Positions 1 to 64,000 of a DNA stretch of 64,000 nucleotides are shown here, piece by piece. Made by a program: the position numbers and the translations under genes. The notes beneath the pieces are model-generated. The model searched no databases, was not told where the DNA came from, and saw nothing but the letters and a program-made list of their open reading frames with translations. Numbering within the stretch: the first letter of the stretch is position 1; each line of letters opens with the position of its first letter. Origin of the DNA: an uncultured Bacteroidales bacterium (lineage in GTDB: Bacteria; Bacteroidota; Bacteroidia; Bacteroidales; Muribaculaceae); NCBI GenBank assembly GCA_902779125.1, contig CACZAC010000004.1, forward strand, positions 1 to 64,000, read 5' to 3'.

Positions 1-558
1 AATATTATCGTAAGTCGCACCTACCATCAATTCCATGTCAGCTTTCTCAATCTGCTCAAACGTCGGGTCGATAACGAATTCACCGTCGATGCGTGCTACA
101 CGCACCTCGGCAATGGGCTCTTCAAAGGGGACATCGCTCACTGCGATGGCTGCCGATGCGGCAAGACCTGCCAGGGCATCGGGAGCGTCAACACCGTCGC
201 TCGAGAACATCAAGATGTGAACGATAGTGTTGGCATGATAGTTAGAGGGGAACAGCGGCCTGAGGACACGGTCCACCAAGCGGGCGGTCAAAATCTCATA
301 GTCGCTGGCGCGACCCTCACGACGGGTGAAACCGCCGGGGAAACGGCCATAAGCCGAGAATTTCTCCTTGTATTCAACAGTAAGGGGCATGAAATCCACG
401 CCCTCGTCGGCCTCCTTGGCCGAGCATACGGTGGCCAACAACATTGTGTTGTTGAACCTCAATTCAACAGCTCCATCGGCTTGCTCAGCAAGCTTTCCTG
501 TCTGCAGAGTGATCTCACGTCCGTCACTCAGTACGATGGTTTTTGTAGTAGGTGTCAT
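1..558 (-). CDS. pnp: Polyribonucleotide nucleotidyltransferase (PNPase), N-terminal part
   Basis: Partial gene: the first 186 codons are present and the reading frame is open to the left edge. PNPase is a phosphorolytic 3'-5' exoribonuclease that degrades mRNA, acting as a trimer in the cytoplasm. The translation begins [19 protein letters not shown] and continues through the first RNase PH-like core domain, with the family signatures [34 protein letters not shown] and [19 protein letters not shown], and [21 protein letters not shown]. These are diagnostic of the N-terminal PH domain. The catalytic second PH domain and the KH/S1 RNA-binding domains would lie outside the window. A -7 box lies 34 bp upstream on the same strand. 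Identification is secure; only the length is unknown. Confidence 0.95.
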
Positions 559-591
559 AAAAAATTACTATAATATATGTAAAAAATCGCG

Positions 592-599
592 CAAAGGTA
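592..599 (-). promoter_or_regulatory. pnp: -7 promoter box for pnp
   Basis: TACCTTTG on the minus strand matches the Bacteroidetes sigma-70 (SigABfr) -7 consensus TAnnTTTG and lies 34 bp upstream of the pnp start codon. No clear -33 TTTG was seen at the usual 19-21 bp spacing. The wider 559-945 spacer is divergent between pnp and the M16 protease and also holds a 10-bp tandem repeat and the opposing promoter. Confidence 0.6.
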
Positions 600-768
600 C
601 AAAAAATAATCCACATAACCACCATAAAATCCGCAATTTAACGACAATTACACATATAAAAAAACGAAAACAATGCACACAAAGAGCGCAAATAACTGAT
701 TTCCAGTGCATTTTTAACACAAATTGCCATAAACACCCATGAATGGGCCATGAATAGTTTTGACGATT

Positions 769-805
769 ATTCATGGGGATTCGTGGACATTCGTGGACAT
801 TCGTG
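769..805. repeat. 10-bp tandem repeat, 3.7 units
   Basis: Direct repeat with unit ATTCGTGGAC: one diverged copy, two identical copies and a partial copy in a row. It lies in the spacer between pnp and the M16 protease gene, about 80 bp upstream of the latter's promoter. No gene overlaps it. Function unknown. Confidence 0.8.
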
Positions 806-884
806 TTTTTTGTCGGATAGCGGACACGCCAAGGCGAGGCCCTACTTTTCGTTGTTTGCTGTTTCTGTTAATCAAAAAAAGTAT

Positions 885-892
885 TACCTTTG
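885..892 (+). promoter_or_regulatory. -7 promoter box for the M16 protease gene
   Basis: TACCTTTG matches the Bacteroidetes -7 consensus exactly and lies 53 bp upstream of the ATG at 946. Upstream sequence is T-rich but has no clean TTTG at the ideal distance. Confidence 0.6.
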
Positions 893-945
893 CCATCTTG
901 AAACCAACTATATCACTTAAACGATAAACTAAACAACAAACAAGA

Positions 946-3849
946 ATGAGAAAGTTTTTATTGACATTTCTTGCTGCCTTGGTAACCCTAGGTATTGCAG
1001 CACAGAAGCCTGTGGCATCCAGCGTGCCAGGTGACCCCATGGCCACCCAGTGCTACACGCTGAGCAATGGCCTGAAGGTATTCCTCAGTGTTAACCACCA
1101 GAGTCCGCGCATCTCGGCACACATCGCCGTGCGCACCGGCTCGCGTAACGACCCCGCCGAGACCACTGGCCTGGCACACTATCTGGAGCACCTGATGTTC
1201 AAGGGCACCAAGCAGTACGGCACGAGCAATTATGCTGCCGAGAAGGCCCTGCTCGACACCATCGAGGCACGCTATGAGCAGTACCGTCTGGTGAAGGACC
1301 CCGAACGTCGTCGCGTCCTGTACCACGAGATTGACAGCATCTCTCAGCTGGCAGCCCAGTACAACATCCCCAATGAGTATGACAAACTGATGGCGGGCAT
1401 CGGCGGCCAGGGCACCAACGCCTACACCAGCACCGACGTCACCTGCTATACCGAGGACATCCCTGCCAACGAGGTGGACCGCTGGGCTCGCATCCAGGCC
1501 GACCGCTTCCAGAACATGGTCATCCGCGGTTTCCACACCGAGCTCGAGGCCGTGTATGAGGAATACAACATCGGCATTGCCCAGGACCAGAGGAAGATTT
1601 TCGAGGCCTTGAGCGCCAAGATGTTCCCCACCCACCCCTACGGCACGCAGACGACCATCGGTACCCAGGAGCACCTGAAGAACCCGTCAATCACCAACAT
1701 CAAGAACTACTTCCACAACTACTACTGCCCCAACAACGTGGCCATCTGTATGGCTGGTGACTTTGACCCCGATGAGGTCATCACCATCCTGGAGCGCCAC
1801 TTCGGCAGCTGGAAACCCAACAACAAGCTCTATCGTCCCGAGTTTGCACCCCTCAAACCCATCACGGCTCCCATCGACACCACCGTCATTGGCCAGGAAG
1901 CCGAGTTCGTGGCCATGGGATGGCGCTTTGACGCCGGCAACTCCCTGCAAGTCGACACCATGAACGTGGTGGCCGAGATGCTCTCTAACGGCACGGCAGG
2001 TCTCATCGACCTGAACCTGAATCAGCCCCTCAAGGTGATGAGCGCTGGTGCTTTCAGCGATGAGATGACCGACTACTCGATGCTCTTGTTGCTGGGCTAT
2101 CCCAACGAGGGACAGACCCTGGAACAGGTGCGCGAACTCTTGCTGGGCGAGCTGGCCAAACTGCGTGCCGGCAACTTTGACGATGACCTGCTGGTGAGCG
2201 TGGTCAACAACAACAAGCTCCAGTACCTGCGTGCGCTCGACAGCAACGGCGCCCGCACCCGTCAGCTGGTGAACGCCTTCATCAACCATGTTGACTGGGC
2301 ACAGGAAGTGGGTAAGCTCGACCGCATGGCAGGCATGACCAAGGACCAGATTGTGGCATTTGCCAACCGCCACTTGCTGGACAACAACTTCGTGTGCGTT
2401 TACAAGCGCATGGGCGTTGACACCACCGAAAAGAAGATTGACAAGCCCACCATCACCCCGATTCCCACCAACCGTGACAAGCAGAGCGACTTTGTGCGCA
2501 ACATCTTGGGCGAAATCGTCGAGCCCATCCAACCCCAATTTGTGGACTACAGCAAGGAGATGACCGTGGGCCAGACCAGCAAGAAGCTGCCGTTGCTCTA
2601 CAAGCACAACGACCTGGACGACCTGTTCACCTTGACCTATAAGTATGACTTCGGTGCCACGGCCGACAACCGCTATGAGACCGCCTTGAGCTACATGGAC
2701 TTCCTGGGCACCAAGAAGATGAGTGCTACCGAGTTCAAGCAGCGCCTGTACAAGCTGGCTTGTAACATCTCGATGAACGTCAGCGACAACGAGACCTACC
2801 TGACCCTGAGCGGTCTGAGCGAGAACATGCCCGAGGCTCTTAAACTCGCCGAGGACCTGATGCAGAATGCTCAGGTCGATGAGGACGCTTACAAGAGCAT
2901 GGTGGATGTCATCCTCAAGGCCCGCAACGATGCCAAGAGCAGCCAGGACGAGTGCTTCAATCGTCTGAATGAATATGGCATGTACGGTCCCCGTAACGAG
3001 TACACCAACATCATGAGCGAACAGCAGTTGCGCGACACCAAGCCTGCCGAACTCATCAACCTCGTGAAGGGCCTGCGCGACATGCAGCACACCGTGGTTT
3101 ACTACGGCCCCATGACCGTGAAGGAACTGAACAAATGCCTGAGCAAGGTCCACAAGACCAAGAAGAATCTGGCCGCCGTTCCCGTGGGCACTCCTTACAT
3201 GGAACAGACCACCCCGAGGACCGAAATCCTGCTGGCACCCTATGAGGCCAAGAACATCTACATGGTACAGTACCACAACGAGGGCACCCAGTGGGCTCCC
3301 GAGCACGCTGCCACCATCAACCTGTTCAACGAGTACTTTGGCGGTGGCATGAACGGCATCGTCTTCCAGGAGCTGCGCGAGGCACGCGGTCTGGCCTATT
3401 CGGCAGCCGCCTACTACCGTCAGCCCTATGAGATGGGACATCCCGAGTATGCCATGACCTACATCATCACCCAGAACGACAAGATGATGGACTGCGTGCG
3501 CGAGTTCAACAACATCGTGGGCACCATCCCCCAGAGCGAAGCCGCCTTTGCCCTCGCCAAGGAGTCGCTGATGAAGAAACTCGCATCGCGTCGCACCGTG
3601 CGCGCTGGCGTCCTGAACAGCTACATCTCAGCTCAGCGCCTGGGTCTGGACTACGACATCAATTCGGTAGTTTACAAAGCCCTGCCCAACCTCAAGCTCA
3701 ACGACATCGTGAAGTTTGAGCAGCAGTCCATGGCTAACAAGCCCTACCGTTACCTCATCCTGGGTGACGAGAAGGAGCTTGACATCAAGGCCCTGGAGAA
3801 GATTGCTCCAATACGCCGTCTGACCCTCAAGGAAATCTTCGGATATTAA
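946..3849 (+). CDS. M16 family zinc metallopeptidase (insulinase/pitrilysin-like)
   Basis: 967-aa exported protease of the two-domain M16B type found widely in Bacteroidetes (PqqL-like). An N-terminal signal peptide (residues 1-19, MRKFLLTFLAALVTLGIAA) predicts export to the periplasm or outer membrane face. The inverted zinc motif HxxEH is at residues 78-82 within GLAHYLEHLMFKGT, followed by a downstream glutamate region ELEAVYEEYN that supplies the third ligand in this family. The C-terminal half repeats the M16 fold and contains the substrate-binding segment GGGMNGIVFQELREARGLAYS (around residues 799-819; active-site Arg/Tyr region). Length is typical for fused N+C domain members. It probably degrades peptides in the envelope. 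Monocistronic: own promoter upstream, two hairpins downstream. Confidence 0.93.
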   Translation: MRKFLLTFLAALVTLGIAAQKPVASSVPGDPMATQCYTLSNGLKVFLSVNHQSPRISAHIAVRTGSRNDPAETTGLAHYLEHLMFKGTKQYGTSNYAAEKALLDTIEARYEQYRLVKDPERRRVLYHEIDSISQLAAQYNIPNEYDKLMAGIGGQGTNAYTSTDVTCYTEDIPANEVDRWARIQADRFQNMVIRGFHTELEAVYEEYNIGIAQDQRKIFEALSAKMFPTHPYGTQTTIGTQEHLKNPSITNIKNYFHNYYCPNNVAICMAGDFDPDEVITILERHFGSWKPNNKLYRPEFAPLKPITAPIDTTVIGQEAEFVAMGWRFDAGNSLQVDTMNVVAEMLSNGTAGLIDLNLNQPLKVMSAGAFSDEMTDYSMLLLLGYPNEGQTLEQVRELLLGELAKLRAGNFDDDLLVSVVNNNKLQYLRALDSNGARTRQLVNAFINHVDWAQEVGKLDRMAGMTKDQIVAFANRHLLDNNFVCVYKRMGVDTTEKKIDKPTITPIPTNRDKQSDFVRNILGEIVEPIQPQFVDYSKEMTVGQTSKKLPLLYKHNDLDDLFTLTYKYDFGATADNRYETALSYMDFLGTKKMSATEFKQRLYKLACNISMNVSDNETYLTLSGLSENMPEALKLAEDLMQNAQVDEDAYKSMVDVILKARNDAKSSQDECFNRLNEYGMYGPRNEYTNIMSEQQLRDTKPAELINLVKGLRDMQHTVVYYGPMTVKELNKCLSKVHKTKKNLAAVPVGTPYMEQTTPRTEILLAPYEAKNIYMVQYHNEGTQWAPEHAATINLFNEYFGGGMNGIVFQELREARGLAYSAAAYYRQPYEMGHPEYAMTYIITQNDKMMDCVREFNNIVGTIPQSEAAFALAKESLMKKLASRRTVRAGVLNSYISAQRLGLDYDINSVVYKALPNLKLNDIVKFEQQSMANKPYRYLILGDEKELDIKALEKIAPIRRLTLKEIFGY

Positions 3850-3860
3850 GCCACCCATGT

Positions 3861-3884
3861 AGAGACACAAAATCTTGTGTCTCT
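3861..3884. terminator. Perfect 10-bp hairpin after the M16 gene
   Basis: AGAGACACAA pairs perfectly with TTGTGTCTCT across a 4-nt loop (AATC), 11 bp after the M16 stop codon. There is no long U-run directly after it; it probably acts with the larger hairpin that follows as a bidirectional terminator between convergent genes. Confidence 0.5.
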
Positions 3885-3896
3885 CATGCAACAATC

Positions 3897-3932
3897 AGGG
3901 TCCTTAAAGTCACGAACGACTTTAAGGACCCT
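3897..3932. terminator. Perfect 14-bp hairpin between convergent genes
   Basis: Arms at 3897-3910 and 3919-3932 are perfect complements (14 bp) around an 8-nt loop. It sits between the convergent M16 gene and the CDP-alcohol phosphotransferase gene, so it likely ends transcription from both sides. Its sequence is built from the same GTCCTTAA/GACTTTAAG 9-bp words seen again at 30092-30145. Confidence 0.6.
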
Positions 3933-3957
3933 AACTCTATCTCTTGGGGGAACTTAC

Positions 3958-3989
3958 AATTCCTAATTCCTAATTCCAACTCCTAATTG
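3958..3989. repeat. Heptamer tandem repeat overlapping a stop codon
   Basis: About four units of a 7-bp word (CTAATTC and variants, one unit shortened to 6 bp). It spans the stop codon of the CDP-alcohol phosphotransferase gene, so the last residues of that protein (about GVGIRN) are encoded by repeat sequence. Confidence 0.7.
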
Positions 3990-4928
3990 TTGAATCGCTT
4001 TCTTGCAGATGCCCTCGTGGCGCGTCACCATGTAAACCAGCAGGATGTTCAGCACCACGATTTCAAATACAAAGTAGAGCCATGGAGCATTGATGATTAC
4101 CGAGATGAAGCAGGCGATAATGCGTGTGTTAAAAGTAAGAATGTTGGTGTACTTCATCAGGGGGCGACTCAACGAGCGGAAGTAGTCACGGAACTCCTGT
4201 GAAGGCACGCCGTCCTCGCCATAGCGCTCATTCAGGGCGGCACGCAGGCGCTGCATGTTGGGCGTCCAGCGTTCCTGGTTGGCGGTATAGCCGCTGTAGA
4301 AGAACAGCGTAAGTTTGCTGAAGAAGTCGTGTCCCCAATTCAGCTGACGGTATTGCTCCTTGAGCTTAGCGGCACTGTCCAGTTCACTGCCCTGCTTGCC
4401 CTTGAGGAAGAAGAGGTGGAACTGCCTGTACAAGTCGGCCATCGCAGCCTGCAGGGCATGGCTGATACCCGAAAGGATACCAAGCGTCCAGATTAACCAC
4501 TCGTGCTGGGCAAAGAACTCCGGTCCTGTCAGGCTGTCGCCAAAGTGCAGTTCCCTGAAAACCAATGCAAAGCTGATGGAGGCGAACCAGAAGTCGCCGC
4601 TCACACCGTCCAAGATGCGTCCCATGCGGGAATACTGCTGCGTCATGCGTGCCAATTGGCCGTCGGCGCTGTCAAAGGTGTCAGCCCAGGTGATGAGCAG
4701 CATACCTATCCAGTTGAGCCATGCCAGATGAGGCTGCCCGAAATAGAGCAGCACGCCACCTGCCACACCCATAAAGATGCTGGCAATGGTGATGGCGTTG
4801 GGGCTCACACCCAACTTGGCGAACAGTTTAGCCCATAGGAAGCCCAAAGGGCGGTGGAAATGGAGGTCAAACCACTCCTCGGTATCCATCGACTTGAGAG
4901 ATGACTGATATTCTTCTTTTAACGTCAT
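3963..4928 (-). CDS. CDP-alcohol phosphatidyltransferase family membrane protein
   Basis: 321-aa inner-membrane enzyme expected to transfer a phospho-group from a CDP-alcohol (such as CDP-diacylglycerol or another CDP-activated alcohol) to an alcohol acceptor. The family motif D-G-x2-A-R-x8-G-x3-D-x3-D is present: ADGQLAR, then GRILDGVSGD, at roughly residues 83-110. Several hydrophobic segments surround it (for example ASIFMGVAGGVLLYFG and the C-terminal IACFISVIINAPWLYFVFE). The acceptor cannot be told from sequence. It is downstream of the ATP-grasp gene on the same strand, with a 98-bp spacer filled by heptamer repeats, so the two may be co-transcribed. Confidence 0.85.
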   Translation of the reverse strand: MTLKEEYQSSLKSMDTEEWFDLHFHRPLGFLWAKLFAKLGVSPNAITIASIFMGVAGGVLLYFGQPHLAWLNWIGMLLITWADTFDSADGQLARMTQQYSRMGRILDGVSGDFWFASISFALVFRELHFGDSLTGPEFFAQHEWLIWTLGILSGISHALQAAMADLYRQFHLFFLKGKQGSELDSAAKLKEQYRQLNWGHDFFSKLTLFFYSGYTANQERWTPNMQRLRAALNERYGEDGVPSQEFRDYFRSLSRPLMKYTNILTFNTRIIACFISVIINAPWLYFVFEIVVLNILLVYMVTRHEGICKKAIQQLGVGIRN

Positions 4929-4931
4929 GTT

Positions 4932-5022
4932 TTTCGGTTTTTAGTTCTCAGTTTTAAGTAAGTTGTAAGCGATAGCAATTATCGCCTGAAATCACTCCTA
5001 ACTTCTAACTCCTAACTTCTAA
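4932..5022. repeat. Two heptamer repeat clusters in the spacer
   Basis: 4932-4959 holds four 7-bp units (TTTCGGT-like, reading ACTnnnA on the minus strand) directly before the start codon of the CDP-alcohol phosphotransferase gene. 4995-5022 holds four exact-period units alternating CTCCTAA and CTTCTAA just after the ATP-grasp stop codon. Same repeat family as at 3958, 8076, 32402, 51391 and 53318. Confidence 0.75.
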
Positions 5023-5026
5023 CTAA

Positions 5027-5896
5027 TTAAAGTCCCATGTGGGCCTTGGCAAGGGCCAAAACAGCCTTGGCGATGTGGGGGGCTGATTCGTTGCGGCAGG
5101 GAGCGAAGCTGGGCCAGTCGTTGAAATCGATGATGCGGATGGTGCCGTCGGGATCCACGATGCAGTCGCCACCATAGATGTCCACATTCAGTTCCTCGGC
5201 AGCGCGAGAGCAGATGTCCTTCAGCTCCTTCAGGTCGATGTCGATGCCCTGAGAGTGGCCGTTGACCTCTTCCCAACCGTACTTGCTGTGACCCTCGTCA
5301 AAGGGGTAGAACCAATAGAAGAACTGCGAGTTGCGAACACCGTAGAACTTCACCAGGTCACCATTCAGGTGGATGTTGATGACAGCACGCGTGATGCCAC
5401 GGTAGAAATACTCCTGGAGCACTTCCTGGGCCTCTTCGGGATGACGCACATAGCTCACGTCCTCCTTGTGCATGGCGTGGAAATCGCCGCGCTTAATCCA
5501 GCAAGATTTGAAACCTGCTTTTTTCAACTGCGACTTGATGTTCTCGTTGGTGTTGACAATCAGGCTCTCAGGATAGGGGATGCCGTTACCCAGCAGGATG
5601 CGCGTCATGCGCTCACGGGTGCAATTCTCGATGCCGTAACCCGAGTTGATGACCAGTTTGCCGGCGTCCTCGAGTTTCTGCAGCTTGGCGATGCTCTCTC
5701 GCTCTCGGCACATGGCGAGCACGACGGGTTCTTGAATTTCGGTATTATTGAATTGTTCCTCGCTATAGACATTGACCTGGCAACCGCGCTTGCGCAGTTG
5801 CTCTGCCACCAGATTGAAGATGGCGGTGTCGTTGCCAATGTGGTTGGGGGAATATGCCCCTGCGCGCATTACGCCCGCAATAGTGATATCTGCCAT
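5027..5896 (-). CDS. ATP-grasp (RimK-like) ligase
   Basis: 289-aa cytoplasmic protein with the layout of ATP-grasp carboxylate-amine ligases (RimK / glutathione synthetase / D-Ala-D-Ala ligase type). Visible features are an N-terminal Rossmann-like pre-ATP-grasp part, the nucleotide-binding core around CWIKRGDFHAMHKEDVSYV, the strand-turn segment AVINIHLNGDLVKFYGV, and the metal-binding C-terminal signature YGGDCIVDPDGTIRIIDF followed by NDWPSF. The substrate pair is unknown. The position upstream of a CDP-alcohol phosphotransferase hints at an envelope-related metabolite, but this is only neighbourhood inference. Own promoter at 5953-5960. Confidence 0.8.
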   Translation of the reverse strand: MADITIAGVMRAGAYSPNHIGNDTAIFNLVAEQLRKRGCQVNVYSEEQFNNTEIQEPVVLAMCRERESIAKLQKLEDAGKLVINSGYGIENCTRERMTRILLGNGIPYPESLIVNTNENIKSQLKKAGFKSCWIKRGDFHAMHKEDVSYVRHPEEAQEVLQEYFYRGITRAVINIHLNGDLVKFYGVRNSQFFYWFYPFDEGHSKYGWEEVNGHSQGIDIDLKELKDICSRAAEELNVDIYGGDCIVDPDGTIRIIDFNDWPSFAPCRNESAPHIAKAVLALAKAHMGL

Positions 5897-5952
5897 TATT
5901 CTTGACTTTTAAAATATGATGACGCGGACACATTTGCCCGCAATACGAACCG

Positions 5953-5960
5953 CAAAGGTA
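5953..5960 (-). promoter_or_regulatory. -7 promoter box for the ATP-grasp gene
   Basis: TACCTTTG on the minus strand, 56 bp upstream of the ATG at 5896. The 5897-6216 spacer (320 bp) is divergent: this promoter faces left and the phage-island promoter (6145-6176) faces right. Between them I see only a weak, hydrophobic short reading frame on the minus strand that I do not call. Confidence 0.6.
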
Positions 5961-6144
5961 CAAAAAAATGAGATAGGCCACCCAAAAACCACGAAAAAAA
6001 CCATCAAGCACGAATCATCATGAAAGAAATCAACGCCATAGAGATAAAAAGGAAGACGATGAACACCATTAGTTGAATGGGGAGGAAACCGGCTGATTGT
6101 ATTTGTTGTTTTTTTAAAAAAATGGCGGTTTGTGCTTTTTGACA

Positions 6145-6176
6145 TTGCGGAGGGGGTGCGGGCTGTTGTAATTTTG
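6145..6176 (+). promoter_or_regulatory. Promoter of the phage-derived island
   Basis: TTG at 6145-6147, a 21-bp spacer and TAATTTTG at 6169-6176 fit the Bacteroidetes -33/-7 pattern. The ATG of the portal-like gene is 40 bp downstream. A host-type promoter in front of a phage gene set argues that the island is transcribed from the chromosome by the host polymerase. Confidence 0.55.
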
Positions 6177-6216
6177 CAGCGTCAAGCAATACAAACCATG
6201 TTAAAAACACAATATC

Positions 6217-7632
6217 ATGAAAACACCAACCAACCAAGAACGGCACACCCGTGTGCTGCGGGCCGCCTACCAAGCGTGGATGAACGCTGCGGGTCTGCGC
6301 CAAGCCAGGCTGAGGAATAAGCGGTTCACCTACGGTGACCAATGGGGAGACATCGTCAAGGATTACCAGGGACGATTGACGACCGAAGGCGAACACCTCA
6401 CACATCAGGGCTGCCAACCCATCACCAACAACCTGATTCGTCAGATGGTAAAGACCATCGTGGGACGCTTCCGCTCCCAGTACATCAAGCGCGAAGACGA
6501 CAACGCAGCTCCATCACCAGTCTCAAAGGCGGCACAAGAAAACGAGTTAGACGAACTCGACAGCCGTGCCCTGGAGGAATTCCTGATTTCGGGCTGTAGT
6601 GCACAACGAGTGGAAACGTGTCATGAGCCCGGAGAATGTGAGCATGTGAGAGTCGATAACGTGAACATCAACCGCCTGTTCTGCGGCACGATGAACGACA
6701 CTCGCGCCTGGGACTGCGAACTCATCGGGCAACTGCACGACCTGAACATTGCCCAACAGCTGCGCCGTGTAGCAGGCGGCAACCAGCGCAAGGCAGCGTG
6801 GGTACGACGACTGTACACCGACAGCGCCGAGAGCCGTCTCGCCGACTTCACTACCCGTTTGGGCGCAGACTCACAATTAGGAACAGACTTCTGGCACGCC
6901 AACGACGGCAAATGCCGCGCCATCGAGGTGTGGACGCTCGAGAGCCGCGAAGTCATCGTCTGCCACGACCGTCGCGAGGGGACACTCTGCGTCGAACCCG
7001 CCAATCAAATCCAGCGCCTGAAAAGCCGACCCGAAGTAACCACGCGCTGGGACATCGCTACCGTGTGGCACTGCCGGTGGTTCAGTCCGATGGGCGACCT
7101 GCTGTGTGAGTATGATTCACCATGGAAACACGGCTGCCATCCGTTCGTCATCAAGCTGTACCCCCTCACCGATGGCGAAGTCCATGCCGTTGTCGAAGAC
7201 ATCATCGACACCCAAAAGCACGTCAACCGCATGATTTCACTTCTCGACCAGGTTATGCGCAGCACCGCCAAAGGCGTGCTCCTGTTCCCCGAGACCGCCC
7301 TGCCCGATGGATGGACGTGGGAAGATGCGCGCCGTTGCTGGTCAAGCGCCAATGGCCTGTTGCCTTACAATCCGCGCTTCAACGACACCAAACCTGAACA
7401 AATCAGCGCCAACGGCACCAACATCGGAGCCTACCAGATGATTGAGTTGCAGATGAAACTGTTTGAGGAAATCAGCGGAGTCAACGGTGCCCTGCAGGGC
7501 AAGACACCGACGGGCAACAGCGTCCACGCCTATCAGTTGCAAAGCGAGAACGCCAGTATCGCGCTGAGCGACGTGTTTGACACGTTCCAGGCCTTCCGCC
7601 GCCAGCGTGACCGGAAGATTAAGGGTCTTTAA
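6217..7632 (+). CDS. Phage portal-like protein (possibly C-terminally short)
   Basis: 471-aa protein resembling the portal subunits of tailed phages of Bacteroidales. Portals form the dodecameric ring at the capsid vertex through which DNA passes. Supporting segments: RFTYGDQWGD near the N-terminus, ITNNLIRQMVKTIVGRF (about residue 68 on), the strand-rich wing with WRCRWFSP-like text (CRWFSPMGDLLCEYDSPW), and the helical stem DIIDTQKHVNRMISLLDQ (from residue 328) followed by VMRSTAKGVLLFPETALP. The end, SNASIALSDVFDTFQAFRRQ-like text then RDRKIKGL, stops just where many portals continue with a crown or barrel region, so it may be truncated or minimal. First gene of a four-gene island. Identification is from motif pattern, not a search. 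Confidence 0.7.
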   Translation: MKTPTNQERHTRVLRAAYQAWMNAAGLRQARLRNKRFTYGDQWGDIVKDYQGRLTTEGEHLTHQGCQPITNNLIRQMVKTIVGRFRSQYIKREDDNAAPSPVSKAAQENELDELDSRALEEFLISGCSAQRVETCHEPGECEHVRVDNVNINRLFCGTMNDTRAWDCELIGQLHDLNIAQQLRRVAGGNQRKAAWVRRLYTDSAESRLADFTTRLGADSQLGTDFWHANDGKCRAIEVWTLESREVIVCHDRREGTLCVEPANQIQRLKSRPEVTTRWDIATVWHCRWFSPMGDLLCEYDSPWKHGCHPFVIKLYPLTDGEVHAVVEDIIDTQKHVNRMISLLDQVMRSTAKGVLLFPETALPDGWTWEDARRCWSSANGLLPYNPRFNDTKPEQISANGTNIGAYQMIELQMKLFEEISGVNGALQGKTPTGNSVHAYQLQSENASIALSDVFDTFQAFRRQRDRKIKGL

Positions 7633-7669
7633 GGCCTTGACATATTATTAACTTTAAATCATTAAAACC

Positions 7670-8077
7670 ATGAACAACGAACAAGAAAACCGTGAACCGG
7701 AACTGAAGAAGCCAGCCGTGGTAACACCACCGCCCTTTCGCCAACAAGAGGAGGACCAAGCCCAGGAGCCGACCGCCTCCCCCACCCTTGAGGAGCGCAT
7801 CAGCGCACTAGGACTTGACGATGAAGCCGCTGCCAAAGTTCGACAACTCACCGCAGGAATCGACGGCAACAATGTCACCCCCGACCTGCTCGAGACTATC
7901 GCCCGCGGCATCACCCACGACAACGACGTGGAGAATGCCGATGCTGCAGGCTACCTGCGTGGTCGCAACGAGAAAATCGAAGCTGTATTGCATCCCGAAC
8001 CCGACCTGCCCGATGAAAGCGACACCACCCCCGTTTTCCCCCACTACAACCGTCGCAGCATCTGGGACGCGGTCTAG
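7670..8077 (+). CDS. Small acidic protein of the phage island, possible scaffold
   Basis: 135 aa, strongly charged, proline-rich at the N-terminus (ELKKPAVVTPPPFRQQEEDQ) and predicted helical after about residue 40 (LEERISALGLDDEAAAKVRQ). It lies 37 bp after the portal gene and before the capsid-like gene, the place where phages encode scaffold or capsid-assembly proteins. No conserved domain is recognisable, so a scaffold role is inference from gene order and composition. No membrane segment or signal peptide. Confidence 0.5.
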   Translation: MNNEQENREPELKKPAVVTPPPFRQQEEDQAQEPTASPTLEERISALGLDDEAAAKVRQLTAGIDGNNVTPDLLETIARGITHDNDVENADAAGYLRGRNEKIEAVLHPEPDLPDESDTTPVFPHYNRRSIWDAV

Positions 8078-8188
8078 TTAGTTAATAGTTAATAGTTGCA
8101 CAGACTACTACACTGAGCGATGGGCTCAATTCTGGGAACATTGGGCAGCGAGCATCACTAAACTCTAAACGCTAAACTCTAAACTGCG
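8076..8188. repeat. Heptamer repeat clusters inside the phage island
   Basis: 8076-8097 holds AGTTAAT units (2-3 copies) starting at the stop codon of the small acidic gene; 8161-8188 holds four units of AACTCTA/AACGCTA/AACTGCG. They fill the 158-bp spacer before the capsid-like gene. The same family occurs beside host genes elsewhere in the window, which suggests the island has been resident long enough to acquire host spacer repeats. Confidence 0.7.
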
Positions 8189-8235
8189 AGCAAAGCGAGC
8201 ATCTTTAATTTTTAAACTAAAACTAAAAAAAAGCC

Positions 8236-9645
8236 ATGAACATTAGTAATTTTACCAAGGCGATGCGCTGGATGCGCCGCCACAAGAAGTTAGTTATCTT
8301 TGTTATCACAATGATCCTTATAGCCATTCTCGCCTCCTGCATCACTGGAGGCACAACGGGCAATGCCATGCTGGCCGTGGGGATGATTATCGGTGGAATT
8401 GATGAGGGCAAACACGTCGTTGACGGCCCCCTCACGACCGACCTGTCGCGCGAAGGCTCACCGGAACTGCTGCTTAACGAGATTGACCAGCAAATCGTGA
8501 AAATCCGTCCCATGTCCACCCCTATCGACCAGATTTCGCGCTACGCCGGCAGCAAGCACAGTGGCAGCATGGTCGTGGACTATTACAGCGTTGACACTAA
8601 GCCCACTACCACAGCCCTGGACATGAATGTAACCGAGTCGGATGTTTCGGAGGGAGACGAGACCCCTATCACCGTCATCAGGACCGCGAACAACGACATC
8701 TTTGACCCCACCGACACTATCCTCGTGCAAGGTACATCGGGCTATGAGGCCGACGGCCATTCCGAGAGCGGCCAAGACCTGATGCTCTATGTCGTCAGTC
8801 GCGACAGCAACGGCGTGAGCGTCATTGCAGTGAACGGTCCCACAATCAACAATGTGCCGAATTGTTTGCCCAACATAGCAAAGGGAACCCCACTGGTGCG
8901 CATGGGACGCGCCGCCAGCGAACTCGATGTGCAGTCCCCTCAGTTCGAGGCATTGCCCAAGAAGAACCGCAACCTTTGCCAGATTTTCAAGATGCAGGTG
9001 GAACAATCCACGCTGCAGCGTCTGGCCAACAAGGAAGTGGGTTGGACGATGAGCGACCAGGAAGAAGCAGCCGTCTATGACATGCGCTTGGGCATGGAGA
9101 AGTCCTACCTGTTCGGCGTAGCACGCCAGCTGTGGGACAACAACAAGAAAGAGTATGTCTATTTCACCGGTGGCATCTGGAACCAGGCAGGCAAAGATTT
9201 CAGCATCGAGTCTTCGACCGAACTCACCGCCAGCCGCATGGTTGACCTGATGCATGACGCCTTCACGGGCAACGCCGGCAGCAAGCGCAAGATTCTCATT
9301 GGCGGCAGCGACCTTATCAGCCGCATCAGCAAGCTCGATTATAACCGCGTCATCACAGCCGGGCAGCACGTCAGCAAATGGGGCATCGATTTCACTGAGT
9401 TGCGCTCGAAATTCGGTTGCCTGTATGTGCTGCTGAGCGAGGTGTTTGACGAGGTGGGCATGAGCGAGTGCGGCATCGTCATCGACCCCGAGTATATCCA
9501 GAAGTACACCCATATCCCCTTCAGCACCGAGCAGCTCAACCTCAAGAAGAGCGGTGTGCGCAACGTGGACGCACTGGTGATGACCGAAGCTTCGTGCCTG
9601 GTGCTGCGCTATCCCAATGCGCACATGCGCATCACCATCCGATGA
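8236..9645 (+). CDS. Phage major-capsid-like protein with N-terminal membrane anchor
   Basis: 469 aa. From about residue 75 the sequence resembles HK97-fold major capsid proteins of the SU10/DUF5309 kind: VKIRPMSTPIDQISRYAGSK near the start of the domain, the strand-rich middle, and a C-terminal part with KRKILIGGSDLISRISKLD and MTEASCLVLRYPNAHMRI. The first 74 residues are unlike a capsid: a basic stretch MRWMRRHKK, then a hydrophobic segment (about residues 19-36, VIFVITMILIAILASC) that ends in LASC, which fits a lipobox, then a second hydrophobic, glycine-rich stretch (TGNAMLAVGMIIGG). This predicts an inner-membrane-anchored or lipidated capsid-like protein. The stop codon overlaps the next gene's start (ATGA). 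Confidence 0.65.
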   Translation: MNISNFTKAMRWMRRHKKLVIFVITMILIAILASCITGGTTGNAMLAVGMIIGGIDEGKHVVDGPLTTDLSREGSPELLLNEIDQQIVKIRPMSTPIDQISRYAGSKHSGSMVVDYYSVDTKPTTTALDMNVTESDVSEGDETPITVIRTANNDIFDPTDTILVQGTSGYEADGHSESGQDLMLYVVSRDSNGVSVIAVNGPTINNVPNCLPNIAKGTPLVRMGRAASELDVQSPQFEALPKKNRNLCQIFKMQVEQSTLQRLANKEVGWTMSDQEEAAVYDMRLGMEKSYLFGVARQLWDNNKKEYVYFTGGIWNQAGKDFSIESSTELTASRMVDLMHDAFTGNAGSKRKILIGGSDLISRISKLDYNRVITAGQHVSKWGIDFTELRSKFGCLYVLLSEVFDEVGMSECGIVIDPEYIQKYTHIPFSTEQLNLKKSGVRNVDALVMTEASCLVLRYPNAHMRITIR

Positions 9646-10040
9646 AGTACTTCACCATCAAGGAACTGACCCGATCGGCGACCGCCCAGCATCTGGGCAT
9701 CGACAATACGCCACCCGCCAGCGCTGTCAAGGCACTGCACGCTCTGGTGGACAACGTACTCGACCCATTGCGCCAGGCGTGGGGCGGTCCCATCATGGTC
9801 AACAGCGGCTACCGTTGTCCCGAACTGAACAAGCTGGTGGGCGGCACCCCCTACAGCCAGCACCAGCGTGGAGAAGCCGCCGACATCACCGTCGGGTCAC
9901 AGTCGAGAAACCGCCGCCTGCTGGCTCTCATCAAGCGTCTCGACCTGCCCGTTGACCAGTGCATCGACGAGAAAGGCTGCCGCTGGATCCACGTGAGCCA
10001 CCGCACCGGCCACAACCGCCGCCTCTACATGAAATTTTAG
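9642..10040 (+). CDS. M15 family peptidase (endolysin-like, D-Ala carboxypeptidase type)
   Basis: 132-aa peptidoglycan peptidase of the Peptidase_M15_3 type. The zinc motif SxHxxGxAxD is present as SQHQRGEAAD (His74, Asp81), with the later zinc/catalytic element WIHVSH (His117). The start YFTIKELTRSATA and the segment VNSGYRCPELNKLVGG are also typical of phage-associated M15 enzymes. It has no signal peptide. The start codon at 9642 overlaps the capsid-like gene's stop by 4 bp, so translation is coupled. In a phage it would release virions by cleaving cross-links; here it may act in the same compartment as the anchored capsid-like protein. Last gene of the island, with a terminator after it. 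Confidence 0.9.
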   Translation: MKYFTIKELTRSATAQHLGIDNTPPASAVKALHALVDNVLDPLRQAWGGPIMVNSGYRCPELNKLVGGTPYSQHQRGEAADITVGSQSRNRRLLALIKRLDLPVDQCIDEKGCRWIHVSHRTGHNRRLYMKF

Positions 10041-10112
10041 TACGAGGCAGCCGAGAGAGGGATTGTGCAGTGGCACGAGAAAATGAGGGCAATCATTTAG
10101 GGTAATCATTTG

Positions 10113-10153
10113 GGGCAACCATTGACGTTGAGGTCGATGGTTGTCCTTTTTTA
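10113..10153 (+). terminator. Rho-independent terminator closing the phage island
   Basis: GGCAACCAT (10114-10122) pairs with ATGGTTGTC (10137-10145), with one extra G-C at the base, followed by a run of six T. This is the clearest end of the 6145-10153 transcription unit. Confidence 0.75.
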
Positions 10154-10177
10154 TTGGTGAGTAATGCAAAAAAAGGG

Positions 10178-11842
10178 TTATAGGAGGATGAGGAGGAGAA
10201 CCTGGGCAATGATGACGCGGAGGAACATGCTCAGGGGATAGACGGCGGCGTATGCCACCGACGGGCGGTCACTCTTCAAGGTATCGTTGGCATAGTTCAT
10301 TGCCATGGGATTGGCCATCGCTCCGCTGAGCATACCGCACAGGGCGGCATAGTCGATGTGCGCCAGCCTCAATGCCAGCCAACCCACCAGCAGTACAGGG
10401 ATGACGGTGAGCAGGAAACCCGTTCCAACCCACAACAGTCCCTCGGGACGGACAACAGTGGCGAAGAAATCGGGACCTGACGCCAAACCCAGACACGCCA
10501 GGTACAGTGCAAGACCGATGGAGCGCAGCATGAGGTTGGCGCTCGATGTGGTATAGGCATTGACGTGAATGCGGGGACCGAAGGCTCCTATGAGGATACC
10601 CGCGATGATGGGTCCTCCAGCAAGTCCCAACTTGACAGGAGCCGTAATGCCGGGCAGGATGATGGGAATGGAGCCGAGAATCAGTCCCAGCGTCATACCC
10701 AGGAAAACGGTAATCAGATTGGGCTCGTCCAGCATCTTGACGGCATTGCCCACCTCTTTCTCGACATTCTTGAGCGCCTCGCTGTGTCCCACAACGATGA
10801 TGCGGTCACCCAGCAGCAGACGCAGGTCGGGTGTAGCCAGCAACTGCAGCCCGCCACGGTTCACACGGCTGATGTTCACGCCATAATGCTTGCGCAGACG
10901 CAGGGAGCCTAATTTGCGGCCATTGATTTCGGGTTTGGTGACGAGAATCGCCTGAGAAACGAGATCGCTGTCAATGGCGTTCCAGTCGATGTCCTCCTTG
11001 TTCCAGTCGGTATTTTCCTGTTTGCCGAAGAGGACTTGCATCGCTTCGGCATCATTATGGTCACGCATAATCACCAGCAAGCGGTCATCGCGCATGAGCA
11101 CGGTGTCGGCTTCGGGGATGGTCACCTTGCCGTCACGCCACAAGCGTGAAATGACAAACTGACGAGGGCTGATGCGCGCCAGGTCGCCCACGGTCTTACC
11201 GATGATGCCCTCGTTGCGCACCTGATAGGTGGCGATAAACGTGTGGTCGGCCTCTTCCTCGCTGTCATCGATGAGATGGTCACTGGGGCGCACCATCACC
11301 TTGCGCATCAAGGCGAAGGCCAAGATAACGCCCACCACGCCCAGGGGATAAGTCACAGCGCATCCAAGTGCAGCACCACTCTCGGGCAAATGCAACTGAG
11401 ACAAGGTCTGCTGAGCAGCAGCCAGCGCAGGGGTGTTGGTCGTGGCTCCGCACATGATGCCAACCGCATCGCTCAGGTTAATGCCAGCCAAGGGCAATAA
11501 CAAGGTCAACACTGTGCCTACAAGCACAACAGCCAGCGCCCACAAGTTGAGCGTGAGTCCCGACTTGTGGAACGAACTGAAGAAGCCCGGACCCACCTGC
11601 AGTCCCAAGGCATAGACAAACAAGACAAGACCGAAGTTTTGAGCATACTGCAGCATATCGGCATCAATCGACAGGCCCAAATGACCAGCCAGAATGCCAA
11701 GGAAGAAGACAAAAGCCACACCGAGTGATACGCCTAACACTTTGACTTTGCCAAGGGCAAGGCCACAGGCACACAACAACGACAGCACGACTACCGCCTG
11801 CACTGCCGAGTGGGTCAAAAATATGTCACTCAACCACTGCAT
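10178..11842 (-). CDS. Putative transporter, AspT/YidE family with two TrkA-C domains
   Basis: 554-aa inner-membrane protein. Two halves of about five to six hydrophobic segments each (AspT/YidE-YbjL duplication domains) flank a central cytoplasmic part with two RCK/TrkA-C domains: GIIGKTVGDLARISPRQFVI and GRKLGSLRLRKHYGVNISRV begin them, at roughly residues 210 and 300. Family members exchange carboxylates (aspartate:alanine in AspT), while the YidE branch has no proven substrate. The gene overlaps the glycerate kinase gene by 17 bp and is read after it, which suggests the transported compound is glycerate or a related acid; this is inference. Confidence 0.85.
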   Translation of the reverse strand: MQWLSDIFLTHSAVQAVVVLSLLCACGLALGKVKVLGVSLGVAFVFFLGILAGHLGLSIDADMLQYAQNFGLVLFVYALGLQVGPGFFSSFHKSGLTLNLWALAVVLVGTVLTLLLPLAGINLSDAVGIMCGATTNTPALAAAQQTLSQLHLPESGAALGCAVTYPLGVVGVILAFALMRKVMVRPSDHLIDDSEEEADHTFIATYQVRNEGIIGKTVGDLARISPRQFVISRLWRDGKVTIPEADTVLMRDDRLLVIMRDHNDAEAMQVLFGKQENTDWNKEDIDWNAIDSDLVSQAILVTKPEINGRKLGSLRLRKHYGVNISRVNRGGLQLLATPDLRLLLGDRIIVVGHSEALKNVEKEVGNAVKMLDEPNLITVFLGMTLGLILGSIPIILPGITAPVKLGLAGGPIIAGILIGAFGPRIHVNAYTTSSANLMLRSIGLALYLACLGLASGPDFFATVVRPEGLLWVGTGFLLTVIPVLLVGWLALRLAHIDYAALCGMLSGAMANPMAMNYANDTLKSDRPSVAYAAVYPLSMFLRVIIAQVLLLILL

Positions 11843-12959
11843 AACATTGATTCAATTCCGACACTACTCTACAAACAGCCTGAGACACCCGCATGAGGGT
11901 GGAACCAGTATCCATCGCCTCATCAAGCGGCAAACCGTCACTCACGGCAATGGCACGTGTCAAGCCAGCGGCTACAGGGTCAAAAACGGGTGCGATAGCA
12001 CCGCAGAGTGCCACCACTGGGATTCCGCGTTCTTGCGTCATTCTGATGACACAGCCGGGCCCCTTTCCCATGAACGTCTGGTTGTCGAGGCGTCCTTCGC
12101 CCGTAATGACCAGGTCAGCCCCTTCGAGCGCATCGGCAAGGCCATTTCGCGCCAGGACATAGGGAGCGCCAGGCAGCAATTCACAGTCGAGCAGGTGCAT
12201 CATCAAGGCAGGAATGCCTCCCGCCGCGCCACAACCAGCCCTGCTGGCGATTTTGTCACCGACAATTGAAGCGACATGCACCATGCCACGCTCCAACTGC
12301 TCTACTTGCTCGGTCGAGGCACCCTTTTGTGGTGCAAAAACCTGAGCTGTCCCCCGTTCACCGCACAAGGGGTTATCCACATCGGTCAACAGTGTAAATT
12401 TACACTTTTTAACTGTTTGTGGAATGCCCGCAGTTTCGATATAGTCAATTTTTTCAAGGCTCTCGCCGCTAGGATAGAGGTGATGGCCATCGGCATCAAG
12501 GAATTCGGCACCCAGGGCACAAAGAATGCCCATTGCCGCATCACAGGTTGCCGAGCCGCCCAATCCTAACACGATACTGGAAGCGCCCCGCTCCATGGCG
12601 TCACGCATCAGCAGTCCCGTGCCAAAAGTCGTTGCCCGTACTACGTCGCAGGCATCTTCGGGCAGCAAGGCCAGCCCACTTGCGGCAGCGACCTCGATGA
12701 GTGCAGTGCCGTCATCACACAGGAAATATTGCGCTGTGACAGGCGCCCGTTGCAGTAACGGGCCCATCGTGGGCGCTGTCACCCACTGCCCCTTGCTGCT
12801 TGCTGCCAGCACCCGAGTCGTTCCATCGCCACCATCGGCGATAGGCACCGAGACCGTCTTTATACCATCAAAGCCGCACAAGGAGTCTTGTGCGGCCTCG
12901 TTGAGTTGCTGAGCCGTTGCCGAACCTTTGAACTTATCAAATGCCAGAACGACCTTCAT
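11826..12959 (-). CDS. glxK: Glycerate kinase
   Basis: 377-aa cytoplasmic kinase of the GarK/GlxK family (class II), phosphorylating D-glycerate, normally to 2-phosphoglycerate. Recognised by the N-terminus MKVVLAFDKFKGSATA, the glycine loop VPIADGGDGTTRVL, the mid-domain GLGGSATCDAAMGILCALGA, and the C-terminal GEGRLDNQTFMGKGPGCVI plus ALCGAI. Length matches the family. It is upstream of, and overlaps by 17 bp, a membrane transporter gene, so a small uptake-and-phosphorylation operon is likely. The symbol follows the family; garK would fit equally. Confidence 0.9.
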   Translation of the reverse strand: MKVVLAFDKFKGSATAQQLNEAAQDSLCGFDGIKTVSVPIADGGDGTTRVLAASSKGQWVTAPTMGPLLQRAPVTAQYFLCDDGTALIEVAAASGLALLPEDACDVVRATTFGTGLLMRDAMERGASSIVLGLGGSATCDAAMGILCALGAEFLDADGHHLYPSGESLEKIDYIETAGIPQTVKKCKFTLLTDVDNPLCGERGTAQVFAPQKGASTEQVEQLERGMVHVASIVGDKIASRAGCGAAGGIPALMMHLLDCELLPGAPYVLARNGLADALEGADLVITGEGRLDNQTFMGKGPGCVIRMTQERGIPVVALCGAIAPVFDPVAAGLTRAIAVSDGLPLDEAMDTGSTLMRVSQAVCRVVSELNQCYAVVE

Positions 12960-12986
12960 GGCAGTTTGCGTTTACAGGTTACGCTT

Positions 12987-13874
12987 TTAACCTACCTTAA
13001 CCACCAAGAAATTGGACTTCTCCCAGAAACGGCTCGGATTCAAGATGCGCAGCACCTTGGCTCCACCCTGGTCAACAATCTCATAGGAGTCCTTGGGATG
13101 GTTAGTCATCACCTGTGCCTTGTTGTTGTGCAGAGGAATTTCATTGAGGGTGCGGCGGTCTGCCTTAGTGAAATAGGACATCTCAAAGTCGCCTTCCAGA
13201 ATCTTGGTCTTGCGCAGGAAGCCCGTCTCGATAATCTTATGGTTCTTGAGTTCCTTCTTGGAACCGATGACATAATAGCAAGTGTTCAGGTTGGTCACCT
13301 CGTTGGTGAGCTGCTTGGACTCCTGCTGAGCGGCTTCTTTCTCCCTGGTCACCGACTTGTTGACGGTGTTCAGCGAGTCCACACTCTGATTCAGGTTCTT
13401 GATCTGGATGTGGGCAGCAGCCAGCTGTTCGGTCAAGTTGTTGATGGTCTTCTGCTGGTCCTCGAGTTGAGCCTTGAGGTTGGCAATGCTTTTCTCCATC
13501 GTGGAATTGTAGTTGGTGGACTGCTTGAGTCTTTTCTCCAGGTCAGCCAGACGCTGTTTGTGCTTGTTGATGGACTGCTGGATGAGCACGATGTCGTCGC
13601 GCAGCTGTTTCTTGCGGTCGGCGGTCTCGCCACTCAGGTTGTTGACCGACACGATATCTTCCAATTCCTTGATTTGCTGCATGCCATCGGCGATGTCGCC
13701 CATGAGTTGCATCAGACTGTCCTTCTCGGCGTTGGCCGTATTGATGGAATCTTGCAAGACTGCATTGATGGAATCCTGGCGCATAGCCTCCTGTTCCAAT
13801 TGGTTGGTACGTTGACAAGCCGGCAACACTGCCAGACCTACCATCAACCAAACTAAATACAAAATCTTCTTCAT
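12987..13874 (-). CDS. Coiled-coil periplasmic lipoprotein
   Basis: 295-aa predicted lipoprotein. A signal peptide ends in the lipobox LPAC (Cys at about residue 20). Residues 21-190 are a long, charged heptad-rich coiled coil (for example TADRKKQLRDDIVLIQQSIN and MEKSIANLKAQLEDQQKTIN). The last 95 residues form a compact globular part (YYVIGSKKELKNHKIIETG... SRFWEKSNFLVVKVG). Similar proteins are common in Bacteroides and have no assigned function. Followed closely by rsmI upstream (25 bp), so it may be its operon partner. I do not recognise a specific role; a structural part in the envelope is plausible. Confidence 0.75.
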   Translation of the reverse strand: MKKILYLVWLMVGLAVLPACQRTNQLEQEAMRQDSINAVLQDSINTANAEKDSLMQLMGDIADGMQQIKELEDIVSVNNLSGETADRKKQLRDDIVLIQQSINKHKQRLADLEKRLKQSTNYNSTMEKSIANLKAQLEDQQKTINNLTEQLAAAHIQIKNLNQSVDSLNTVNKSVTREKEAAQQESKQLTNEVTNLNTCYYVIGSKKELKNHKIIETGFLRKTKILEGDFEMSYFTKADRRTLNEIPLHNNKAQVMTNHPKDSYEIVDQGGAKVLRILNPSRFWEKSNFLVVKVG

Positions 13875-13899
13875 AATCTTATCCTATTTATGTTAGTGT

Positions 13900-14634
13900 T
13901 CAAACCTTAGCGTTCTTCTGCTTAAAAGCGGCATACTTGTCTACCTTAACCGCTGCCACGGGGGGGCAGCCAGCCACGACAATGACAATCTCGCCACGGG
14001 GTGCATTGGCGGTGAAATACTCCACCAGTTCGCCCAGCGTGCCGTTGTGGGTGGTGTTGTGCATCTTGCTGATTTCACGCACCACGCTGGCCTCGCGTTC
14101 GGTGCCGAAAGCCTCGGCAAACTGCTGCAAGGTCTTCAACAGGCGCACGGGCGACTCATAGAAGACCATCGTCAGCGGTTGGGCCTTTAATTCTTCCAGC
14201 CGCGTGGCACGCCCTTTCTTCTGAGGAAGGAATCCCTCAAAGACAAAACGGTCGCACGGCAGTCCCGAATTGACCAGCGCCGGCACAAAAGCGGTAGCGC
14301 CCGGCAGCGTCTCGACCTCGATACCCTGACGACGGCACTCGCGTGACAGCAGGAAACCCGGGTCGCTGATGCCTGGTGTTCCCGCATCGCTGATGAGTGC
14401 CATCACCGCCCCACCCTGCAGTTGTTCAACGACAGCAGCCACTGCCTCATGTTCGTTGAACTTGTGATGGCTGCGCATGGGGGTAGCGATACCGAAGTGC
14501 TTGAGCAGCACGCCGCTAGTGCGGGTATCCTCGGCAAGCACAGTATCTACCGTCTTGAGCACCTCAATGGCTCGAGGCGTCATATCGGCGAGATTACCTA
14601 CCGGTGTCGGCACTATGTATAACTTACCTGCCAT
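13900..14634 (-). CDS. rsmI: 16S rRNA (cytidine-1402-2'-O)-methyltransferase
   Basis: 244-aa SAM-dependent methyltransferase of the tetrapyrrole-methylase fold that 2'-O-methylates C1402 in 16S rRNA at the ribosomal P site. Family signatures are clear: LYIVPTPVGNLADMTPRAIE at the N-terminus, LAEDTRTSGVLLKHFGI, ALISDAGTPGISDPGFLLS, and LPGATAFVPALVNSGLP. It lies 20 bp after the acidic-protein gene and 25 bp before the coiled-coil lipoprotein gene, all on one strand. Confidence 0.95.
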   Translation of the reverse strand: MAGKLYIVPTPVGNLADMTPRAIEVLKTVDTVLAEDTRTSGVLLKHFGIATPMRSHHKFNEHEAVAAVVEQLQGGAVMALISDAGTPGISDPGFLLSRECRRQGIEVETLPGATAFVPALVNSGLPCDRFVFEGFLPQKKGRATRLEELKAQPLTMVFYESPVRLLKTLQQFAEAFGTEREASVVREISKMHNTTHNGTLGELVEYFTANAPRGEIVIVVAGCPPVAAVKVDKYAAFKQKNAKV

Positions 14635-14654
14635 ATCAGATTAGGCTGGCATGC

Positions 14655-15644
14655 TCAATTACGCTGCTGGAAGTGATTGCGCACGATGTTCATGAAGTCC
14701 TGCACCACCTCGTTGTCACGGTCCCACCCCAGTTGGGTGAAGAAGTACAGTTCAGCGTTGCCATAGGTGCGCATCGCCTCGATATGCTCGATGGCCGTAT
14801 CCAGGGCATTGGCACTGTTGGCAAACAGCTCACGCTGGAAACGGAAACGGTCGTTAAGGGAAAAAGCCTTGCGGATATCCTTAGACATGGTGCGCTGCAG
14901 TTTCTGGTCAACGCGCAGCTGGCCAGCAGGCTCGTTTTCCTCAGGGAATTCGGTGGGAACTGGGGGAACAGGCATCTCCTCCGGCTCGGGGAACGTTTCT
15001 TCCTCGGCTTCGATAAACTCCACGGTGATGTCGGGCTCATCTTCGGCTTCGGGAATGACTTTGGGGTCAGGAGCGGGCACCGGCTCGTCACTGTCCTCAG
15101 GCATATGGAACACGGGGGGCATCACCGGCGGCTCGGCAGGCTTTGCGGGCTGCTGGTCGGTCGCATCCTCTACGGCGGCAGACTCTTCCTCGCTGGCTGC
15201 CTCGGACGGTTCCTCGTCGGCCTCGATAAATTCTACAGTGATATCGTCATCGGGTTCACGGTCCTCGACAGGAACCTTGTCGGACTGTTCATCCTCATGC
15301 TTGGGCTCCTCATAGTCAAGGGTAAACACTTCCTTGAACTCCTCTCCATTGTCGTGCTGCCATGTCTCGTCGGCATCATAATCCTCCTCGGGCAGATGCT
15401 CGGCCTCCTGGACAGGTTCCTCAACGCCAGTAGCTACTGCGGGTTGGGGAGTCTCGACAGGTTGGGCTGCGGCCTCTGCCGCCTTGAGCTCAACGCCGCA
15501 CATATCAGCGAGCTCGCGCACCTTGCGTTTCAGTTTATTGGTGATGACATCGGGCGTATTCTCCTCACCCAATCGACGGGTAACGAGCATCAGTCCTTCA
15601 ATCTCATATACATGAGACAGCATTTTCTCTATCGACATGTCCAT
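14655..15644 (-). CDS. Acidic hypothetical protein with low-complexity middle
   Basis: 329 aa. The first 65 residues (MDMSIEKMLSHVYEIEGLML, then VTRRLGEENTPDVITNKLKRK) look helical and folded. Residues 70-240 are a low-complexity, Glu/Asp/Pro-rich linker with the phrase ITVEFIEAD/EE occurring twice. The C-terminal 85 residues (DIRKAFSLNDRFRFQRELFA ... FFTQLGWDRDNEVVQDFMNI) are helical and folded again. This two-ended layout is known in Bacteroidetes proteins of unknown function. It has no signal peptide, so it is probably cytoplasmic. An alternative start two codons later (15638) is possible. Upstream of rsmI by 20 bp. Confidence 0.7.
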   Translation of the reverse strand: MDMSIEKMLSHVYEIEGLMLVTRRLGEENTPDVITNKLKRKVRELADMCGVELKAAEAAAQPVETPQPAVATGVEEPVQEAEHLPEEDYDADETWQHDNGEEFKEVFTLDYEEPKHEDEQSDKVPVEDREPDDDITVEFIEADEEPSEAASEEESAAVEDATDQQPAKPAEPPVMPPVFHMPEDSDEPVPAPDPKVIPEAEDEPDITVEFIEAEEETFPEPEEMPVPPVPTEFPEENEPAGQLRVDQKLQRTMSKDIRKAFSLNDRFRFQRELFANSANALDTAIEHIEAMRTYGNAELYFFTQLGWDRDNEVVQDFMNIVRNHFQQRN

Positions 15645-15736
15645 AATCTTCTGTTACTTTGTAGCTTAGCGATAATTCGCCAAGGATTTGCTTTACATTC
15701 AACCTGCAAGTTTAGGCATTTTTTTTGAAACACCAA

Positions 15737-17173
15737 CTATTTTCCCTCAAAAAGATTGCACAGGAAGACCCCGATTTGCTCTCGGATGCCAGCTTGTGAG
15801 CAATTGAAGTTATTGACCAGCACAGCGAAGGCATAGCGCGGCTCCTCGGCGGGATAATAGCCCACGAAGCACTGCACATGACGCATACTGCCCGACTTGA
15901 GCACGATGCGGTCACTCAACGGGTTCGCCTTGAGGGTCTTGCCGGAGCGGCCTTCAGCCTTGGGCATCAAGTCGCACAGGCGCACGCCGTCAAAACGGCG
16001 GTGGGCCATCATCGTGAGCATATCACCAAAGAAATTGACCGATGCCTTGTTGGCCCTCGCCAGTCCACTGCCGTCGCGCATGAACAGGGGCTCGGTATCG
16101 ATACCCTGCAATCCCAGCCAGTGCTTCACGGCAGCTACGCCCACATGGTCCAGGTCGCTGGGCATTCCTTCATAGCCCTTCAGCTCCCAGTCACGGGCAC
16201 CGATGGCACGCAGCAGGGCATGGGCAAACATGTTGTCGCTGCGGTCGAGCAGCGAGGTGATGATTTCGGTCAGTTCAGGGGACTTGTGGATTACTAGCAA
16301 GGTGCTTTCGGCACCTGCCATGGCGCTGCGCAACTCCAGGTCACGGGTGTAGTCAATACCGCTGGCCTTCAGGGCACGTTCCACGCTATCGACGAGCATG
16401 GGTGCAGGTGTGGGGTTGGCATAGGTGTTACGGTAACTCTTACCTGTCGTCTCGCCAGTAATCACCAGGGCGGGGATACTATAGTCCAGATAGGGCGTGA
16501 TGGCATTACGGCCACGATTGGCACGGCAACGGCTGATGACCTTCAATCCGGGCACAGCAGGTGAGAAACTGGAATTGGTTACGCGTCCGCGACCGTCGAG
16601 CGTGTAGGACACGGTCACCAGATTGTCATGGAAATTCAATGCATGGACAGCAGTGCCATAGTCATAGGCCAAGTCGCCCACATCCCAATCCTCGTCATAG
16701 TATGGATAACTGTAATAGCTGTCATCGCCGATAACAGCGCCCTCAACGCTCCTGATGCCACGAGCCCTCAGGGCTGCGATGATTTCATCGACGATGTTGG
16801 CCTGACATGGCAAGAACACAGAACCCAGCGTGGGGTCACCGAGGCCACGGATGATAATGTTACCCTTGAAATGGCCATTCTCGACTGTGCCATCCAGATA
16901 TACCGGGGTTTCAAACCTGTAGTGGGGTCCCAACAGTCCCAATGCCGCCGACGAGACAACCGTCTTCATGGTCGATGCGGTGATATTGGCCTGATCGGGG
17001 CGGAAACTGGCGATTGACTTGGCTGAGTCCAAATCGATGACCTGGACACCCACCGACGCATAGCGCAACGTGCTGTTTGACACAAACTTGTCCACCGCCT
17101 GCTGCGGTGTGAGAGCCATAACCTGTAAAGCGGCGACCATCGCCGACAATATGTATAATGTAATACGTTTCAT
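15737..17173 (-). CDS. dacB: D-alanyl-D-alanine carboxypeptidase/endopeptidase (PBP4, peptidase S13)
   Basis: 478-aa periplasmic serine peptidase that trims and cuts peptidoglycan cross-links. The start at 17173 (MKRITLYILSAMVAALQVMA) is chosen because it begins a signal peptide; the frame is open further upstream but overlaps the next gene. Penicillin-binding motifs: SxxK as STMK (residues 67-70), SxN as SDN within DRSDNMFAHALLRA, and KTG as KSG within IVLKSGSMRHVQC. The insertion between motifs 1 and 2 (VIGDDSYYSYPYYDEDWDVG) is typical of S13. Only 1 bp separates it from the upstream HExxH gene, so both are probably on one transcript. Confidence 0.93.
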   Translation of the reverse strand: MKRITLYILSAMVAALQVMALTPQQAVDKFVSNSTLRYASVGVQVIDLDSAKSIASFRPDQANITASTMKTVVSSAALGLLGPHYRFETPVYLDGTVENGHFKGNIIIRGLGDPTLGSVFLPCQANIVDEIIAALRARGIRSVEGAVIGDDSYYSYPYYDEDWDVGDLAYDYGTAVHALNFHDNLVTVSYTLDGRGRVTNSSFSPAVPGLKVISRCRANRGRNAITPYLDYSIPALVITGETTGKSYRNTYANPTPAPMLVDSVERALKASGIDYTRDLELRSAMAGAESTLLVIHKSPELTEIITSLLDRSDNMFAHALLRAIGARDWELKGYEGMPSDLDHVGVAAVKHWLGLQGIDTEPLFMRDGSGLARANKASVNFFGDMLTMMAHRRFDGVRLCDLMPKAEGRSGKTLKANPLSDRIVLKSGSMRHVQCFVGYYPAEEPRYAFAVLVNNFNCSQAGIREQIGVFLCNLFEGK

Positions 17174-17174
17174 A

Positions 17175-17525
17175 TCAATGATGAGTTTTTTTAGGGTGGC
17201 GCACAGGGCGCTTGATGTAGCGACACCAAGCATAAAAAGGGCGCGACTCCAAATAATGGAGGTTGCGCTGGTTGGCATAGGCTTCACGCTCAAACGAGAT
17301 ATTACGATAGGCATTGCCGTGCATGGGCAGCCTCATCAGCCACTCGACAAAATAGGCGAGATAGAAGAACACATACAGCATCTCGCGTTGCTGGGCCGTG
17401 TGGATGCGCTCGTGGTTCATCAATTCGTCACTCAGGTAAACACCTGGATGAACGAACAGCATCCCCAGCAGGTTGATTGCCGTGAATCCTCTGAATGGCA
17501 ATATTGTGGTGCGCACAATTTTCAC
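17175..17525 (-). CDS. Small HExxH-containing membrane-associated protein
   Basis: About 116 aa if started at GTG 17525. It has two hydrophobic segments (INLLGMLFVHPGVY and EMLYVFFYLAYFVEWLMRL) and the motif NHERIHTAQQ, which fits HExxH of zincin metallopeptidases, plus the later FEREAYANQ, whose Glu could be a third ligand. Similar small proteins with the pattern NHE-x-IHxxQ are common in Bacteroidetes and uncharacterised. The frame is open upstream to an ATG at 17564, but a strong -7 box at 17531-17538 would place the transcript start near 17525, which favours a near-leaderless GTG start. Directly followed by dacB. Confidence 0.6.
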   Translation of the reverse strand: MKIVRTTILPFRGFTAINLLGMLFVHPGVYLSDELMNHERIHTAQQREMLYVFFYLAYFVEWLMRLPMHGNAYRNISFEREAYANQRNLHYLESRPFYAWCRYIKRPVRHPKKTHH

Positions 17526-17530
17526 AGCCG

Positions 17531-17538
17531 CAAAGGTA
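17531..17538 (-). promoter_or_regulatory. -7 promoter box for the HExxH-dacB unit
   Basis: TACCTTTG on the minus strand. It would start transcription almost at the GTG codon proposed for the HExxH protein, and it lies inside the longer alternative reading frame, so it helps decide the start. Confidence 0.5.
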
Positions 17539-17677
17539 CAACAATATTCCACAAGAAACGTCATCCACACCTATTTTGGTTTTTTTTCACAATCGCAGCA
17601 CTGGCATGAGGGTGGCCAGTTTCACTCCGAAAAACAAGGAAAAATAAGAAAAAACCGCAATTTGTTAGCAAATAGCT

Positions 17678-17707
17678 TTGTTCTGTAAGTCAAAACAATT
17701 ACTTTTG
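17678..17707 (+). promoter_or_regulatory. Promoter of the ECF S-like membrane protein
   Basis: TTTG at 17678-17681, 18-bp spacer, TACTTTTG at 17700-17707; the start codon is 41 bp downstream. A good Bacteroidetes -33/-7 match. Confidence 0.65.
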
Positions 17708-17748
17708 CAGCTAGATATTTCCGTTTGACCTAAAAAACAAGGATTATT

Positions 17749-18330
17749 ATGCAACGAGCATTCAGATTGATTGGATTAGCTGCAATCTATACGGCAGGTT
17801 TCTTTGTAGTTGAGATATTCGGTGCACTGCATCCTTATGCATGGACTTATAGCGCCGTGCCTGCAGCCATTGTCTGTGCTTGGCCCTATTTCAAGCTATG
17901 CCAGCGCTATCCCATGCCTGGTGTCGCCATGTTGAGCGTCGTGTTATTGCTGCTGCTCAATTTCATCATCGGCCAGGGTCATGAGTTCCTGGTAATGGGA
18001 TGCTTCGGCTTCGGCATGATTGCCGAGGGACTGCGCAAACTCTTCGGCAACTGCCGTGGACGTTGGGGCGTCATCACCAGTTACACCGTGCTCTCGCTCA
18101 TTCCGTTCTCCAAGACCTGCGTCCTGTGGATTGACTTCGAGACAGCGATGAACATGTTCATGTCCAAGATGCGGGAACTCTATTACGCCACGATGGGACG
18201 TATGCTCTCCCGCACGATGTTGATTACAATGATCGTTCTCACGCTCGTTTTCGCCTTCTCGATGATGTGGATTCTCACCCGCGACTGGCGTCCTCGCGAG
18301 GATTACCACTTCGACTTTGACCAGGAATAG
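17749..18330 (+). CDS. MptD/Trep_Strep-type membrane protein (putative ECF transporter S component)
   Basis: 193-aa polytopic inner-membrane protein with about six hydrophobic segments. The mid-region IGQGHEFLVMGCFGFGMIAE-GLRK and the following VITSYTVLSLIPFSK-CVLWI resemble the Trep_Strep (MptD) family, which are predicted substrate-binding S components of energy-coupling factor importers. The substrate is unknown. No ECF ATPase or T component is nearby, so it would have to share a housekeeping energising module, or act alone. Own promoter; a tRNA gene follows. Confidence 0.6.
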   Translation: MQRAFRLIGLAAIYTAGFFVVEIFGALHPYAWTYSAVPAAIVCAWPYFKLCQRYPMPGVAMLSVVLLLLLNFIIGQGHEFLVMGCFGFGMIAEGLRKLFGNCRGRWGVITSYTVLSLIPFSKTCVLWIDFETAMNMFMSKMRELYYATMGRMLSRTMLITMIVLTLVFAFSMMWILTRDWRPREDYHFDFDQE

Positions 18331-18450
18331 CGCATTTCCCCATCAGTTTACGGGTCATTTTAGGGGTGGTCAATAGACCGCCAAACACTTTCATGCAGCA
18401 TTTTTTTGATTTTTTTCAGCAAAAATGCTTGCAGGTATAAAAAAAAGCAT

Positions 18451-18458
18451 TACCTTTG
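18451..18458 (+). promoter_or_regulatory. -7 promoter box for tRNA-Ser
   Basis: TACCTTTG 36 bp before the tRNA 5' end. The preceding 18331-18450 spacer is T/A-rich with no gene. Confidence 0.55.
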
Positions 18459-18494
18459 CACTCGCTATTGAAAAAATACTTTCAGCTAGCTACC

Positions 18495-18581
18495 GGAGAG
18501 GTGGGTGAGTGGCTGAAACCAGCAGTTTGCTAAACTGCCGTAGGGGTAACTCTACCGCAAGTTCGAATCTTGTCCTCTCCG
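18495..18581 (+). tRNA. tRNA-Ser (anticodon GCT)
   Basis: Acceptor arms GGAGAGG (18495-18501) and CCTCTCC (18574-18580) pair fully, with discriminator G at 18581. The D-arm (GTGAGTGGCTGAAACC), the anticodon stem-loop with loop TTGCTAA giving anticodon GCT, a long variable arm typical of class II (serine) tRNAs, and the T-arm with GTTCGAATC are all visible. CCA is not encoded. Reads AGC/AGU codons. Confidence 0.96.
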
Positions 18582-18584
18582 CTT

Positions 18585-18616
18585 ACAACCGACCGCGCAA
18601 GTGGCCGGTTGTTTTG
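18585..18616 (+). terminator. Terminator after tRNA-Ser
   Basis: ACAACCG pairs with CGGTTGT, with a further CC/GG pair inside one mismatch, followed by the T-rich GTTTTGTTA. It sits directly after the tRNA 3' end. Confidence 0.6.
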
Positions 18617-18710
18617 TTATACCCCATCGCCAAACTCGCAGTCGGCGATACCTTGAAGGGATGGAAATAGTAGATGATAATGCCCAGAACAATGGAGGCA
18701 AAGTATGCAA

Positions 18711-18748
18711 GAACGCCAAGCCGTGTGGTTTGGAGCGGCTTGGCGTTC
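18711..18748 (-). terminator. Perfect 13-bp hairpin downstream of the C10 protease gene
   Basis: GAACGCCAAGCCG (18711-18723) and CGGCTTGGCGTTC (18736-18748) are exact complements around a 12-nt loop, 34 bp beyond the stop codon of the minus-strand C10 gene. Weak U-run, so confidence is moderate. Confidence 0.55.
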
Positions 18749-18781
18749 AGGTTGTTTAGTGTTATCAGGGAGGAGCGACGA

Positions 18782-21181
18782 TTAATTGCCCTCGGAGGCG
18801 CCCAGGACCATGTCGATGAGGGAGGCGAGGTCGTTCATGCCCACATGCTGGTTGCCATCGATGTCAGCCGCCGCAACATTGAAACCTGTGGAGTCACCTC
18901 CCAGCAGATAATCGACCATCGCTGCGACATCAGCGATTGACACAGAGCCGTCACCGTTAACGTCGCCGAGCTTCACCTGAGGAACCACGGGGAAGACGAC
19001 GGTGTAAGCCGCTGTGGTATTAAGAGTCTTTTGGGCTCCTTCGCTATAGTAGTTGGCCATAAGGAAGTAGCTCCAACCATCGATGACGTTGGTCATGTCA
19101 AATTGCATTTTAGTGGTTTCGCCTGGGGCGAGCACCAGCCGCTGGCTCACGTCCTGCACACTCGTGCCATAGTTGTCATAGGTGTGTTTGTACAATATGG
19201 TTGAGATATCCTCGTCGTAGGTTGTCTCTCCGTTGTTAGTAATCGTGAGCTCGACGCTAATTTTGTCGCTATTGATAACCTTGCCAGTTTCATCAACATC
19301 AAGAACCCTGATAGTGCCGCTCAAGTTAGCAGCAGGCATCGGGTTGATGGTGATGTAACTGGTGGCGATGGGATTGCTGCCATCCTGGTTCCACGACCAA
19401 GTGAGGGTGTAGTTGCCCGGGGTATTGAACAAGTTGGTGTAATGGATATTACCCGTCTCGCCCGTTTCCAGACACACATAAACCGTAGCAGCAAAGGCGC
19501 CGTTGATGAACATATGCAGCAATTCATTGCTTGACAGACCATTATTGGTCATATTGACGTCAATGGCGATGGAACGGCCGGCGTGCATATAGCCCGTCAA
19601 GTAGACGTTGTTGATGACGTAGTCGCGCGTGCCAGGGGTGCCATGGCCAGTAAAAGAGCACTGGTTGCCGTCGATGGTCACCTCGATATAGTTGCGGTCA
19701 GCACCCACACAGGGATGCCAATTGTCCTGGCCTAACTCACTATACATGGGCAAGATGCGGTAGGTTCCGCTTGTAATGCCTTGGCCAAAAGCCAGTGCCT
19801 GGTTCTCACTACTGTAATAACGGGCTGGTTCGAATGACTCGATGTAGGCGCTGAAGAGCCTTTCGATCATCTCACCACTCTCGTTGAAGAGGCCCCAACC
19901 GAAGCGCACATCAATCATGTTGGAGGTATAGTTATAGAAATCTCCCGAGACAACGGCCTTGAATGATTGATTGGTGTCCTCACGAGTGCCGGTGTAGCTG
20001 TTAAGCATTACATTGGCCGACATGAGTTCAAAGATGTGGCTGCCACCCTTGTTAGGCTGAAAGCCTACAATAGCCCCCTGGGAGTAGATGTAGCCATAGG
20101 CACCAGCGGCACTACCCGTACCCTGCTCATCGGGGTTGATTACATTGAGCAGGTAGTAGCCATTGCTGTCGCCGTTCCAGCCCCAGTTGAAGTGGAACAT
20201 GCCATTGCCGTCATAGCCGTCGCAGATAAAGGCATGGCCGCCCGTCTTCTTGTTACCGAAATATATCACGGGGCGTCCCGCTACCAACTCGGCGTAAATA
20301 AGGTCGGTCCATCCCTGTGTACTGTAGTTGGAACGGCCCGCTACGTGAGCGCTGGCGTCATAGTCAAAATAGGCCGCTGCCATTGCAGGTATTGCAGCTG
20401 TAGGGGCGTTAGATGAGTATTTACCAAATGTCATCTTCATGGCCTGGGCACTATAGAGGTTCAACCTAGCGGCAGCCAGGGCTGCAACGCTAGCGGTATC
20501 GAACGTCTCGTAAGTGTCCTGCATCGCATTCCATTCAAAGTCGACAACAGGCAACTCAGGCATGTTAAATGACAAGGTCTCGTTGTTGGCGGTGTAAGTG
20601 CTGGTGTAAGCAGGAATGGGACGAGAGGGACGTACGGGCCATTTCCAGTAACGCATCACTTGGGACAAGGCAGTGGCAACGCAACCCGTATAAGCATGCT
20701 TGCCCGACGGGAGATAGGGCAACAGGATATTGTAAGGGTTGTCCTGGTCCCACGAGGAAGTCACCAGCGGGCGGATGGCACCAGCGTCACGTAACTGCGT
20801 CTCGGCCTTGGCACCACGCGTCAAGGCATCAATCTGGGTTGCATAGCCCTCGAGCAGATACTGCAAGCCCTCGGGCACGTTCCCGCTATCAAATGTACCC
20901 TCGTCGCTATAACCTAACACTGCGGGGGCACGGTCATCACCGGCGACGATGACATAACCGCGGCTGCCGTTGAACACATAGTAAGCAGCCTGGTCGGCAC
21001 CTGCGCTGGTACTCAAGCGAGTCGCTTTGCTCGCCATCTTGAGCGAAGTGGAAGGCAAGGCACGTGAAGCCATGAAACGGGCTGCAATCGTGCGCGCCTG
21101 ATTCTCGTTAATCGATTCGGCCCATACAGTGGTGGTGACTGTAAGGCACATCAGTAATAATAGTGTCTTAAAATTTCTCAT
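18782..21181 (-). CDS. C10 family (streptopain-like) cysteine protease with C-terminal dockerin
   Basis: 799-aa secreted protease. Order: signal peptide (1-21), Spi/streptopain-type propeptide (about 22-130, with YYVFNGSRGYVIVAGDDRA), catalytic C10 domain with Cys167 in YTGCVATALSQVMRYW and His316 in GGHAFICDGYDG followed by FHFNWGWNG, then beta-rich domains (about 370-725), and at the very end two dockerin-like Ca-binding repeats: GDVNGDGSVSIADVAAMV and ADIDGNQHVGMNDLASLI. C10 proteases degrade host and dietary proteins or process surface proteins after removal of the propeptide. There is no T9SS sorting domain after the dockerin. Monocistronic, with its own promoter and terminator. Confidence 0.92.
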   Translation of the reverse strand: MRNFKTLLLLMCLTVTTTVWAESINENQARTIAARFMASRALPSTSLKMASKATRLSTSAGADQAAYYVFNGSRGYVIVAGDDRAPAVLGYSDEGTFDSGNVPEGLQYLLEGYATQIDALTRGAKAETQLRDAGAIRPLVTSSWDQDNPYNILLPYLPSGKHAYTGCVATALSQVMRYWKWPVRPSRPIPAYTSTYTANNETLSFNMPELPVVDFEWNAMQDTYETFDTASVAALAAARLNLYSAQAMKMTFGKYSSNAPTAAIPAMAAAYFDYDASAHVAGRSNYSTQGWTDLIYAELVAGRPVIYFGNKKTGGHAFICDGYDGNGMFHFNWGWNGDSNGYYLLNVINPDEQGTGSAAGAYGYIYSQGAIVGFQPNKGGSHIFELMSANVMLNSYTGTREDTNQSFKAVVSGDFYNYTSNMIDVRFGWGLFNESGEMIERLFSAYIESFEPARYYSSENQALAFGQGITSGTYRILPMYSELGQDNWHPCVGADRNYIEVTIDGNQCSFTGHGTPGTRDYVINNVYLTGYMHAGRSIAIDVNMTNNGLSSNELLHMFINGAFAATVYVCLETGETGNIHYTNLFNTPGNYTLTWSWNQDGSNPIATSYITINPMPAANLSGTIRVLDVDETGKVINSDKISVELTITNNGETTYDEDISTILYKHTYDNYGTSVQDVSQRLVLAPGETTKMQFDMTNVIDGWSYFLMANYYSEGAQKTLNTTAAYTVVFPVVPQVKLGDVNGDGSVSIADVAAMVDYLLGGDSTGFNVAAADIDGNQHVGMNDLASLIDMVLGASEGN

Positions 21182-21227
21182 AATGGCATCCCTGGTTTAA
21201 TAATTGTTGAAATCAAAATGAATACTG

Positions 21228-21235
21228 CAAAGATA
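21228..21235 (-). promoter_or_regulatory. -7 promoter box for the C10 protease gene
   Basis: TATCTTTG on the minus strand, 46 bp upstream of the start at 21181. Confidence 0.55.
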
Positions 21236-21315
21236 CATCATTTTTCACTTCGAGCCGGCAATTATCGCCTGTATCCATCCTCTAATCTTTGAAAACCAAA
21301 ACCTGTTAATTATTA

Positions 21316-21349
21316 AAACTGAGACGCAAAAGGTTTTGCGTCTCAGTTT
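21316..21349 (-). terminator. Perfect 16-bp hairpin after the LRR protein gene
   Basis: AAACTGAGACGCAAAA (21316-21331) and its exact complement (21334-21349) form a 16-bp stem; the loop opens to a few bases. It lies 20 bp past the LRR gene's stop codon and before the C10 promoter, so it insulates the two transcription units. Confidence 0.75.
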
Positions 21350-21369
21350 ATTGAGTGTGATGTTTATTG

Positions 21370-22797
21370 TCAGTTGCTGCTGAGAAGGTAGTCGATGAGC
21401 GCTGTGACATCGGCAATACCGACGTTGTTGTCGCCATCCATGTCGGCTTCGGCAGGCGCAGTGGTGACATCATTCAGCAAGTAGTCAATCAGAGCCGTCA
21501 CGTCGCTGATGCCCACAATGCCATCGCCATTCACGTCGCCCATAATGACAGTAACATCGTCAATGCCATCATAGGGGTAAAAGTCCTCTTCACTAATACC
21601 CTCTACCGACCAGTGTTTTGCTCTTGCTGCCGCCACCTGGGCTTTGGTCATGGCGTTTTGTTCTGCCTCATTGTCCAGGTCCACTACCACCATATAACCG
21701 CCATTGGGTGGTGTTTCCAATGAGTTCACCAAATCATCCATCGCCTGGCCATTAATCTGGTTGTTGTAGAAATAGAGTTGGAACAACTGTGTGCAGCCAG
21801 CCACGTCAAGTGCCGTCAACTGGTTATCATTGCAATTGAACATCATGAGTTTGTTCAGGTTGGTCACATTAACTGAGGTCAACTGGTTGTTTTCACAGAA
21901 CAGTTGCTCCAGATCCACATTGCTGGTGACATCAAGCTCAGTGAGCTGGTTGCCCATGCACGAGAACACAGCCAAATGCGGATTCTGAGACAAGTCAAGT
22001 TCAGTGAGCTGGTTGTTCATACAATAGAGCATGGACAATAACGGGCAGTCAGTAACATCGAGTTGTGTCAAAGCATTATCACTGCAATCCAGATTTCTCA
22101 AGTCGGGACAGCGAGAGAGGTCTAGTGATTCGAGCTGGTTGTTGCAAACCACGAGTTTCCTCAAGTAGGTTTTATTGGACACGTTGAGCGATGTGATTGT
22201 GTTCCAATTCTCTTGGGATGTTCCATAAGGATTGCTGACATTAAGCTCATAAAGCTGAGTGAAGTATTCAATACCTGTGAGGTCGTGAATACCGCATGAC
22301 TGCGCATCAATCTTGCCGATGCCCATCATCTCAGACTCAGTGATAACCGCGTCGGCGCCGTAAGACTGGGAGAGCAACCAGTTACGGAAGTTCTCATCGG
22401 GGAAGTTTTCCTCATTGATGTCAATTCCAGTTACGACAGGCGGTTCTTCATCCACTACAAAATCGATATAAATTGATACCCAGAAATTGTCCCCGGTGAA
22501 ATCGGGCATGATGAAAGAATAGATGCCGCCAGGGAGTTCGGTGACATCATCGCTCGACAAGTTTTTATATCGAATACCATTGAACTTGTAACCGTTGAAA
22601 GGTTGGAAACTGAAGTAAACGGTTTGTCCCGCTTCGACGATTGTCATGCTGGAACCATCCAAGAGAGGACCCATATTGTTGTCGGTTCCCACTTGGACCA
22701 TGCCACTTGAGTAGGGAGAGGCATAGATTGCAACATACTGGGCTGTTGCCGTTAGGCTGGCAAAAAGAGCCACAAGGAGTAGTAAAAGTTTTTTCAT
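21370..22797 (-). CDS. Secreted leucine-rich-repeat protein with C-terminal dockerin
   Basis: 475 aa from the ATG at 22797 (MKKLLLLLVALFASLTATAQ, a signal peptide); an open frame further upstream overlaps the SH3 gene and is not used. Residues 20-115 form a beta-rich domain. Residues 120-390 carry about nine LRRs of some 21 residues with the pattern LxxLxCxxNQLTELDLSxN (internalin-like rather than BspA-like). The end holds two dockerin-like loops, GDVNGDGIVGISDVTALI and ADMDGDNNVGIADVTALI. LRRs usually bind protein partners, so a surface adhesion or binding role is likely. 77 bp after the SH3 protein gene, probably one operon. Confidence 0.88.
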   Translation of the reverse strand: MKKLLLLLVALFASLTATAQYVAIYASPYSSGMVQVGTDNNMGPLLDGSSMTIVEAGQTVYFSFQPFNGYKFNGIRYKNLSSDDVTELPGGIYSFIMPDFTGDNFWVSIYIDFVVDEEPPVVTGIDINEENFPDENFRNWLLSQSYGADAVITESEMMGIGKIDAQSCGIHDLTGIEYFTQLYELNVSNPYGTSQENWNTITSLNVSNKTYLRKLVVCNNQLESLDLSRCPDLRNLDCSDNALTQLDVTDCPLLSMLYCMNNQLTELDLSQNPHLAVFSCMGNQLTELDVTSNVDLEQLFCENNQLTSVNVTNLNKLMMFNCNDNQLTALDVAGCTQLFQLYFYNNQINGQAMDDLVNSLETPPNGGYMVVVDLDNEAEQNAMTKAQVAAARAKHWSVEGISEEDFYPYDGIDDVTVIMGDVNGDGIVGISDVTALIDYLLNDVTTAPAEADMDGDNNVGIADVTALIDYLLSSN

Positions 22798-22874
22798 ACG
22801 CTGTAAATTATTATGGTTAGTAAATACGTTAGTTTTATGCTTGATACCGACGCCAAATACATCGGCTTCATCCA

Positions 22875-23384
22875 TCAGCAGCAGTTGGTCAAGGGATTGC
22901 TGCAGAGCCATTCTGCCTCAATCCATCCGACGATGTCATATCCGTCCACCATAACCTTGACCCAGTCGCCCTGGATGTCCATGGGCATGAGTTCCATTTC
23001 CTGGTTGAAGGTGAACACGACGTTGGCATTGTCATCGGGTGCGTCACGCAGGTAAAGTTCTTGGCCACCGTAGTTACTCGAACCCAGCCCAAGTGCCCTG
23101 AAATGAATCCAATACTCACCAGTGTCCGAGCCCTCCAAGACCACCTCGGAATCATCGTCACCGGCGGTCCAGATGTCAACAATCTTCCACCAACCGTCCT
23201 GGGGCGTGGTCAAGGTCAACACATAATCGGTATCGTTCGAAAGCGACATAACCGTTCCCCCACTGGCCTTGTTGAGGATGTGGGTCATCATGCCGTCAGG
23301 CGAGAGATAGGCAACCAATGTGTCTTGTGCATTAAGGGTAAACAAGCTGACCAGCAAAGCGGCAAATAAGAACACATTTTTCAT
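22875..23384 (-). CDS. Secreted SH3-like domain protein
   Basis: 169 aa with a signal peptide (MKNVFLFAALLVSLFTLNAQ). The C-terminal 65 residues (QELYLRDAPDDNANVVFTF then GDWVKVMVDGYDIVGWIEAE) match bacterial SH3 (SH3_3-like) domains, which often bind peptidoglycan peptides or act as targeting modules. The N-terminal part is beta-rich and unassigned. It is first in a probable operon with the LRR-dockerin gene. A promoter lies at 23416-23423. The 23424-23533 stretch upstream shows nothing I can support. Confidence 0.75.
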   Translation of the reverse strand: MKNVFLFAALLVSLFTLNAQDTLVAYLSPDGMMTHILNKASGGTVMSLSNDTDYVLTLTTPQDGWWKIVDIWTAGDDDSEVVLEGSDTGEYWIHFRALGLGSSNYGGQELYLRDAPDDNANVVFTFNQEMELMPMDIQGDWVKVMVDGYDIVGWIEAEWLCSNPLTNCC

Positions 23385-23415
23385 AAAGCTTCAAAATAAG
23401 TGGTTAATGAATGCA

Positions 23416-23423
23416 CAAATATA
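23416..23423 (-). promoter_or_regulatory. -7 promoter box for the SH3/LRR unit
   Basis: TATATTTG on the minus strand, 31 bp upstream of the SH3 gene's start codon. Confidence 0.5.
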
Positions 23424-23533
23424 GGCATTATTTGATTGATAATACCATTTTGGGGCGCAAAAAACAATTTTGCTAGCTAAAAGTGTTCAAAAGCGGTTGA
23501 ATAACATTGATGAAACCATGGTTTCATCACAGG

Positions 23534-23668
23534 TTATTTCTTTTTATTCCTGGATTTCTTTTTCATTTCATAGACCATAGAAATGAAAGCGATAATCACT
23601 CCAAGTACAGCCACAAACAGTGTGACCAGGTCGTAGTTTTCTTTCAGAAAAGCGGTTACCGAGTCCAT
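23534..23668 (-). CDS. 44-aa single-pass membrane peptide
   Basis: Small frame starting at ATG 23668 and ending with TAA at 23534. The product begins MDSVTAFLKENYDLVTLFVA, has one hydrophobic helix (about residues 14-33, VTLFVAVLGVIIAFISMVYE) and a strongly basic tail (MKKKSRNKKK), the layout of a genuine single-pass inner-membrane peptide with a cytoplasmic C-terminus. It lies 13 bp after the CarboxypepD_reg-like gene, so it is probably translated from the same mRNA. No family is recognised. Confidence 0.6.
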   Translation of the reverse strand: MDSVTAFLKENYDLVTLFVAVLGVIIAFISMVYEMKKKSRNKKK

Positions 23669-23681
23669 ATGGGGTTATGCT

Positions 23682-24773
23682 TTAGTCTTTCTCATTCTTC
23701 TTGAAAAGTTCGTCCACAGCGGCCTTGAGGTTGGGAGCCAAGGGCGGGATGTGGTAATTATGTTCCAGGCGGCGCAGCTCGTCAATATCCATCTCCACCT
23801 CGTTCTCCTTGCGGGTCTGCTTGAACTCCTTTTTGTCGATGTAGTCGCGGCCGATGGTGTAGGTCTCGAGCAGGATGATGTAATCCTGGTCGGTTCTTTC
23901 AAAATGCCCCGACACAAGGATTTGTTTCATCACCAGGTCGTCTATGCGTGACTGCCCGTTCTCGTTGATGTTATAAAGCTCAAAATAGCCACGGTTGGCT
24001 TCATGTTTCTTCTTTTTCTCTTTTGGCTTCTTGCCGGTCTTGGCAGCCTTGGCTGCGGCCTTAGTTGCCTCGATGTGATCATCATAGGTCCAGAGGTCAA
24101 AGCTGGTAGTGCGCTGACCCGCCAGCATATCATCATCAATATAGCCCAACACCGAAATGGTGTCGCTCACCACACGGCGGCCTGATGGTTCCTCGGCTAT
24201 GAACAGAGAACCCTTGTTCACATCTTCAAGAATCTGTTTGTAACGGGTGGTCGTGTCGATGCGTGCCCACTTGTCGATGTAGTGGCCCACGAGGGTGCTG
24301 AGGATGAAGCGCAGAATGCCTTTACCTTTAGAAACGCTGCGGGTTTTGGCCGAAATCTTCTGCTTGGCCAACTCATAGGTGTTATCCACCACGCCAGCAC
24401 GGAAGTACAATGGACCCTCGTCACAGACATAGACGCAGCGGTAATAGGTCTGCACATAAAGCAGTTCCTTGGGCTTGACCTCGAGTTCGCTCAACTCGAA
24501 ATTCTGGTCCTGCATCACCACACACTGGCTGGGAATGGTATCCATTTTGACCTCCTTGGCCTTGAAAGCCACATGCGAGAAGAAAAGGTGGTTCACACCC
24601 TTGACATCGTCCAGCCAACCATCGTTATCGGTGGAACCCACCAGGGCTCCCTTCTCGTTGGTCACACACACCGCAGAGATAGGCAGTCCATCGGTGTCAA
24701 CGACTTGAATGCGCTGAGCCTGGGCGGCAAGCGCAATGACCAAGAATAAGAACAAGAGTAAAGACTGTTTCAT
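23682..24773 (-). CDS. Exported protein with CarboxypepD_reg-like N-terminal domain
   Basis: 363 aa with a signal peptide (MKQSLLLFLFLVIALAAQAQ). Residues 21-100 form a carboxypeptidase-regulatory-like beta sandwich (IQVVDTDGLPISAVCVTNE, DNDGWLDDV, VMQDQNFELSELEV) as found at the start of many Bacteroidetes outer-membrane proteins. The remaining 260 residues are not assigned; they include a Lys-rich stretch (GKKPKEKKKKHE, about residue 245) and a C-terminal helical end. Similar proteins are usually annotated as hypothetical. It may be a periplasmic or outer-membrane-associated accessory protein. The 44-aa peptide follows it directly. Confidence 0.7.
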   Translation of the reverse strand: MKQSLLLFLFLVIALAAQAQRIQVVDTDGLPISAVCVTNEKGALVGSTDNDGWLDDVKGVNHLFFSHVAFKAKEVKMDTIPSQCVVMQDQNFELSELEVKPKELLYVQTYYRCVYVCDEGPLYFRAGVVDNTYELAKQKISAKTRSVSKGKGILRFILSTLVGHYIDKWARIDTTTRYKQILEDVNKGSLFIAEEPSGRRVVSDTISVLGYIDDDMLAGQRTTSFDLWTYDDHIEATKAAAKAAKTGKKPKEKKKKHEANRGYFELYNINENGQSRIDDLVMKQILVSGHFERTDQDYIILLETYTIGRDYIDKKEFKQTRKENEVEMDIDELRRLEHNYHIPPLAPNLKAAVDELFKKNEKD

Positions 24774-24859
24774 ATCGATAATTCAGTTTTTGGCTTAATA
24801 TATAAAACACAAGGTGCTAAGAGAACTTGTTAGTTGAAAAATCGGTCATCTATAAAAAA

Positions 24860-24879
24860 TGCACTCTGTAGAGAGTGCA
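24860..24879 (-). terminator. Rho-independent terminator after porQ
   Basis: TGCACTCT pairs with AGAGTGCA around GTAG, and on the minus strand is followed by ATTTTTTATA. It lies 12 bp past the porQ stop codon. Confidence 0.7.
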
Positions 24880-24890
24880 AAGTGGGTTAT

Positions 24891-25922
24891 TTACTTGACC
24901 AACTCACCGATGGAAGTGGTGAGGTTGAACATGAAAGTCGTGGCACCGGTGTGTGGGCGCGCAAAGGCTGCACCGAATCCGAAGGCCCTCACCTTCAAGC
25001 CACCGCCGACTGAGAGGCCTGACATGAAGTCACGCTTGTAGGTCGCCATGTCGGAGCGGGTGCGGTAATTATAGCCAATGCCCAGATAGATGTTATCAGT
25101 TGGCAGAACGTCAACACCAAAGACGAGGTGGCGCAAGAGGTTGCTGCCGAAGGAATCTTTCTTGATCAGGCCGCTATTGGGGTTGTTGACATCTTCAATC
25201 TTATAGTAGGGCGATTTCCAGCGCGCCAGTTCATAGGCGGTAAGGTGCAGTCGAATGGGAGCATGGCCCAGCATCTTGCTGACACCAAACTGGATATCCC
25301 AAGGCAGATTGTCCTTAAACTCGTTGAATTTCTTCACCTGACCACCCAAATTCTTGGCCACTAACGAAGCGCTAAACTCGTGGTCGGGGTCATAGTAGTT
25401 GATACCCAAATCAGCAGCAACGGCACCCGCGCTGTAGTCCTCATACTTGGAGTAGAGATACTTCACGGTGATACCGCCACGGAAGCGGTCGCTGATGTCG
25501 TGGCTGTAGGTGAGGCTGAAGGCCATATCGCTGGCATTGAAAGTGCCCGTCTTGGTACCGTCGATGTCAGCGCCCTGGATATTACCGTAGCCGAAGTACT
25601 GGATGCCCACGCCAAAAGCGCCATGCTCGCTCACACCCTGACCATAGCGCAACCCAGCGAAATTGGTCTCACCAATGTAGCGCATGTAGTTGAGCCCCAC
25701 CTGATGGTCATACTCGGGTCCCAGCAGTGCGGGATTCTGCTCCACGAGGTTGATGTCGTCGTCAATGATGGTGAGGTTGTGCCCACCGAGGCCATAAACA
25801 TGGCTCGATGACGGCACAGACAGGAAGTTGTATGCCGTGGTCTTGACACCGTCATCGGCTATGGCAGACAATGCCACAGCGCACACGGTCATCAATATCA
25901 AGTGACGCAAATTGATTCTCAT
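24891..25922 (-). CDS. porQ: Type IX secretion system protein PorQ
   Basis: 343 aa from ATG 25922 (MRINLRHLILMTVCAVALSA, signal peptide); an earlier ATG at 25946 would add eight residues before the signal and is less likely. The N-terminus after cleavage (TTAYNFLSVPSSSHVYGLGG then NLTIIDDDINLVEQNPALLG) and the C-terminal GLSVGGGLKVRAFGFGAAFA ending in ELVK match PorQ of the PorV/PorQ beta-barrel family. PorQ is an outer-membrane barrel required for T9SS export and cell-surface anchoring of cargo. Its presence fits the two T9SS-tailed cargo proteins at 37446 and 42928. No other por gene lies nearby. Confidence 0.85.
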   Translation of the reverse strand: MRINLRHLILMTVCAVALSAIADDGVKTTAYNFLSVPSSSHVYGLGGHNLTIIDDDINLVEQNPALLGPEYDHQVGLNYMRYIGETNFAGLRYGQGVSEHGAFGVGIQYFGYGNIQGADIDGTKTGTFNASDMAFSLTYSHDISDRFRGGITVKYLYSKYEDYSAGAVAADLGINYYDPDHEFSASLVAKNLGGQVKKFNEFKDNLPWDIQFGVSKMLGHAPIRLHLTAYELARWKSPYYKIEDVNNPNSGLIKKDSFGSNLLRHLVFGVDVLPTDNIYLGIGYNYRTRSDMATYKRDFMSGLSVGGGLKVRAFGFGAAFARPHTGATTFMFNLTTSIGELVK

Positions 25923-26005
25923 ATTGTCTTGTCTCTTATGTTTCAACTTTATCCTTATAACGTGAAAACAGCACTAGTTAGTATAAATGCGGCAAGTTTT
26001 AACTT

Positions 26006-27313
26006 TTAACACTCATCGTCCTCTGACACACCATCATGCTGACGATGTGCAAAACCACTCACCCAAGGGAGCCTCAAGCGCTTAAAGTCGATGTTCTTGT
26101 ACAAAAAGCACAGGCTGGCAAACCAGCACACAATCAGGGCACGCATGGTGATAAGGAAATGGGTGTAGGAGTGACGTGCGACCACAAAGTACCATATCGG
26201 GGTCAACATCGCTACAAACAACAAGGCAGAATACTTCCTGGAACACGTCCTGTTACCCTTGATACTGAGCAGGGCAGGGATGGCCAGAACTGCAATTATG
26301 GCCCATCTCGACAAGCCTTTGGCAGTAAAGAGCGACCACCGTTCCAGCATCACATCAAGCATTTTCTGCCAATAGGTCCAAACCGGCTCGGCTCCTTTAC
26401 CGATGGAATGAATGTGGACGGAATCAGAAACCTCTTCCATGGGATTATAGCCCGCGAGCAGAAACGCCAGGACCCACTTGGATGCCCACATCAAGCCATA
26501 GCCCAAGCACCATGCCACACACAGTGCCAACACGAATCTCATGCCACAACGCTTGTCATCAAGGAGTATCGCCACAGTCAATGGCAATCCCAATGTCATC
26601 ACAGGCGTGGTGAGAAAATCCAGAAAGGATGTAACGGCACCGATGGCAAAGAAGCACAACAGCAAGCGATGCCTTGTGGCACTCAACGGCCTAAAACCCA
26701 ACAGGGCTATCATGCTCACGAGAGAGATATAGTAGCATGTGGAAAATTGCAGTGACCAGGGAATAACCGCCGAGTGTACCATGAACAAAGCCACGACAAA
26801 GCACAGGGCTATGCCCACCGACAAGCGCCGAGCGAGAAGGCACAAGGCAATGACGAGCAGGATGGTCAGGACGATGCCGTTGAGGACGCGGATTTTCCCA
26901 TAGTCCAACAACGTGAGGAGAGGCCGCAGAAACACCAGATAACCATGCCAGTATTTGCCGTATTCGAAGGGTTCTCTGACGATATGTCCATCAAGGAGAT
27001 GCCTCATCGATACCGTTATATCGATATGATCACGGTAACGATAATTGCGCATGGCGGCATCGACAGGATGGGCGTTATCAGCACAGTAGGCGACATTGAG
27101 CATGTAGCAGTCGGTGTGGTTGTCCACAACAACGCGTCCGTCCAAAGACGGCTTGTAGGGATAAACTCCTTCCTGGGAAAAAATCTCAGCCGAACTCTTG
27201 ACCTGAGGTTCAATCGCACTACGCGGAATCATGTGCACCGCTATCACCAGCAGCGTGAATAGCGTGAGCAGCAGGATGTAGAGTAGCAGAAATGAGGACA
27301 GGAGTTTTTTCAT
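26006..27313 (-). CDS. Polytopic membrane protein of unknown function
   Basis: 435-aa integral membrane protein with about ten hydrophobic helices: one N-terminal (SSFLLLYILLLTLFTLLVIA), a periplasmic loop of roughly 115 residues, then a block of helices from about residue 135 to 420. The layout (long first periplasmic loop, helices in the second half) recalls glycosyltransferase-C or O-antigen-type membrane enzymes, but I see no decisive motif. The end (MPWVSGFAHRQHDGVSEDDE-like) is hydrophilic. Its upstream neighbour is the DUF2007 protein, its downstream neighbour porQ. Confidence 0.7.
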   Translation of the reverse strand: MKKLLSSFLLLYILLLTLFTLLVIAVHMIPRSAIEPQVKSSAEIFSQEGVYPYKPSLDGRVVVDNHTDCYMLNVAYCADNAHPVDAAMRNYRYRDHIDITVSMRHLLDGHIVREPFEYGKYWHGYLVFLRPLLTLLDYGKIRVLNGIVLTILLVIALCLLARRLSVGIALCFVVALFMVHSAVIPWSLQFSTCYYISLVSMIALLGFRPLSATRHRLLLCFFAIGAVTSFLDFLTTPVMTLGLPLTVAILLDDKRCGMRFVLALCVAWCLGYGLMWASKWVLAFLLAGYNPMEEVSDSVHIHSIGKGAEPVWTYWQKMLDVMLERWSLFTAKGLSRWAIIAVLAIPALLSIKGNRTCSRKYSALLFVAMLTPIWYFVVARHSYTHFLITMRALIVCWFASLCFLYKNIDFKRLRLPWVSGFAHRQHDGVSEDDEC

Positions 27314-27394
27314 GCTCTATATCGTCTATGGCACGGAATCAACGCCCGAAAAGCAATTGCTTGTCAGGTTGATACCGAATTGTTCTCCAAGAGA

Positions 27395-27808
27395 TTACTG
27401 CAAAGCAGATTGAATCTTCTCGAGGGTCTTGAGGTCGCCCTCATCCACGGCAAGACGGGCCTTGGCATAGAGTTCACGGTACTCCGAGCCACCCAATTCG
27501 GGATGAATCTTGAGCGCCAATTCACAGAAGAGCTTGTTGCAGGCCTGAAGGTTCTCGAAGGCAAACCTGTCCATTTCCTCCTGGAAATCCTCATATCGCA
27601 TCTCGCTGCCATAGACGGTCTTGATGGCTTCCTCCAGGTCACGACGGAACACCACAACCCTGATGGCTTCCTTCCATAAGTTATTGGCCAAACTGTCGCC
27701 AATCACACCGGCGGGTATGCCAACAGCCTCAAGCGCTCCCTTGACGATATTGGCGTCAACGGGGTTAGCGTACTTGTTGAAAACAACTAATTTATCTTCA
27801 TTTTCCAT
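27395..27808 (-). CDS. DUF2007 domain protein (putative signal-transducing protein)
   Basis: 137-aa cytoplasmic protein. The first 70 residues (LVVFNKYANPVDANIVKGAL, EAVGIPAGVIGD, IRVVVFRRDLEEAI) match the DUF2007 ferredoxin-like domain, often linked to membrane or signalling proteins. The rest is helical (FEEEMDRFAFENLQACNKLF-like text and GSEYRELYAKARLAVDEGD). No direct function is known. The 27809-27929 spacer upstream contains a 9-bp tandem repeat. Confidence 0.8.
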   Translation of the reverse strand: MENEDKLVVFNKYANPVDANIVKGALEAVGIPAGVIGDSLANNLWKEAIRVVVFRRDLEEAIKTVYGSEMRYEDFQEEMDRFAFENLQACNKLFCELALKIHPELGGSEYRELYAKARLAVDEGDLKTLEKIQSALQ

Positions 27809-27832
27809 CTTTACTCGTTTTTTAAGTTATTT

Positions 27833-27913
27833 CTAGTGAAGCTAGATCATCTAGAGGGGCTAGAGGGGCTAGATCATCTAGAGGGGCTAGAGGGGCTAGA
27901 TGACCTAGAAGGA
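27833..27913. repeat. 9-bp tandem repeat, nine units
   Basis: Nine consecutive 9-bp units all beginning CTAG (CTAGAGGGG four times, CTAGATCAT twice, and three diverged units). Higher order: the triplet of units ATCAT/AGGGG/AGGGG is itself repeated, giving a 27-bp period. CTAG is usually rare in bacterial DNA, so nine copies in 81 bp stand out. It lies between the mltG stop codon and the DUF2007 start codon. Confidence 0.9.
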
Positions 27914-27929
27914 CTTATCTTGTTGAGGC

Positions 27930-28940
27930 TCACTTGATGCCGCGGGAGTTAAGGGCTTCCTGGTAGCGATGGGCCTTCTCAAGGTGAGAGGTGTAATCAA
28001 GGGAGAAATCGTGATAACCGCTGAAGTCGGCACGCGCACACATGTAGAGGTAGTCGTGCTCTGGCGCATTGAGGACAGCATCGATAGTCGATTTCTCGGG
28101 CAGGCGGATGGGACCAGGGGGCAAGCCGTCAACACGATAGGTGTTGTAGGGCGAGTTGACCTGCGTCATGGGTACCGTGATGCGCTTGATGGAGAAGTCG
28201 CCGATGGCAAACTTCACCGTCGGGTCGGCCTGCAGACGCATGCCCTTCTGGTAGCGGTTGAGGTACAGACGTGCCACCTTGCCGCGCTCATCGGCCTTGC
28301 TGGTTTCCTCTTCGACAATCGAGGCGATGGTTGCCACCTGGTCGGGGGTGAGGTTCAAACGCTCGGCTTTGGCTTTGCGCTCGCTGGTCCAGAAGTCGTT
28401 ATAATAGTCATACATGCGGTCGAGCATCTTCTCGGGGGTGATGTTCCAGTAGAACTCATAGGTGTCGGGCATCAGCAGGCAGGCGATGGTCTCGGGCGTT
28501 TTGCCATACTTGGCACAAGTGGTGCTGTCCTTGAGCGCCTTGCGCATGGCATCGGGACCCGCCATGAAGAAGTCGCCCCAGCGCTGGGTCCATTCGTCCA
28601 ACGTGCGCACATTGTTGAAAGTGAAGCGCAAGCCGTCCTGAACACCATTCTTGATGCGGCGTGCAGCGGTGAAAGGCGACATTCCCGACTTGATGCGGAA
28701 AGCGCCCTCGCGATTCTCGACTTCGGCGCCCATCAGGCTCAACATGGTGACTACCCTACTGGCAAAAGACTCGTCCACATGAGCCTTGACACTGTCGCCA
28801 ATCATGTCAATCGAGCTACCCTTACGCACCTTGACAAGTCCCTCGACAGGAGCGCCCATAAAAAGATAAGGCACTGCACAAGCCACCACAATCACCACGA
28901 TAGCAGCAAGTGCGCCGATAATCCATTTTTTCTTATTCAT
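27930..28940 (-). CDS. mltG: Endolytic murein transglycosylase
   Basis: 336-aa inner-membrane lytic transglycosylase of the YceG/MltG family that cuts nascent glycan strands and sets their length. A single N-terminal anchor (WIIGALAAIVVIVVACAVPY, residues 6-25) precedes a LysM-like part, then the catalytic domain with LLMPDTYEFYWNITPEKML (from residue 155) and the catalytic-glutamate segment TIASIVEEETSKADERGKVA (Glu at about 210). The C-terminal NTYRVDGLPPGPIRLPEKST and NAPEHDYLYMCARADFSGYH are diagnostic. Only 4 bp from the upstream phosphomannose isomerase gene, so one operon. Confidence 0.95.
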   Translation of the reverse strand: MNKKKWIIGALAAIVVIVVACAVPYLFMGAPVEGLVKVRKGSSIDMIGDSVKAHVDESFASRVVTMLSLMGAEVENREGAFRIKSGMSPFTAARRIKNGVQDGLRFTFNNVRTLDEWTQRWGDFFMAGPDAMRKALKDSTTCAKYGKTPETIACLLMPDTYEFYWNITPEKMLDRMYDYYNDFWTSERKAKAERLNLTPDQVATIASIVEEETSKADERGKVARLYLNRYQKGMRLQADPTVKFAIGDFSIKRITVPMTQVNSPYNTYRVDGLPPGPIRLPEKSTIDAVLNAPEHDYLYMCARADFSGYHDFSLDYTSHLEKAHRYQEALNSRGIK

Positions 28941-28944
28941 ATCA

Positions 28945-29934
28945 TTATTTGTTTACTGTCATTGTTTCGCTTGGAACACTTGTGACGAGAAGTCGAGCAG
29001 AGCCCGTGAACACAACCCAGTGTGCGCAAGCGGGGATGAGGACGGTTTCGCCCTGCTTGATGGCCGATGAAGGCAAGCCTTCGGCCTCAATCAGGCTCTC
29101 GCCCTGGATGCAGGTCAATGCAAGAAACGAGTGGGATTGAGGAATCTCAATCCTCAAGCCCTTAACGACAATATAATGCGTCAGGCTGAAATAACGCGTG
29201 GTCAGCAACTCAGTGCTGCCAATCAGGGAAGGCTCGGGAAGTGCAACTTGGCCGTCGAGTGCGTTATAGTCGAGCGCCTCACGGGCCTGTGACGTGTGCA
29301 ACTCACGTAGGTTGCCATCGGCATCACGTCGGTTGTAGTCCCACACACGATAGGTGATATCGCTGGACTGCTGTACCTCAGCCAACAGGTTTCCTGCCCC
29401 GATGGCGTGAATCATCCCAGCAGGAATATAAAACACGTCGCCAGGATGGGAGACATCCCTGTTCACCACGTCGAGAATGGTCCCTTCGGCAAGGTGGCGG
29501 TCAAATTCCTCTGGCGTTATTGGCCTTTTAAAGCCTGTGGCGATGGTCGCTCCCTCGTCAGCGTCAAGGATGTACCACATCTCATTCTTGCCAAAGCTGC
29601 CGTGACGACGCTGCGCCATGGCATCATCGGGATGCACCTGGATAGAGAGGTCGCGCTTGGCATCGATGAGCTTGATGAGCAAGGGGAAAGAGTCACCAAA
29701 GCGTCGATAGACGTCCTCGCCCACGAGATCAGCGCCGTAGCGCTGCACCAGCTGGCTGAGCGTTAAGCCATCGTCCTCGCCTCCCTTGACAACCGATTCA
29801 TGGCCTGGCACTGCCGACAGTTCCCAACTCTCGCCGATGGGTTCATCACAAGCGGGCAGGCGCTTGAACGCCACCAGTTTGTCACCGCCCCACAAGACGG
29901 GCTTCAATATGTTATTAAACTTATAAATTTCCAT
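28945..29934 (-). CDS. manA: Type I mannose-6-phosphate isomerase
   Basis: 329-aa cytoplasmic zinc enzyme interconverting mannose-6-P and fructose-6-P. The ATG at 29934 (MEIYKFNNILKPVLWGGDKL) is preferred to a TTG two codons earlier. Zinc/active-site segments: SIQVHPDDAMA, the FGKNEMWYILDADEGA block, and GDVFYIPAGMIHAIGAGNLL. SWELSAVPGHES is typical of the Bacteroidetes short form. It supplies mannose metabolism and may feed GDP-mannose for the DPM1-like enzyme at 41631 or use mannose released by the neighbouring glycan locus; those links are inferred. Promoter at 29975-29982. Confidence 0.93.
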   Translation of the reverse strand: MEIYKFNNILKPVLWGGDKLVAFKRLPACDEPIGESWELSAVPGHESVVKGGEDDGLTLSQLVQRYGADLVGEDVYRRFGDSFPLLIKLIDAKRDLSIQVHPDDAMAQRRHGSFGKNEMWYILDADEGATIATGFKRPITPEEFDRHLAEGTILDVVNRDVSHPGDVFYIPAGMIHAIGAGNLLAEVQQSSDITYRVWDYNRRDADGNLRELHTSQAREALDYNALDGQVALPEPSLIGSTELLTTRYFSLTHYIVVKGLRIEIPQSHSFLALTCIQGESLIEAEGLPSSAIKQGETVLIPACAHWVVFTGSARLLVTSVPSETMTVNK

Positions 29935-29974
29935 TGACAATTATAAATCTACATTTGACAATTATTCCAACCGA

Positions 29975-29982
29975 CAAAGGTA
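29975..29982 (-). promoter_or_regulatory. manA: -7 promoter box for manA-mltG
   Basis: TACCTTTG on the minus strand, 40 bp upstream of the manA ATG. Confidence 0.6.
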
Positions 29983-30091
29983 GTCAAAATTTGTGCAAAC
30001 CGAGCACCATTAAGCTTGATTAATGGTTGATATGTCACCAAATTGATGTAAAATTTGCCAGTTTTCACTTCTTCAGTCATCAGTTTTTAGG

Positions 30092-30145
30092 GATTTTAAA
30101 GTCTTTAAGGACTTTAAGGTCCTTAGGGTCCTTAGGGACTTTAGG
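30092..30145. repeat. 9-bp tandem repeat, six units, after the glycan locus
   Basis: Six consecutive 9-bp words of the form G(A/T)C(C/T)TTA(A/G)G, several being reverse-complement related (GACTTTAAG, GTCCTTAGG), so the tract can also fold. It lies 30 bp past the last gene of the SusCD locus and may serve as its transcription end. The words also build the 3897-3932 hairpin. Confidence 0.75.
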
Positions 30146-30175
30146 GTGGTTGCTGATGAGTGGTGAGGTGTTATG

Positions 30176-31396
30176 TTATTGGGCGACCTTGTTGTTGTCG
30201 TCTTTTATCCACTTGATGTACTGGCTGTAATCGTGATGGACGAGGACGCCGTTTTCCTTGTCGTCACGCCAGGTGTCGGTCCAGTCCATGTCATAGCCGT
30301 GACCAGTGGCATCATGGAAGATGTGGCCCTCGCCCTCGTTCATCTTCCAGTAGGCTACCAGGCCGTCGCTGTGGGCATTCACGCCCGCAAAGCCCGTGGA
30401 AATCTCGCTGGCGGTGAGGGCACGGTTCCACACGCGCACCTCACAGAGCCTGCCCTGGAAGAACTGGCTCGTGCGATAACCACCCCAAGACATACCCAAC
30501 TCAAAGCGCTGGAAAGGCGTTGCCTTGCCACTGCCACTCGCTTGTGCATCCTCGACGCCATCGACATACATCTTGAAGGTAGCGCCGTCGTAGGTGCAGG
30601 AAACGAGATACCAGCGGTTGGTCTTGAAATGTGTCGAGGAGAAGCATCTGCCTCCAGGAAGTACCCATTGCAGGATGTCACCGCCCGCCGAGCCGTTCTC
30701 ACCAAAGCGGAACATATTGGCTTCCTCCTCGTTCTTGCCCTCGATGGACAGCACACGTTTGATGTCACCCACCTTGCCGAACTTGTAGGAATAGACCTTG
30801 AACTCGATGGTGTAGTTGGTCAAGTTCACCATCTTGTCATCGGGGAAGATATAGTTGGACGAGGCATTCTGGTTATTCTCGAGCGAGTAGAACGAGATGA
30901 TGCGGGAAATCTGCAGGAAGATGGTACGGCTGCTCTCGATAACCTCACCGCCGTCGCCATCGACCTGACGGATGGTCACGGGAATCACATAGGTAGCGCC
31001 CTCGATGAAGTCGTCGGTACTCATGACCTTGACCTGGGCAGCCGTGGACAGGGCTTCGCCCTGATTGATAGTCACCTCGCTGTTCTCAAGTGCGACATCC
31101 GAGGACGGCACCGCGTAATAGGCAGAGCCATGCTTGGCGTTGTAGGCACGCACCAGGGCCGTGTCGATGGCAAGATGGATGGTCACAGGCTTGGCACAAC
31201 GGCGCGTCGCCTTGACAGTCACGGCACAGGCCGCGGGCAGTTCATCGACCGTAAAGCGCTGTACCGGCAACTGTTCGGTACCCGAGATGAGCAATCCCAC
31301 CTTCTGGTAATCAAAATTGTCGCCCTCGCTGTTGCAGGCAGCCAGCAACAGGCCGGCAGCCATGAGAAATAGCACTTTGAATATATTCTTTTTCAT
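30176..31396 (-). CDS. DUF1735 / LamG domain surface lipoprotein
   Basis: 406-aa lipoprotein; signal peptide with lipobox LAAC (Cys21). Residues 45-155 match a DUF1735 (BT_3987 N-terminal type) beta-sandwich (VTVKATRRCAKPVTIHLAID, YAVPSSDVALENSEVTINQG). Residues 185-400 form a LamG/concanavalin-like jelly roll (FKVYSYKFGKVGDIKRVLSI, RWYLVSCTYDGATFKMYVDG, GRLCEVRVWNRALTASEIST, DGLVAYWKMNEGEGHIFHDA). This pair of domains is typical of surface glycan-binding proteins of N-glycan utilisation loci. Last gene of the SusC-SusD-GH18 operon, 62 bp after GH18. Confidence 0.85.
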   Translation of the reverse strand: MKKNIFKVLFLMAAGLLLAACNSEGDNFDYQKVGLLISGTEQLPVQRFTVDELPAACAVTVKATRRCAKPVTIHLAIDTALVRAYNAKHGSAYYAVPSSDVALENSEVTINQGEALSTAAQVKVMSTDDFIEGATYVIPVTIRQVDGDGGEVIESSRTIFLQISRIISFYSLENNQNASSNYIFPDDKMVNLTNYTIEFKVYSYKFGKVGDIKRVLSIEGKNEEEANMFRFGENGSAGGDILQWVLPGGRCFSSTHFKTNRWYLVSCTYDGATFKMYVDGVEDAQASGSGKATPFQRFELGMSWGGYRTSQFFQGRLCEVRVWNRALTASEISTGFAGVNAHSDGLVAYWKMNEGEGHIFHDATGHGYDMDWTDTWRDDKENGVLVHHDYSQYIKWIKDDNNKVAQ

Positions 31397-31458
31397 TGTT
31401 GTCTGTTTTATTGATGGCCGTGACCGGAGTCACGGCATAGATTAACACTGAGGGCGAA

Positions 31459-32394
31459 TTATTGAGATTTCCTGGCAGGATTCATAATTTGGATGGCACG
31501 GCGGATGGCACCGTAGGGCACCCCGTCGCTCGTGTTGTAGTAGTTGCGCTCCACATAGTAAGCGCCACAGCCTCCCTTGTGGCCCGTAGCGGGCTCCCAG
31601 GCGGCATAGTTGAGGATTTCTCCACCCGTAGGCTTCTGGCCGAAGGACTCACAATACACCGTTTTCTCGTCGGGGTGTCCTGTCGCCCCTACCCCAGCGC
31701 CCTGCTGGCTGTAGGCCTGCTTGACGTAGTAGTCCACATAGGGGTCACACGCCAATGGAGGCGAAACCGAGAAATAATCGACGATGACGAGTTTTTCGGG
31801 ATACTGGCCGTTGGGACCGAAGATTTTGTCACATTCCTCGATGGCCCAGGTCAAGTGCTGGCTGTTCCATCCCTCGTAGTCGAAATCGGCTCCGTCAAGG
31901 CCTGTCTTGACAACCGTGTCACAGACCCAGCGGGCGTAGGCACGAATGGCTTCCTCGCTGCGGTCACTGGAGAGATTGTAGGAGATGCCGCCAACGGTGA
32001 ACTTGTGGTTATAGTTAGATGCATCGGCATGGAAAACAAAACGGGTGCCCTTCTTGTCGCGCGTCTCTATCATGTCCTGATAGGCAACGGGGTGCGTTTC
32101 GGGCGTGGGGATTCCCATCCACAGGTTCACGATGTCGATGCTGTCGGGCAAGCCGATGATGCGCTCGCCCCACGATGCCGGGTCCTTGTAGCCGCTGGCA
32201 CCCTCGATAGGCGCCCAGTCGGCATAATAGACGTAGCAGATTTCGTGAGGAGTCGCCTTATAGTCGCGTAGCGCCTGGTAATACTCCTCGCTGTACTCTT
32301 TCAATGGCTGCAGGTCCAACGCCTCGGGCTTGGTGTCACACGAGAAGAACAGCGCCAACAATGCTGCAGCAATGATATATCTTGTAACTTTCAT
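31459..32394 (-). CDS. GH18 family glycoside hydrolase lipoprotein (endo-beta-N-acetylglucosaminidase-like)
   Basis: 311-aa surface lipoprotein with lipobox FFSC (Cys19). The GH18 catalytic motif DxxDxDxE is intact as DGADFDYE (residues 167-174, Glu174 the acid/base), preceded by GTRFVFHADASNYNHKF. The product is of the short endo-N-acetylglucosaminidase type (Endo-H/EndoBT-like) rather than a chitinase with extra modules, so it probably cuts the chitobiose core of N-glycans. Intact catalytic residues argue for an enzyme and not only a binding protein. Sits between SusD and the DUF1735/LamG gene, as in Bacteroides N-glycan loci (for example BT3983-BT3987). Confidence 0.88.
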   Translation of the reverse strand: MKVTRYIIAAALLALFFSCDTKPEALDLQPLKEYSEEYYQALRDYKATPHEICYVYYADWAPIEGASGYKDPASWGERIIGLPDSIDIVNLWMGIPTPETHPVAYQDMIETRDKKGTRFVFHADASNYNHKFTVGGISYNLSSDRSEEAIRAYARWVCDTVVKTGLDGADFDYEGWNSQHLTWAIEECDKIFGPNGQYPEKLVIVDYFSVSPPLACDPYVDYYVKQAYSQQGAGVGATGHPDEKTVYCESFGQKPTGGEILNYAAWEPATGHKGGCGAYYVERNYYNTSDGVPYGAIRRAIQIMNPARKSQ

Positions 32395-32401
32395 TTTACC
32401 A

Positions 32402-32433
32402 ACTATTAACTATTCACTATCAACTGTTAACTG
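32402..32433. repeat. Heptamer tandem repeat spanning the SusD stop codon
   Basis: Four and a half 7-bp units of the form ACT(A/G)T(T/C)(A/C). The stop codon of the SusD gene and its last codons (encoding about QLTVDSE) lie inside the repeat, so the protein's C-terminus is written in repeat sequence. Confidence 0.85.
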
Positions 32434-34038
32434 CTTACGGTCCCACCACAGGCGGGTACCGCCATTATCCTGACCGCCGCCCAAAGCCTCGCTGCCCAGC
32501 AACTGGACAGCAGCCTGCACGGCAGCCTCGTTGGTGTTATACTCCTGCACGGGGAAGGGGCATCGACGCACCTGAATGTCGGTGTCGATGAGTCCCTGGC
32601 TATCGTTGTTCACGACGGGCAACAGGCGAGGATATCCAGTGCGACGGAATTCTGCCCAACCCTCGCAACCGTCGGGGTACATCGCAATCCATTTTTGGGT
32701 GATGATGCGTTCCAGGTTGGTCTCAAAGTCGGCAGCGTCGTCCCAGGCGATGGTAATCGTGCTGGGGGCGGCAATGGCATTGCCGCCGTTGGTGCGGTCC
32801 ACATAGCGCGTGGGCTTCAATGACGTATTGGTGATGTAGGCATCTTCGCCACTCACGTTGTTCTCGCCAAAAGACGCACGGATTCCCGCTTCATAGAATG
32901 CCCTTGCCGTGCCACCCATGTTCCATCCGCGCAGGGCGGCCTCGGCACGCAGGAAGTAGCTCTCGGCAGCCGTCATCCACACGATGGGCGTGGTGGCTTG
33001 GTCGATGTTCAGGTTGGAGACATACACGCCGGCATAGCGCGTGGGATTCATGTTGTGGACACCCAAGCGCACACCATGGTACTTGTTGTCGTTGGTGGCA
33101 GGCAGGAAGTAGGCCGCCAAACGCGGGTCACTGTAGCCGTTCATGTAGCAATCCATTGAGGCGCCCATGCGCACCTCGCCCGCATTGAAGTTGTAGGCCA
33201 TGTCATAGTTCGGGTGGAAGTAGGTCAAGCGGCCATGCAACAACTGGGCACGCTCGGCAACTGTCTCGATGAAGCCTGCAGGACATGCCGCCGATTTCTC
33301 GGCCTGCTGCTGTGCCAGTGCGGGGTCGGCATAGACCACACGCAGCGCCAAACGCAGGCGCAATGTATTGGCAAACTTCACCCAACGCATCACATTGCCC
33401 TCATAGACGTTGTCATAGTCGGGCAGCAAGACACCGCCAGACTCGGCAAGCGGCATGAGCACATTGATGGCCTCGTCCAGTTCCTCAAAGAACTTTTTAT
33501 ACACCTCCTGCTGGCGGTCATAAGCTGTTCCCAGCGTTCCGCTACCGAAATGGATATAAGGGATGGGACCGTACATGTCGGTCACGCGGTGCAGCGCCTC
33601 GACCTTGACGATTGTCGCCAGTGCCGCAACGGCGGGCTGATTCATCTCGCCAGCAACCTTAGTAACGCGCTGCCAGGCGGGCATCACCTCGCTGAAGGCA
33701 CGGGTGAACATCTGGTCATACCAGCCGCTCACGAAGCTGTAGGAACCGTTGTGAACGCCGTTGCGCCAAGTGCCCGTCAGCGCCAGATAGCCCGAGAAGG
33801 CATCGGCGCTCAAGCCTTGCGCCACCTGATAGTCCGACGAGAGGCAGTTGCCAGAGCCGTCATCGAAGAGGACGACACGGTTGACCATCTGCGAGAAAAA
33901 GGCGCCCACGTTCTGGTAGTCGTTGGCGAGTTCCTCGTCGGTTAGCTGGTGCTGGTTGGTGTTAATTTCGTCAAACGACTTGGTGCATGCCGCCAACATC
34001 ACGGCGACAGCTATACTGATGATAATTCTTGTCTTCAT
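32410..34038 (-). CDS. SusD/RagB-like glycan-binding lipoprotein
   Basis: 542-aa outer-membrane lipoprotein (lipobox LAAC, Cys18, then TKSFDEINTNQHQLTDEEL). It is of the SusD-like_2 kind: NDYQNVGAFFSQMVNRVVLF, helical TPR-like pairs including RVTDMYGPIPYIHFGSGTLG and WMTAAESYFLRAEAALRGWN, and the C-terminal QKWIAMYPDGCEGWAEFRRT. SusD caps the SusC barrel and delivers ligand to it. It follows SusC by 7 bp and precedes the GH18 gene by 15 bp, all on one strand. Its last residues come from a heptamer repeat. Confidence 0.95.
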   Translation of the reverse strand: MKTRIIISIAVAVMLAACTKSFDEINTNQHQLTDEELANDYQNVGAFFSQMVNRVVLFDDGSGNCLSSDYQVAQGLSADAFSGYLALTGTWRNGVHNGSYSFVSGWYDQMFTRAFSEVMPAWQRVTKVAGEMNQPAVAALATIVKVEALHRVTDMYGPIPYIHFGSGTLGTAYDRQQEVYKKFFEELDEAINVLMPLAESGGVLLPDYDNVYEGNVMRWVKFANTLRLRLALRVVYADPALAQQQAEKSAACPAGFIETVAERAQLLHGRLTYFHPNYDMAYNFNAGEVRMGASMDCYMNGYSDPRLAAYFLPATNDNKYHGVRLGVHNMNPTRYAGVYVSNLNIDQATTPIVWMTAAESYFLRAEAALRGWNMGGTARAFYEAGIRASFGENNVSGEDAYITNTSLKPTRYVDRTNGGNAIAAPSTITIAWDDAADFETNLERIITQKWIAMYPDGCEGWAEFRRTGYPRLLPVVNNDSQGLIDTDIQVRRCPFPVQEYNTNEAAVQAAVQLLGSEALGGGQDNGGTRLWWDRKQLTVDSE

Positions 34039-34045
34039 AGCCGTA

Positions 34046-37000
34046 TCAGAATTTGAGTTTCACATTAAATCCCATCGAACGCAGGCTGGGCTGCATGAAG
34101 TAGTCGATGCCCTGGTAGTAGGTGCCCGTGTTGGAGGTCGCCTCGGGGTCATAGGGGGCCTTGTTGTAAAGCATACACAGGTTGTGTGCTACAAAGGACA
34201 CATTCAGGCCCTTTATCCACTTCACCCAGCGGTAAACGGGCACGTCATAGCCGACACTCAACTCGGCGAGCCTGAGGTTGGTCGCGCTATAGACATAACG
34301 GGAATCTACCGTGCCGTTGGGATTGCCCACGGTCTGGTAATAGCCCTGGGCATTGATTTTCTTGCCGTTGATGACCACGCCGCCGTCGTTGCGGGCGTCC
34401 TGTGTGGCCTCCGAAGCGCCATAGTAGTCCAGGATGGCCTGTGTCTCGCTCACGACGATGCCGCCGTTGCGGTAAGCCAACAATGCCGATACGGTCACAC
34501 CCTTGAAAGACAATGAATTGCCCCACGACAGGTTGTAGCGGGGTGCCGCCTGACCGGCGTAGATGTAATAGGCATTGTTGTTGGGATTGGCCTCAACGGT
34601 CTGGCGCTCGGGATTGATGTAGATGGCGCCATGCTCGTCGGTCTTGAGCGTGGAAACATAGACGTCGCTCAGCGTTCCGCCCTCGGTAAGGCGTATCTGG
34701 TAGCCCGAAGTGCCACCCATGTAGAGTTCGTCCAGGTTGTAAATTTCGCCGTCGATGGGATTGCGCCAGTTCTTGAGCAACTGCTTCACCTTGTTGCGGT
34801 TGAGTGTCCAGGTCAAGAAAGTTTCCCAAGTGAGGGCTCCGATGGGCTGGGTGTAGTGAGCGGTGAGTTCCACGCCCTTGTTGTCCACACGGCCACCGTT
34901 GACTACCGCGCTGGTGTAACCCGACGAGGCGGGCAAGGCGGGATAGAAGAACTGGTTGCGCGTGCTGGACTTGTAGAGCGTCGCATTCACTTTCAGACGA
35001 CTGCTGAACATGTACAGGTCGATACCAGCCTCCCACGAGTCGGTGCGCTCGGGCTTTAGGTCGGTGAGCATGCGCGTCGAGGTCTCGGCAAGGCCCGTCG
35101 AGGGGTTGATGGCATAGGTCTCATGCGTCAAGAACGGCTCATTGGGCTCGTTACCCACCTGGGAATAGCCCACGCGGGTTTTGAGGTATGTGAGCCAGTC
35201 ACCACGCCTGAGAGCGGGAATGATGTCGGTCCAGATGGCAGACACGCCAGCCGACCAGTAGAAATAGCTCTTCTCCAACTTGCTGGACCAGTCGTTGCGG
35301 GCAGTCACGTCAATGTATGCCATACCACGATAGCCCAACTGGGCGGTGGCATAGACGCTTTGCAACTGGGTGCGATAGCCGCTCTGCACAGGCTTGAAGG
35401 TCGAATTAGAGGTCTCGACGTTGGCGAGGGTGAACTTGTTGGCGGTACCTTTCAGGTGACCGCTGAAGCCCTCGATGCTGTTGTCGCGCTGGTCAAAACT
35501 CGTGCCCAGCACGCCGCTCAGGCTCAAGTGGTTCTCGTCAAAATTAAAGTATTTGTTGAACTTGGCAAACGCCTCGGCATAGAGTTGGCGGTTGCTCACG
35601 TTGCGCAGGCCGTAGTGGCCGTATTTGGAGGCGTAGAGCGTATTGGTCGAGGCGAAGAATTTTTCCTCATACTTTTCGCTGCTCTTGTCATATTTCACGC
35701 GGCCAGTGATGTCGAGCCACGGGGTGATACGCCAGTTGAGCGAGACGGTTGCCTGGTGGCGCTCCTTGTGATTGATGAAACGCTCACGCTCGGTTTCCCA
35801 ATAGGGATTCTCCATCGAGATGTCGTAGTTGTAGGGCCAATACTGCACGGGGAAATTGCGGCCCGTGTCATAGCGCTCGTAATAGCCCAACTTGGAGAAA
35901 TCATCACCTGCCGGGAACAGATAGACCGGTACCAGCGGATTGTGGTACTGGCCCTGGCTGATCATGTTCTGCTCCTTGACGGCGGCAAGCATATAGCCCA
36001 AGTCGAGCGTCATGCGGTTGTCGAGGAAATTGGTCGTATTGCGAACCGAGACATTATAGCGGTCGTAGTTGTTGCTGTGGATGATGCCCTGGGCATTGGT
36101 GGCACCAAGCGACAGATAGGTCTGATTCTTTTCGGTACCGGTGCTCAGGCTCACCGAGTTGGCGATGTGGGCACCCGTCTGGAAAAAGTCGGCGGGACGA
36201 TAACTGCTGGGTTTATCCAATTTCTCACCCCAACTGAAGTAACTGCCCGTCTCGCTGGGACCATATTGGTTCTGGAATCGAGGCAAGACAAAGGGGCGCG
36301 AGAACTGGAAACTGCCGTTGTAGGTCACATCCACCCTACCCTCACGGCCGCGCTTGGTCGTGATGATGATGACACCGTTGGCGGCGTTGGCACCGTAGAG
36401 GGCGGCAGCCGTGGGACCTGTCAGGGCACTGATGCTCTCGATGTCATCGGGGTTGATGTTGCTGGTGGCGTCACCAGTCTGGCCCGCTCCAGCAAAGACG
36501 CCCTCTGGCTGCTCGCTGGAGAGGTTTTGCATGGGAATGCCATCTACAACGTAAAGCACATTGTTGTTGCCGTTGATGGACTTGGCGCCGCGCATCACGA
36601 CGCGGCTGCTGCCGCCCGCTCCCGTCGCGCTGGCGTTGATGGTCACACCAGCGACCTTGCCCGCTAGCGAATTGACGAAGTTGGCGTCCTGCACGCGCAT
36701 CAGCGCATCACCGCTCATCTGCTGCACATTGTAGGACAACGACTTGGCCTCCTTTTTGATACCGAGGGCGGTCACAACGACCTCATTCAGCACCTGGGCG
36801 TCCTGCATCAGGTTGATGGTCAAGTCATTGCCATCGACCTGCACTTCACGGGTGCCATAGCCCACATAACTCACTACCAGGGTCGAGCCCTGCGGTGCCT
36901 GAATGGCAAAACGCCCGTCAAAGCCCGTGACGGCATTTGCATTGAGTCCCTTAGCACTCACGGTCGCCCCAATGACGGGGTCGCCATTCTCGTCAAGCAC

Positions 37001-37144
37001 CAATCCTGTTACCGTCGAGGCCTGTACCGCGCCGTGCTGCACCTGTGGCGACGGCGCAGCAACAGCCGAACTCCCGCCCAAAGCAAGGGCCAGCAGCAAA
37101 AGCAAGCATGGAATAACGGGACACTTAAATCTCTTTTTTTTCAT
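34046..37144 (-). CDS. SusC/RagA-like TonB-dependent outer-membrane transporter
   Basis: 1032-aa TonB-dependent importer. Signal peptide (about 1-29), a carboxypeptidase-regulatory-like domain (VTGLVLDENGDPVIGATVSA, then VVSYVGYGTREVQVDGNDLT), the family signature VLNEVVVTALGIKKEAKSLS, and the plug domain (about 125-235) with VVDGIPMQNLSSEQPEGVF and INPDDIESISALTGPTAAAL followed by YGANAANGVIIITTKRGREG. The rest is the 22-strand barrel ending in ...SMGFNVKLKF. It imports oligosaccharides, here probably N-glycan fragments given the GH18 partner. First gene of the operon, with a good promoter upstream; no regulator gene (SARP, HTCS or ECF sigma) is adjacent. Confidence 0.96.
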   Translation of the reverse strand: MKKKRFKCPVIPCLLLLLALALGGSSAVAAPSPQVQHGAVQASTVTGLVLDENGDPVIGATVSAKGLNANAVTGFDGRFAIQAPQGSTLVVSYVGYGTREVQVDGNDLTINLMQDAQVLNEVVVTALGIKKEAKSLSYNVQQMSGDALMRVQDANFVNSLAGKVAGVTINASATGAGGSSRVVMRGAKSINGNNNVLYVVDGIPMQNLSSEQPEGVFAGAGQTGDATSNINPDDIESISALTGPTAAALYGANAANGVIIITTKRGREGRVDVTYNGSFQFSRPFVLPRFQNQYGPSETGSYFSWGEKLDKPSSYRPADFFQTGAHIANSVSLSTGTEKNQTYLSLGATNAQGIIHSNNYDRYNVSVRNTTNFLDNRMTLDLGYMLAAVKEQNMISQGQYHNPLVPVYLFPAGDDFSKLGYYERYDTGRNFPVQYWPYNYDISMENPYWETERERFINHKERHQATVSLNWRITPWLDITGRVKYDKSSEKYEEKFFASTNTLYASKYGHYGLRNVSNRQLYAEAFAKFNKYFNFDENHLSLSGVLGTSFDQRDNSIEGFSGHLKGTANKFTLANVETSNSTFKPVQSGYRTQLQSVYATAQLGYRGMAYIDVTARNDWSSKLEKSYFYWSAGVSAIWTDIIPALRRGDWLTYLKTRVGYSQVGNEPNEPFLTHETYAINPSTGLAETSTRMLTDLKPERTDSWEAGIDLYMFSSRLKVNATLYKSSTRNQFFYPALPASSGYTSAVVNGGRVDNKGVELTAHYTQPIGALTWETFLTWTLNRNKVKQLLKNWRNPIDGEIYNLDELYMGGTSGYQIRLTEGGTLSDVYVSTLKTDEHGAIYINPERQTVEANPNNNAYYIYAGQAAPRYNLSWGNSLSFKGVTVSALLAYRNGGIVVSETQAILDYYGASEATQDARNDGGVVINGKKINAQGYYQTVGNPNGTVDSRYVYSATNLRLAELSVGYDVPVYRWVKWIKGLNVSFVAHNLCMLYNKAPYDPEATSNTGTYYQGIDYFMQPSLRSMGFNVKLKF

Positions 37145-37176
37145 TATATACTATTTATTGGTTGATGTTCTGCTGG

Positions 37177-37208
37177 CAAAGTTAGTCAATTCTTCCCATT
37201 CAGACAAA
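37177..37208 (-). promoter_or_regulatory. Promoter of the SusCD-GH18 operon
   Basis: On the minus strand TTTG (37205-37208), 20-bp spacer, TAACTTTG (37177-37184), 32 bp before the SusC start codon. This is the best -33/-7 pair in the window. The spacer 37209-37370 contains nothing else I recognise. Confidence 0.7.
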
Positions 37209-37370
37209 TGCACCAGAGGAACAGTTCTTCTGAGAAAGAAACAGAATCAAATTGTTATTCATTGCATAGTCATTTCAAATCCGTGCGCTTGAATAACTTT
37301 TATAATAATCTGACTATAAATAACTTACATCCGTCTAGTCGATTTTTAACGGGACACTAATGGTCTGATT

Positions 37371-37412
37371 TCAATAAAAAAAAGAGTCGCCTACCCCAAC
37401 GGGCGGCGACTC
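37371..37412 (-). terminator. Rho-independent terminator after the T9SS cargo gene
   Basis: GAGTCGCC (37384-37391) pairs with GGCGACTC (37405-37412); on the minus strand the stem is followed by a run of eight T. It closes the 37446-38666 transcription unit. Confidence 0.8.
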
Positions 37413-37445
37413 ATAAGCGTCCTTTTAAATGCTGTAACAGCTAAC

Positions 37446-38666
37446 TTACTTGATGACCTTGGCGGTGGTGGTGCTGCCGTCACTGTAGGTGGTGACAACG
37501 ATGTTCACACCACTGACGGGCTGAGCGCTCTGCTGACCGGAGAGGTTGTAGTAAGCCACATTGGCTACGGTCTTGTTGGCATTCACCTCCTCGACTGCGG
37601 TACCGTCCTTCTTGATTTCGACGTCAATGTCCTTGTACATGTCATCAAAAGCAAGTTCAAAGGTATCATCGCCGTCAACATAGAGGAAGTAGTGCATGGT
37701 GTGGTTCAAGCTGTAGTAGTTGCCATCCTCGGCGGGAGCGACAGTGTTGCCATCGGCATCCTGCAACTCATAGAACACGTTCTTGCCATCAATGATATTA
37801 ATGCGGATATCATTGGTGAAGTAAGGAGTGCGGAATGCGGGCAGACGGTGCTTGGGCAGGTCATACATGAGCTGTACACCAAAGTATTGGGCAATGTACT
37901 CATAGGTGGCATCGCTAAAGCAGAAGGCACCAGAGCGCATCAAGCTTGCTGTCTCGGCCTCGGCATCGTCATAAGCCATGTAACGATACTTCATGTGAAT
38001 GTCCTCACAGTTAACCATCCACAAGGTGAGGTAGATGTTTTCACCCTTGTACCAGAACGGAACCAGATTACCTTCTTCATCAGGGTTGTTGAAGGGAATT
38101 TCCACGATTGTACCGGGATTCTCGGCAGTAGCTTCGGGATCAAACACACTGTGATAGCCGGGGAAACCAGGTATCATGCGCTCGCCACGGAATGCGATAG
38201 TATCGATGAACAGGTCACCGTCGGGAAGATTGGTCTTGTAGCCCTCGAGCAGCTCATCATAATTGTCCAACTCCAACTGGTCAACAGGGATATTGCGGCA
38301 CCATGCGGTCACATCCAAGTAAACGCCCTTGGTGTCGGCATAGTCGGTTGCCACATCATATCCATCGAGTCCCAGACCGATTACCTTAGCGTTGGCAGGC
38401 AACGTAGCGGTACCCTTGCTGGTGTCTCCTCTTGTAAAATCGCGGGCAGTCACCAGATACTCGGGCTGGAATTTCATCATGCGAGAACTGGGGTCTGCAT
38501 CAGGATAGTTCTGAATGTCCTGATAAACGTTTACATCAACAGGCATTGCAAACAACAGGGTGTCGTTGGCAGGCTGAGCAATGTTAGCAGAAGTCACTGT
38601 AACACCTGCGTTAGCAACGCCACAAGCAAAAGCTAATGCAAGAATTGAGAGTAAATACTTTTTCAT
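37446..38666 (-). CDS. Secreted protein with T9SS type A sorting domain
   Basis: 406 aa from ATG 38666 (MKKYLLSILALAFACGVANA, signal peptide). The last ~45 residues (VANVAYYNLSGQQSAQPVSG then VNIVVTTYSDGSTTTAKVIK) are a T9SS C-terminal sorting domain, so the protein crosses the outer membrane through the Por machinery and is released or anchored at the surface. The body is beta-rich, acidic and unassigned (for example TATLPANAKVIGLGLDGYDV and DGDLFIDTIAFRGERMIPGF); it may be a surface structural or binding protein. Single gene, own promoter and terminator. Confidence 0.75.
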   Translation of the reverse strand: MKKYLLSILALAFACGVANAGVTVTSANIAQPANDTLLFAMPVDVNVYQDIQNYPDADPSSRMMKFQPEYLVTARDFTRGDTSKGTATLPANAKVIGLGLDGYDVATDYADTKGVYLDVTAWCRNIPVDQLELDNYDELLEGYKTNLPDGDLFIDTIAFRGERMIPGFPGYHSVFDPEATAENPGTIVEIPFNNPDEEGNLVPFWYKGENIYLTLWMVNCEDIHMKYRYMAYDDAEAETASLMRSGAFCFSDATYEYIAQYFGVQLMYDLPKHRLPAFRTPYFTNDIRINIIDGKNVFYELQDADGNTVAPAEDGNYYSLNHTMHYFLYVDGDDTFELAFDDMYKDIDVEIKKDGTAVEEVNANKTVANVAYYNLSGQQSAQPVSGVNIVVTTYSDGSTTTAKVIK

Positions 38667-38724
38667 AATCATCATTTTTTATTTGTTGTTAGTAAATTCG
38701 GTTGAATAATGCATATAATTATCG

Positions 38725-38732
38725 CAAAAATA
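38725..38732 (-). promoter_or_regulatory. -7 promoter box for the T9SS cargo gene
   Basis: TATTTTTG on the minus strand, 58 bp upstream of the ATG at 38666. Confidence 0.45.
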
Positions 38733-38800
38733 CTTCAAAAAAACGAATTGACAAAAAAAATCACGAATATTTTGAAAAAAAATTGGGATTATGGCCATTA

Positions 38801-41512
38801 TTATGGTTGTTTATCATCCCGTCGAGTCTTCACCTTCTTGACAAACAGGCTCAACAAGAGCACCGGTGACGTGCCGAAGATGACTATCAGCCAATCGGTG
38901 AAACTTAGCGGTGCACAATCGAAGAGTTGATAGCAGCACTGGACGATGAGTATCTGACCAATGAAAATAACCATCAGCACTGCCCAGAACACTCGACTGC
39001 CCTTCATATTGTTGAAAAAGTTCTTTCCCGTCGCAAAAGCCCTGGCGTTCAACATATTCCAAAACTGCAGGAACACAAAGGTACTGAAGAAAATGCCCAT
39101 CTCATGCGGATTGATATTGGGATTGATACCACGCACGAAAATCGGACCGCCATTCGCCTCGCGAATGAACGCATAATACATCACAATCATCAGCACCGCA
39201 AAGATGACACCCGTCACCATGATGAATTTCATCATGTCTGAGGTGATGATGCTTGCATGTGAATCGCGTGGCTGTTGGCGCATGAGGACACTATTGGGCG
39301 GCAACGAAGCCAGTGCCAGGGCGGCAAAGGTATCCATAATCAGGTTGACCCACAGCATCTGAGTCACCGTGAGCGCCGGCTGCCTACTGAAAAACGAGCA
39401 GATGGCCACGACGAGGCAGGCACACACATTCACAGCCAGCTGGAATAGGATAAAACGCTGGATGTTGCTGTACAGGGAACGTCCCCATAACACCGCCTTA
39501 TTAATGCTGGCAAACGAATTATCCAGAATGGTGATATCACTCGCCTCCTTAGCGACCGCGGTACCGTCGCCCATCGACAAGCCTACCTGGGCCGCATTGA
39601 GTGCAGGGGCATCATTGGTGCCATCACCCGTGACAGCGACCACCTCACCCTGCTGCTGGAGCAGACGCACGAGGCGCATCTTGTCGTCGGGGCGCGCACG
39701 CGACATGACTTTGATAGAGGCAACACGCTTGGATGCATCTTCGTCATTAAGGGCGGCAAAATCGGGACCCGTAATGATGGCATCGTCAGAATCATCGTCG
39801 GTCCACAGCCCCACCTGACGTCCCACTTCCCTTGCCGTTGCGGCCGTGTCGCCGGTGACAATTTTCACCTTGACACCCGCACTGCGGCAGTCCTGAATAG
39901 CATCGGGCACATCGGGACGCACAGGATCACTGATGGCGACAATGCCCATGAACGTGAGAGCCGGTGCATTACCCGCCTTGAGCATGGAAAGGACTTCCTT
40001 GGGGTCGCTATCCTTGGGAAGTTCACAATAGGCAAACGCCAGAGTGCGCATGGCCTTGGCCTGATAGGTCGCCAACTCATCATTCACACGCTGGAAGGTA
40101 ACATCACCCAGCACATCACTAGACAAACGCATGACTATCTCGGGAGCACCCTTGACCAGCAACAGGCGTTTTCCAGTGGTACTCTCTACAACCGTTGCCA
40201 TGAACTTGGTCATCGTCGAGAAGGGCATCTGGCCCAGCGTTTCACATTCATCCCTCGATGCCAAATAGTCATAGCCGGCATCATGCAACCACAGCAATAG
40301 GGCTCCCTCGGTGGGATTGCCCAGTGCCGTCAGGTTGTCGGGGTCGCTGTCATCAAGAAAAGCGGTACTGTTGCATGAGATGCTCTCCCTCACGATTGTG
40401 CTCATCGTGTCGTCACCCAGTTTATCGCCGTCTGGCAGACCGTAGAAATGAGCCTGATATACCTTCATCCGGTTCTGGGTGAGCGTACCGGTCTTGTCGG
40501 TGCAGATGACCGTGGCAGCACCCATCGTCTCGCAGGCGTGCATGCGGCGCACAAGGTTGTTGTGTTTCAACATCTTGCGCATACTCAATGCCAGTGAAAG
40601 CGTCACGCTCATGGGCAGTCCCTCGGGAACCGACACCACAATGAGCGTCACGGCGAGCATAACCGTCTCGATAAAGTATTGTGCATCAGTAACAAGCCCT
40701 TCACTGCCGCCGCGCCAGAAGAACTCCACAATGCGGCCCAGTACCAGCAATCCGGCCATGATATAGCTACCGTAAGATATGGTGCGCCCCAGACGGTCAA
40801 GCTGACGGGTGAGCGGGGTCTGTATTTCGTTGTCAATCTGGGCGTCACGGTAGATTTTGCCGTACTCCGTCCGGTCACCCACGCGTGTCACATGCATTGT
40901 TGCGCTGCCCTCGATAACAGTGCTCGCACGCAGCAATTCGTCAGCGGGATAGGTTGCTTCGGTTGCCGTGGCGGCTACTGCCTTGTCATGGGTCTTCCAC
41001 GCCGATGGTTCGCCTGTAAATGAACTCTCGTCAACGGTCAGATTGTAACTGTCGATGACGCTACCGTCAGCAGGCACTTTTTCGCCTGTTTCCAGAATGA
41101 CGATGTCGTCCACAACAATGTCGCAACGCGGCACTTGGGTGACATGGCCATTGCGCATCACCTTGACTTTGACATGGTCATCCGACTGGTTGAGCAGCCT
41201 GAATTTTTTATTGGCGTTGACTTCGACAAGAAATCCCACCAGTGTGGCAAGCGTCACAGCAAGGAAGATACCCAGCGGCTCAAAGAAAACGCTGCTGCCC
41301 ATATTCAGCCCGAAACACTCGTAAACCGATAATCCTACCGATAAAACAAGTGCCACCATAAGAATCTTGATGAGCGGATCATCAAATTTCCCCAAAAACT
41401 GCTTCCACAATGGTTCGCGCTCTGGCGGAGTGAGGACATTATCGCCATGAAGTTGACGACTGGCAACGACTTGGGCGTCGCTGAGTCCTGTATTGCGTTT
41501 TATTTTAGCCAT
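38801..41512 (-). CDS. PMCA-type calcium-translocating P-type ATPase
   Basis: 903-aa inner-membrane ion pump that exports Ca2+. P-type hallmarks: actuator TGE in ESSFTGEPS (about 163-170), the transmembrane ion-site PEGLP (296-300), the phosphorylated aspartate in CTDKTGTLTQNRMK (Asp339), the nucleotide-binding KGAPEIVMRLSS, the hinge VTGDGTNDAPALNAAQVGLS, and a C-terminal pair of membrane bundles. PEGLP together with ANKKFRLLNQ and the overall length fits PMCA (type IIB) pumps. No regulator gene nearby. It may limit intracellular Ca2+ in a cell that exports many Ca-binding dockerin proteins; that last link is only an association. Confidence 0.93.
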   Translation of the reverse strand: MAKIKRNTGLSDAQVVASRQLHGDNVLTPPEREPLWKQFLGKFDDPLIKILMVALVLSVGLSVYECFGLNMGSSVFFEPLGIFLAVTLATLVGFLVEVNANKKFRLLNQSDDHVKVKVMRNGHVTQVPRCDIVVDDIVILETGEKVPADGSVIDSYNLTVDESSFTGEPSAWKTHDKAVAATATEATYPADELLRASTVIEGSATMHVTRVGDRTEYGKIYRDAQIDNEIQTPLTRQLDRLGRTISYGSYIMAGLLVLGRIVEFFWRGGSEGLVTDAQYFIETVMLAVTLIVVSVPEGLPMSVTLSLALSMRKMLKHNNLVRRMHACETMGAATVICTDKTGTLTQNRMKVYQAHFYGLPDGDKLGDDTMSTIVRESISCNSTAFLDDSDPDNLTALGNPTEGALLLWLHDAGYDYLASRDECETLGQMPFSTMTKFMATVVESTTGKRLLLVKGAPEIVMRLSSDVLGDVTFQRVNDELATYQAKAMRTLAFAYCELPKDSDPKEVLSMLKAGNAPALTFMGIVAISDPVRPDVPDAIQDCRSAGVKVKIVTGDTAATAREVGRQVGLWTDDDSDDAIITGPDFAALNDEDASKRVASIKVMSRARPDDKMRLVRLLQQQGEVVAVTGDGTNDAPALNAAQVGLSMGDGTAVAKEASDITILDNSFASINKAVLWGRSLYSNIQRFILFQLAVNVCACLVVAICSFFSRQPALTVTQMLWVNLIMDTFAALALASLPPNSVLMRQQPRDSHASIITSDMMKFIMVTGVIFAVLMIVMYYAFIREANGGPIFVRGINPNINPHEMGIFFSTFVFLQFWNMLNARAFATGKNFFNNMKGSRVFWAVLMVIFIGQILIVQCCYQLFDCAPLSFTDWLIVIFGTSPVLLLSLFVKKVKTRRDDKQP

Positions 41513-41575
41513 TATAAGTAGTTAGTCACTATCTGTGTTACAATTGACGTGAGAGCAATTATCATGCCAAATCAA

Positions 41576-41614
41576 AAAGCCGGTATGATTTTCAAAAAAA
41601 AATCAAACCAGCTT
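41576..41614 (-). terminator. Imperfect hairpin after the DPM1-like gene
   Basis: AAAGCCGGTATGA and TCAAACCAGCTTT can pair with two mismatches around an A-rich loop, 17 bp beyond the stop codon of the minus-strand glycosyltransferase gene. On the minus strand a run of T follows. Confidence 0.4.
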
Positions 41615-41630
41615 TAAGGTATTCTTCTCA

Positions 41631-42401
41631 TCACGCGGTCAGGCGCGGGGGGTGTTGCCTGCGAACAAAGCGCTTCTTGTTGAAGATGGAATCCAAGCGC
41701 AGCTTGATGACACCCCACAGGGCCTCAAAGAAGATGCTGCTGTTCATCTTGCTTGTTCCCAGCACACGGTTGACGAATACGATAGGCACCTCCTTGATGA
41801 TGAAGCCCATGCAGTGGGCGGTGAATTTCATCTCAATCTGGAAGGCGTAACCCTTGAATTCGACAGCATCGAGGTTGATAGCCTCGAGCACCTCGCGACG
41901 ATAGCACACGAAACCTGCCGTCGCGTCACACACCTTCATTCCAGTGATCAGTCTGACATAGGCCGATGCGAAGTAGCTCATGAGCATCCTACCCATCGGC
42001 CAATTGACGACATTAACGCCAGTCAAGTATCTGGAGCCCACTGCAACATGTGCTCCGCCCGTGTTGCAAGCGGCCTGCAGTTCATGCAGTTTCTCAACCG
42101 GGTGCGAGAAATCGGCATCCATCTCAATGATGTAGTCATAGCCATTGACCAGCGCCCACTTGAAGCCAGCGATGTAGGCAGTTCCCAATCCCTGCTTTCC
42201 CGCACGCTTCAAGATGTGGATGCGCTCGGGTTGCTCGGCAATCATCGTGTCAACGATGGTGCCGGTGCCGTCGGGAGAATTGTCATCAACGATGAGCACA
42301 TCAAACTGGTGCTCAGTAACATTGAGCACAGCATTGATGATGTTCCTGATGTTCTCCTTCTCGTTATAAGTAGGAATAATTACTAAACTATCTGACTTCA
42401 T
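41631..42401 (-). CDS. Polyprenol monophosphomannose synthase (DPM1-like GT2 glycosyltransferase)
   Basis: 256-aa glycosyltransferase of family GT2, the soluble DPM1 type that transfers mannose (or another hexose) from a nucleotide sugar to polyprenyl phosphate. Motifs: VIIPTYNEKENIRNIINAVL, the DDNSPDGTGTIVD nucleotide site, GKQGLGTAYIAGFKWALVNG, the catalytic MDADFSHPVEKLHELQ (DxD-like) and the C-terminal GYAFQIEMKFTAHCMGFIIK with EVPIVFVNRVLGTSKMN. No C-terminal membrane helices, so it acts at the cytoplasmic membrane face. The lipid-linked sugar would be used in surface glycan or glycoprotein assembly. Confidence 0.9.
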   Translation of the reverse strand: MKSDSLVIIPTYNEKENIRNIINAVLNVTEHQFDVLIVDDNSPDGTGTIVDTMIAEQPERIHILKRAGKQGLGTAYIAGFKWALVNGYDYIIEMDADFSHPVEKLHELQAACNTGGAHVAVGSRYLTGVNVVNWPMGRMLMSYFASAYVRLITGMKVCDATAGFVCYRREVLEAINLDAVEFKGYAFQIEMKFTAHCMGFIIKEVPIVFVNRVLGTSKMNSSIFFEALWGVIKLRLDSIFNKKRFVRRQHPPRLTA

Positions 42402-42438
42402 TGGTGCCTGTTTTCTTTAATCGTCAACAATTTGAGTA

Positions 42439-42446
42439 CAAAAGTA
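42439..42446 (-). promoter_or_regulatory. -7 promoter box for the DPM1-like gene
   Basis: TACTTTTG on the minus strand, 37 bp upstream of the start at 42401. Confidence 0.55.
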
Positions 42447-42757
42447 CTGCTTTTTTTTCATTATATCGTTACAGATGATGATAATATTGTGTTACAGGGA
42501 CGTTTTTATAATCCATTTGCAACGAATGACCCCTTTTTTAAGAATTTTTACAGCAAAAACCATGCCATTTTGCTGCCAGGGCGATTGATGCGGGCTTCTT
42601 TTACCGGCATCAGGGGATGGCTCTCCCCTCTCCTTCCTCCCCCTCGCTGCCGCTTTTTGCCTGAGAATGTTCGGTTTATGGTAGTTTTCTGCAATCGTTT
42701 GCATCAAAAAATCAACAAGTTTCGCACCATTTCACATTATTAAAAAAATTGAGGCAC
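42447..42757. other. Gene-free spacer between divergent promoters
   Basis: About 310 bp with no supportable gene on either strand. It includes a C/T-rich block near 42618-42650 and A/T-rich flanks. It probably only separates the divergent promoters at 42439 and 42758; a short minus-strand frame here (basic, no domain) is not convincing. Confidence 0.5.
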
Positions 42758-42765
42758 TACTTTTG
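42758..42765 (+). promoter_or_regulatory. -7 promoter box for the giant T9SS cargo gene
   Basis: TACTTTTG, 162 bp before the ATG at 42928, implying a long 5' leader of about 155 nt. Confidence 0.5.
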
Positions 42766-42927
42766 CCTCGATTAACCGCATGGAAGTATTTTTTCTCGTT
42801 TCAGGCATCATGAGACCGTTTTATGCCAATCACTCACGCAATGATGCCTCGGCGGGAAATTTAACCTCTAATATTTTTGCGCTCAACGATATTAACCAAC
42901 ACCAACTTTTATAACTATCATTCAAAA

Positions 42928-45900
42928 ATGAAACAGATGATATTTCAAACAAGATTGACATTGAGGCTATTAGCCTTGATGTTATGCATGGCTGCGACCG
43001 TTCCGCAGCTATGGGCTCAAACCTACACTGTGGCCGGCAGCGACGCGCAAGCGCTGGGCACAACTTGGGACCCAGAAAACACGAATAACAACATGACGCT
43101 GTACAGCGGCAACATGTACTACTTGTTGAAAACGGTCACCTATTCGTCAAATACCAACGGCGAGTACAAAATCACCGTCAACAACAACTGGACAGTATCC
43201 TATGGTGCAAATGGTGGCAGCGGCAATGCTTCCTACTCAGTGAACAGCGGTACTGGATATGTTTGCTTCGCGTTCAACTCAAGTAGCCATGTGCCCCACA
43301 TGGTTTCCTCCCTGCAGAACGTGATTGTGACCGGCAGTGACACCCAGGCGCTGGGCGCATCGTGGGATCACATCAACACGAGCAACAAGATGAGTACCAA
43401 CGACGGTATCACCTACACGCTCGTTCGCAATGTGGACTATACTGCTGCTGCAAACGATTTGCAGTGTAAGGTGGGTGTAAACAATAAGGACTTTTATGGT
43501 ACCAGCACAGGCGGCAATGTTTATTATAACATCCCTAGCGCCGGCTCCTACACGGTGACCTACAACTTCAATGCGGTGACCGGCATTCTTACCGTGGATG
43601 TTCAATCAGCCGCTCCGGTAATCCCCAACTATTACATCACGGGTAATAGCGGTCTGGGCCTTGGAAACTTCAACTATCAGCAGCAGAACCTGAGAACGAT
43701 GGCCTATGATGACGTCAATGATATCTACACCTACAGCTACAATGTTACGGCCCTCGGCACCTACTACTTCGCGTTTGCCGATGGCGGTGGCAGCTCTTGG
43801 GATGATTTTAACGGCAACCACCGTATTGGCCCCACCAGTGGCAATGAAACCGTGAACCTGAATGGCGGTTGGGCCACGACCCAGAAAGGGGGTGGCAGCT
43901 ATGCCGTGACTGTGGATGCCGGTCAAGTGACCATCACTCTGGATGTTACCCACATGCGCTACAAGGTTGACGGAACAGCTCCCGTCATCACGGTTGACTA
44001 TTACGTCGTGGGCGATGAGACCAGCATATTCCCCAACGGCTGGAACGATGGAGACCAAAACAAGATGGCCGACAACGGCGACGGCACCTACACTTGGGAG
44101 TCAGGACAATTCCACCTCGCCGCAGGCGCCAGTTACGCCTACAAGGTGTGGGGAGATGATGGCTCGTGGCATCCCAGTGGAGCCAACGCCACGTTCAGCA
44201 GCAATGTCCAGGGCAACTACACTGTGACCATCAATTACGACAGCAACAACGGGACGGTCACACACCAGCTGAATCTCGTTCAGGAAGACCAGTCCTATAC
44301 CTACAACATCCGCGTCCGCTACACGGGCAGCGAGAGTCTGGGCAACGTCTATCTCCATGCATGGGACGCAGCCGGTGACAAGACTAACTGGCCTGGCACG
44401 GCATTCTCAGGCATGACCACTACCGAGGAGAACGGCCACACCTACTATTGCGCCACCTTCACCTCCTATAGTCAGACGCTTAACCTCCTGTTCAACGAGA
44501 ACGGCAGTGGTGACACCAAAACCACTGACCTCACAGCACAGCCCGGCACCAGCTACTTCACCTACGGTGGCGGCAGCACTGTCAGCGGTCCCAATCAGGC
44601 AGCCGACGAGGCCGACCCGACCTATGACTACACCATTTATGTGCGCTACAAGGGCAATGCCACGCCTCACGAGTATCTGTGGGACGGTGCCGGCACCCTG
44701 CTGGGCGACTTCCCCGGTAAGGAACTGACCGATGCCAGCACCTTCACTACCGAGGTCATCAACGGCTACACTTACTACAAGTACAGCGTCAACGCATCTG
44801 ATTATGCACAACTGGGCATGATTCTTAACGAGGGTGACGACAGCCACAAGACTACTGACCTGACCGTCGAGCCGGGTACGAGCTACTTCACCTACGGCGG
44901 CGGTAGCACCGTGAGCGGTCCCAATGCTGAAGCAGACCCCGCCATCACTTACTATGCCGAGAGCAGTTTCGCCGGTTGGACCACCGAAGGTACCCAGATG
45001 ACCGCCAACGGTGACGGCAGCTACAGCAAGACCTTCACCGGCGTGAACCTCAGCAGCGGCACCACCTATGAGTACAAGGTCTATGGCGCCGACGGTACCG
45101 ACGAGGGCGTCTGGATTGGCGACAACGTCACGTTCACGCCGCCCATGGGAGGCACCTATGACGTGACCATCACGCTCAACAGCGACGGCACCGTCAGCCA
45201 CACGCTGACGATGACGGCTGCCGGTACGGTTTATATCAACGGTGACGGCGCCCTTGGTAGTTTCGCCTATGCTCCCGATAAGGCAATGACCTATACCGAC
45301 AACGGCATCTACACTTATACAGCCACGGTGACCGATCCATTCGAGTACATCAATTTCGTGTTCGCTTCAGGACAGGGCGAAGACTGGACAGACTTCAATA
45401 ACCATTACCGCATCGGTCCGAGCGATGGCAGCCAAAACTACGTCATCAACAGCGGCTACACCGCAACCCAAATGGCTGGTGGAGATAACGGTTCTTATCG
45501 TGTCAGGGCTGCCGCAGGAACAGTGACCTTCTACTTCGATGCATTGAACATGCAGTTCAAGGTCGAGGGAACGGAGGCTCCTGTCACCTATTACGTGGTG
45601 GGCGATGACACCGACATCTTCCCCAACGGCTGGAACACCGGCGACGGAACGGCGATGACACTTGAGGACAACGTCTATACCTGGACATCCAGCCAGGTTA
45701 GCCTCACCAAGGGCACCACCTACGAGTACAAGGTTCTAGGTGACGATGGGGTTTACCATCCCGTCAACAGCGACAATTTGTCGTTCACGCCCAGCCTCAC
45801 TGGCGACTACACCGTAACAGTGACCTACGACATCGCCAACGAGACGATTACCGCTACACTGAACCTCGTCGGCACGGCTCCCTACTATATCGAAGGCTCG

Positions 45901-48900
45901 GAGGGCTTAGGCTTGAGTTGGGGCTATGCTCCCACCACCCAGATGACCCTTGACCCGTCAACAGGCATCTTGTCATACACTTGCACAGTTGCCGAAGACG
46001 GCACCTACAACTTCATGTTTGCAAACGGTCAAGGCAGCAACTGGGATGACTTCAATGCCAACTACCGCATCGGTCCGCAAAGCGGCGACCAGAATATCGA
46101 CATCGACGGCAACTGGGTTACCACCCAGATGGCAGGAACCGATGGCGGCTCCTATCAGATCAACTGCGCGGCCGGGCAGGTAACCATCTACTTCAATCCT
46201 GCCACGATGAAGTTCATGGTGGAAGCTGCACCTCCCACCTACCAGTACACGTTCTATGTCATCGCGACAGACGGCACGACGGTTCCATACCTGTATTTGT
46301 GGGACAATGCCCAGAACGTCTACACCAATTCGTACCCCGGCAACGAACTCACTACCACTGAGGTGCTTGCTGACGGCAAGACCTGGCACAAGTGGAGCGG
46401 AACCATCCTGGTTGATGTCCTGAACGCCATCGTCAGCGGTGGTGGCAGTAATGCTGACAACACCAAGACCAAGAACATCACCAATTTTGAGCCTGGCACA
46501 TACTACATCGTGTGGACACCAGAGCGTGGAGAAGGTGAGGAATATAACCACTTTGAGCTCTACAATGAGCCTCCTAGCGCCACTGGAGATCACCAACTCT
46601 TCATCCACGGCGGCTATTACCATGCCGGCGAAACATTCTCTTACGGCAGCAACATTGGTTCCGAAATGAAGTATGATGCCAATACTGGCAACTACTACAT
46701 CAATAACGTGACGCTGAGCAGCAATGCAACCTTCTGCTTCTCCACCCAGTTGGGCAGTGACTGGCAGAGCGTTGGAACCCGCTTCGGTAACGGCGGTCCC
46801 ACTTATACCGATAACCCCGACGGTACCAACTATCTGGAGGTCAACCCGTCGATGATTAACGAAAACATGCCGCTCAATGAATGGAGTGAGACCTACGGTG
46901 AGTACAAGATGTTCACTGCCGGTGTATTCAACATCCTGGTGAACCCCACCGAGCATTGGGTAAAACTCATAAAGACCGACCACAAGAATCTCTCACCCAT
47001 GAACGTCTACCTGGAGCAGACGCCCAATGTGCAGATTGACAACATTCAGGAACCAGGCACGACTTATACCACCACAATCACGGGTGAGGATTACTGGCCA
47101 TTAAGCGCCTACAACCAGGAGCAGGGCCTGTGGAATCCGCACAGCGACAGCCAGCACTATCCCGTAACATACATGGGCGATACCACCACCGTTGATGGCA
47201 AGAAATGGTGGCACTGGCAAGTAAGCGCCTCGATTGCCGAGGTCTTCTTTACCCGCACCAACAAGGAGCCTTATCAGAGTGAGACCATCCACCGCCATGC
47301 CGGTGTGCTGTGGTACACCTGGGATGAGGTGAACGGACAGACAGTCATGACCGACCACACCCGCGAATACTTTGAGGCGGCAGCCAATGCCCTGCCCAGC
47401 AACGTAGTCGTTATGGAAGGCCACTACTATGTCTACTTCATCAATACCTTAGGTTGGGATCAGGTATTCTGCTATGCTTGGGACGAAGCCGACGGTCAAT
47501 ATACCGATGGCTATAACCGAGTTATGGAGTCTTGGCCCGGCCACATCTGCGAGTTGATGGGTATCGACCCCGTGACAGGCTATGAGGTATGGCGCTATGA
47601 CTTTGGCACCATTTCCAGCATTGAGAACCAACCCGACGGTATCCTCTTCAATGACGGTGACACCAACGCTCTGAGCGACTCCAAGGAGCAGACGGGCGAC
47701 TTTGAATACATCAATGGCGGTGTATATGACTATCTGGGTCTGTTCGATGGCGCCTACACGCTCAACAACCTCATCCGCACCGCTGCCGAGGAGGTACGCT
47801 ACACCGTGAGCAACGACCTGCTCGGTGTGTACTACGACCGCGATGCGGTGACAACTATCCACTATACCAACAAGTATGGCGAACCAGTATCCGAGACCAT
47901 CACGGGCGCCCTCTACGCCAAGGACTTGAACCAGTATGGTGAGAAATCCTTCTTGTCCGATGATTCCTTTACTGATTATGTCTATGACGTTTGTGGTTCC
48001 AGCCACACCGCTGGCGGTTCTCAGATTATGGACAAGAGGACGACCTACGACCAGAGTAACTGGGTTAAACTCGTCATGTCGCCCAACTACGACGGTCGCA
48101 CTCCTGTGCCTGTAACAGCCAATGAGCGTCCTGACTTGAGTCAGTATGTGAACAAGATTATCCCCGCAGGACAACTCGACGTGTTCATGACCGACACCAT
48201 CAACCCGACCGCCCACGTGCTGAGCATCGGCATGGGCCAGGGTATGAACTATGAGCCTAACGTCTATGTATCGGCAAGTTTCAACGACACCATCGTGTTC
48301 TCCTACACCCACAACGAGTGGATGCCCAAGAATGCCGAGTACACGGGCACCTACCGCACCAAGCCGCACATCGAGTGGATTTTTGACCCCGAGACCGGCG
48401 AAGTACTTCGCGGTGAGGTGACCAGGGAAGTCTTGGATGATGAGCCTCGCAAGATGTTCTATGTCGCACCCAAGCCTCAAGAGGTCGCCTATCTCACCTG
48501 GATTGTGTATGACAACCTGAACATCGAGGAGAACCAAATGAAGCCCTATGGCGACTATGTCTCGGGCGAGTATCAGCCCTACACTTCAGTCGCACGCTTC
48601 CTGCCGCAAGACCCGGGACGTTTCTATGCGCCCAAGAACTGGGACCGCAGCAAGATTATCCCTGGAGAGATGTACGAGCAGTTACAATACCTGAGCGAGG
48701 ACCAACTCGAGAACGCCCTTGGTGGATACGGCAGCGAGTACGGACCCTACAGCAACGGCTATATGCAGTATGGCGGCATGAAAGTCAACTGGTCACTCTT
48801 TGACGAGGAGGCCGTCGGTATGCCCTGGTGGCAGATATTCCAGCCAGGTCAGGCCTACAAGATTAAAGCCATCATCCGCTATGCACGCGGCAACGGCGAA

Positions 48901-49275
48901 GGTTACCAGCCCAATGAGTGCTATGGTCCGAGCAACGGTGACAACGGCACTACCGGTCAAGTCCTGAACGGACCGCGCCGCATCGACGGCAATGGCCAGG
49001 GCAACTATGCCAACATGTACTTCACGAGCGAATACAAAGGCCTGGAAGACAGCAAGTTCATCATCTTCCCCATCGAGGCGAGTCCCAACAGTTCCAATGG
49101 TGACCCCATGGGCAACGTCACCACCGTCAAGGAGGTGAAAGCATCGCGCTCGGTAGTCAGCGTCCGCTACTACAATCTGATGGGCATTGAGAGCGACAAG
49201 CCCTTCAACGGCATCAACATCGTCGTCACCACCTACAACGACGGAAGCCGCTCATCACGCAAGATTCTGCGTTAA
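42928..49275 (+). CDS. Giant mosaic glycan-binding protein with T9SS sorting domain
   Basis: 2115 aa from ATG 42928 (signal peptide MKQMIFQTRLTLRLLALMLC then AATVPQLWA). The first half is a mosaic of repeated modules. Type D (DxQALGxxWD) twice, 43021-43617. Type A (YYIxGxxGLGL...SxWDDFNxxxRIGP), about 115 aa, at 43627, 45226 and 45883. Type B (YYVVGDDTDIFPNGWNxGD), SusE/SusF-like, at 43993 and 45583 with a diverged copy at 44942. Type C (YxYTIYVRYxG...YLWDxAG...PGTSYFTYGGG), resembling CBM26-type starch-binding modules, at 44296, 44623 and 46240. The second half is unique sequence. The end (VRYYNLMGIESDKPFNGINI then VVTTYNDGSRSSRKILR) is a T9SS sorting domain. No hydrolase motif seen, so a surface starch/glycan binder is likely. 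Confidence 0.8.
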   Translation: MKQMIFQTRLTLRLLALMLCMAATVPQLWAQTYTVAGSDAQALGTTWDPENTNNNMTLYSGNMYYLLKTVTYSSNTNGEYKITVNNNWTVSYGANGGSGNASYSVNSGTGYVCFAFNSSSHVPHMVSSLQNVIVTGSDTQALGASWDHINTSNKMSTNDGITYTLVRNVDYTAAANDLQCKVGVNNKDFYGTSTGGNVYYNIPSAGSYTVTYNFNAVTGILTVDVQSAAPVIPNYYITGNSGLGLGNFNYQQQNLRTMAYDDVNDIYTYSYNVTALGTYYFAFADGGGSSWDDFNGNHRIGPTSGNETVNLNGGWATTQKGGGSYAVTVDAGQVTITLDVTHMRYKVDGTAPVITVDYYVVGDETSIFPNGWNDGDQNKMADNGDGTYTWESGQFHLAAGASYAYKVWGDDGSWHPSGANATFSSNVQGNYTVTINYDSNNGTVTHQLNLVQEDQSYTYNIRVRYTGSESLGNVYLHAWDAAGDKTNWPGTAFSGMTTTEENGHTYYCATFTSYSQTLNLLFNENGSGDTKTTDLTAQPGTSYFTYGGGSTVSGPNQAADEADPTYDYTIYVRYKGNATPHEYLWDGAGTLLGDFPGKELTDASTFTTEVINGYTYYKYSVNASDYAQLGMILNEGDDSHKTTDLTVEPGTSYFTYGGGSTVSGPNAEADPAITYYAESSFAGWTTEGTQMTANGDGSYSKTFTGVNLSSGTTYEYKVYGADGTDEGVWIGDNVTFTPPMGGTYDVTITLNSDGTVSHTLTMTAAGTVYINGDGALGSFAYAPDKAMTYTDNGIYTYTATVTDPFEYINFVFASGQGEDWTDFNNHYRIGPSDGSQNYVINSGYTATQMAGGDNGSYRVRAAAGTVTFYFDALNMQFKVEGTEAPVTYYVVGDDTDIFPNGWNTGDGTAMTLEDNVYTWTSSQVSLTKGTTYEYKVLGDDGVYHPVNSDNLSFTPSLTGDYTVTVTYDIANETITATLNLVGTAPYYIEGSEGLGLSWGYAPTTQMTLDPSTGILSYTCTVAEDGTYNFMFANGQGSNWDDFNANYRIGPQSGDQNIDIDGNWVTTQMAGTDGGSYQINCAAGQVTIYFNPATMKFMVEAAPPTYQYTFYVIATDGTTVPYLYLWDNAQNVYTNSYPGNELTTTEVLADGKTWHKWSGTILVDVLNAIVSGGGSNADNTKTKNITNFEPGTYYIVWTPERGEGEEYNHFELYNEPPSATGDHQLFIHGGYYHAGETFSYGSNIGSEMKYDANTGNYYINNVTLSSNATFCFSTQLGSDWQSVGTRFGNGGPTYTDNPDGTNYLEVNPSMINENMPLNEWSETYGEYKMFTAGVFNILVNPTEHWVKLIKTDHKNLSPMNVYLEQTPNVQIDNIQEPGTTYTTTITGEDYWPLSAYNQEQGLWNPHSDSQHYPVTYMGDTTTVDGKKWWHWQVSASIAEVFFTRTNKEPYQSETIHRHAGVLWYTWDEVNGQTVMTDHTREYFEAAANALPSNVVVMEGHYYVYFINTLGWDQVFCYAWDEADGQYTDGYNRVMESWPGHICELMGIDPVTGYEVWRYDFGTISSIENQPDGILFNDGDTNALSDSKEQTGDFEYINGGVYDYLGLFDGAYTLNNLIRTAAEEVRYTVSNDLLGVYYDRDAVTTIHYTNKYGEPVSETITGALYAKDLNQYGEKSFLSDDSFTDYVYDVCGSSHTAGGSQIMDKRTTYDQSNWVKLVMSPNYDGRTPVPVTANERPDLSQYVNKIIPAGQLDVFMTDTINPTAHVLSIGMGQGMNYEPNVYVSASFNDTIVFSYTHNEWMPKNAEYTGTYRTKPHIEWIFDPETGEVLRGEVTREVLDDEPRKMFYVAPKPQEVAYLTWIVYDNLNIEENQMKPYGDYVSGEYQPYTSVARFLPQDPGRFYAPKNWDRSKIIPGEMYEQLQYLSEDQLENALGGYGSEYGPYSNGYMQYGGMKVNWSLFDEEAVGMPWWQIFQPGQAYKIKAIIRYARGNGEGYQPNECYGPSNGDNGTTGQVLNGPRRIDGNGQGNYANMYFTSEYKGLEDSKFIIFPIEASPNSSNGDPMGNVTTVKEVKASRSVVSVRYYNLMGIESDKPFNGINIVVTTYNDGSRSSRKILR

Positions 49276-49387
49276 CCGCAGGCCTTTTATCAGAATTTCA
49301 AGAGCTGCATGCCCCTCTCAATCGGGGCGTGCAGTTCTTGTTTTATCTCAATTTATGGCACCAAATTGAAAAAAGTCACATTACCCG

Positions 49388-49418
49388 TTGTCACGCTCAG
49401 GAAAAAGCAGTATCTTTG
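49388..49418 (+). promoter_or_regulatory. Promoter of the DUF1599-kinase/AAA+ operon
   Basis: TTG at 49388-49390, 20-bp spacer, TATCTTTG at 49411-49418; the start codon follows 34 bp later. Confidence 0.65.
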
Positions 49419-49452
49419 TAAGTTAAAACAAGAAATAACACGACTACAGATT

Positions 49453-50001
49453 ATGCACGATACCAGCAAACAATATGACGAGGTCATTGCAACCTGCCGT
49501 GAGTTGTTCATCAACAAGATGAAGGACTACGGCCCCTCGTGGCGCATCCTGCGTCCCCGCTCGGTGACCGACCAGATTTTTATCAAGGCCAAACGCATCC
49601 GCACCCTGGAACTCAACGGCGAGACCAAGGTGGGCGAAGGCATCTGGCCCGAATTCATCGGCATCATCAACTACGGCATCATCGGCCTGATACAGTTGCG
49701 CCTGGGCTACAGCGACGTGGTGGATATCACCAACGAGCAGGCCCTGGGACTGTATGACGAGCTCATTACCGCCACCAAGAATCTGATGATTGCCAAGAAC
49801 ACCGACTATGGCGAGGCGTGGCGTGATATGCGCATCTCGAGCTATACCGACCTGATATTGACCAAAATCCAGCGCACCAAGGAAATTGAGAACCACGATG
49901 GTGCCACGCTGGTAAGCGAGGGTATCGATGCCAACTATCAGGACATGATTAACTACAGCGTGTTTGCCCTGATCAAGCACAACGAGGAGACAAACAAGTG
50001 A
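49453..50001 (+). CDS. DUF1599 domain protein
   Basis: 182 aa from ATG 49453 (MHDTSKQYDEVIATCRELFI); the frame is open further upstream but contains the promoter. The product holds two similar halves: NKMKDYGPSWRILRPRSVTD with QIFIKAKRIRTLE, and AKNTDYGEAWRDMRISSYTD with LILTKIQRTKEIE. This internal duplication with DYGxxWR is the DUF1599 signature (nucleotide-modification-associated family). Members may act on nucleotides, but no reaction is proven for this branch. First gene of an operon that continues with a DoxX protein, a kinase-AAA+ fusion and a YbjN-like protein. Confidence 0.88.
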   Translation: MHDTSKQYDEVIATCRELFINKMKDYGPSWRILRPRSVTDQIFIKAKRIRTLELNGETKVGEGIWPEFIGIINYGIIGLIQLRLGYSDVVDITNEQALGLYDELITATKNLMIAKNTDYGEAWRDMRISSYTDLILTKIQRTKEIENHDGATLVSEGIDANYQDMINYSVFALIKHNEETNK

Positions 50002-50068
50002 TGAGTATCCAGTTTTTAGTTGTCGGCGGATTCCGCACCCAACTGAAGACCGGGAAAACTGAGAACCA

Positions 50069-51409
50069 ATGACCATCAAGGCGATTATCAACGCGGTAAA
50101 AGGAGAGAAATGGTGCCGACTGCTCACCGTGCTCATGAGGCTCACGGTGGGTGGCGTGTTCGTCTTCTCAGGATTCACCAAGGGGGTTGACCCATGGGGC
50201 ACCTTCTACAAGGTGAACGACTATTTTACTGCCCTGGGAATGGACCAGTGGGGAGGAACAGCGCTGTTTGTAGCGGTGGCTCTTGCCGCCCTCGAGTTCA
50301 TGCTGGGCGTGGCAATCGTTGTGGGAGCCTACCGCCGCAGTTCACTGTGGATTGCTCTGCTGCTGATGCTTGTGATGACGCCGCTGACGCTCTGGCTGGC
50401 CGTTACTGGTGCCGTGCCCGACTGCGGCTGCTTTGGCGACGCATTGCATCTGAGCAACTGGGCGACCTTCGGCAAAAACCTGCTCCTACTGCTGGGCATC
50501 ATCTACCTGATGATGTTCAACCTGTCGTTGCGTGGGGTATATGGCCCTGCCGTGCAGTGGATGGTGATGGCGGCATCTTTTGCCTTTATCATGGCGGTCG
50601 CCTACTATGGCTACTTCACACAACCGTTGATTGACTATCGGCCTTACCCTGTGGGGACACGGCTCGTGTCATCAACCGTTGACGAGCAAGACAACGGCGA
50701 GGGCGAAGACGACTTTATCTTTGTATATGCCAAGGACGGCGAGGAACACGAGTTCACAATCGACAGTCTGCCCGACGAGAGTGACGGCTGGGAATATGTG
50801 ACCCGCTATCATGCCCGCCGCCCCCACGGCAAAGTCATTGTGCAGAACGGGCAAAACGACAACAGCATCGCCATCATGGACGAGAACGGCAATGACATCA
50901 CGCTTAACGTGCTGGCCGACAGCCGCCGCACCGTGCTGTTGCTATTCCCCGACCTGTCCCAGGTGGGTGTCGTCAACTCCTTTGCCCTGAACGAGCTCAA
51001 CGACGCGGCACTGGTTGCCGAGGCTGAAGTCATCGGCCTTACTCCCGCCACGCCCAACCAGATAGAGCATTGGCAGGACCTCTCGATGGCCAGCTATCCC
51101 ATCCACTACATGGACGACAGTGAACTCAAGATGGTCGCACGCGGCAACCCCGCCGTGGTCTATGTCGAGGATGGTGTCATCAAGTGGAAACGCACCCTCT
51201 CATCGCTCGAAGACATCGATCAGCCCATGGAACTGGGTGAAATGGGCAAGGATTACGACGCCGACAGCATTTTGACCAGCTTGACTACAGCTTTCGTTGT
51301 CGTTTTGCTTGTCATCCTGGCGATTAACCGCACCCACCTGCTTGTCAGGTACTTCATGATAAAGCGCCGCAACAAGGCGAAAAACAAACAACCGAAAACC
51401 GACAACTGA
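50069..51409 (+). CDS. BT_3928-type DoxX membrane protein
   Basis: 446 aa. N-terminal DoxX/MauE-like block of four to five helices (about 18-180): LRLTVGGVFVFSGFTKGVDP, ALEFMLGVAIVVGAYRRSSL, and the redox-like motif DCGCFGDAL near residue 117, shared with MauE-type proteins. Residues 190-400 are extracytoplasmic, including a thioredoxin-like part (RRTVLLLFPDLSQVGVVNSF), and a last helix (TAFVVVLLVILAINRTHLLV) precedes a basic tail. In Bacteroides the same DUF1599-DoxX pair is usually followed by tpiA; here a kinase-AAA+ gene follows instead. Its stop codon lies inside a heptamer repeat. Confidence 0.8.
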   Translation: MTIKAIINAVKGEKWCRLLTVLMRLTVGGVFVFSGFTKGVDPWGTFYKVNDYFTALGMDQWGGTALFVAVALAALEFMLGVAIVVGAYRRSSLWIALLLMLVMTPLTLWLAVTGAVPDCGCFGDALHLSNWATFGKNLLLLLGIIYLMMFNLSLRGVYGPAVQWMVMAASFAFIMAVAYYGYFTQPLIDYRPYPVGTRLVSSTVDEQDNGEGEDDFIFVYAKDGEEHEFTIDSLPDESDGWEYVTRYHARRPHGKVIVQNGQNDNSIAIMDENGNDITLNVLADSRRTVLLLFPDLSQVGVVNSFALNELNDAALVAEAEVIGLTPATPNQIEHWQDLSMASYPIHYMDDSELKMVARGNPAVVYVEDGVIKWKRTLSSLEDIDQPMELGEMGKDYDADSILTSLTTAFVVVLLVILAINRTHLLVRYFMIKRRNKAKNKQPKTDN

Positions 51410-51439
51410 AAACTAAAAACTGACAACTGAAAACTAAAT
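51391..51439. repeat. Seven-unit heptamer repeat between two operon genes
   Basis: Seven back-to-back 7-bp units of the form AC(T/C)(G/A)A(A/C)A, covering the last codons and TGA stop of the DoxX gene and running to the base before the ATG at 51440. The period of 7 puts a TGA or TAA in every frame. Confidence 0.9.
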
Positions 51440-53290
51440 ATGATACTAAAAGAAGGACAACTCATCGACAAAAAGTGGCATGTGGTTTATCTCATCAAGA
51501 ATAACCCTTATGCCGAGAGTTACCGTGTTGAGGACGAGAACGGCAACCCTTACTTCATGAAGATATACCGCCTCAAGAACACGCCCGAGAAGTTGATTGA
51601 AAACGGCTCTGTCAAGGAAATCATTTGGTCGGGCATCATCAAGCACAAGAACATCATCAGCATGATGGACAATGGCAGCTACAGTGACGAGGAAGGTGAT
51701 TGCTGTTACATGGTCGCCAACTACTTCAGCGGTAAACTGCTCAGCGAGATGATTCAAAGCAAGGGCAAACTCAGCGCCAAGACAGCAACCAAAATCTTCC
51801 TTGAGATGCTGCAAGGCCTACAATACATGCACAACCTGGGCAGCGGTTGCCTGCACAACGACATCAACCCCACCAACGTCATGCTCAGCAGCAAGACAGG
51901 CGGCACAGCCGAACTCATCGACTTGGGGCATGTCTCTACGTTCTTTATGGGCAACCCGCAGTTTGACACCGCCGATCTGGACCCCCGATATGCCAGCGGG
52001 CAGTCTTTTATCGGCAAATATGACGAACGCAACGACATCTTTGCCGCAACAGGCGTCTTCTACACGATGCTCACAGGACGAGTGCCCTGGGATGTGGAAT
52101 TTGCTCCTGACATGACACGCAAGGAGAAAATCAAACTCGTGCAGAAAGCCCGCAGCGAACAAGGCGAAATCAATGTTGATGGCATCAGGGACAAGAAACT
52201 CAAGGAAATCATCAAGCGAGGGTTAGCATTGGGCTACAACGACCGCTACGGCTGTGTCGAGGAAATCATGGCCGACCTGATTGAAGGGGACGAAAGCGAG
52301 ACAGCGCGTGAGGTGCGCAGCAAACTTGCCACCGAAGATGCTGATGCCGACGCTCATGAAGACTTTGACTTGCCACTCAGCATGAATGACCAAAACGACA
52401 TGAGCACGCCACGCTCCCAGGCTACCAGTGAAACCAGCGCCGATGTTGAAGTCAAGCGAGGTGGCGGTAACGGCTTTTCGGACATCGCAGGCATGGACGA
52501 GCTCAAGGAAATGCTGCGCAAACGCGTTATCCTCATCCTACAGGACAAAGAACTGGCCGAGAAATACAAACTCACTCCTCCCAACGGAATGCTGCTCTAC
52601 GGCCCCCCGGGATGCGGCAAGAGCTTCTTTGCTGAAAAATTTGCCGAGGAAACAGGCTTCAACTTCATCCTTGTCAAGGCGAGTGACCTGGGTTCCATCT
52701 ATATCCACGGTTCTCAGGGCAAAATCGCCGACCTGTTCAAAAAGGCAGAAGAAAACGCCCCGACAGTGCTCTGCTTCGACGAGTTTGACGCATTCGTACC
52801 GAGCCGCTCTGGTGACTTGGGCAGCAATCAAGCCGGAGAAGTCAACGAGTTCCTCACCCAACTCAACAACTGCTCCAAGCGCGGCATCTTTGTCATCGCC
52901 ACCAGCAACCGTCCCGACAAGGTAGACCCCGCAGTGCTGCGCACAGGCCGCATCGACAAGCAGGTATATGTTCCCATGCCCGACACAACGGCGCGCAAAC
53001 TCATGTTTGAACTCTACCTCAAGGGGCGCCCATGTGAAGACATCAACAGCGAGGAACTTGCTCAGAAGGCTGAGGGTTATGTGGCAAGCGACATCGCCTA
53101 TGTGGTTAACGAGGCTGCTACCATTGCCGCCTTTAACCACGAAAATATTACCCAAGCCCTTCTCATCAAGACCATTGAAGGCATCAAGCCCTCAATCAAC
53201 AAAGAGCTGCTCAAGGAATACGAGGAGATGCGAGACAAGATGGAAGGCATCAACCGCACCAACTCACTGCCACACGTCGGCTTCCGTTAA
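51440..53290 (+). CDS. Ser/Thr protein kinase fused to a AAA+ ATPase
   Basis: 616-aa cytoplasmic fusion. Kinase domain at about 5-285: Lys41 in YFMKIYRL (VAIK equivalent), catalytic loop HNDINPTN (139-146; Asp141, Asn146) in place of HRDLKPEN, DLG at 161-163 in place of DFG, and DERNDIFAATGVFYTMLTGR as the F-helix region. An acidic linker (285-340) leads to a FtsH/Cdc48-type AAA+ domain (345-580): FSDIAGMDELKEMLR, Walker A GPPGCGKS (388-395), Walker B LCFDEFD (444-450), sensor ATSNRPD, and arginine finger RTGRID (501-506). Only one AAA ring and no protease domain. All catalytic residues are present in recognisable form. It starts at the end of a heptamer repeat, and a YbjN-like gene follows after 59 bp. 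Confidence 0.92.
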   Translation: MILKEGQLIDKKWHVVYLIKNNPYAESYRVEDENGNPYFMKIYRLKNTPEKLIENGSVKEIIWSGIIKHKNIISMMDNGSYSDEEGDCCYMVANYFSGKLLSEMIQSKGKLSAKTATKIFLEMLQGLQYMHNLGSGCLHNDINPTNVMLSSKTGGTAELIDLGHVSTFFMGNPQFDTADLDPRYASGQSFIGKYDERNDIFAATGVFYTMLTGRVPWDVEFAPDMTRKEKIKLVQKARSEQGEINVDGIRDKKLKEIIKRGLALGYNDRYGCVEEIMADLIEGDESETAREVRSKLATEDADADAHEDFDLPLSMNDQNDMSTPRSQATSETSADVEVKRGGGNGFSDIAGMDELKEMLRKRVILILQDKELAEKYKLTPPNGMLLYGPPGCGKSFFAEKFAEETGFNFILVKASDLGSIYIHGSQGKIADLFKKAEENAPTVLCFDEFDAFVPSRSGDLGSNQAGEVNEFLTQLNNCSKRGIFVIATSNRPDKVDPAVLRTGRIDKQVYVPMPDTTARKLMFELYLKGRPCEDINSEELAQKAEGYVASDIAYVVNEAATIAAFNHENITQALLIKTIEGIKPSINKELLKEYEEMRDKMEGINRTNSLPHVGFR

Positions 53291-53317
53291 TCACCGATGT
53301 GAAACGACAATCCAACA

Positions 53318-53345
53318 ACTGACAACTTAAAACTAAAAACTAAAA
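53318..53345. repeat. Four-unit heptamer repeat before the YbjN-like gene
   Basis: Four exact-period 7-bp units (ACTGACA, ACTTAAA, then ACTAAAA twice) filling the spacer between the kinase-AAA+ stop codon and the ATG at 53350. Same family and position as the repeat at 51391-51439. Confidence 0.85.
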
Positions 53346-53349
53346 TACA

Positions 53350-53766
53350 ATGGACTTAAACAAACTGATGATTGATTATCTCGCTGAGGAAGGTTTCCGT
53401 CCCCACGAGACGCCCTTTGGCATCGCATTCAAGAAAGAAGGTTACAACTTCCTGTATTTCAAGGACGAAGATGACGAACAGTACTTCAGGCTGATGATGC
53501 CTGCCATCTTTGACGTCACCGAGGACAACGAGGAAACCGTTATGCGGGCCATGAATGATGTGAACGGCAACATCAAGGTGGTGAAGCTCTACACCATGGA
53601 AATGGAAGACCCGGATGGCAAGAAAGAGACCAGTGTGTGGGTCGCCTTTGAAATCCTTGCCGACTCCACGCCCGAACTGGGGGACATCGTTCCGCGAGCA
53701 ATCAGCCTGCTGCAAGGCGCACGCATTGCCTTCCTCGCCAAACTGGAAGAACTTGCCGACCATTGA
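53350..53766 (+). CDS. YbjN / type III chaperone-like small protein
   Basis: 138-aa acidic cytoplasmic protein. The sequence MDLNKLMIDYLAEEGFRPHE with YNFLYFKDEDDEQYFRLMMP, VMRAMNDVNGNIKVVKLYTM and the helical end IPRAISLLQGARIAFLAKLE-like text has the alternating helix-sheet pattern of the YbjN/T3SS-chaperone fold. Such proteins usually bind a partner polypeptide. Its gene closes the operon directly after the kinase-AAA+ fusion, so it may be that protein's adaptor or substrate chaperone; this is inference from position. Confidence 0.6.
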   Translation: MDLNKLMIDYLAEEGFRPHETPFGIAFKKEGYNFLYFKDEDDEQYFRLMMPAIFDVTEDNEETVMRAMNDVNGNIKVVKLYTMEMEDPDGKKETSVWVAFEILADSTPELGDIVPRAISLLQGARIAFLAKLEELADH

Positions 53767-53795
53767 TTGCATCTTTCAAGGTTATTTCAAGCTAC

Positions 53796-53830
53796 AAAGA
53801 GGGCGCACCTGTTGACGGTGCGCCCTCTTT
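53796..53830 (+). terminator. Strong terminator of the kinase-AAA+ operon
   Basis: A perfect 14-bp stem (AAAGAGGGCGCACC with its complement) around a 7-nt loop, ending in TTT and an A/T-rich tail, 30 bp after the YbjN-like stop codon. It may serve both strands, since a convergent gene ends at 53893. Confidence 0.85.
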
Positions 53831-53892
53831 AATTACTAAATTGCTGATGCAGGTCAATGACCAAGAGTGGCATCACGACTAAAGCCATGAGC

Positions 53893-56892
53893 CTATTCAC
53901 CCACAATCACTGCAACGACAGCGTTGACATCGGCAATGGTAACATCGCCGTCGCCGTTGACGTCACATGCCATGCCTCTATCATCCAGCCCATAGACAAG
54001 GACCGCTACCAAGGCATTAACATCAGCCAGACCAATCTCACCGTCACCGTTCACGTCTGCTCTGGCGGCATTGAAATTGACACCCTGTAGATTGCTGAAG
54101 CGCCTCCACACCAGCGCTTCCTTGTAGGTCGGCAGCGATGGTCTCGGCACATAGACAGTGGCACGGTTATAGGTGCCGTCACTGAAGGTGCTCTTGCCGC
54201 TCATTGCGGGAGGCGTCACAGCATGGCTTGTAATGGCAGTCAATGAATTGCAGTTGCCAAACGCCTGCACACCGACTGAATCCACAGCATTGCCAAAGGT
54301 CAAACTTGACAGTTTGTTACACCCATAGAACGCCTTGTCGCCAATCGTGCTGACGCCATCGCTCACAGTCATTTCCTTCATGTTTCTACAGCCCTGGAAA
54401 GCACTGGCGCCGATAGACTTCACATTCTGTCCCATTGTGACATCAACGATGCCATGGCAGTTGACGAACGTATAATCCTTGATTGCCGATACACTATCAG
54501 GAATAACCAGAGCCGTCACCTCCTCACCGCCGAGATAGAGGTGGTTGGCAGCATTCAACGGATTGGCATTCTGGTCTTCAAAGGTAACGTTGCACCACGC
54601 CTTGAGGTCTGCGATATCCACCCGCTGGAGTTTGGAGCACATCTTGAATGCCGAGGATGCGCAATAGGTAAGGCTCACAGGGATATTTATGCCAGTCAAT
54701 GATTTATCTGACTCAAAAGCCTCAAATCCAATGGCGGTAATGCCCTCATGTAAGGTAACCGTCTTCAGGGCAGGGCACTTGTAGAATGTGTATTCGGGGA
54801 TGCACTCCAGACGCTCACTGAGTGTCACTTCCTCCAACGCATCGTCAAAGGCGAACACCGCACAGCCGATTGAGGTGACGCTATTGGGCATTTCAAAGTT
54901 CGTCAGCGAAGTGCAACTATTGAACACATAATCCCCCAGATAAGTCACACCCTGGCCCAGATTGACAGATGTCAGCCCCGTGCATTCATAAAAAGCGGTA
55001 TAGTCCAAACTTTGCACTGAGTTGGGAATCTCCACATGACTCAAATTGCTGCATCCAGTGAAAGCCGCATAGCCAATTGACGTAAGGCCGTCGTGCAGTT
55101 CCAATTCGCTCAACGAACTATAGGCAAAGGCGAAAGAGCCCATCTCCTGTAACGAGCCAGGCAATGATAACGAGGCCAAATCCTCACAGTAGTAGAACGC
55201 ACAATAGCCAACCGATGTAATCCCTTCTTCAAGCGTGACATTGCGTAAATTGGGACATATTGCAAACGCATATTCCTTGACCTCGCACACCGATGCTGGA
55301 ATGACAACATCACTGAACAGGTTCCCCTGCTGATCATATAACGATGCAAAGTTAGTCAATGGATTGGAGGATAATGAAGTGAAGGTCATGCTGCACCACG
55401 ACTTGATGTCATCGACATAAACCGACTTGAGAGAGAGACAATCACCGAAAGCCCTGTCCTCTATCGTCATATCCGAACCAAGAATGCGCACGCTTTCCAA
55501 TGAACGGCAGTTGTAGAAAGCATTCCTGCCCAAGGTCCTGATACTGGCTGGCAACGTCACCGAAGTCAATCCCAAACAATTCATGAACGCACTGGGAGCA
55601 ACAGACGTCACGGGGTAGGTTTTGCCCTCGTGCTCTACCGACTCGGGAATGACCACATTGCCGGTGTAGGTATTCATGCCCATGCCCTTGTTCGCCACCT
55701 GAACGGCTTCGCCATCGATATTATAGTAGATTCCTGCCATTTCAAAGTCATATTTCGGCGCTGTTTCGCTTCCATTGCCAGGATAAAGATGATAGAGCAT
55801 GGAATGATTATATTGGAATTTCCAATCATTTTTGCCCAGGGCATCAAGAGCATAGTAACCGTCATAGTATCCTCCCCATCCCCAATTGACGTGATATTTT
55901 TCACCGTCATAACCGTCAAGAATGAACGCATGGCCGCCCGAATCCGAATGACCACAATACAAGATGGGCCGCCCTGCCGACAAATCCTCAAGCAGCATGC
56001 TGTTCCACTGCTCGTCATCCACATTGTCACGATACAGGCAAGCGGCGTCGGAGTTGTAACCGAACTGAATCATCGCGGCAAGCTGCTCCATCTCATACGC
56101 CCCGCTGGCTTCAGGAGTGTAGTCCATAAAACAGGCCTGTCCGCAATAGCGCATCAGCATAGCAACGGCTTTTCCCTGAGCAGCGGTGTAAGATCCTCTA
56201 TTATAGGTATCAATCATATTGTCCCAATCCAGTTGCACTGCCGGCAATTCATTAATCCAGATGCCAAGGTAATCAGTCCAATATCCAGGCAAAGCGGGCA
56301 CCGAGTCAGGATAATGCCAGTAATACATCACCTGGGCCATCGCCGTAGCGACGCATCCCGTCGCACAGTACTCGCCATCATAGACCGGGCACTGGTCGTA
56401 ATAGGGAGCGTCCTGGCTCCACTGGGCAGTAACCAACGGCTCTATCGTGCCATTGTGAGCAGGAGCACGCAGTCGGGGCGGCTTGGCAACGCCATTCTCC
56501 TCGGCGGCATGAGCGACCAACCATTCGATTTGAGCCTTGTACTGGTCCAGCCACCACTGTACATTGGCAGGAATTCTTGACATGTCAAAGGCATGGTCAC
56601 CGTAGGCGAGAATCCGTTCAGCACGGTCATCACCAGCCACGATGATAAAGGCATTATCATCTTCGGTATTGAACACATAATAATCGGCATGTCCCGCACG
56701 AACAGTTGACAGCTCGGTATGAACCAGACGCAATTCCGTCTTGCCGTTTCTCAACCTCTTCCCCTGCGCTTGGGACTGGATAAAACTCATCGCCGACCCC
56801 CTAGCGACATCGGCATCCACATCGGCTGCTGCCATACTCGCTGTCATCAACAGGACTGGCACAACCGTCAATAGAAACTTCATGTAATTCAT
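53893..56892 (-). CDS. C10 protease with BspA-type LRR domain and C-terminal dockerin
   Basis: 999 aa from ATG 56892 (MNYMKFLLTVVPVLLMTASM, signal peptide; in-frame ATGs at 56898 and 56883 are alternatives). Order: propeptide (YYVFNTEDDNAFIIVAGDDR), C10 catalytic domain with Cys180 in ATGCVATAMAQVMYYW and His321 in GGHAFILDGYDG plus YHVNWGWGG, then about 420-900 a BspA/LRR_5 domain of repeats such as LTSVTLPASIRTLGRNAFYN, then two dockerin loops (ADVNGDGEIGLADVNALV and CDVNGDGDVTIADVNAVV) at the very C-terminus. Fusing a protease to a long adhesive LRR solenoid suggests a surface protease docked to a protein target. A paralogue with the same order lies next to it (57253). Confidence 0.93.
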   Translation of the reverse strand: MNYMKFLLTVVPVLLMTASMAAADVDADVARGSAMSFIQSQAQGKRLRNGKTELRLVHTELSTVRAGHADYYVFNTEDDNAFIIVAGDDRAERILAYGDHAFDMSRIPANVQWWLDQYKAQIEWLVAHAAEENGVAKPPRLRAPAHNGTIEPLVTAQWSQDAPYYDQCPVYDGEYCATGCVATAMAQVMYYWHYPDSVPALPGYWTDYLGIWINELPAVQLDWDNMIDTYNRGSYTAAQGKAVAMLMRYCGQACFMDYTPEASGAYEMEQLAAMIQFGYNSDAACLYRDNVDDEQWNSMLLEDLSAGRPILYCGHSDSGGHAFILDGYDGEKYHVNWGWGGYYDGYYALDALGKNDWKFQYNHSMLYHLYPGNGSETAPKYDFEMAGIYYNIDGEAVQVANKGMGMNTYTGNVVIPESVEHEGKTYPVTSVAPSAFMNCLGLTSVTLPASIRTLGRNAFYNCRSLESVRILGSDMTIEDRAFGDCLSLKSVYVDDIKSWCSMTFTSLSSNPLTNFASLYDQQGNLFSDVVIPASVCEVKEYAFAICPNLRNVTLEEGITSVGYCAFYYCEDLASLSLPGSLQEMGSFAFAYSSLSELELHDGLTSIGYAAFTGCSNLSHVEIPNSVQSLDYTAFYECTGLTSVNLGQGVTYLGDYVFNSCTSLTNFEMPNSVTSIGCAVFAFDDALEEVTLSERLECIPEYTFYKCPALKTVTLHEGITAIGFEAFESDKSLTGINIPVSLTYCASSAFKMCSKLQRVDIADLKAWCNVTFEDQNANPLNAANHLYLGGEEVTALVIPDSVSAIKDYTFVNCHGIVDVTMGQNVKSIGASAFQGCRNMKEMTVSDGVSTIGDKAFYGCNKLSSLTFGNAVDSVGVQAFGNCNSLTAITSHAVTPPAMSGKSTFSDGTYNRATVYVPRPSLPTYKEALVWRRFSNLQGVNFNAARADVNGDGEIGLADVNALVAVLVYGLDDRGMACDVNGDGDVTIADVNAVVAVIVGE

Positions 56893-57022
56893 AATCATCC
56901 AAATTTAGATTTATTTGGCAACACCTCAATCCTGAAGAGTAAACTTTCATGACGTTCGGTTTGCACAAATGCTTATAATAATTAGTAATAACAACTTGAT
57001 TCCTTTTTTCCTTGGAATGGTG

Positions 57023-57030
57023 CAAACTTA
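57023..57030 (-). promoter_or_regulatory. -7 promoter box of the first C10-LRR gene
   Basis: TAAGTTTG on the minus strand about 130 bp upstream of the start. The leader that follows shares blocks with the leader of the paralogue (see 59981). Confidence 0.5.
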
Positions 57031-57147
57031 TCAATAAAAAACCATAAAAACAAGCAATTTTACAACAAAAGCCCCTCATTACTGGAAAAAATCCAAAAAT
57101 TGTCAAAATTCTTGACAATTTGGACCAGATTACCCCCAAAAAAAGAA

Positions 57148-57224
57148 CTGTGCCATCATTCCATTATTTCACTCTCCTTAACGCGACGGGCGATAAGAAC
57201 AGCAATAACAGAATGATGGCACAG
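57148..57224 (-). terminator. Large-loop terminator after the second C10-LRR gene
   Basis: CTGTGCCATCATT (57148-57160) pairs perfectly with AATGATGGCACAG (57212-57224). The 51-nt loop can extend the stem with TTATT/AATAA. On the minus strand a run of seven T follows. It lies 28 bp past the stop codon at 57253. Confidence 0.65.
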
Positions 57225-57252
57225 CCGCTTCGATGTGAGAAGCCTATATCAT

Positions 57253-59919
57253 CTAGGGTTCTGGGCGAAGAATGATGCTGATGACGGCGTTGACGTCGGC
57301 AATGGAAACCTCGCCGTCGCCGTTGACATCACGCGTCAAGTCGCCAGCGCCAGTCGTGATGGTCGAAATGACGGCATTGACATCGGCAACGGTAATCTCA
57401 CCGTCAAGATTCACATCGGCAGTTGCCGTGGTGATGATGGGTTCGATTCTGGTAAACCATCCCCAAATGCCCGAATGCTTGTAGGTCTGTTGCAAACCAG
57501 CCGGGACATAGAGCACCGCCTTGTCATAGATACTGCGCGTGAAGCTGCTCGGTGTAGCCAGTGTGGGAGGCACAGTTGCCAGACTGGTTACACTGACCAT
57601 GCGCGGGTTGTTGTCAAACGCTCTGTCATCAATCGTTTCCACGGCTCTGCCCAGCGTGAGGTGCTTGAGATAGATGCACTTGAAGAACGATTTCTCTCCG
57701 ATGGCAGTAACCTTGTCGGGGATGACAACATCGGTCAGAGCGAAACACTCAGAAAAAGCCTCGTCACCAATTGTGGTGAGAGAATCGGACAAAACCAGAT
57801 TCTGAAGGGCATCACATCCTGAAAAAGCAATTGCCCCAATCTGCTTGATACCAGGAGACATTACCACTTCGTTCAGTCCACTGCAACCATTGAACGCTCC
57901 ATATCCGATTGCCTCCATCGAAGCGGGGAAACTGATAGACGACAGACTGACGCAGTCGCGGAAAACATAATCGTCGATAATTGTTAAACCCTCAGGGATG
58001 TTGATGCTTCTCAGTCCGGAACACGATGCAAAGGCAGCATAGTTCAAGGCAGTGAGGCTATCGGGCAGAACAACTTCCTTCAACCCTGTGCAACCAAAGA
58101 ACACTTGATCGTCAATGGTACTGAGAGATGACGGCAACGACAGGCTCTTCAGACCGGTGCAGTAGGAAAAAGAGGCCACACCGACGGCGGTAACACCTTC
58201 TTCTAGCGTGAGAGACGTCAATCCCTCGCACTCAATAAACGCATAGCGGGGCACCTTGCCTACCGATGCAGGAATCACCAAATCGTGAACTTCCTCACCC
58301 GCCACAAACAATCGATGAGCATAACTCAAGGGATTGCCATAATGGTCAACAAAGGCAATCTGCAGCCACGATTCCAGGGTAGGAATCTCGACATGGGTCA
58401 AGGCGAAGCAATCCTGGAATGCCTTATTGCCGATAGAGGTCAAACTGGAGGGTAACTCCACTCGCTCCAGATTCATGCAATTGGCAAATGCCTGAGCGCC
58501 AATACTTGTCAGACCCTCGGGCAGGTTTACGCGGGCTAATCGTGTGCAATTCCTGAAAGCGTAGTCCTCCAATACCGTTATAGTGGACGGCAAAGTGACA
58601 CTAGTCAGACGCTCACAATTCCTGAAAGAGCCTCGGCCGATACCTCTCACGGGTAACGTTTCTCCGTCATACGTCACCTGGGACGGTATAACGACATCAC
58701 CGCTGTAGCTGTCATATCTTGTGTCCCGATAGGTAAGATACACACCAGTGCCGTCCTCATCATACATATAGTAAAAACCGTCGGACTCAAAGTCATAGCC
58801 ATCCTCATGCTCTATCACATCGGGATAGATATGAATCAGCATCTGTTGATAACTGTTGAACGAATAACCTTCGACCGAGAAAGCATCAAGCCTGAAGTAA
58901 CCGTCGCCAGTGCCTGCCCAACCCCAATTGATGTGATAACGGCCATTATTGCAACCATCAAGGACAAACGCATGTCCTCCTTGAAGGTTATCATTGCCCG
59001 AGAACAAAACGGGATGACCCTGAAGGATTTCCTGCTTGATCATGGCATCCCAATCCTCACGATTGTAGCTGGAACGCTCCACCATAATCGTGTTGCTGTA
59101 GCCAAACGCACGCATACCCGACAACTGTTGGGACACATACGCCCCGCTGCCGTCGGGACTGTAATCCATATGGCATGACTGGCCACAATAGCGCATCAGC
59201 GTGGCAACAGCATCGGCCTGGGACTCGGTGTATTGTACAACCCTGTAGTTGTCAATCATCTCATCCCAATTCAGCACCTTGCCTTGCAGTGTAGGTACAC
59301 TGATATTGTGCGTACGGGTCTTGTAGGCCGACAACGACGGTGCACGGCTCGGATAACGCCAGTAGTACATCACCTGGGCCATTGCCGTGGCGACACAACC
59401 CGTCACACAACGCTCACCGTTATACATGGGGCATTGGTTCCAGTAAGGTGCACTCTGGCTCCAGTTACAGGTCAACATCGGTGGAACGGTGGCATCGTCT
59501 GTATCCTCAGCGCGGTTCACACGGGCTCCTGGATGGGAGTGCAGCCATTCCAGCTGCTCCTTGTAGCTGTTCAGCAGCCACTGCATGTTACAAGGCAGGT
59601 TAGCCATATCGACCTTGCCATCGCCATAACCCAGAATACCTTCAGCACGGTCATCACCAGCCACAATGACAAAGGCCTTGCCGTCATCAACATCAAACAC
59701 ATAGTAGTCGGCACTACCATTGTTGGCCGATGACTGCTCGGTGTATTGCAGCCGAATGTCAGGTGTGGCTCCAATCATCAACTTTCCCGATGCTTGGGAA
59801 CGGATAAAACTTGTTGCCGATGCTCGGGCGGTTCCTGCATCGACACTGGCCGCCATCATGCCTGTCACAGTCAACAGGACAAACGCAGCTACTATAAACG
59901 ACTTCTTGTAACTCATCAT
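57253..59919 (-). CDS. C10 protease with BspA-type LRR domain and C-terminal dockerin (paralogue)
   Basis: 888 aa from ATG 59919 (MMSYKKSFIVAAFVLLTVTG, signal peptide); an upstream extension of 11 codons lacks a signal context and is not used. Same architecture as 53893: propeptide with YYVFDVDDGKAFVIVAGDDR, Cys175 in VTGCVATAMAQVMYYW, His316 in GGHAFVLDGCNNG plus YHINWGWAG, an LRR_5 solenoid (for example LTSVTLPSTITVLEDYAFRN and LTSIGAQAFANC), and C-terminal dockerin loops ADVNLDGEITVADVNAVI and RDVNGDGEVSIADVNAVI. A clear tandem duplicate of its neighbour, diverged along its length, and with a shorter solenoid. Confidence 0.93.
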   Translation of the reverse strand: MMSYKKSFIVAAFVLLTVTGMMAASVDAGTARASATSFIRSQASGKLMIGATPDIRLQYTEQSSANNGSADYYVFDVDDGKAFVIVAGDDRAEGILGYGDGKVDMANLPCNMQWLLNSYKEQLEWLHSHPGARVNRAEDTDDATVPPMLTCNWSQSAPYWNQCPMYNGERCVTGCVATAMAQVMYYWRYPSRAPSLSAYKTRTHNISVPTLQGKVLNWDEMIDNYRVVQYTESQADAVATLMRYCGQSCHMDYSPDGSGAYVSQQLSGMRAFGYSNTIMVERSSYNREDWDAMIKQEILQGHPVLFSGNDNLQGGHAFVLDGCNNGRYHINWGWAGTGDGYFRLDAFSVEGYSFNSYQQMLIHIYPDVIEHEDGYDFESDGFYYMYDEDGTGVYLTYRDTRYDSYSGDVVIPSQVTYDGETLPVRGIGRGSFRNCERLTSVTLPSTITVLEDYAFRNCTRLARVNLPEGLTSIGAQAFANCMNLERVELPSSLTSIGNKAFQDCFALTHVEIPTLESWLQIAFVDHYGNPLSYAHRLFVAGEEVHDLVIPASVGKVPRYAFIECEGLTSLTLEEGVTAVGVASFSYCTGLKSLSLPSSLSTIDDQVFFGCTGLKEVVLPDSLTALNYAAFASCSGLRSINIPEGLTIIDDYVFRDCVSLSSISFPASMEAIGYGAFNGCSGLNEVVMSPGIKQIGAIAFSGCDALQNLVLSDSLTTIGDEAFSECFALTDVVIPDKVTAIGEKSFFKCIYLKHLTLGRAVETIDDRAFDNNPRMVSVTSLATVPPTLATPSSFTRSIYDKAVLYVPAGLQQTYKHSGIWGWFTRIEPIITTATADVNLDGEITVADVNAVISTITTGAGDLTRDVNGDGEVSIADVNAVISIILRPEP

Positions 59920-59980
59920 TATTGTAAAATGCTTTATAATAATTAGTAACAAACGATAGCTTTAATCCTTAGGAATGCCG

Positions 59981-59988
59981 CAAATTTA
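59981..59988 (-). promoter_or_regulatory. -7 promoter box of the second C10-LRR gene
   Basis: TAAATTTG on the minus strand, 61 bp upstream of the start. The following leader contains GCATTCCTAAGGA and TTACTAATTATTATAA, nearly identical to blocks in the leader at 56930-57020 of the paralogue, so promoter and leader were duplicated together with the gene. Confidence 0.55.
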
Positions 59989-60088
59989 TAACTCTTTTTT
60001 CAATAAAACAACCTTTTTTCAAGAAATATTCCTTCACTCTCCAAATGCCACCGCCATAGGCGTCAACACACTATCAATCACTAAAAAA

Positions 60089-60123
60089 TGGCGTTGGGAT
60101 GTCAAAACAACACTCCAACGCCA
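60089..60123 (-). terminator. Rho-independent terminator after the M6 protease gene
   Basis: TGGCGTTGG pairs with CCAACGCCA; on the minus strand the stem is followed by TTTTTTAG. It lies 40 bp past the M6 stop codon. Confidence 0.7.
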
Positions 60124-60163
60124 ACTATGGTTAATCTGTCGGGGGAACGAGGCCAATGTGAAC

Positions 60164-61873
60164 TTACTCTGGCATGGTCAGAATGATGGTTATGACAGCA
60201 TTGACATCGGCAATGGTTACCTCTCCGTCACCGTTGACATCACACGTCATATCGACGCTACCATTCAAGATACCTGTTATCACAGCATTGACATCGGCAA
60301 CAGTGACTTCGCCGTCACCATTCACATCGCCAGGCAGAGGCTCCTCGGCCTTCATATACCAGAACGAAGCCAACCGTTTCTCAGCATCCACAGCCATCTC
60401 GGTAATGGGTTTGTGCATGAGACCGCCCGCGAAGACCGTGGCGGCAGGTATGGATGTGTCGGTGAGTGCATTGATGTCACCCTGTGGCCAAGTGTCAGTC
60501 ATGTTGGTAAAACCCGACAAGACGTTGTCGGCTGGAATGATGGTCATGCGCTGGTGGGACTTAACGTTGTTGGGAGTGTTGCTATCCCACGCCGACTTGC
60601 TATAGTCCACATGCAAAATCAGGATACCCTCGGCAGCAAGGTACGCGTCCCAATCGGTCTTAGTGCGGTATTCCAGCAGATAATATTCATTGGGGTTGGC
60701 ATTGTTGGTGACTTTCACCGCTGAGCCCTCGTCGGTGTTGAGGGGTGAAAGTGTATATTGGGTATCCTCGACAGGGTCAACAAGGTCCATCCAGCCCATA
60801 AAATGGCGCTCATAGGAGGTATAACCGCATGGCGTGTTGCCATTGTCCAGATAGCAGCCATGGTCCATAATGGACCAGTTGCTCATGCCATAGGCAGTGC
60901 CATTGTTGGTCGGATAGAAGTCTGGCAAACCCAGGCAGTGACCGAACTCGTGGCAGAAAGTGCCGATACCATCGATAACAGTGCTGTAATTGCTACTGCC
61001 CTCCAGTTCATTGAAGACCGCAAACCTGTCGATGGTGACACCGTTGAGCTGGAACGGGCCTGTCGTGCTGTAACCCCAGTCATAACACTCCTGCATATCC
61101 CACTGGCAGGGCCAAACGCTCTCGGGGACGGTGCGCCAAGCCTGGGCCTCGCCCACACCGGCATAGAGCACTACCACTACATCGACCTGACCGTCACCAT
61201 CGTTGTCATAGTTTGAGAAATCGACATTGTCAACTCCTGTACAGGCTTCATAAATCATCGTGCCCAGTTGCGCGTCATATTCATTCACGTTGGCACCATA
61301 GTAGGCGCGGTTATGGGGCAGGTCAACAGGACCCAGAATCTCGAAGCGGGGCGAGAACTGCCCGCGTGACTGCGATTCAAAGTAATGCAGGCAACTCTTG
61401 TTCTTCTCATTGAACTGGTTCTGGAAAGTGGCCAAAGGATCAGAGTCGATAAATTTTACATCGGTGTAGTTGACCAGGATGATAGGAATGCGTGGAGAAC
61501 CCTTCGTGGGCACTTGAGGGTTGTCATTATCCTCACGACGCGGCATGCGATGAGGACGTGATTTGAGCGTCATCTGGTCACTATAAGCTGTGATAAACGC
61601 CACTTCCTCAATGCCACGGAATCCCTCGTTGTGTGCCAGGACATTGCTTAACTGCCCATCGGCAGTGTAGCAATAGTCACCATGCTGATCGAGGGCGACT
61701 GTCAAGCCGTCTAACGTCATCAGCGAGTGGTTGAACTCGCCGCCTTGCATCACCAGCGTCACTGTCGAGCCATCGCTCTGGACATGAGTGAAAGGAACGG
61801 GCTTGGCAGGCACCGCCATCGCCATCAGGCAGGCAGCGGCGGCTATGGCTATTGCCAGTAGTGTCCTTTTCAT
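60164..61873 (-). CDS. M6 family metalloprotease with C-terminal dockerin
   Basis: 569-aa secreted zinc protease of the immune-inhibitor-A (M6) family. Signal peptide (MKRTLLAIAIAAAACLMAMA), propeptide (to about 110), and the catalytic domain with GTFCHEFGHCLGLPDFY: zinc ligands His308 and His312, Glu309 as base, Asp318 downstream, plus the Met-turn-like MSNWSIMDHG. The dockerin pair GDVNGDGEVTVADVNAVI and CDVNGDGEVTIADVNAVI ends the protein. It likely degrades host or dietary proteins at the surface. The start codon overlaps the stop of the upstream lipoprotein gene by 4 bp (61870-61873). Confidence 0.92.
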   Translation of the reverse strand: MKRTLLAIAIAAAACLMAMAVPAKPVPFTHVQSDGSTVTLVMQGGEFNHSLMTLDGLTVALDQHGDYCYTADGQLSNVLAHNEGFRGIEEVAFITAYSDQMTLKSRPHRMPRREDNDNPQVPTKGSPRIPIILVNYTDVKFIDSDPLATFQNQFNEKNKSCLHYFESQSRGQFSPRFEILGPVDLPHNRAYYGANVNEYDAQLGTMIYEACTGVDNVDFSNYDNDGDGQVDVVVVLYAGVGEAQAWRTVPESVWPCQWDMQECYDWGYSTTGPFQLNGVTIDRFAVFNELEGSSNYSTVIDGIGTFCHEFGHCLGLPDFYPTNNGTAYGMSNWSIMDHGCYLDNGNTPCGYTSYERHFMGWMDLVDPVEDTQYTLSPLNTDEGSAVKVTNNANPNEYYLLEYRTKTDWDAYLAAEGILILHVDYSKSAWDSNTPNNVKSHQRMTIIPADNVLSGFTNMTDTWPQGDINALTDTSIPAATVFAGGLMHKPITEMAVDAEKRLASFWYMKAEEPLPGDVNGDGEVTVADVNAVITGILNGSVDMTCDVNGDGEVTIADVNAVITIILTMPE

Positions 61874-62481
61874 TTTTTCTTGGCTTCGGCGGTCTCGTTG
61901 GCGATATACTCCTTCATATCCTCTTTGAGGCCGACACCGGTCTCAAGGTCCACAAAATCGTCGATGCGCCATGTGCCGTCTTCCAGCTTCATCGTCAGGC
62001 ACAGCGGGGTGACATTGTCAAAATTGTGCAGTTTCAACTCGACGGTCGCCCAGGGGCCGATCCTCTCGACAACCTTCACGTCACTGACGGACAAGTTATG
62101 CCAATCCTGACCCATAATCCAATAGTCGAAATCCCAGAAACCCATCTCATTTTGATGATAGAGGCTGTCAATCTCATTGACTTTTTTCATGAGCTTGTTC
62201 CACTCGCTGCTGCAGTAGTTGGCTTCAAAATCGGCACGTCGCTCATACACATCATTTGCCATCATGGAGTCTATATCCAGATTGCGCAGCGAATCTGCCT
62301 CGTTATACACCTTGAAAACAGCGCCGTAGATTTCCTGCACGCGCTCCACTACCGCTGCAGTGTCAAGACCATCATGACCACCCTCACTGTCGCTTTTCAC
62401 GACAGCACCACGCGACGAGCAAGCCCCCAACACCAGAAATGCGGCTGCTGCCAAAAGAATCAAATTGTTTATCGTTTTCAT
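61870..62481 (-). CDS. Small lipoprotein (DUF3828-like) coupled to the M6 protease
   Basis: 203 aa from ATG 62481 (MKTINNLILLAAAAFLVLGA then Cys: lipobox LGAC). The product is a helical-beta domain with IDSMMANDVYERRADFEANY and, near the end, VELKLHNFDNVTPLCLTMKL then EDGTWRIDDFVDLETG, a pattern of DUF3828 lipoproteins. These are uncharacterised. Translational coupling to the M6 gene (ATGA overlap) suggests that the two act together, for example as a membrane-bound inhibitor, chaperone or tether for the protease. Promoter at 62505-62512. Confidence 0.7.
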   Translation of the reverse strand: MKTINNLILLAAAAFLVLGACSSRGAVVKSDSEGGHDGLDTAAVVERVQEIYGAVFKVYNEADSLRNLDIDSMMANDVYERRADFEANYCSSEWNKLMKKVNEIDSLYHQNEMGFWDFDYWIMGQDWHNLSVSDVKVVERIGPWATVELKLHNFDNVTPLCLTMKLEDGTWRIDDFVDLETGVGLKEDMKEYIANETAEAKKK

Positions 62482-62504
62482 TTTATCATTAGATTTTACT
62501 CCTG

Positions 62505-62512
62505 CAAAGATA
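62505..62512 (-). promoter_or_regulatory. -7 promoter box of the lipoprotein/M6 operon
   Basis: TATCTTTG on the minus strand, 23 bp upstream of the ATG at 62481, so the 5' leader is very short. Confidence 0.55.
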
Positions 62513-62588
62513 CACATTTTCCCTAAAACAACAAACCATCCACTAGCCGGGACACTGATTGGCTTCTGTTAACTGACACAAGAAACCA

Positions 62589-63179
62589 TTAGTACTTCAT
62601 TTTCTTAAGGTAATCTTCAACTAATACCTCACATTCCTTTTTAGCAACTTCTATATCGTCAAATGCGATGATATGAAAATTATTCTTTTTACAACAATTC
62701 AACAACTCATTATGAATTTCTTCTATCCGTTTTTCCTCTTTCTCAGTTTTATCTGAAATGCCCTTTCTTGTGGTTTTCCTCTTTAACAAAACTTTTTCTT
62801 TTACTGACAACTTATTATCTAGACCTATCAGCAAATAATCCTTATCTGAAAGAGAGGACAAAAACGACTCCGAGAAATGCATGCCCTCAATAATGATATT
62901 TTCACCACGCTTGCGATAAATCTCTATTATGCCCGCTATGGTTTGAGATACTATTTCTTTCTGTTCGTTTAAAGCCGCTACAGACATCTTATATGTTGAT
63001 GTTGAGAAGATTGATTCATTTTTAGTTGTTACATAAAAGAAATTCCGCACCATGTCTGTGCATAAAACTCCTGAAAAACAATATTTATTAGCAAGATGAT
63101 TTGCTATAATTGATTTCCCTGAAAAAGAACCTGCAGCAATGATTATAACCGGGGAGACATTAGTTTTCATTATTTTCAT
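62589..63179 (-). CDS. P-loop kinase, 2-phosphoglycerate kinase / zeta-toxin-like
   Basis: 196-aa cytoplasmic NTPase. Walker A is AAGSFSGKS (about residues 15-23, G-x4-GKS) on the first strand, followed by LCTDMVRNFF (the D-x-x-R substrate-proximal motif of small-molecule kinases), the Walker B-like NIIIEGMHFSES, and a basic lid helix KRKTTRKGISDKTEKEEKR. The order fits 2-phosphoglycerate-kinase-like or zeta-toxin/shikimate-type small kinases more than AAA ATPases. The substrate is unknown. AT-rich (strong use of AAA/ATT/TTA codons), unlike the rest of the window. It follows the RuBisCO-like gene by 73 bp on the same strand. An alternative start is at 63170. Confidence 0.65.
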   Translation of the reverse strand: MKIMKTNVSPVIIIAAGSFSGKSIIANHLANKYCFSGVLCTDMVRNFFYVTTKNESIFSTSTYKMSVAALNEQKEIVSQTIAGIIEIYRKRGENIIIEGMHFSESFLSSLSDKDYLLIGLDNKLSVKEKVLLKRKTTRKGISDKTEKEEKRIEEIHNELLNCCKKNNFHIIAFDDIEVAKKECEVLVEDYLKKMKY

Positions 63180-63252
63180 TTATCTCTTTTGAATAGTTTG
63201 ACCAAAATCCATCAAAAACTTATTTCTAAAACTTTTCTCAAATCCTTATAAC

Positions 63253-64000
63253 TCACTTAAACGAGTCACACCATGACCTTACCTTATCCCAATCTATGCT
63301 ACCATCTTGATCTCGATAGTATCCACAACTAAGATAGATAGCATCATCTCCAAAAACGGGCAACAGATAATCCAATACCTGTGGAGTTGTTATCGTGAAA
63401 ATAGGTTTAAAATTTGGATTAAGTGGTTTTTGTTTTTCAACTAAAAGTTTTTTCTCATCTAATTCATGTGGTAACGGTGTGCCTATATGCAAAAGGTCGA
63501 CACCAGACAACTGAACAATGGTAAGTAAGGCATCCATAGAAATATTGCCCTTAATAGCTTCATACCCTATTCGATGGCCCCATATACTAATTTTGGGATA
63601 ACGTTTTTTAAGCCCAAAAACTGGACCAAATCCAGAGATCAGGTAATCTATCATGAATATGTTTATACCCATTTCTATAAGGCTCTCTATAAAACTATAA
63701 TCCGAAATATAGGCCGTGATATTTGGTACAAAATATGCCGCAGAGCCAATGGCCGCCTGAATATACTTTGCCTCAGTGAATAAATTCTTTTTTGTCAGAA
63801 AGAAACACTCATCATTCTTAAACACATTGCACCCTAACTCAATAAAACGTCTTGCTTGTGCAGCTTTTTCTTCTGCTGTCTGATGATAGTATGGTTTAAA
63901 TATTGTTCCTTTTAAAGGAAAACCACTTAAAGCAATCTTTTCTCTGGAGATATAGTTTCTTAAACTTGAGTCTGACAAGTCTACTTCTGAAAGATATATA
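63253..64000 (-). CDS. RuBisCO-like protein (form IV type), partial at the window edge
   Basis: The frame is open through base 64000, so the N-terminus is missing; about 248 residues are visible and cover the catalytic barrel of the RuBisCO large-chain family. Aligned by eye to RuBisCO: GTIFKPYYHQTAEE corresponds to the TIKPKLGL segment (Lys of KP kept, next Lys replaced by Tyr), FKNDE to the carbamylated-Lys/metal site KDDE (Lys, Asp, Glu kept), WGHRIGYEAIKG to HRAMH, and LLHIGTP to the HSGT site. The loop-6 Lys is missing and SGG is replaced by TTPQ, so it should not fix CO2; such proteins act as enolases or decarboxylases on phosphorylated sugar acids. AT-rich, probably acquired. Confidence 0.82.
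   Translation of the reverse strand, partial: IYLSEVDLSDSSLRNYISREKIALSGFPLKGTIFKPYYHQTAEEKAAQARRFIELGCNVFKNDECFFLTKKNLFTEAKYIQAAIGSAAYFVPNITAYISDYSFIESLIEMGINIFMIDYLISGFGPVFGLKKRYPKISIWGHRIGYEAIKGNISMDALLTIVQLSGVDLLHIGTPLPHELDEKKLLVEKQKPLNPNFKPIFTITTPQVLDYLLPVFGDDAIYLSCGYYRDQDGSIDWDKVRSWCDSFK

Follow-up and report, generated by a model that had tools for sequence, protein, structure and literature searches.

Relatives of RuBisCO are a leading example of one enzyme fold acquiring new chemistry, and few functions are known for the RuBisCO-like proteins (RLPs). One account names MtnW and the apiose enzymes and, in its reference list, an isomerase of R. rubrum, and according to it the apiose-pathway RLPs act on 3-oxo-isoapionate-4-phosphate, a monophosphate (PMC6302742). 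Several RLP genes stand beside a gene for a kinase. OiaX, of D-apiose catabolism, and two RLP genes are annotated next to four-carbon acid sugar kinases, the kinase beside OiaX going, we assume, by the name OiaK. Among Bacteroidota, all seven OiaX-type loci (L007-L013, four of the seven placed with OiaX in the tree described below) adjoin a kinase of a single family, where the neighbours were assigned by sequence and the kinase domains checked for L007. A plasmid cluster of Vibrio nigripulchritudo likewise places an FGGY kinase next to an RLP, together with a transketolase. Plasmid-borne transketolase genes accompany an RLP of 372-381 aa at L141 and L142, and the Vibrio plasmid has the FGGY kinase as well. 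The first-pass annotation of the locus considered here knew of no described pair of exactly its kind in gut Bacteroidales; these cases do not support the view that a kinase-plus-RLP pair as such is undescribed. What stands of its reading is that an RLP with its enolisation residues retained adjoins a P-loop kinase in an acquired island and lies outside the MtnW clade.

The locus lies at the right end of the window, by which is meant the whole stretch of 64,000 nucleotides that was analysed (positions 1-64000 of contig CACZAC010000004.1, 94,518 bases in total). GC content, which is 0.49-0.54 per 1-kb window from 59,501 to 62,500, falls to 0.337-0.341 over the final 1.5 kb of the window, and on the extended contig the low GC continues to about 66,250; the AT-rich island has a GC content of about 0.35 as against about 0.5 outside. 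It is located between genes that start at 62,517 and 66,293 in window numbering, its left part occupying 62518-64000 and the whole reaching to 66,292. Four intact genes make up its content, three on the minus strand and one divergent gene on the plus strand. The minus-strand genes are transcribed in the order dehydrogenase-like gene, RLP gene, kinase gene, with a 13-nt overlap between the first two and a gap of 73 nt between the RLP and kinase genes; the divergent gene encodes a phosphoribosyltransferase (PRTase). Third-position GC (GC3) is 0.31-0.32 in the three minus-strand genes and 0.41 in the PRTase gene, compared with 0.66-0.76 in six flanking host genes. The AT-richness of the last 1.5 kb, remarked on at first pass, is thus confirmed in both measures, and the expectation that more genes would follow to the right was correct, the dehydrogenase-like and PRTase genes being the two found on the extended contig. 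The motif TA-n-n-TTTG precedes both transcription units, but was rejected as a promoter candidate, its frequency in the island being about that of chance by our own estimate.

Comparison with congeners shows that the four genes, of foreign composition, are inserted between genes that are neighbours elsewhere in the genus, and that they constitute a horizontally acquired cassette of 3.8 kb. The right flank is a LysO exporter pair, and the left flank is a gene for a DUF3828-like lipoprotein whose score falls just below the family cut-off. The exporter is present in 41 of 61 genus genomes (own included), and the site was examined in 20 of the 40 other exporter-bearing congeners, taken from the top of the list and without G963, G971 and G947. 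A homologue of the lipoprotein (33-90% identical) adjoins the exporter in all 20, with 9-952 nt separating the projected starts (367 nt or less in 19 of the 20) where the present contig has 3,775 nt; no match to DNA of the cassette occurs in any of the 20 congener stretches. It is because the flanking genes are adjacent, and the cassette absent, in every congener examined that insertion is concluded. In the nearest congener, whose exporter is 99% identical, the flanking gap is 68 nt, and the DNA resembles that genome as far as about 62,512 at the left end and again from 66,293 onward at the right. The island ends examined have no direct 8-mers in common and show one 9-base inverted match. Contamination was considered and rejected, the island being bordered by host genes at either end within a single contig.

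The RLP gene (63253-64275, minus strand; window part 63253-64000) encodes a protein of 340 aa that the window end cuts at residue 93, a 248-aa fragment lying inside. The full protein belongs to the RuBisCO superfamily, as the first-pass annotation had it: PF00016 (RuBisCO_large) is matched at 35.7 bits (cut-off 30.1, E 7.6e-9), the single such match in the assembly. Its NCBIfam rubisco matches are the large subunit (43.4 bits), form III (41.1) and PRK13475 (17.7). No match to the MtnW models (TIGR03332, PRK09549) or to the OiaX model NF042437 was obtained with E up to 10, whereas seven other RLPs and a form I protein, scanned alongside, match all six rubisco and RLP models. The window fragment reaches 10.3 bits on NF042437 (E 0.21; cut-off 700), and the OiaX-type protein L011 itself scores 500, below that cut-off. 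The nearest solved structures are rubiscos, namely 9z01 (E 2.2e-11), 6hun, 8dht and 3a13 (range E 2e-11 to 3e-7), which we take to be of forms I/III; 9z01, the best sequence match, is a 559-aa chain named ribulose bisphosphate carboxylase.

A residue map was drawn with the alignment to form I as guide, at 15-25% identity and with the loop-6 and terminal positions less sure; the numbers are presumably those of spinach rubisco. K175, K201, D203, E204, H294, R295, H327, G404, N123 and E60 are retained, so that K201, D203 and E204 of the metal site are all present. Not retained are K177, H298, K334, S379, G380, G381, G403, T65 and W66, with K177 replaced by Y, K334 by P, S379 by T and G403 by C, and with G380 and G381 gapped; loop 6 is built differently from that of form I. 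The map bears out the initial observation that the metal-site K-x-D-E is kept while the loop-6 Lys and the SGG are lost. GHR and H-I/V-G motifs are common to the RLP and RuBisCO forms I/III, its best sequence matches, but the cassette protein lacks the loop-6 Lys, K177 and the SGG and is shorter by about 100 aa or more; judging from the sequence, carboxylation by it would not be expected. R295 and H327 are present in form I, in 9z01 and in the OiaX-type protein, and the MtnW, Chlorobium-type and 3qfw-type proteins compared are without both. The combination seen here, K334 lost with R295 and H327 kept, occurs in none of four RLP representatives compared. Single-sequence structure models gave a pLDDT of 38.8 for the RLP fragment and 38.5 for the kinase, too low for a check of the sites.

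Placement of the RLP was approached with a tree built on its central region (34 rows, 178 columns) and AU tests in which it was held with named clades. The free tree joins it to 9z01 at 98/84 with an end branch of 2.83, a placement that may be biased, the 9z01 row being a fragment cut to the query-aligned part. A clade with MtnW (p 0.0012), with the Chlorobium-type proteins (p 0.0029) or with the 3qfw-type proteins (p 0.0014) is rejected. The 3qfw-type group is split in the free tree. Removal of L142 makes it monophyletic, and the RLP is still rejected from it (p 0.0002), as it is from a clade with L142 alone (p 0.0003). Form I (p 0.058), form III without 9z01 (p 0.054) and OiaX (p 0.203) are not rejected. 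When 9z01 is left out, the RLP comes out closest to the form III rows, with an end branch of 3.7, and the rejections are weaker but hold (MtnW p 0.0093, Chlorobium-type p 0.0214, 3qfw-type without L142 p 0.0131); the p value for a clade with OiaX is then 0.453. By these tests the RLP lies toward rubisco and OiaX within the family and apart from the branches of MtnW, the Chlorobium-type and the 3qfw-type proteins; it appears to sit in no characterised clade that could be demonstrated. Placement in a characterised RLP clade, with MtnW as the example, had been named in the first-pass annotation as fatal to its proposal; for MtnW it is contradicted both by the AU tests and by the lack of an MtnW model match. 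With MtnW, the 2,3-diketo-5-methylthiopentyl-1-phosphate enolase, the RLP has in common the superfamily and the metal triad, but placement there is rejected and the MtnW compared (2oek) is without R295 and H327.

The kinase gene (62589-63179, minus strand) encodes 196 aa in which the motifs GSFSGKS and TDMVR are visible, as expected of the small P-loop kinase with a D-x-x-R site that had been annotated. Its best family match is 2-phosphoglycerate kinase (2PGK; PRK04220, 43.7 bits, E 2.1e-11, cut-off 343), and the mevalonate-3-phosphate 5-kinase model gives 20.7 bits (cut-off 250). The P-loop and the TD-x-x-R, the latter presumably a signature of these two enzymes, are common to them and the cassette kinase, but its scores lie far below the model cut-offs. 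The kinases of the known RLP pairs belong to other families. OiaX with OiaK resembles the cassette in its adjacent kinase gene and in an RLP acting on a monophosphate, the type of substrate predicted for the cassette RLP, and the OiaX-type protein L011 and the cassette RLP both keep K175, K201, D203, E204, H294, R295 and H327; the cassette RLP, however, has 340 aa rather than 413-426 aa, is without the K334 that the OiaX-type protein keeps, does not match the OiaX model, and stands next to a P-loop kinase resembling 2PGK where OiaX has a four-carbon acid sugar kinase. The Vibrio nigripulchritudo cluster shares with it a carbohydrate kinase adjoining an RLP, but differs in the RLP branch (a clade with L142 is rejected, p 0.0003) and in the kinase family.

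The third minus-strand gene (64,263-65,246) encodes a DHQS/glycerol-1-phosphate-dehydrogenase-like protein of 327 aa, which matches Fe-ADH_2 at 34.6 bits and glycerol-1-phosphate dehydrogenase (G1PDH; PRK00843) at 39.2 bits vs a cut-off of 413. Compared with two Bacteroidales relatives that are 22-23% identical, it keeps H220 and H234, which we take to be metal ligands in the Fe-ADH_2/G1PDH family, and has E145 where those relatives have D; Glu-His-His is the DHQS pattern. The GGG of the NAD site reads GGF, and the following aspartate is also lost, so that NAD binding is uncertain. From these residues the enzyme may be either cyclase-like or dehydrogenase-like.

The divergent gene (65,494-66,144, plus strand) encodes a PRTase of 216 aa (Pribosyltran, 28.9 bits) with an N-terminal membrane helix (hydropathy 2.6 over residues 12-30), and its nearest PDB entries are the purine PRTases 1vdm and 4z1o, presumably archaeal. 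A search of 384 order genomes gave 19 matches besides its own, one of them strong. This one clear relative, in another Bacteroidales genome, G1165 (33% identity, E 2.3e-18), also begins with a membrane segment (hydropathy 2.3) and shares the VAGE-x-H loop. Its gene lies 68 nt after that of an 844-aa protein that matches the PADLOC Ppl model (E 1.9e-33) and whose Pfam PHP and SMC matches are below cut-offs; it overlaps a HAD hydrolase gene, and a restriction/methylase-domain gene is 5.5 kb away. The tandem of Ppl-like protein, membrane PRTase and HAD hydrolase (L129, 4245-8061) is itself a candidate for a defence operon. PADLOC models matched neither the G1165 PRTase nor the HAD protein, no match to that PRTase was found in plasmids, and in 78 genomes related to G1165 a profile built from both PRTases found 2 more weak matches.

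Beyond the PRTase, relatives of the cassette genes are scarce. The RLP was found only in its own genome among 395 class genomes, the sole other match having been rejected as spurious (it sits in a SpoIIE-domain regulator), and again only there among 198 family genomes; viral contigs and phages gave none, and plasmids gave two records at 26%, one of them annotated as rbcL and scoring best on the OiaX model. A pattern scan of genome contigs returned 24 stretches, none confirmed, and a second returned 0, a weak result, as its pattern was validated on the own locus only and demands motifs that relatives may lack. PF00016 is matched in 125 of 395 phylum genomes, and among the matches listed the own order is represented by the own genome only. 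Elsewhere in the phylum, L036-L049, L052, L053 and L055 are RLPs of 362-397 aa from several families; L036, the one of that group that was compared, has 3qfw as its nearest PDB entry and H at the expected E204. The kinase was found in no other of 89 order genomes, and neither it nor the PRTase was found in viral contigs, phages or plasmids. The dehydrogenase-like protein had 6 weak matches besides its own in 393 order genomes (19-37% over parts) and, among viral contigs, phages and plasmids, three plasmid matches only, at 22%. Against PHROGs nothing was better than E 0.017, and none of the four cassette proteins matched a PADLOC model with E up to 1. The RLP, kinase and dehydrogenase thus have no close homologue in the collections searched, and the gene combination was not found in the open-licence literature searched. 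In the searches made, no precedent appeared for the RLP branch, for a 2PGK-like kinase as its partner or for the set of four genes; with no relatives found, the cassette is a lead and not a system.

The likeliest reading, which we favour tentatively, is that the 3.8 kb cassette was acquired for a pathway of a small phosphorylated metabolite in which the RLP enolises a monophosphate. The RLP would perform the initial half of the RuBisCO reaction, enolising at a carbon adjacent to a ketone, with no carboxylation. It would bind one phosphate via R295 and H327, which we take to be the site holding the C5 phosphate in RuBisCO; K334, G381 and G403, presumably the C1-phosphate and loop-6 site, are gone. 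With the first site kept and the second gone, the predicted substrate is a keto compound that bears just one phosphate. This phosphate would come from the kinase, while the metal-dependent DHQS/G1PDH-like enzyme, acting before or after the RLP, would form or consume the keto or hydroxyl group. This pathway reading draws on the 13-nt overlap, the 73-nt gap, the common GC3 of the minus-strand genes, the residue map and the evidence of insertion; on the nearest models being form I/III rubisco and the nearest structures rubiscos, with the MtnW, Chlorobium-type and 3qfw-type clades rejected; and on the analogy of the apiose RLPs, which act on a monophosphate, and of OiaX, which adjoins a kinase. 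Against it count the uncertain NAD binding of the dehydrogenase, the low identity of the RLP alignment, and the divergent orientation and somewhat higher GC3 of the PRTase gene; and since no homologous cassette was found, nothing shows that selection keeps the genes together.

The same island could also serve defence or conflict, the three-enzyme operon making a phosphorylated signal or a modified nucleotide or sugar and the membrane PRTase being effector or receptor. The compactness of an acquired island that is absent at the same site in all 20 congeners fits such a role, as does the position of the only clear PRTase relative after a Ppl-like gene and near a restriction/methylase gene, and PRTases are reported to be probable effectors in retrons, with protection against T7 and lambda conferred by a DprA-PRTase pair (PMC9122126); PRTase also stands among the abbreviations for validated systems in a figure legend of another source (PMC13092281). 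Yet that neighbourhood is a single one in which the Ppl-like protein's PHP and SMC matches are below cut-offs, PADLOC recognises neither the four cassette proteins nor the G1165 PRTase and HAD protein, the identified cassette neighbours are non-defence genes and the enzymes resemble ordinary small-molecule enzymes, so a defence role seems rather unlikely. It is more doubtful in its specific form, in which the RLP, the DHQS/G1PDH-like enzyme and the 2PGK-like kinase would produce a phosphorylated small-molecule signal, or convert a metabolite that phage has altered, for readout by the membrane-anchored PRTase; we know of no RuBisCO-superfamily enzyme in immunity, and this would be the first, if true.

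A surface-glycan or polyol-phosphate pathway, with the G1PDH-like enzyme making a polyol phosphate for polysaccharide and the RLP and kinase performing side steps, is improbable: the two G1PDH-like relatives whose surroundings were inspected (L131, L132) do lie among genes that by eye look like polysaccharide genes, one of them beside a cytidylyltransferase-domain gene, but they are only 22-23% identical, the four cassette proteins include no glycosyltransferase, nucleotidyltransferase or transporter, and to our knowledge no RLP has been described in such a pathway. Less probable again is a variant of OiaK/OiaX in which the RLP is a far-diverged 3-oxo acid phosphate decarboxylase and the kinase a non-homologous replacement of OiaK. 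The AU tests do not reject an OiaX clade, with or without 9z01, and the OiaX-type protein compared likewise keeps K175, R295 and H327; set against this are the failure of the full RLP to match a model that all seven other RLPs scanned do match, the loss of K334, and the adjoining genes listed, among which no apiose-type gene was recognised by eye. That the genes are foreign and decaying, a non-functional remnant, is very unlikely: several otherwise conserved positions are lost and no relatives under selection were demonstrated, but every one of the four genes has an open frame, and the RLP, kinase and dehydrogenase selectively retain catalytic residues.

In the preferred pathway reading, an RLP that drops the parts for carboxylation and retains the enolisation site with R295 and H327 is accompanied by candidate partners for its pathway, all within one self-contained insert. 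Such a pathway, if worked out, would add a further RLP reaction, and the bolder case would bring a RuBisCO relative into conflict biology.

Left of the island, the window also holds three neighbouring secreted-protease genes (53893-61873). Two encode peptidase C10 (streptopain-like) proteins with a Spi inhibitor domain, BspA-type leucine-rich repeats (LRR) and a dockerin-like end, and the other encodes an M6-type peptidase with a dockerin end; the C10/LRR genes are partially matched at the same place in several congeners.
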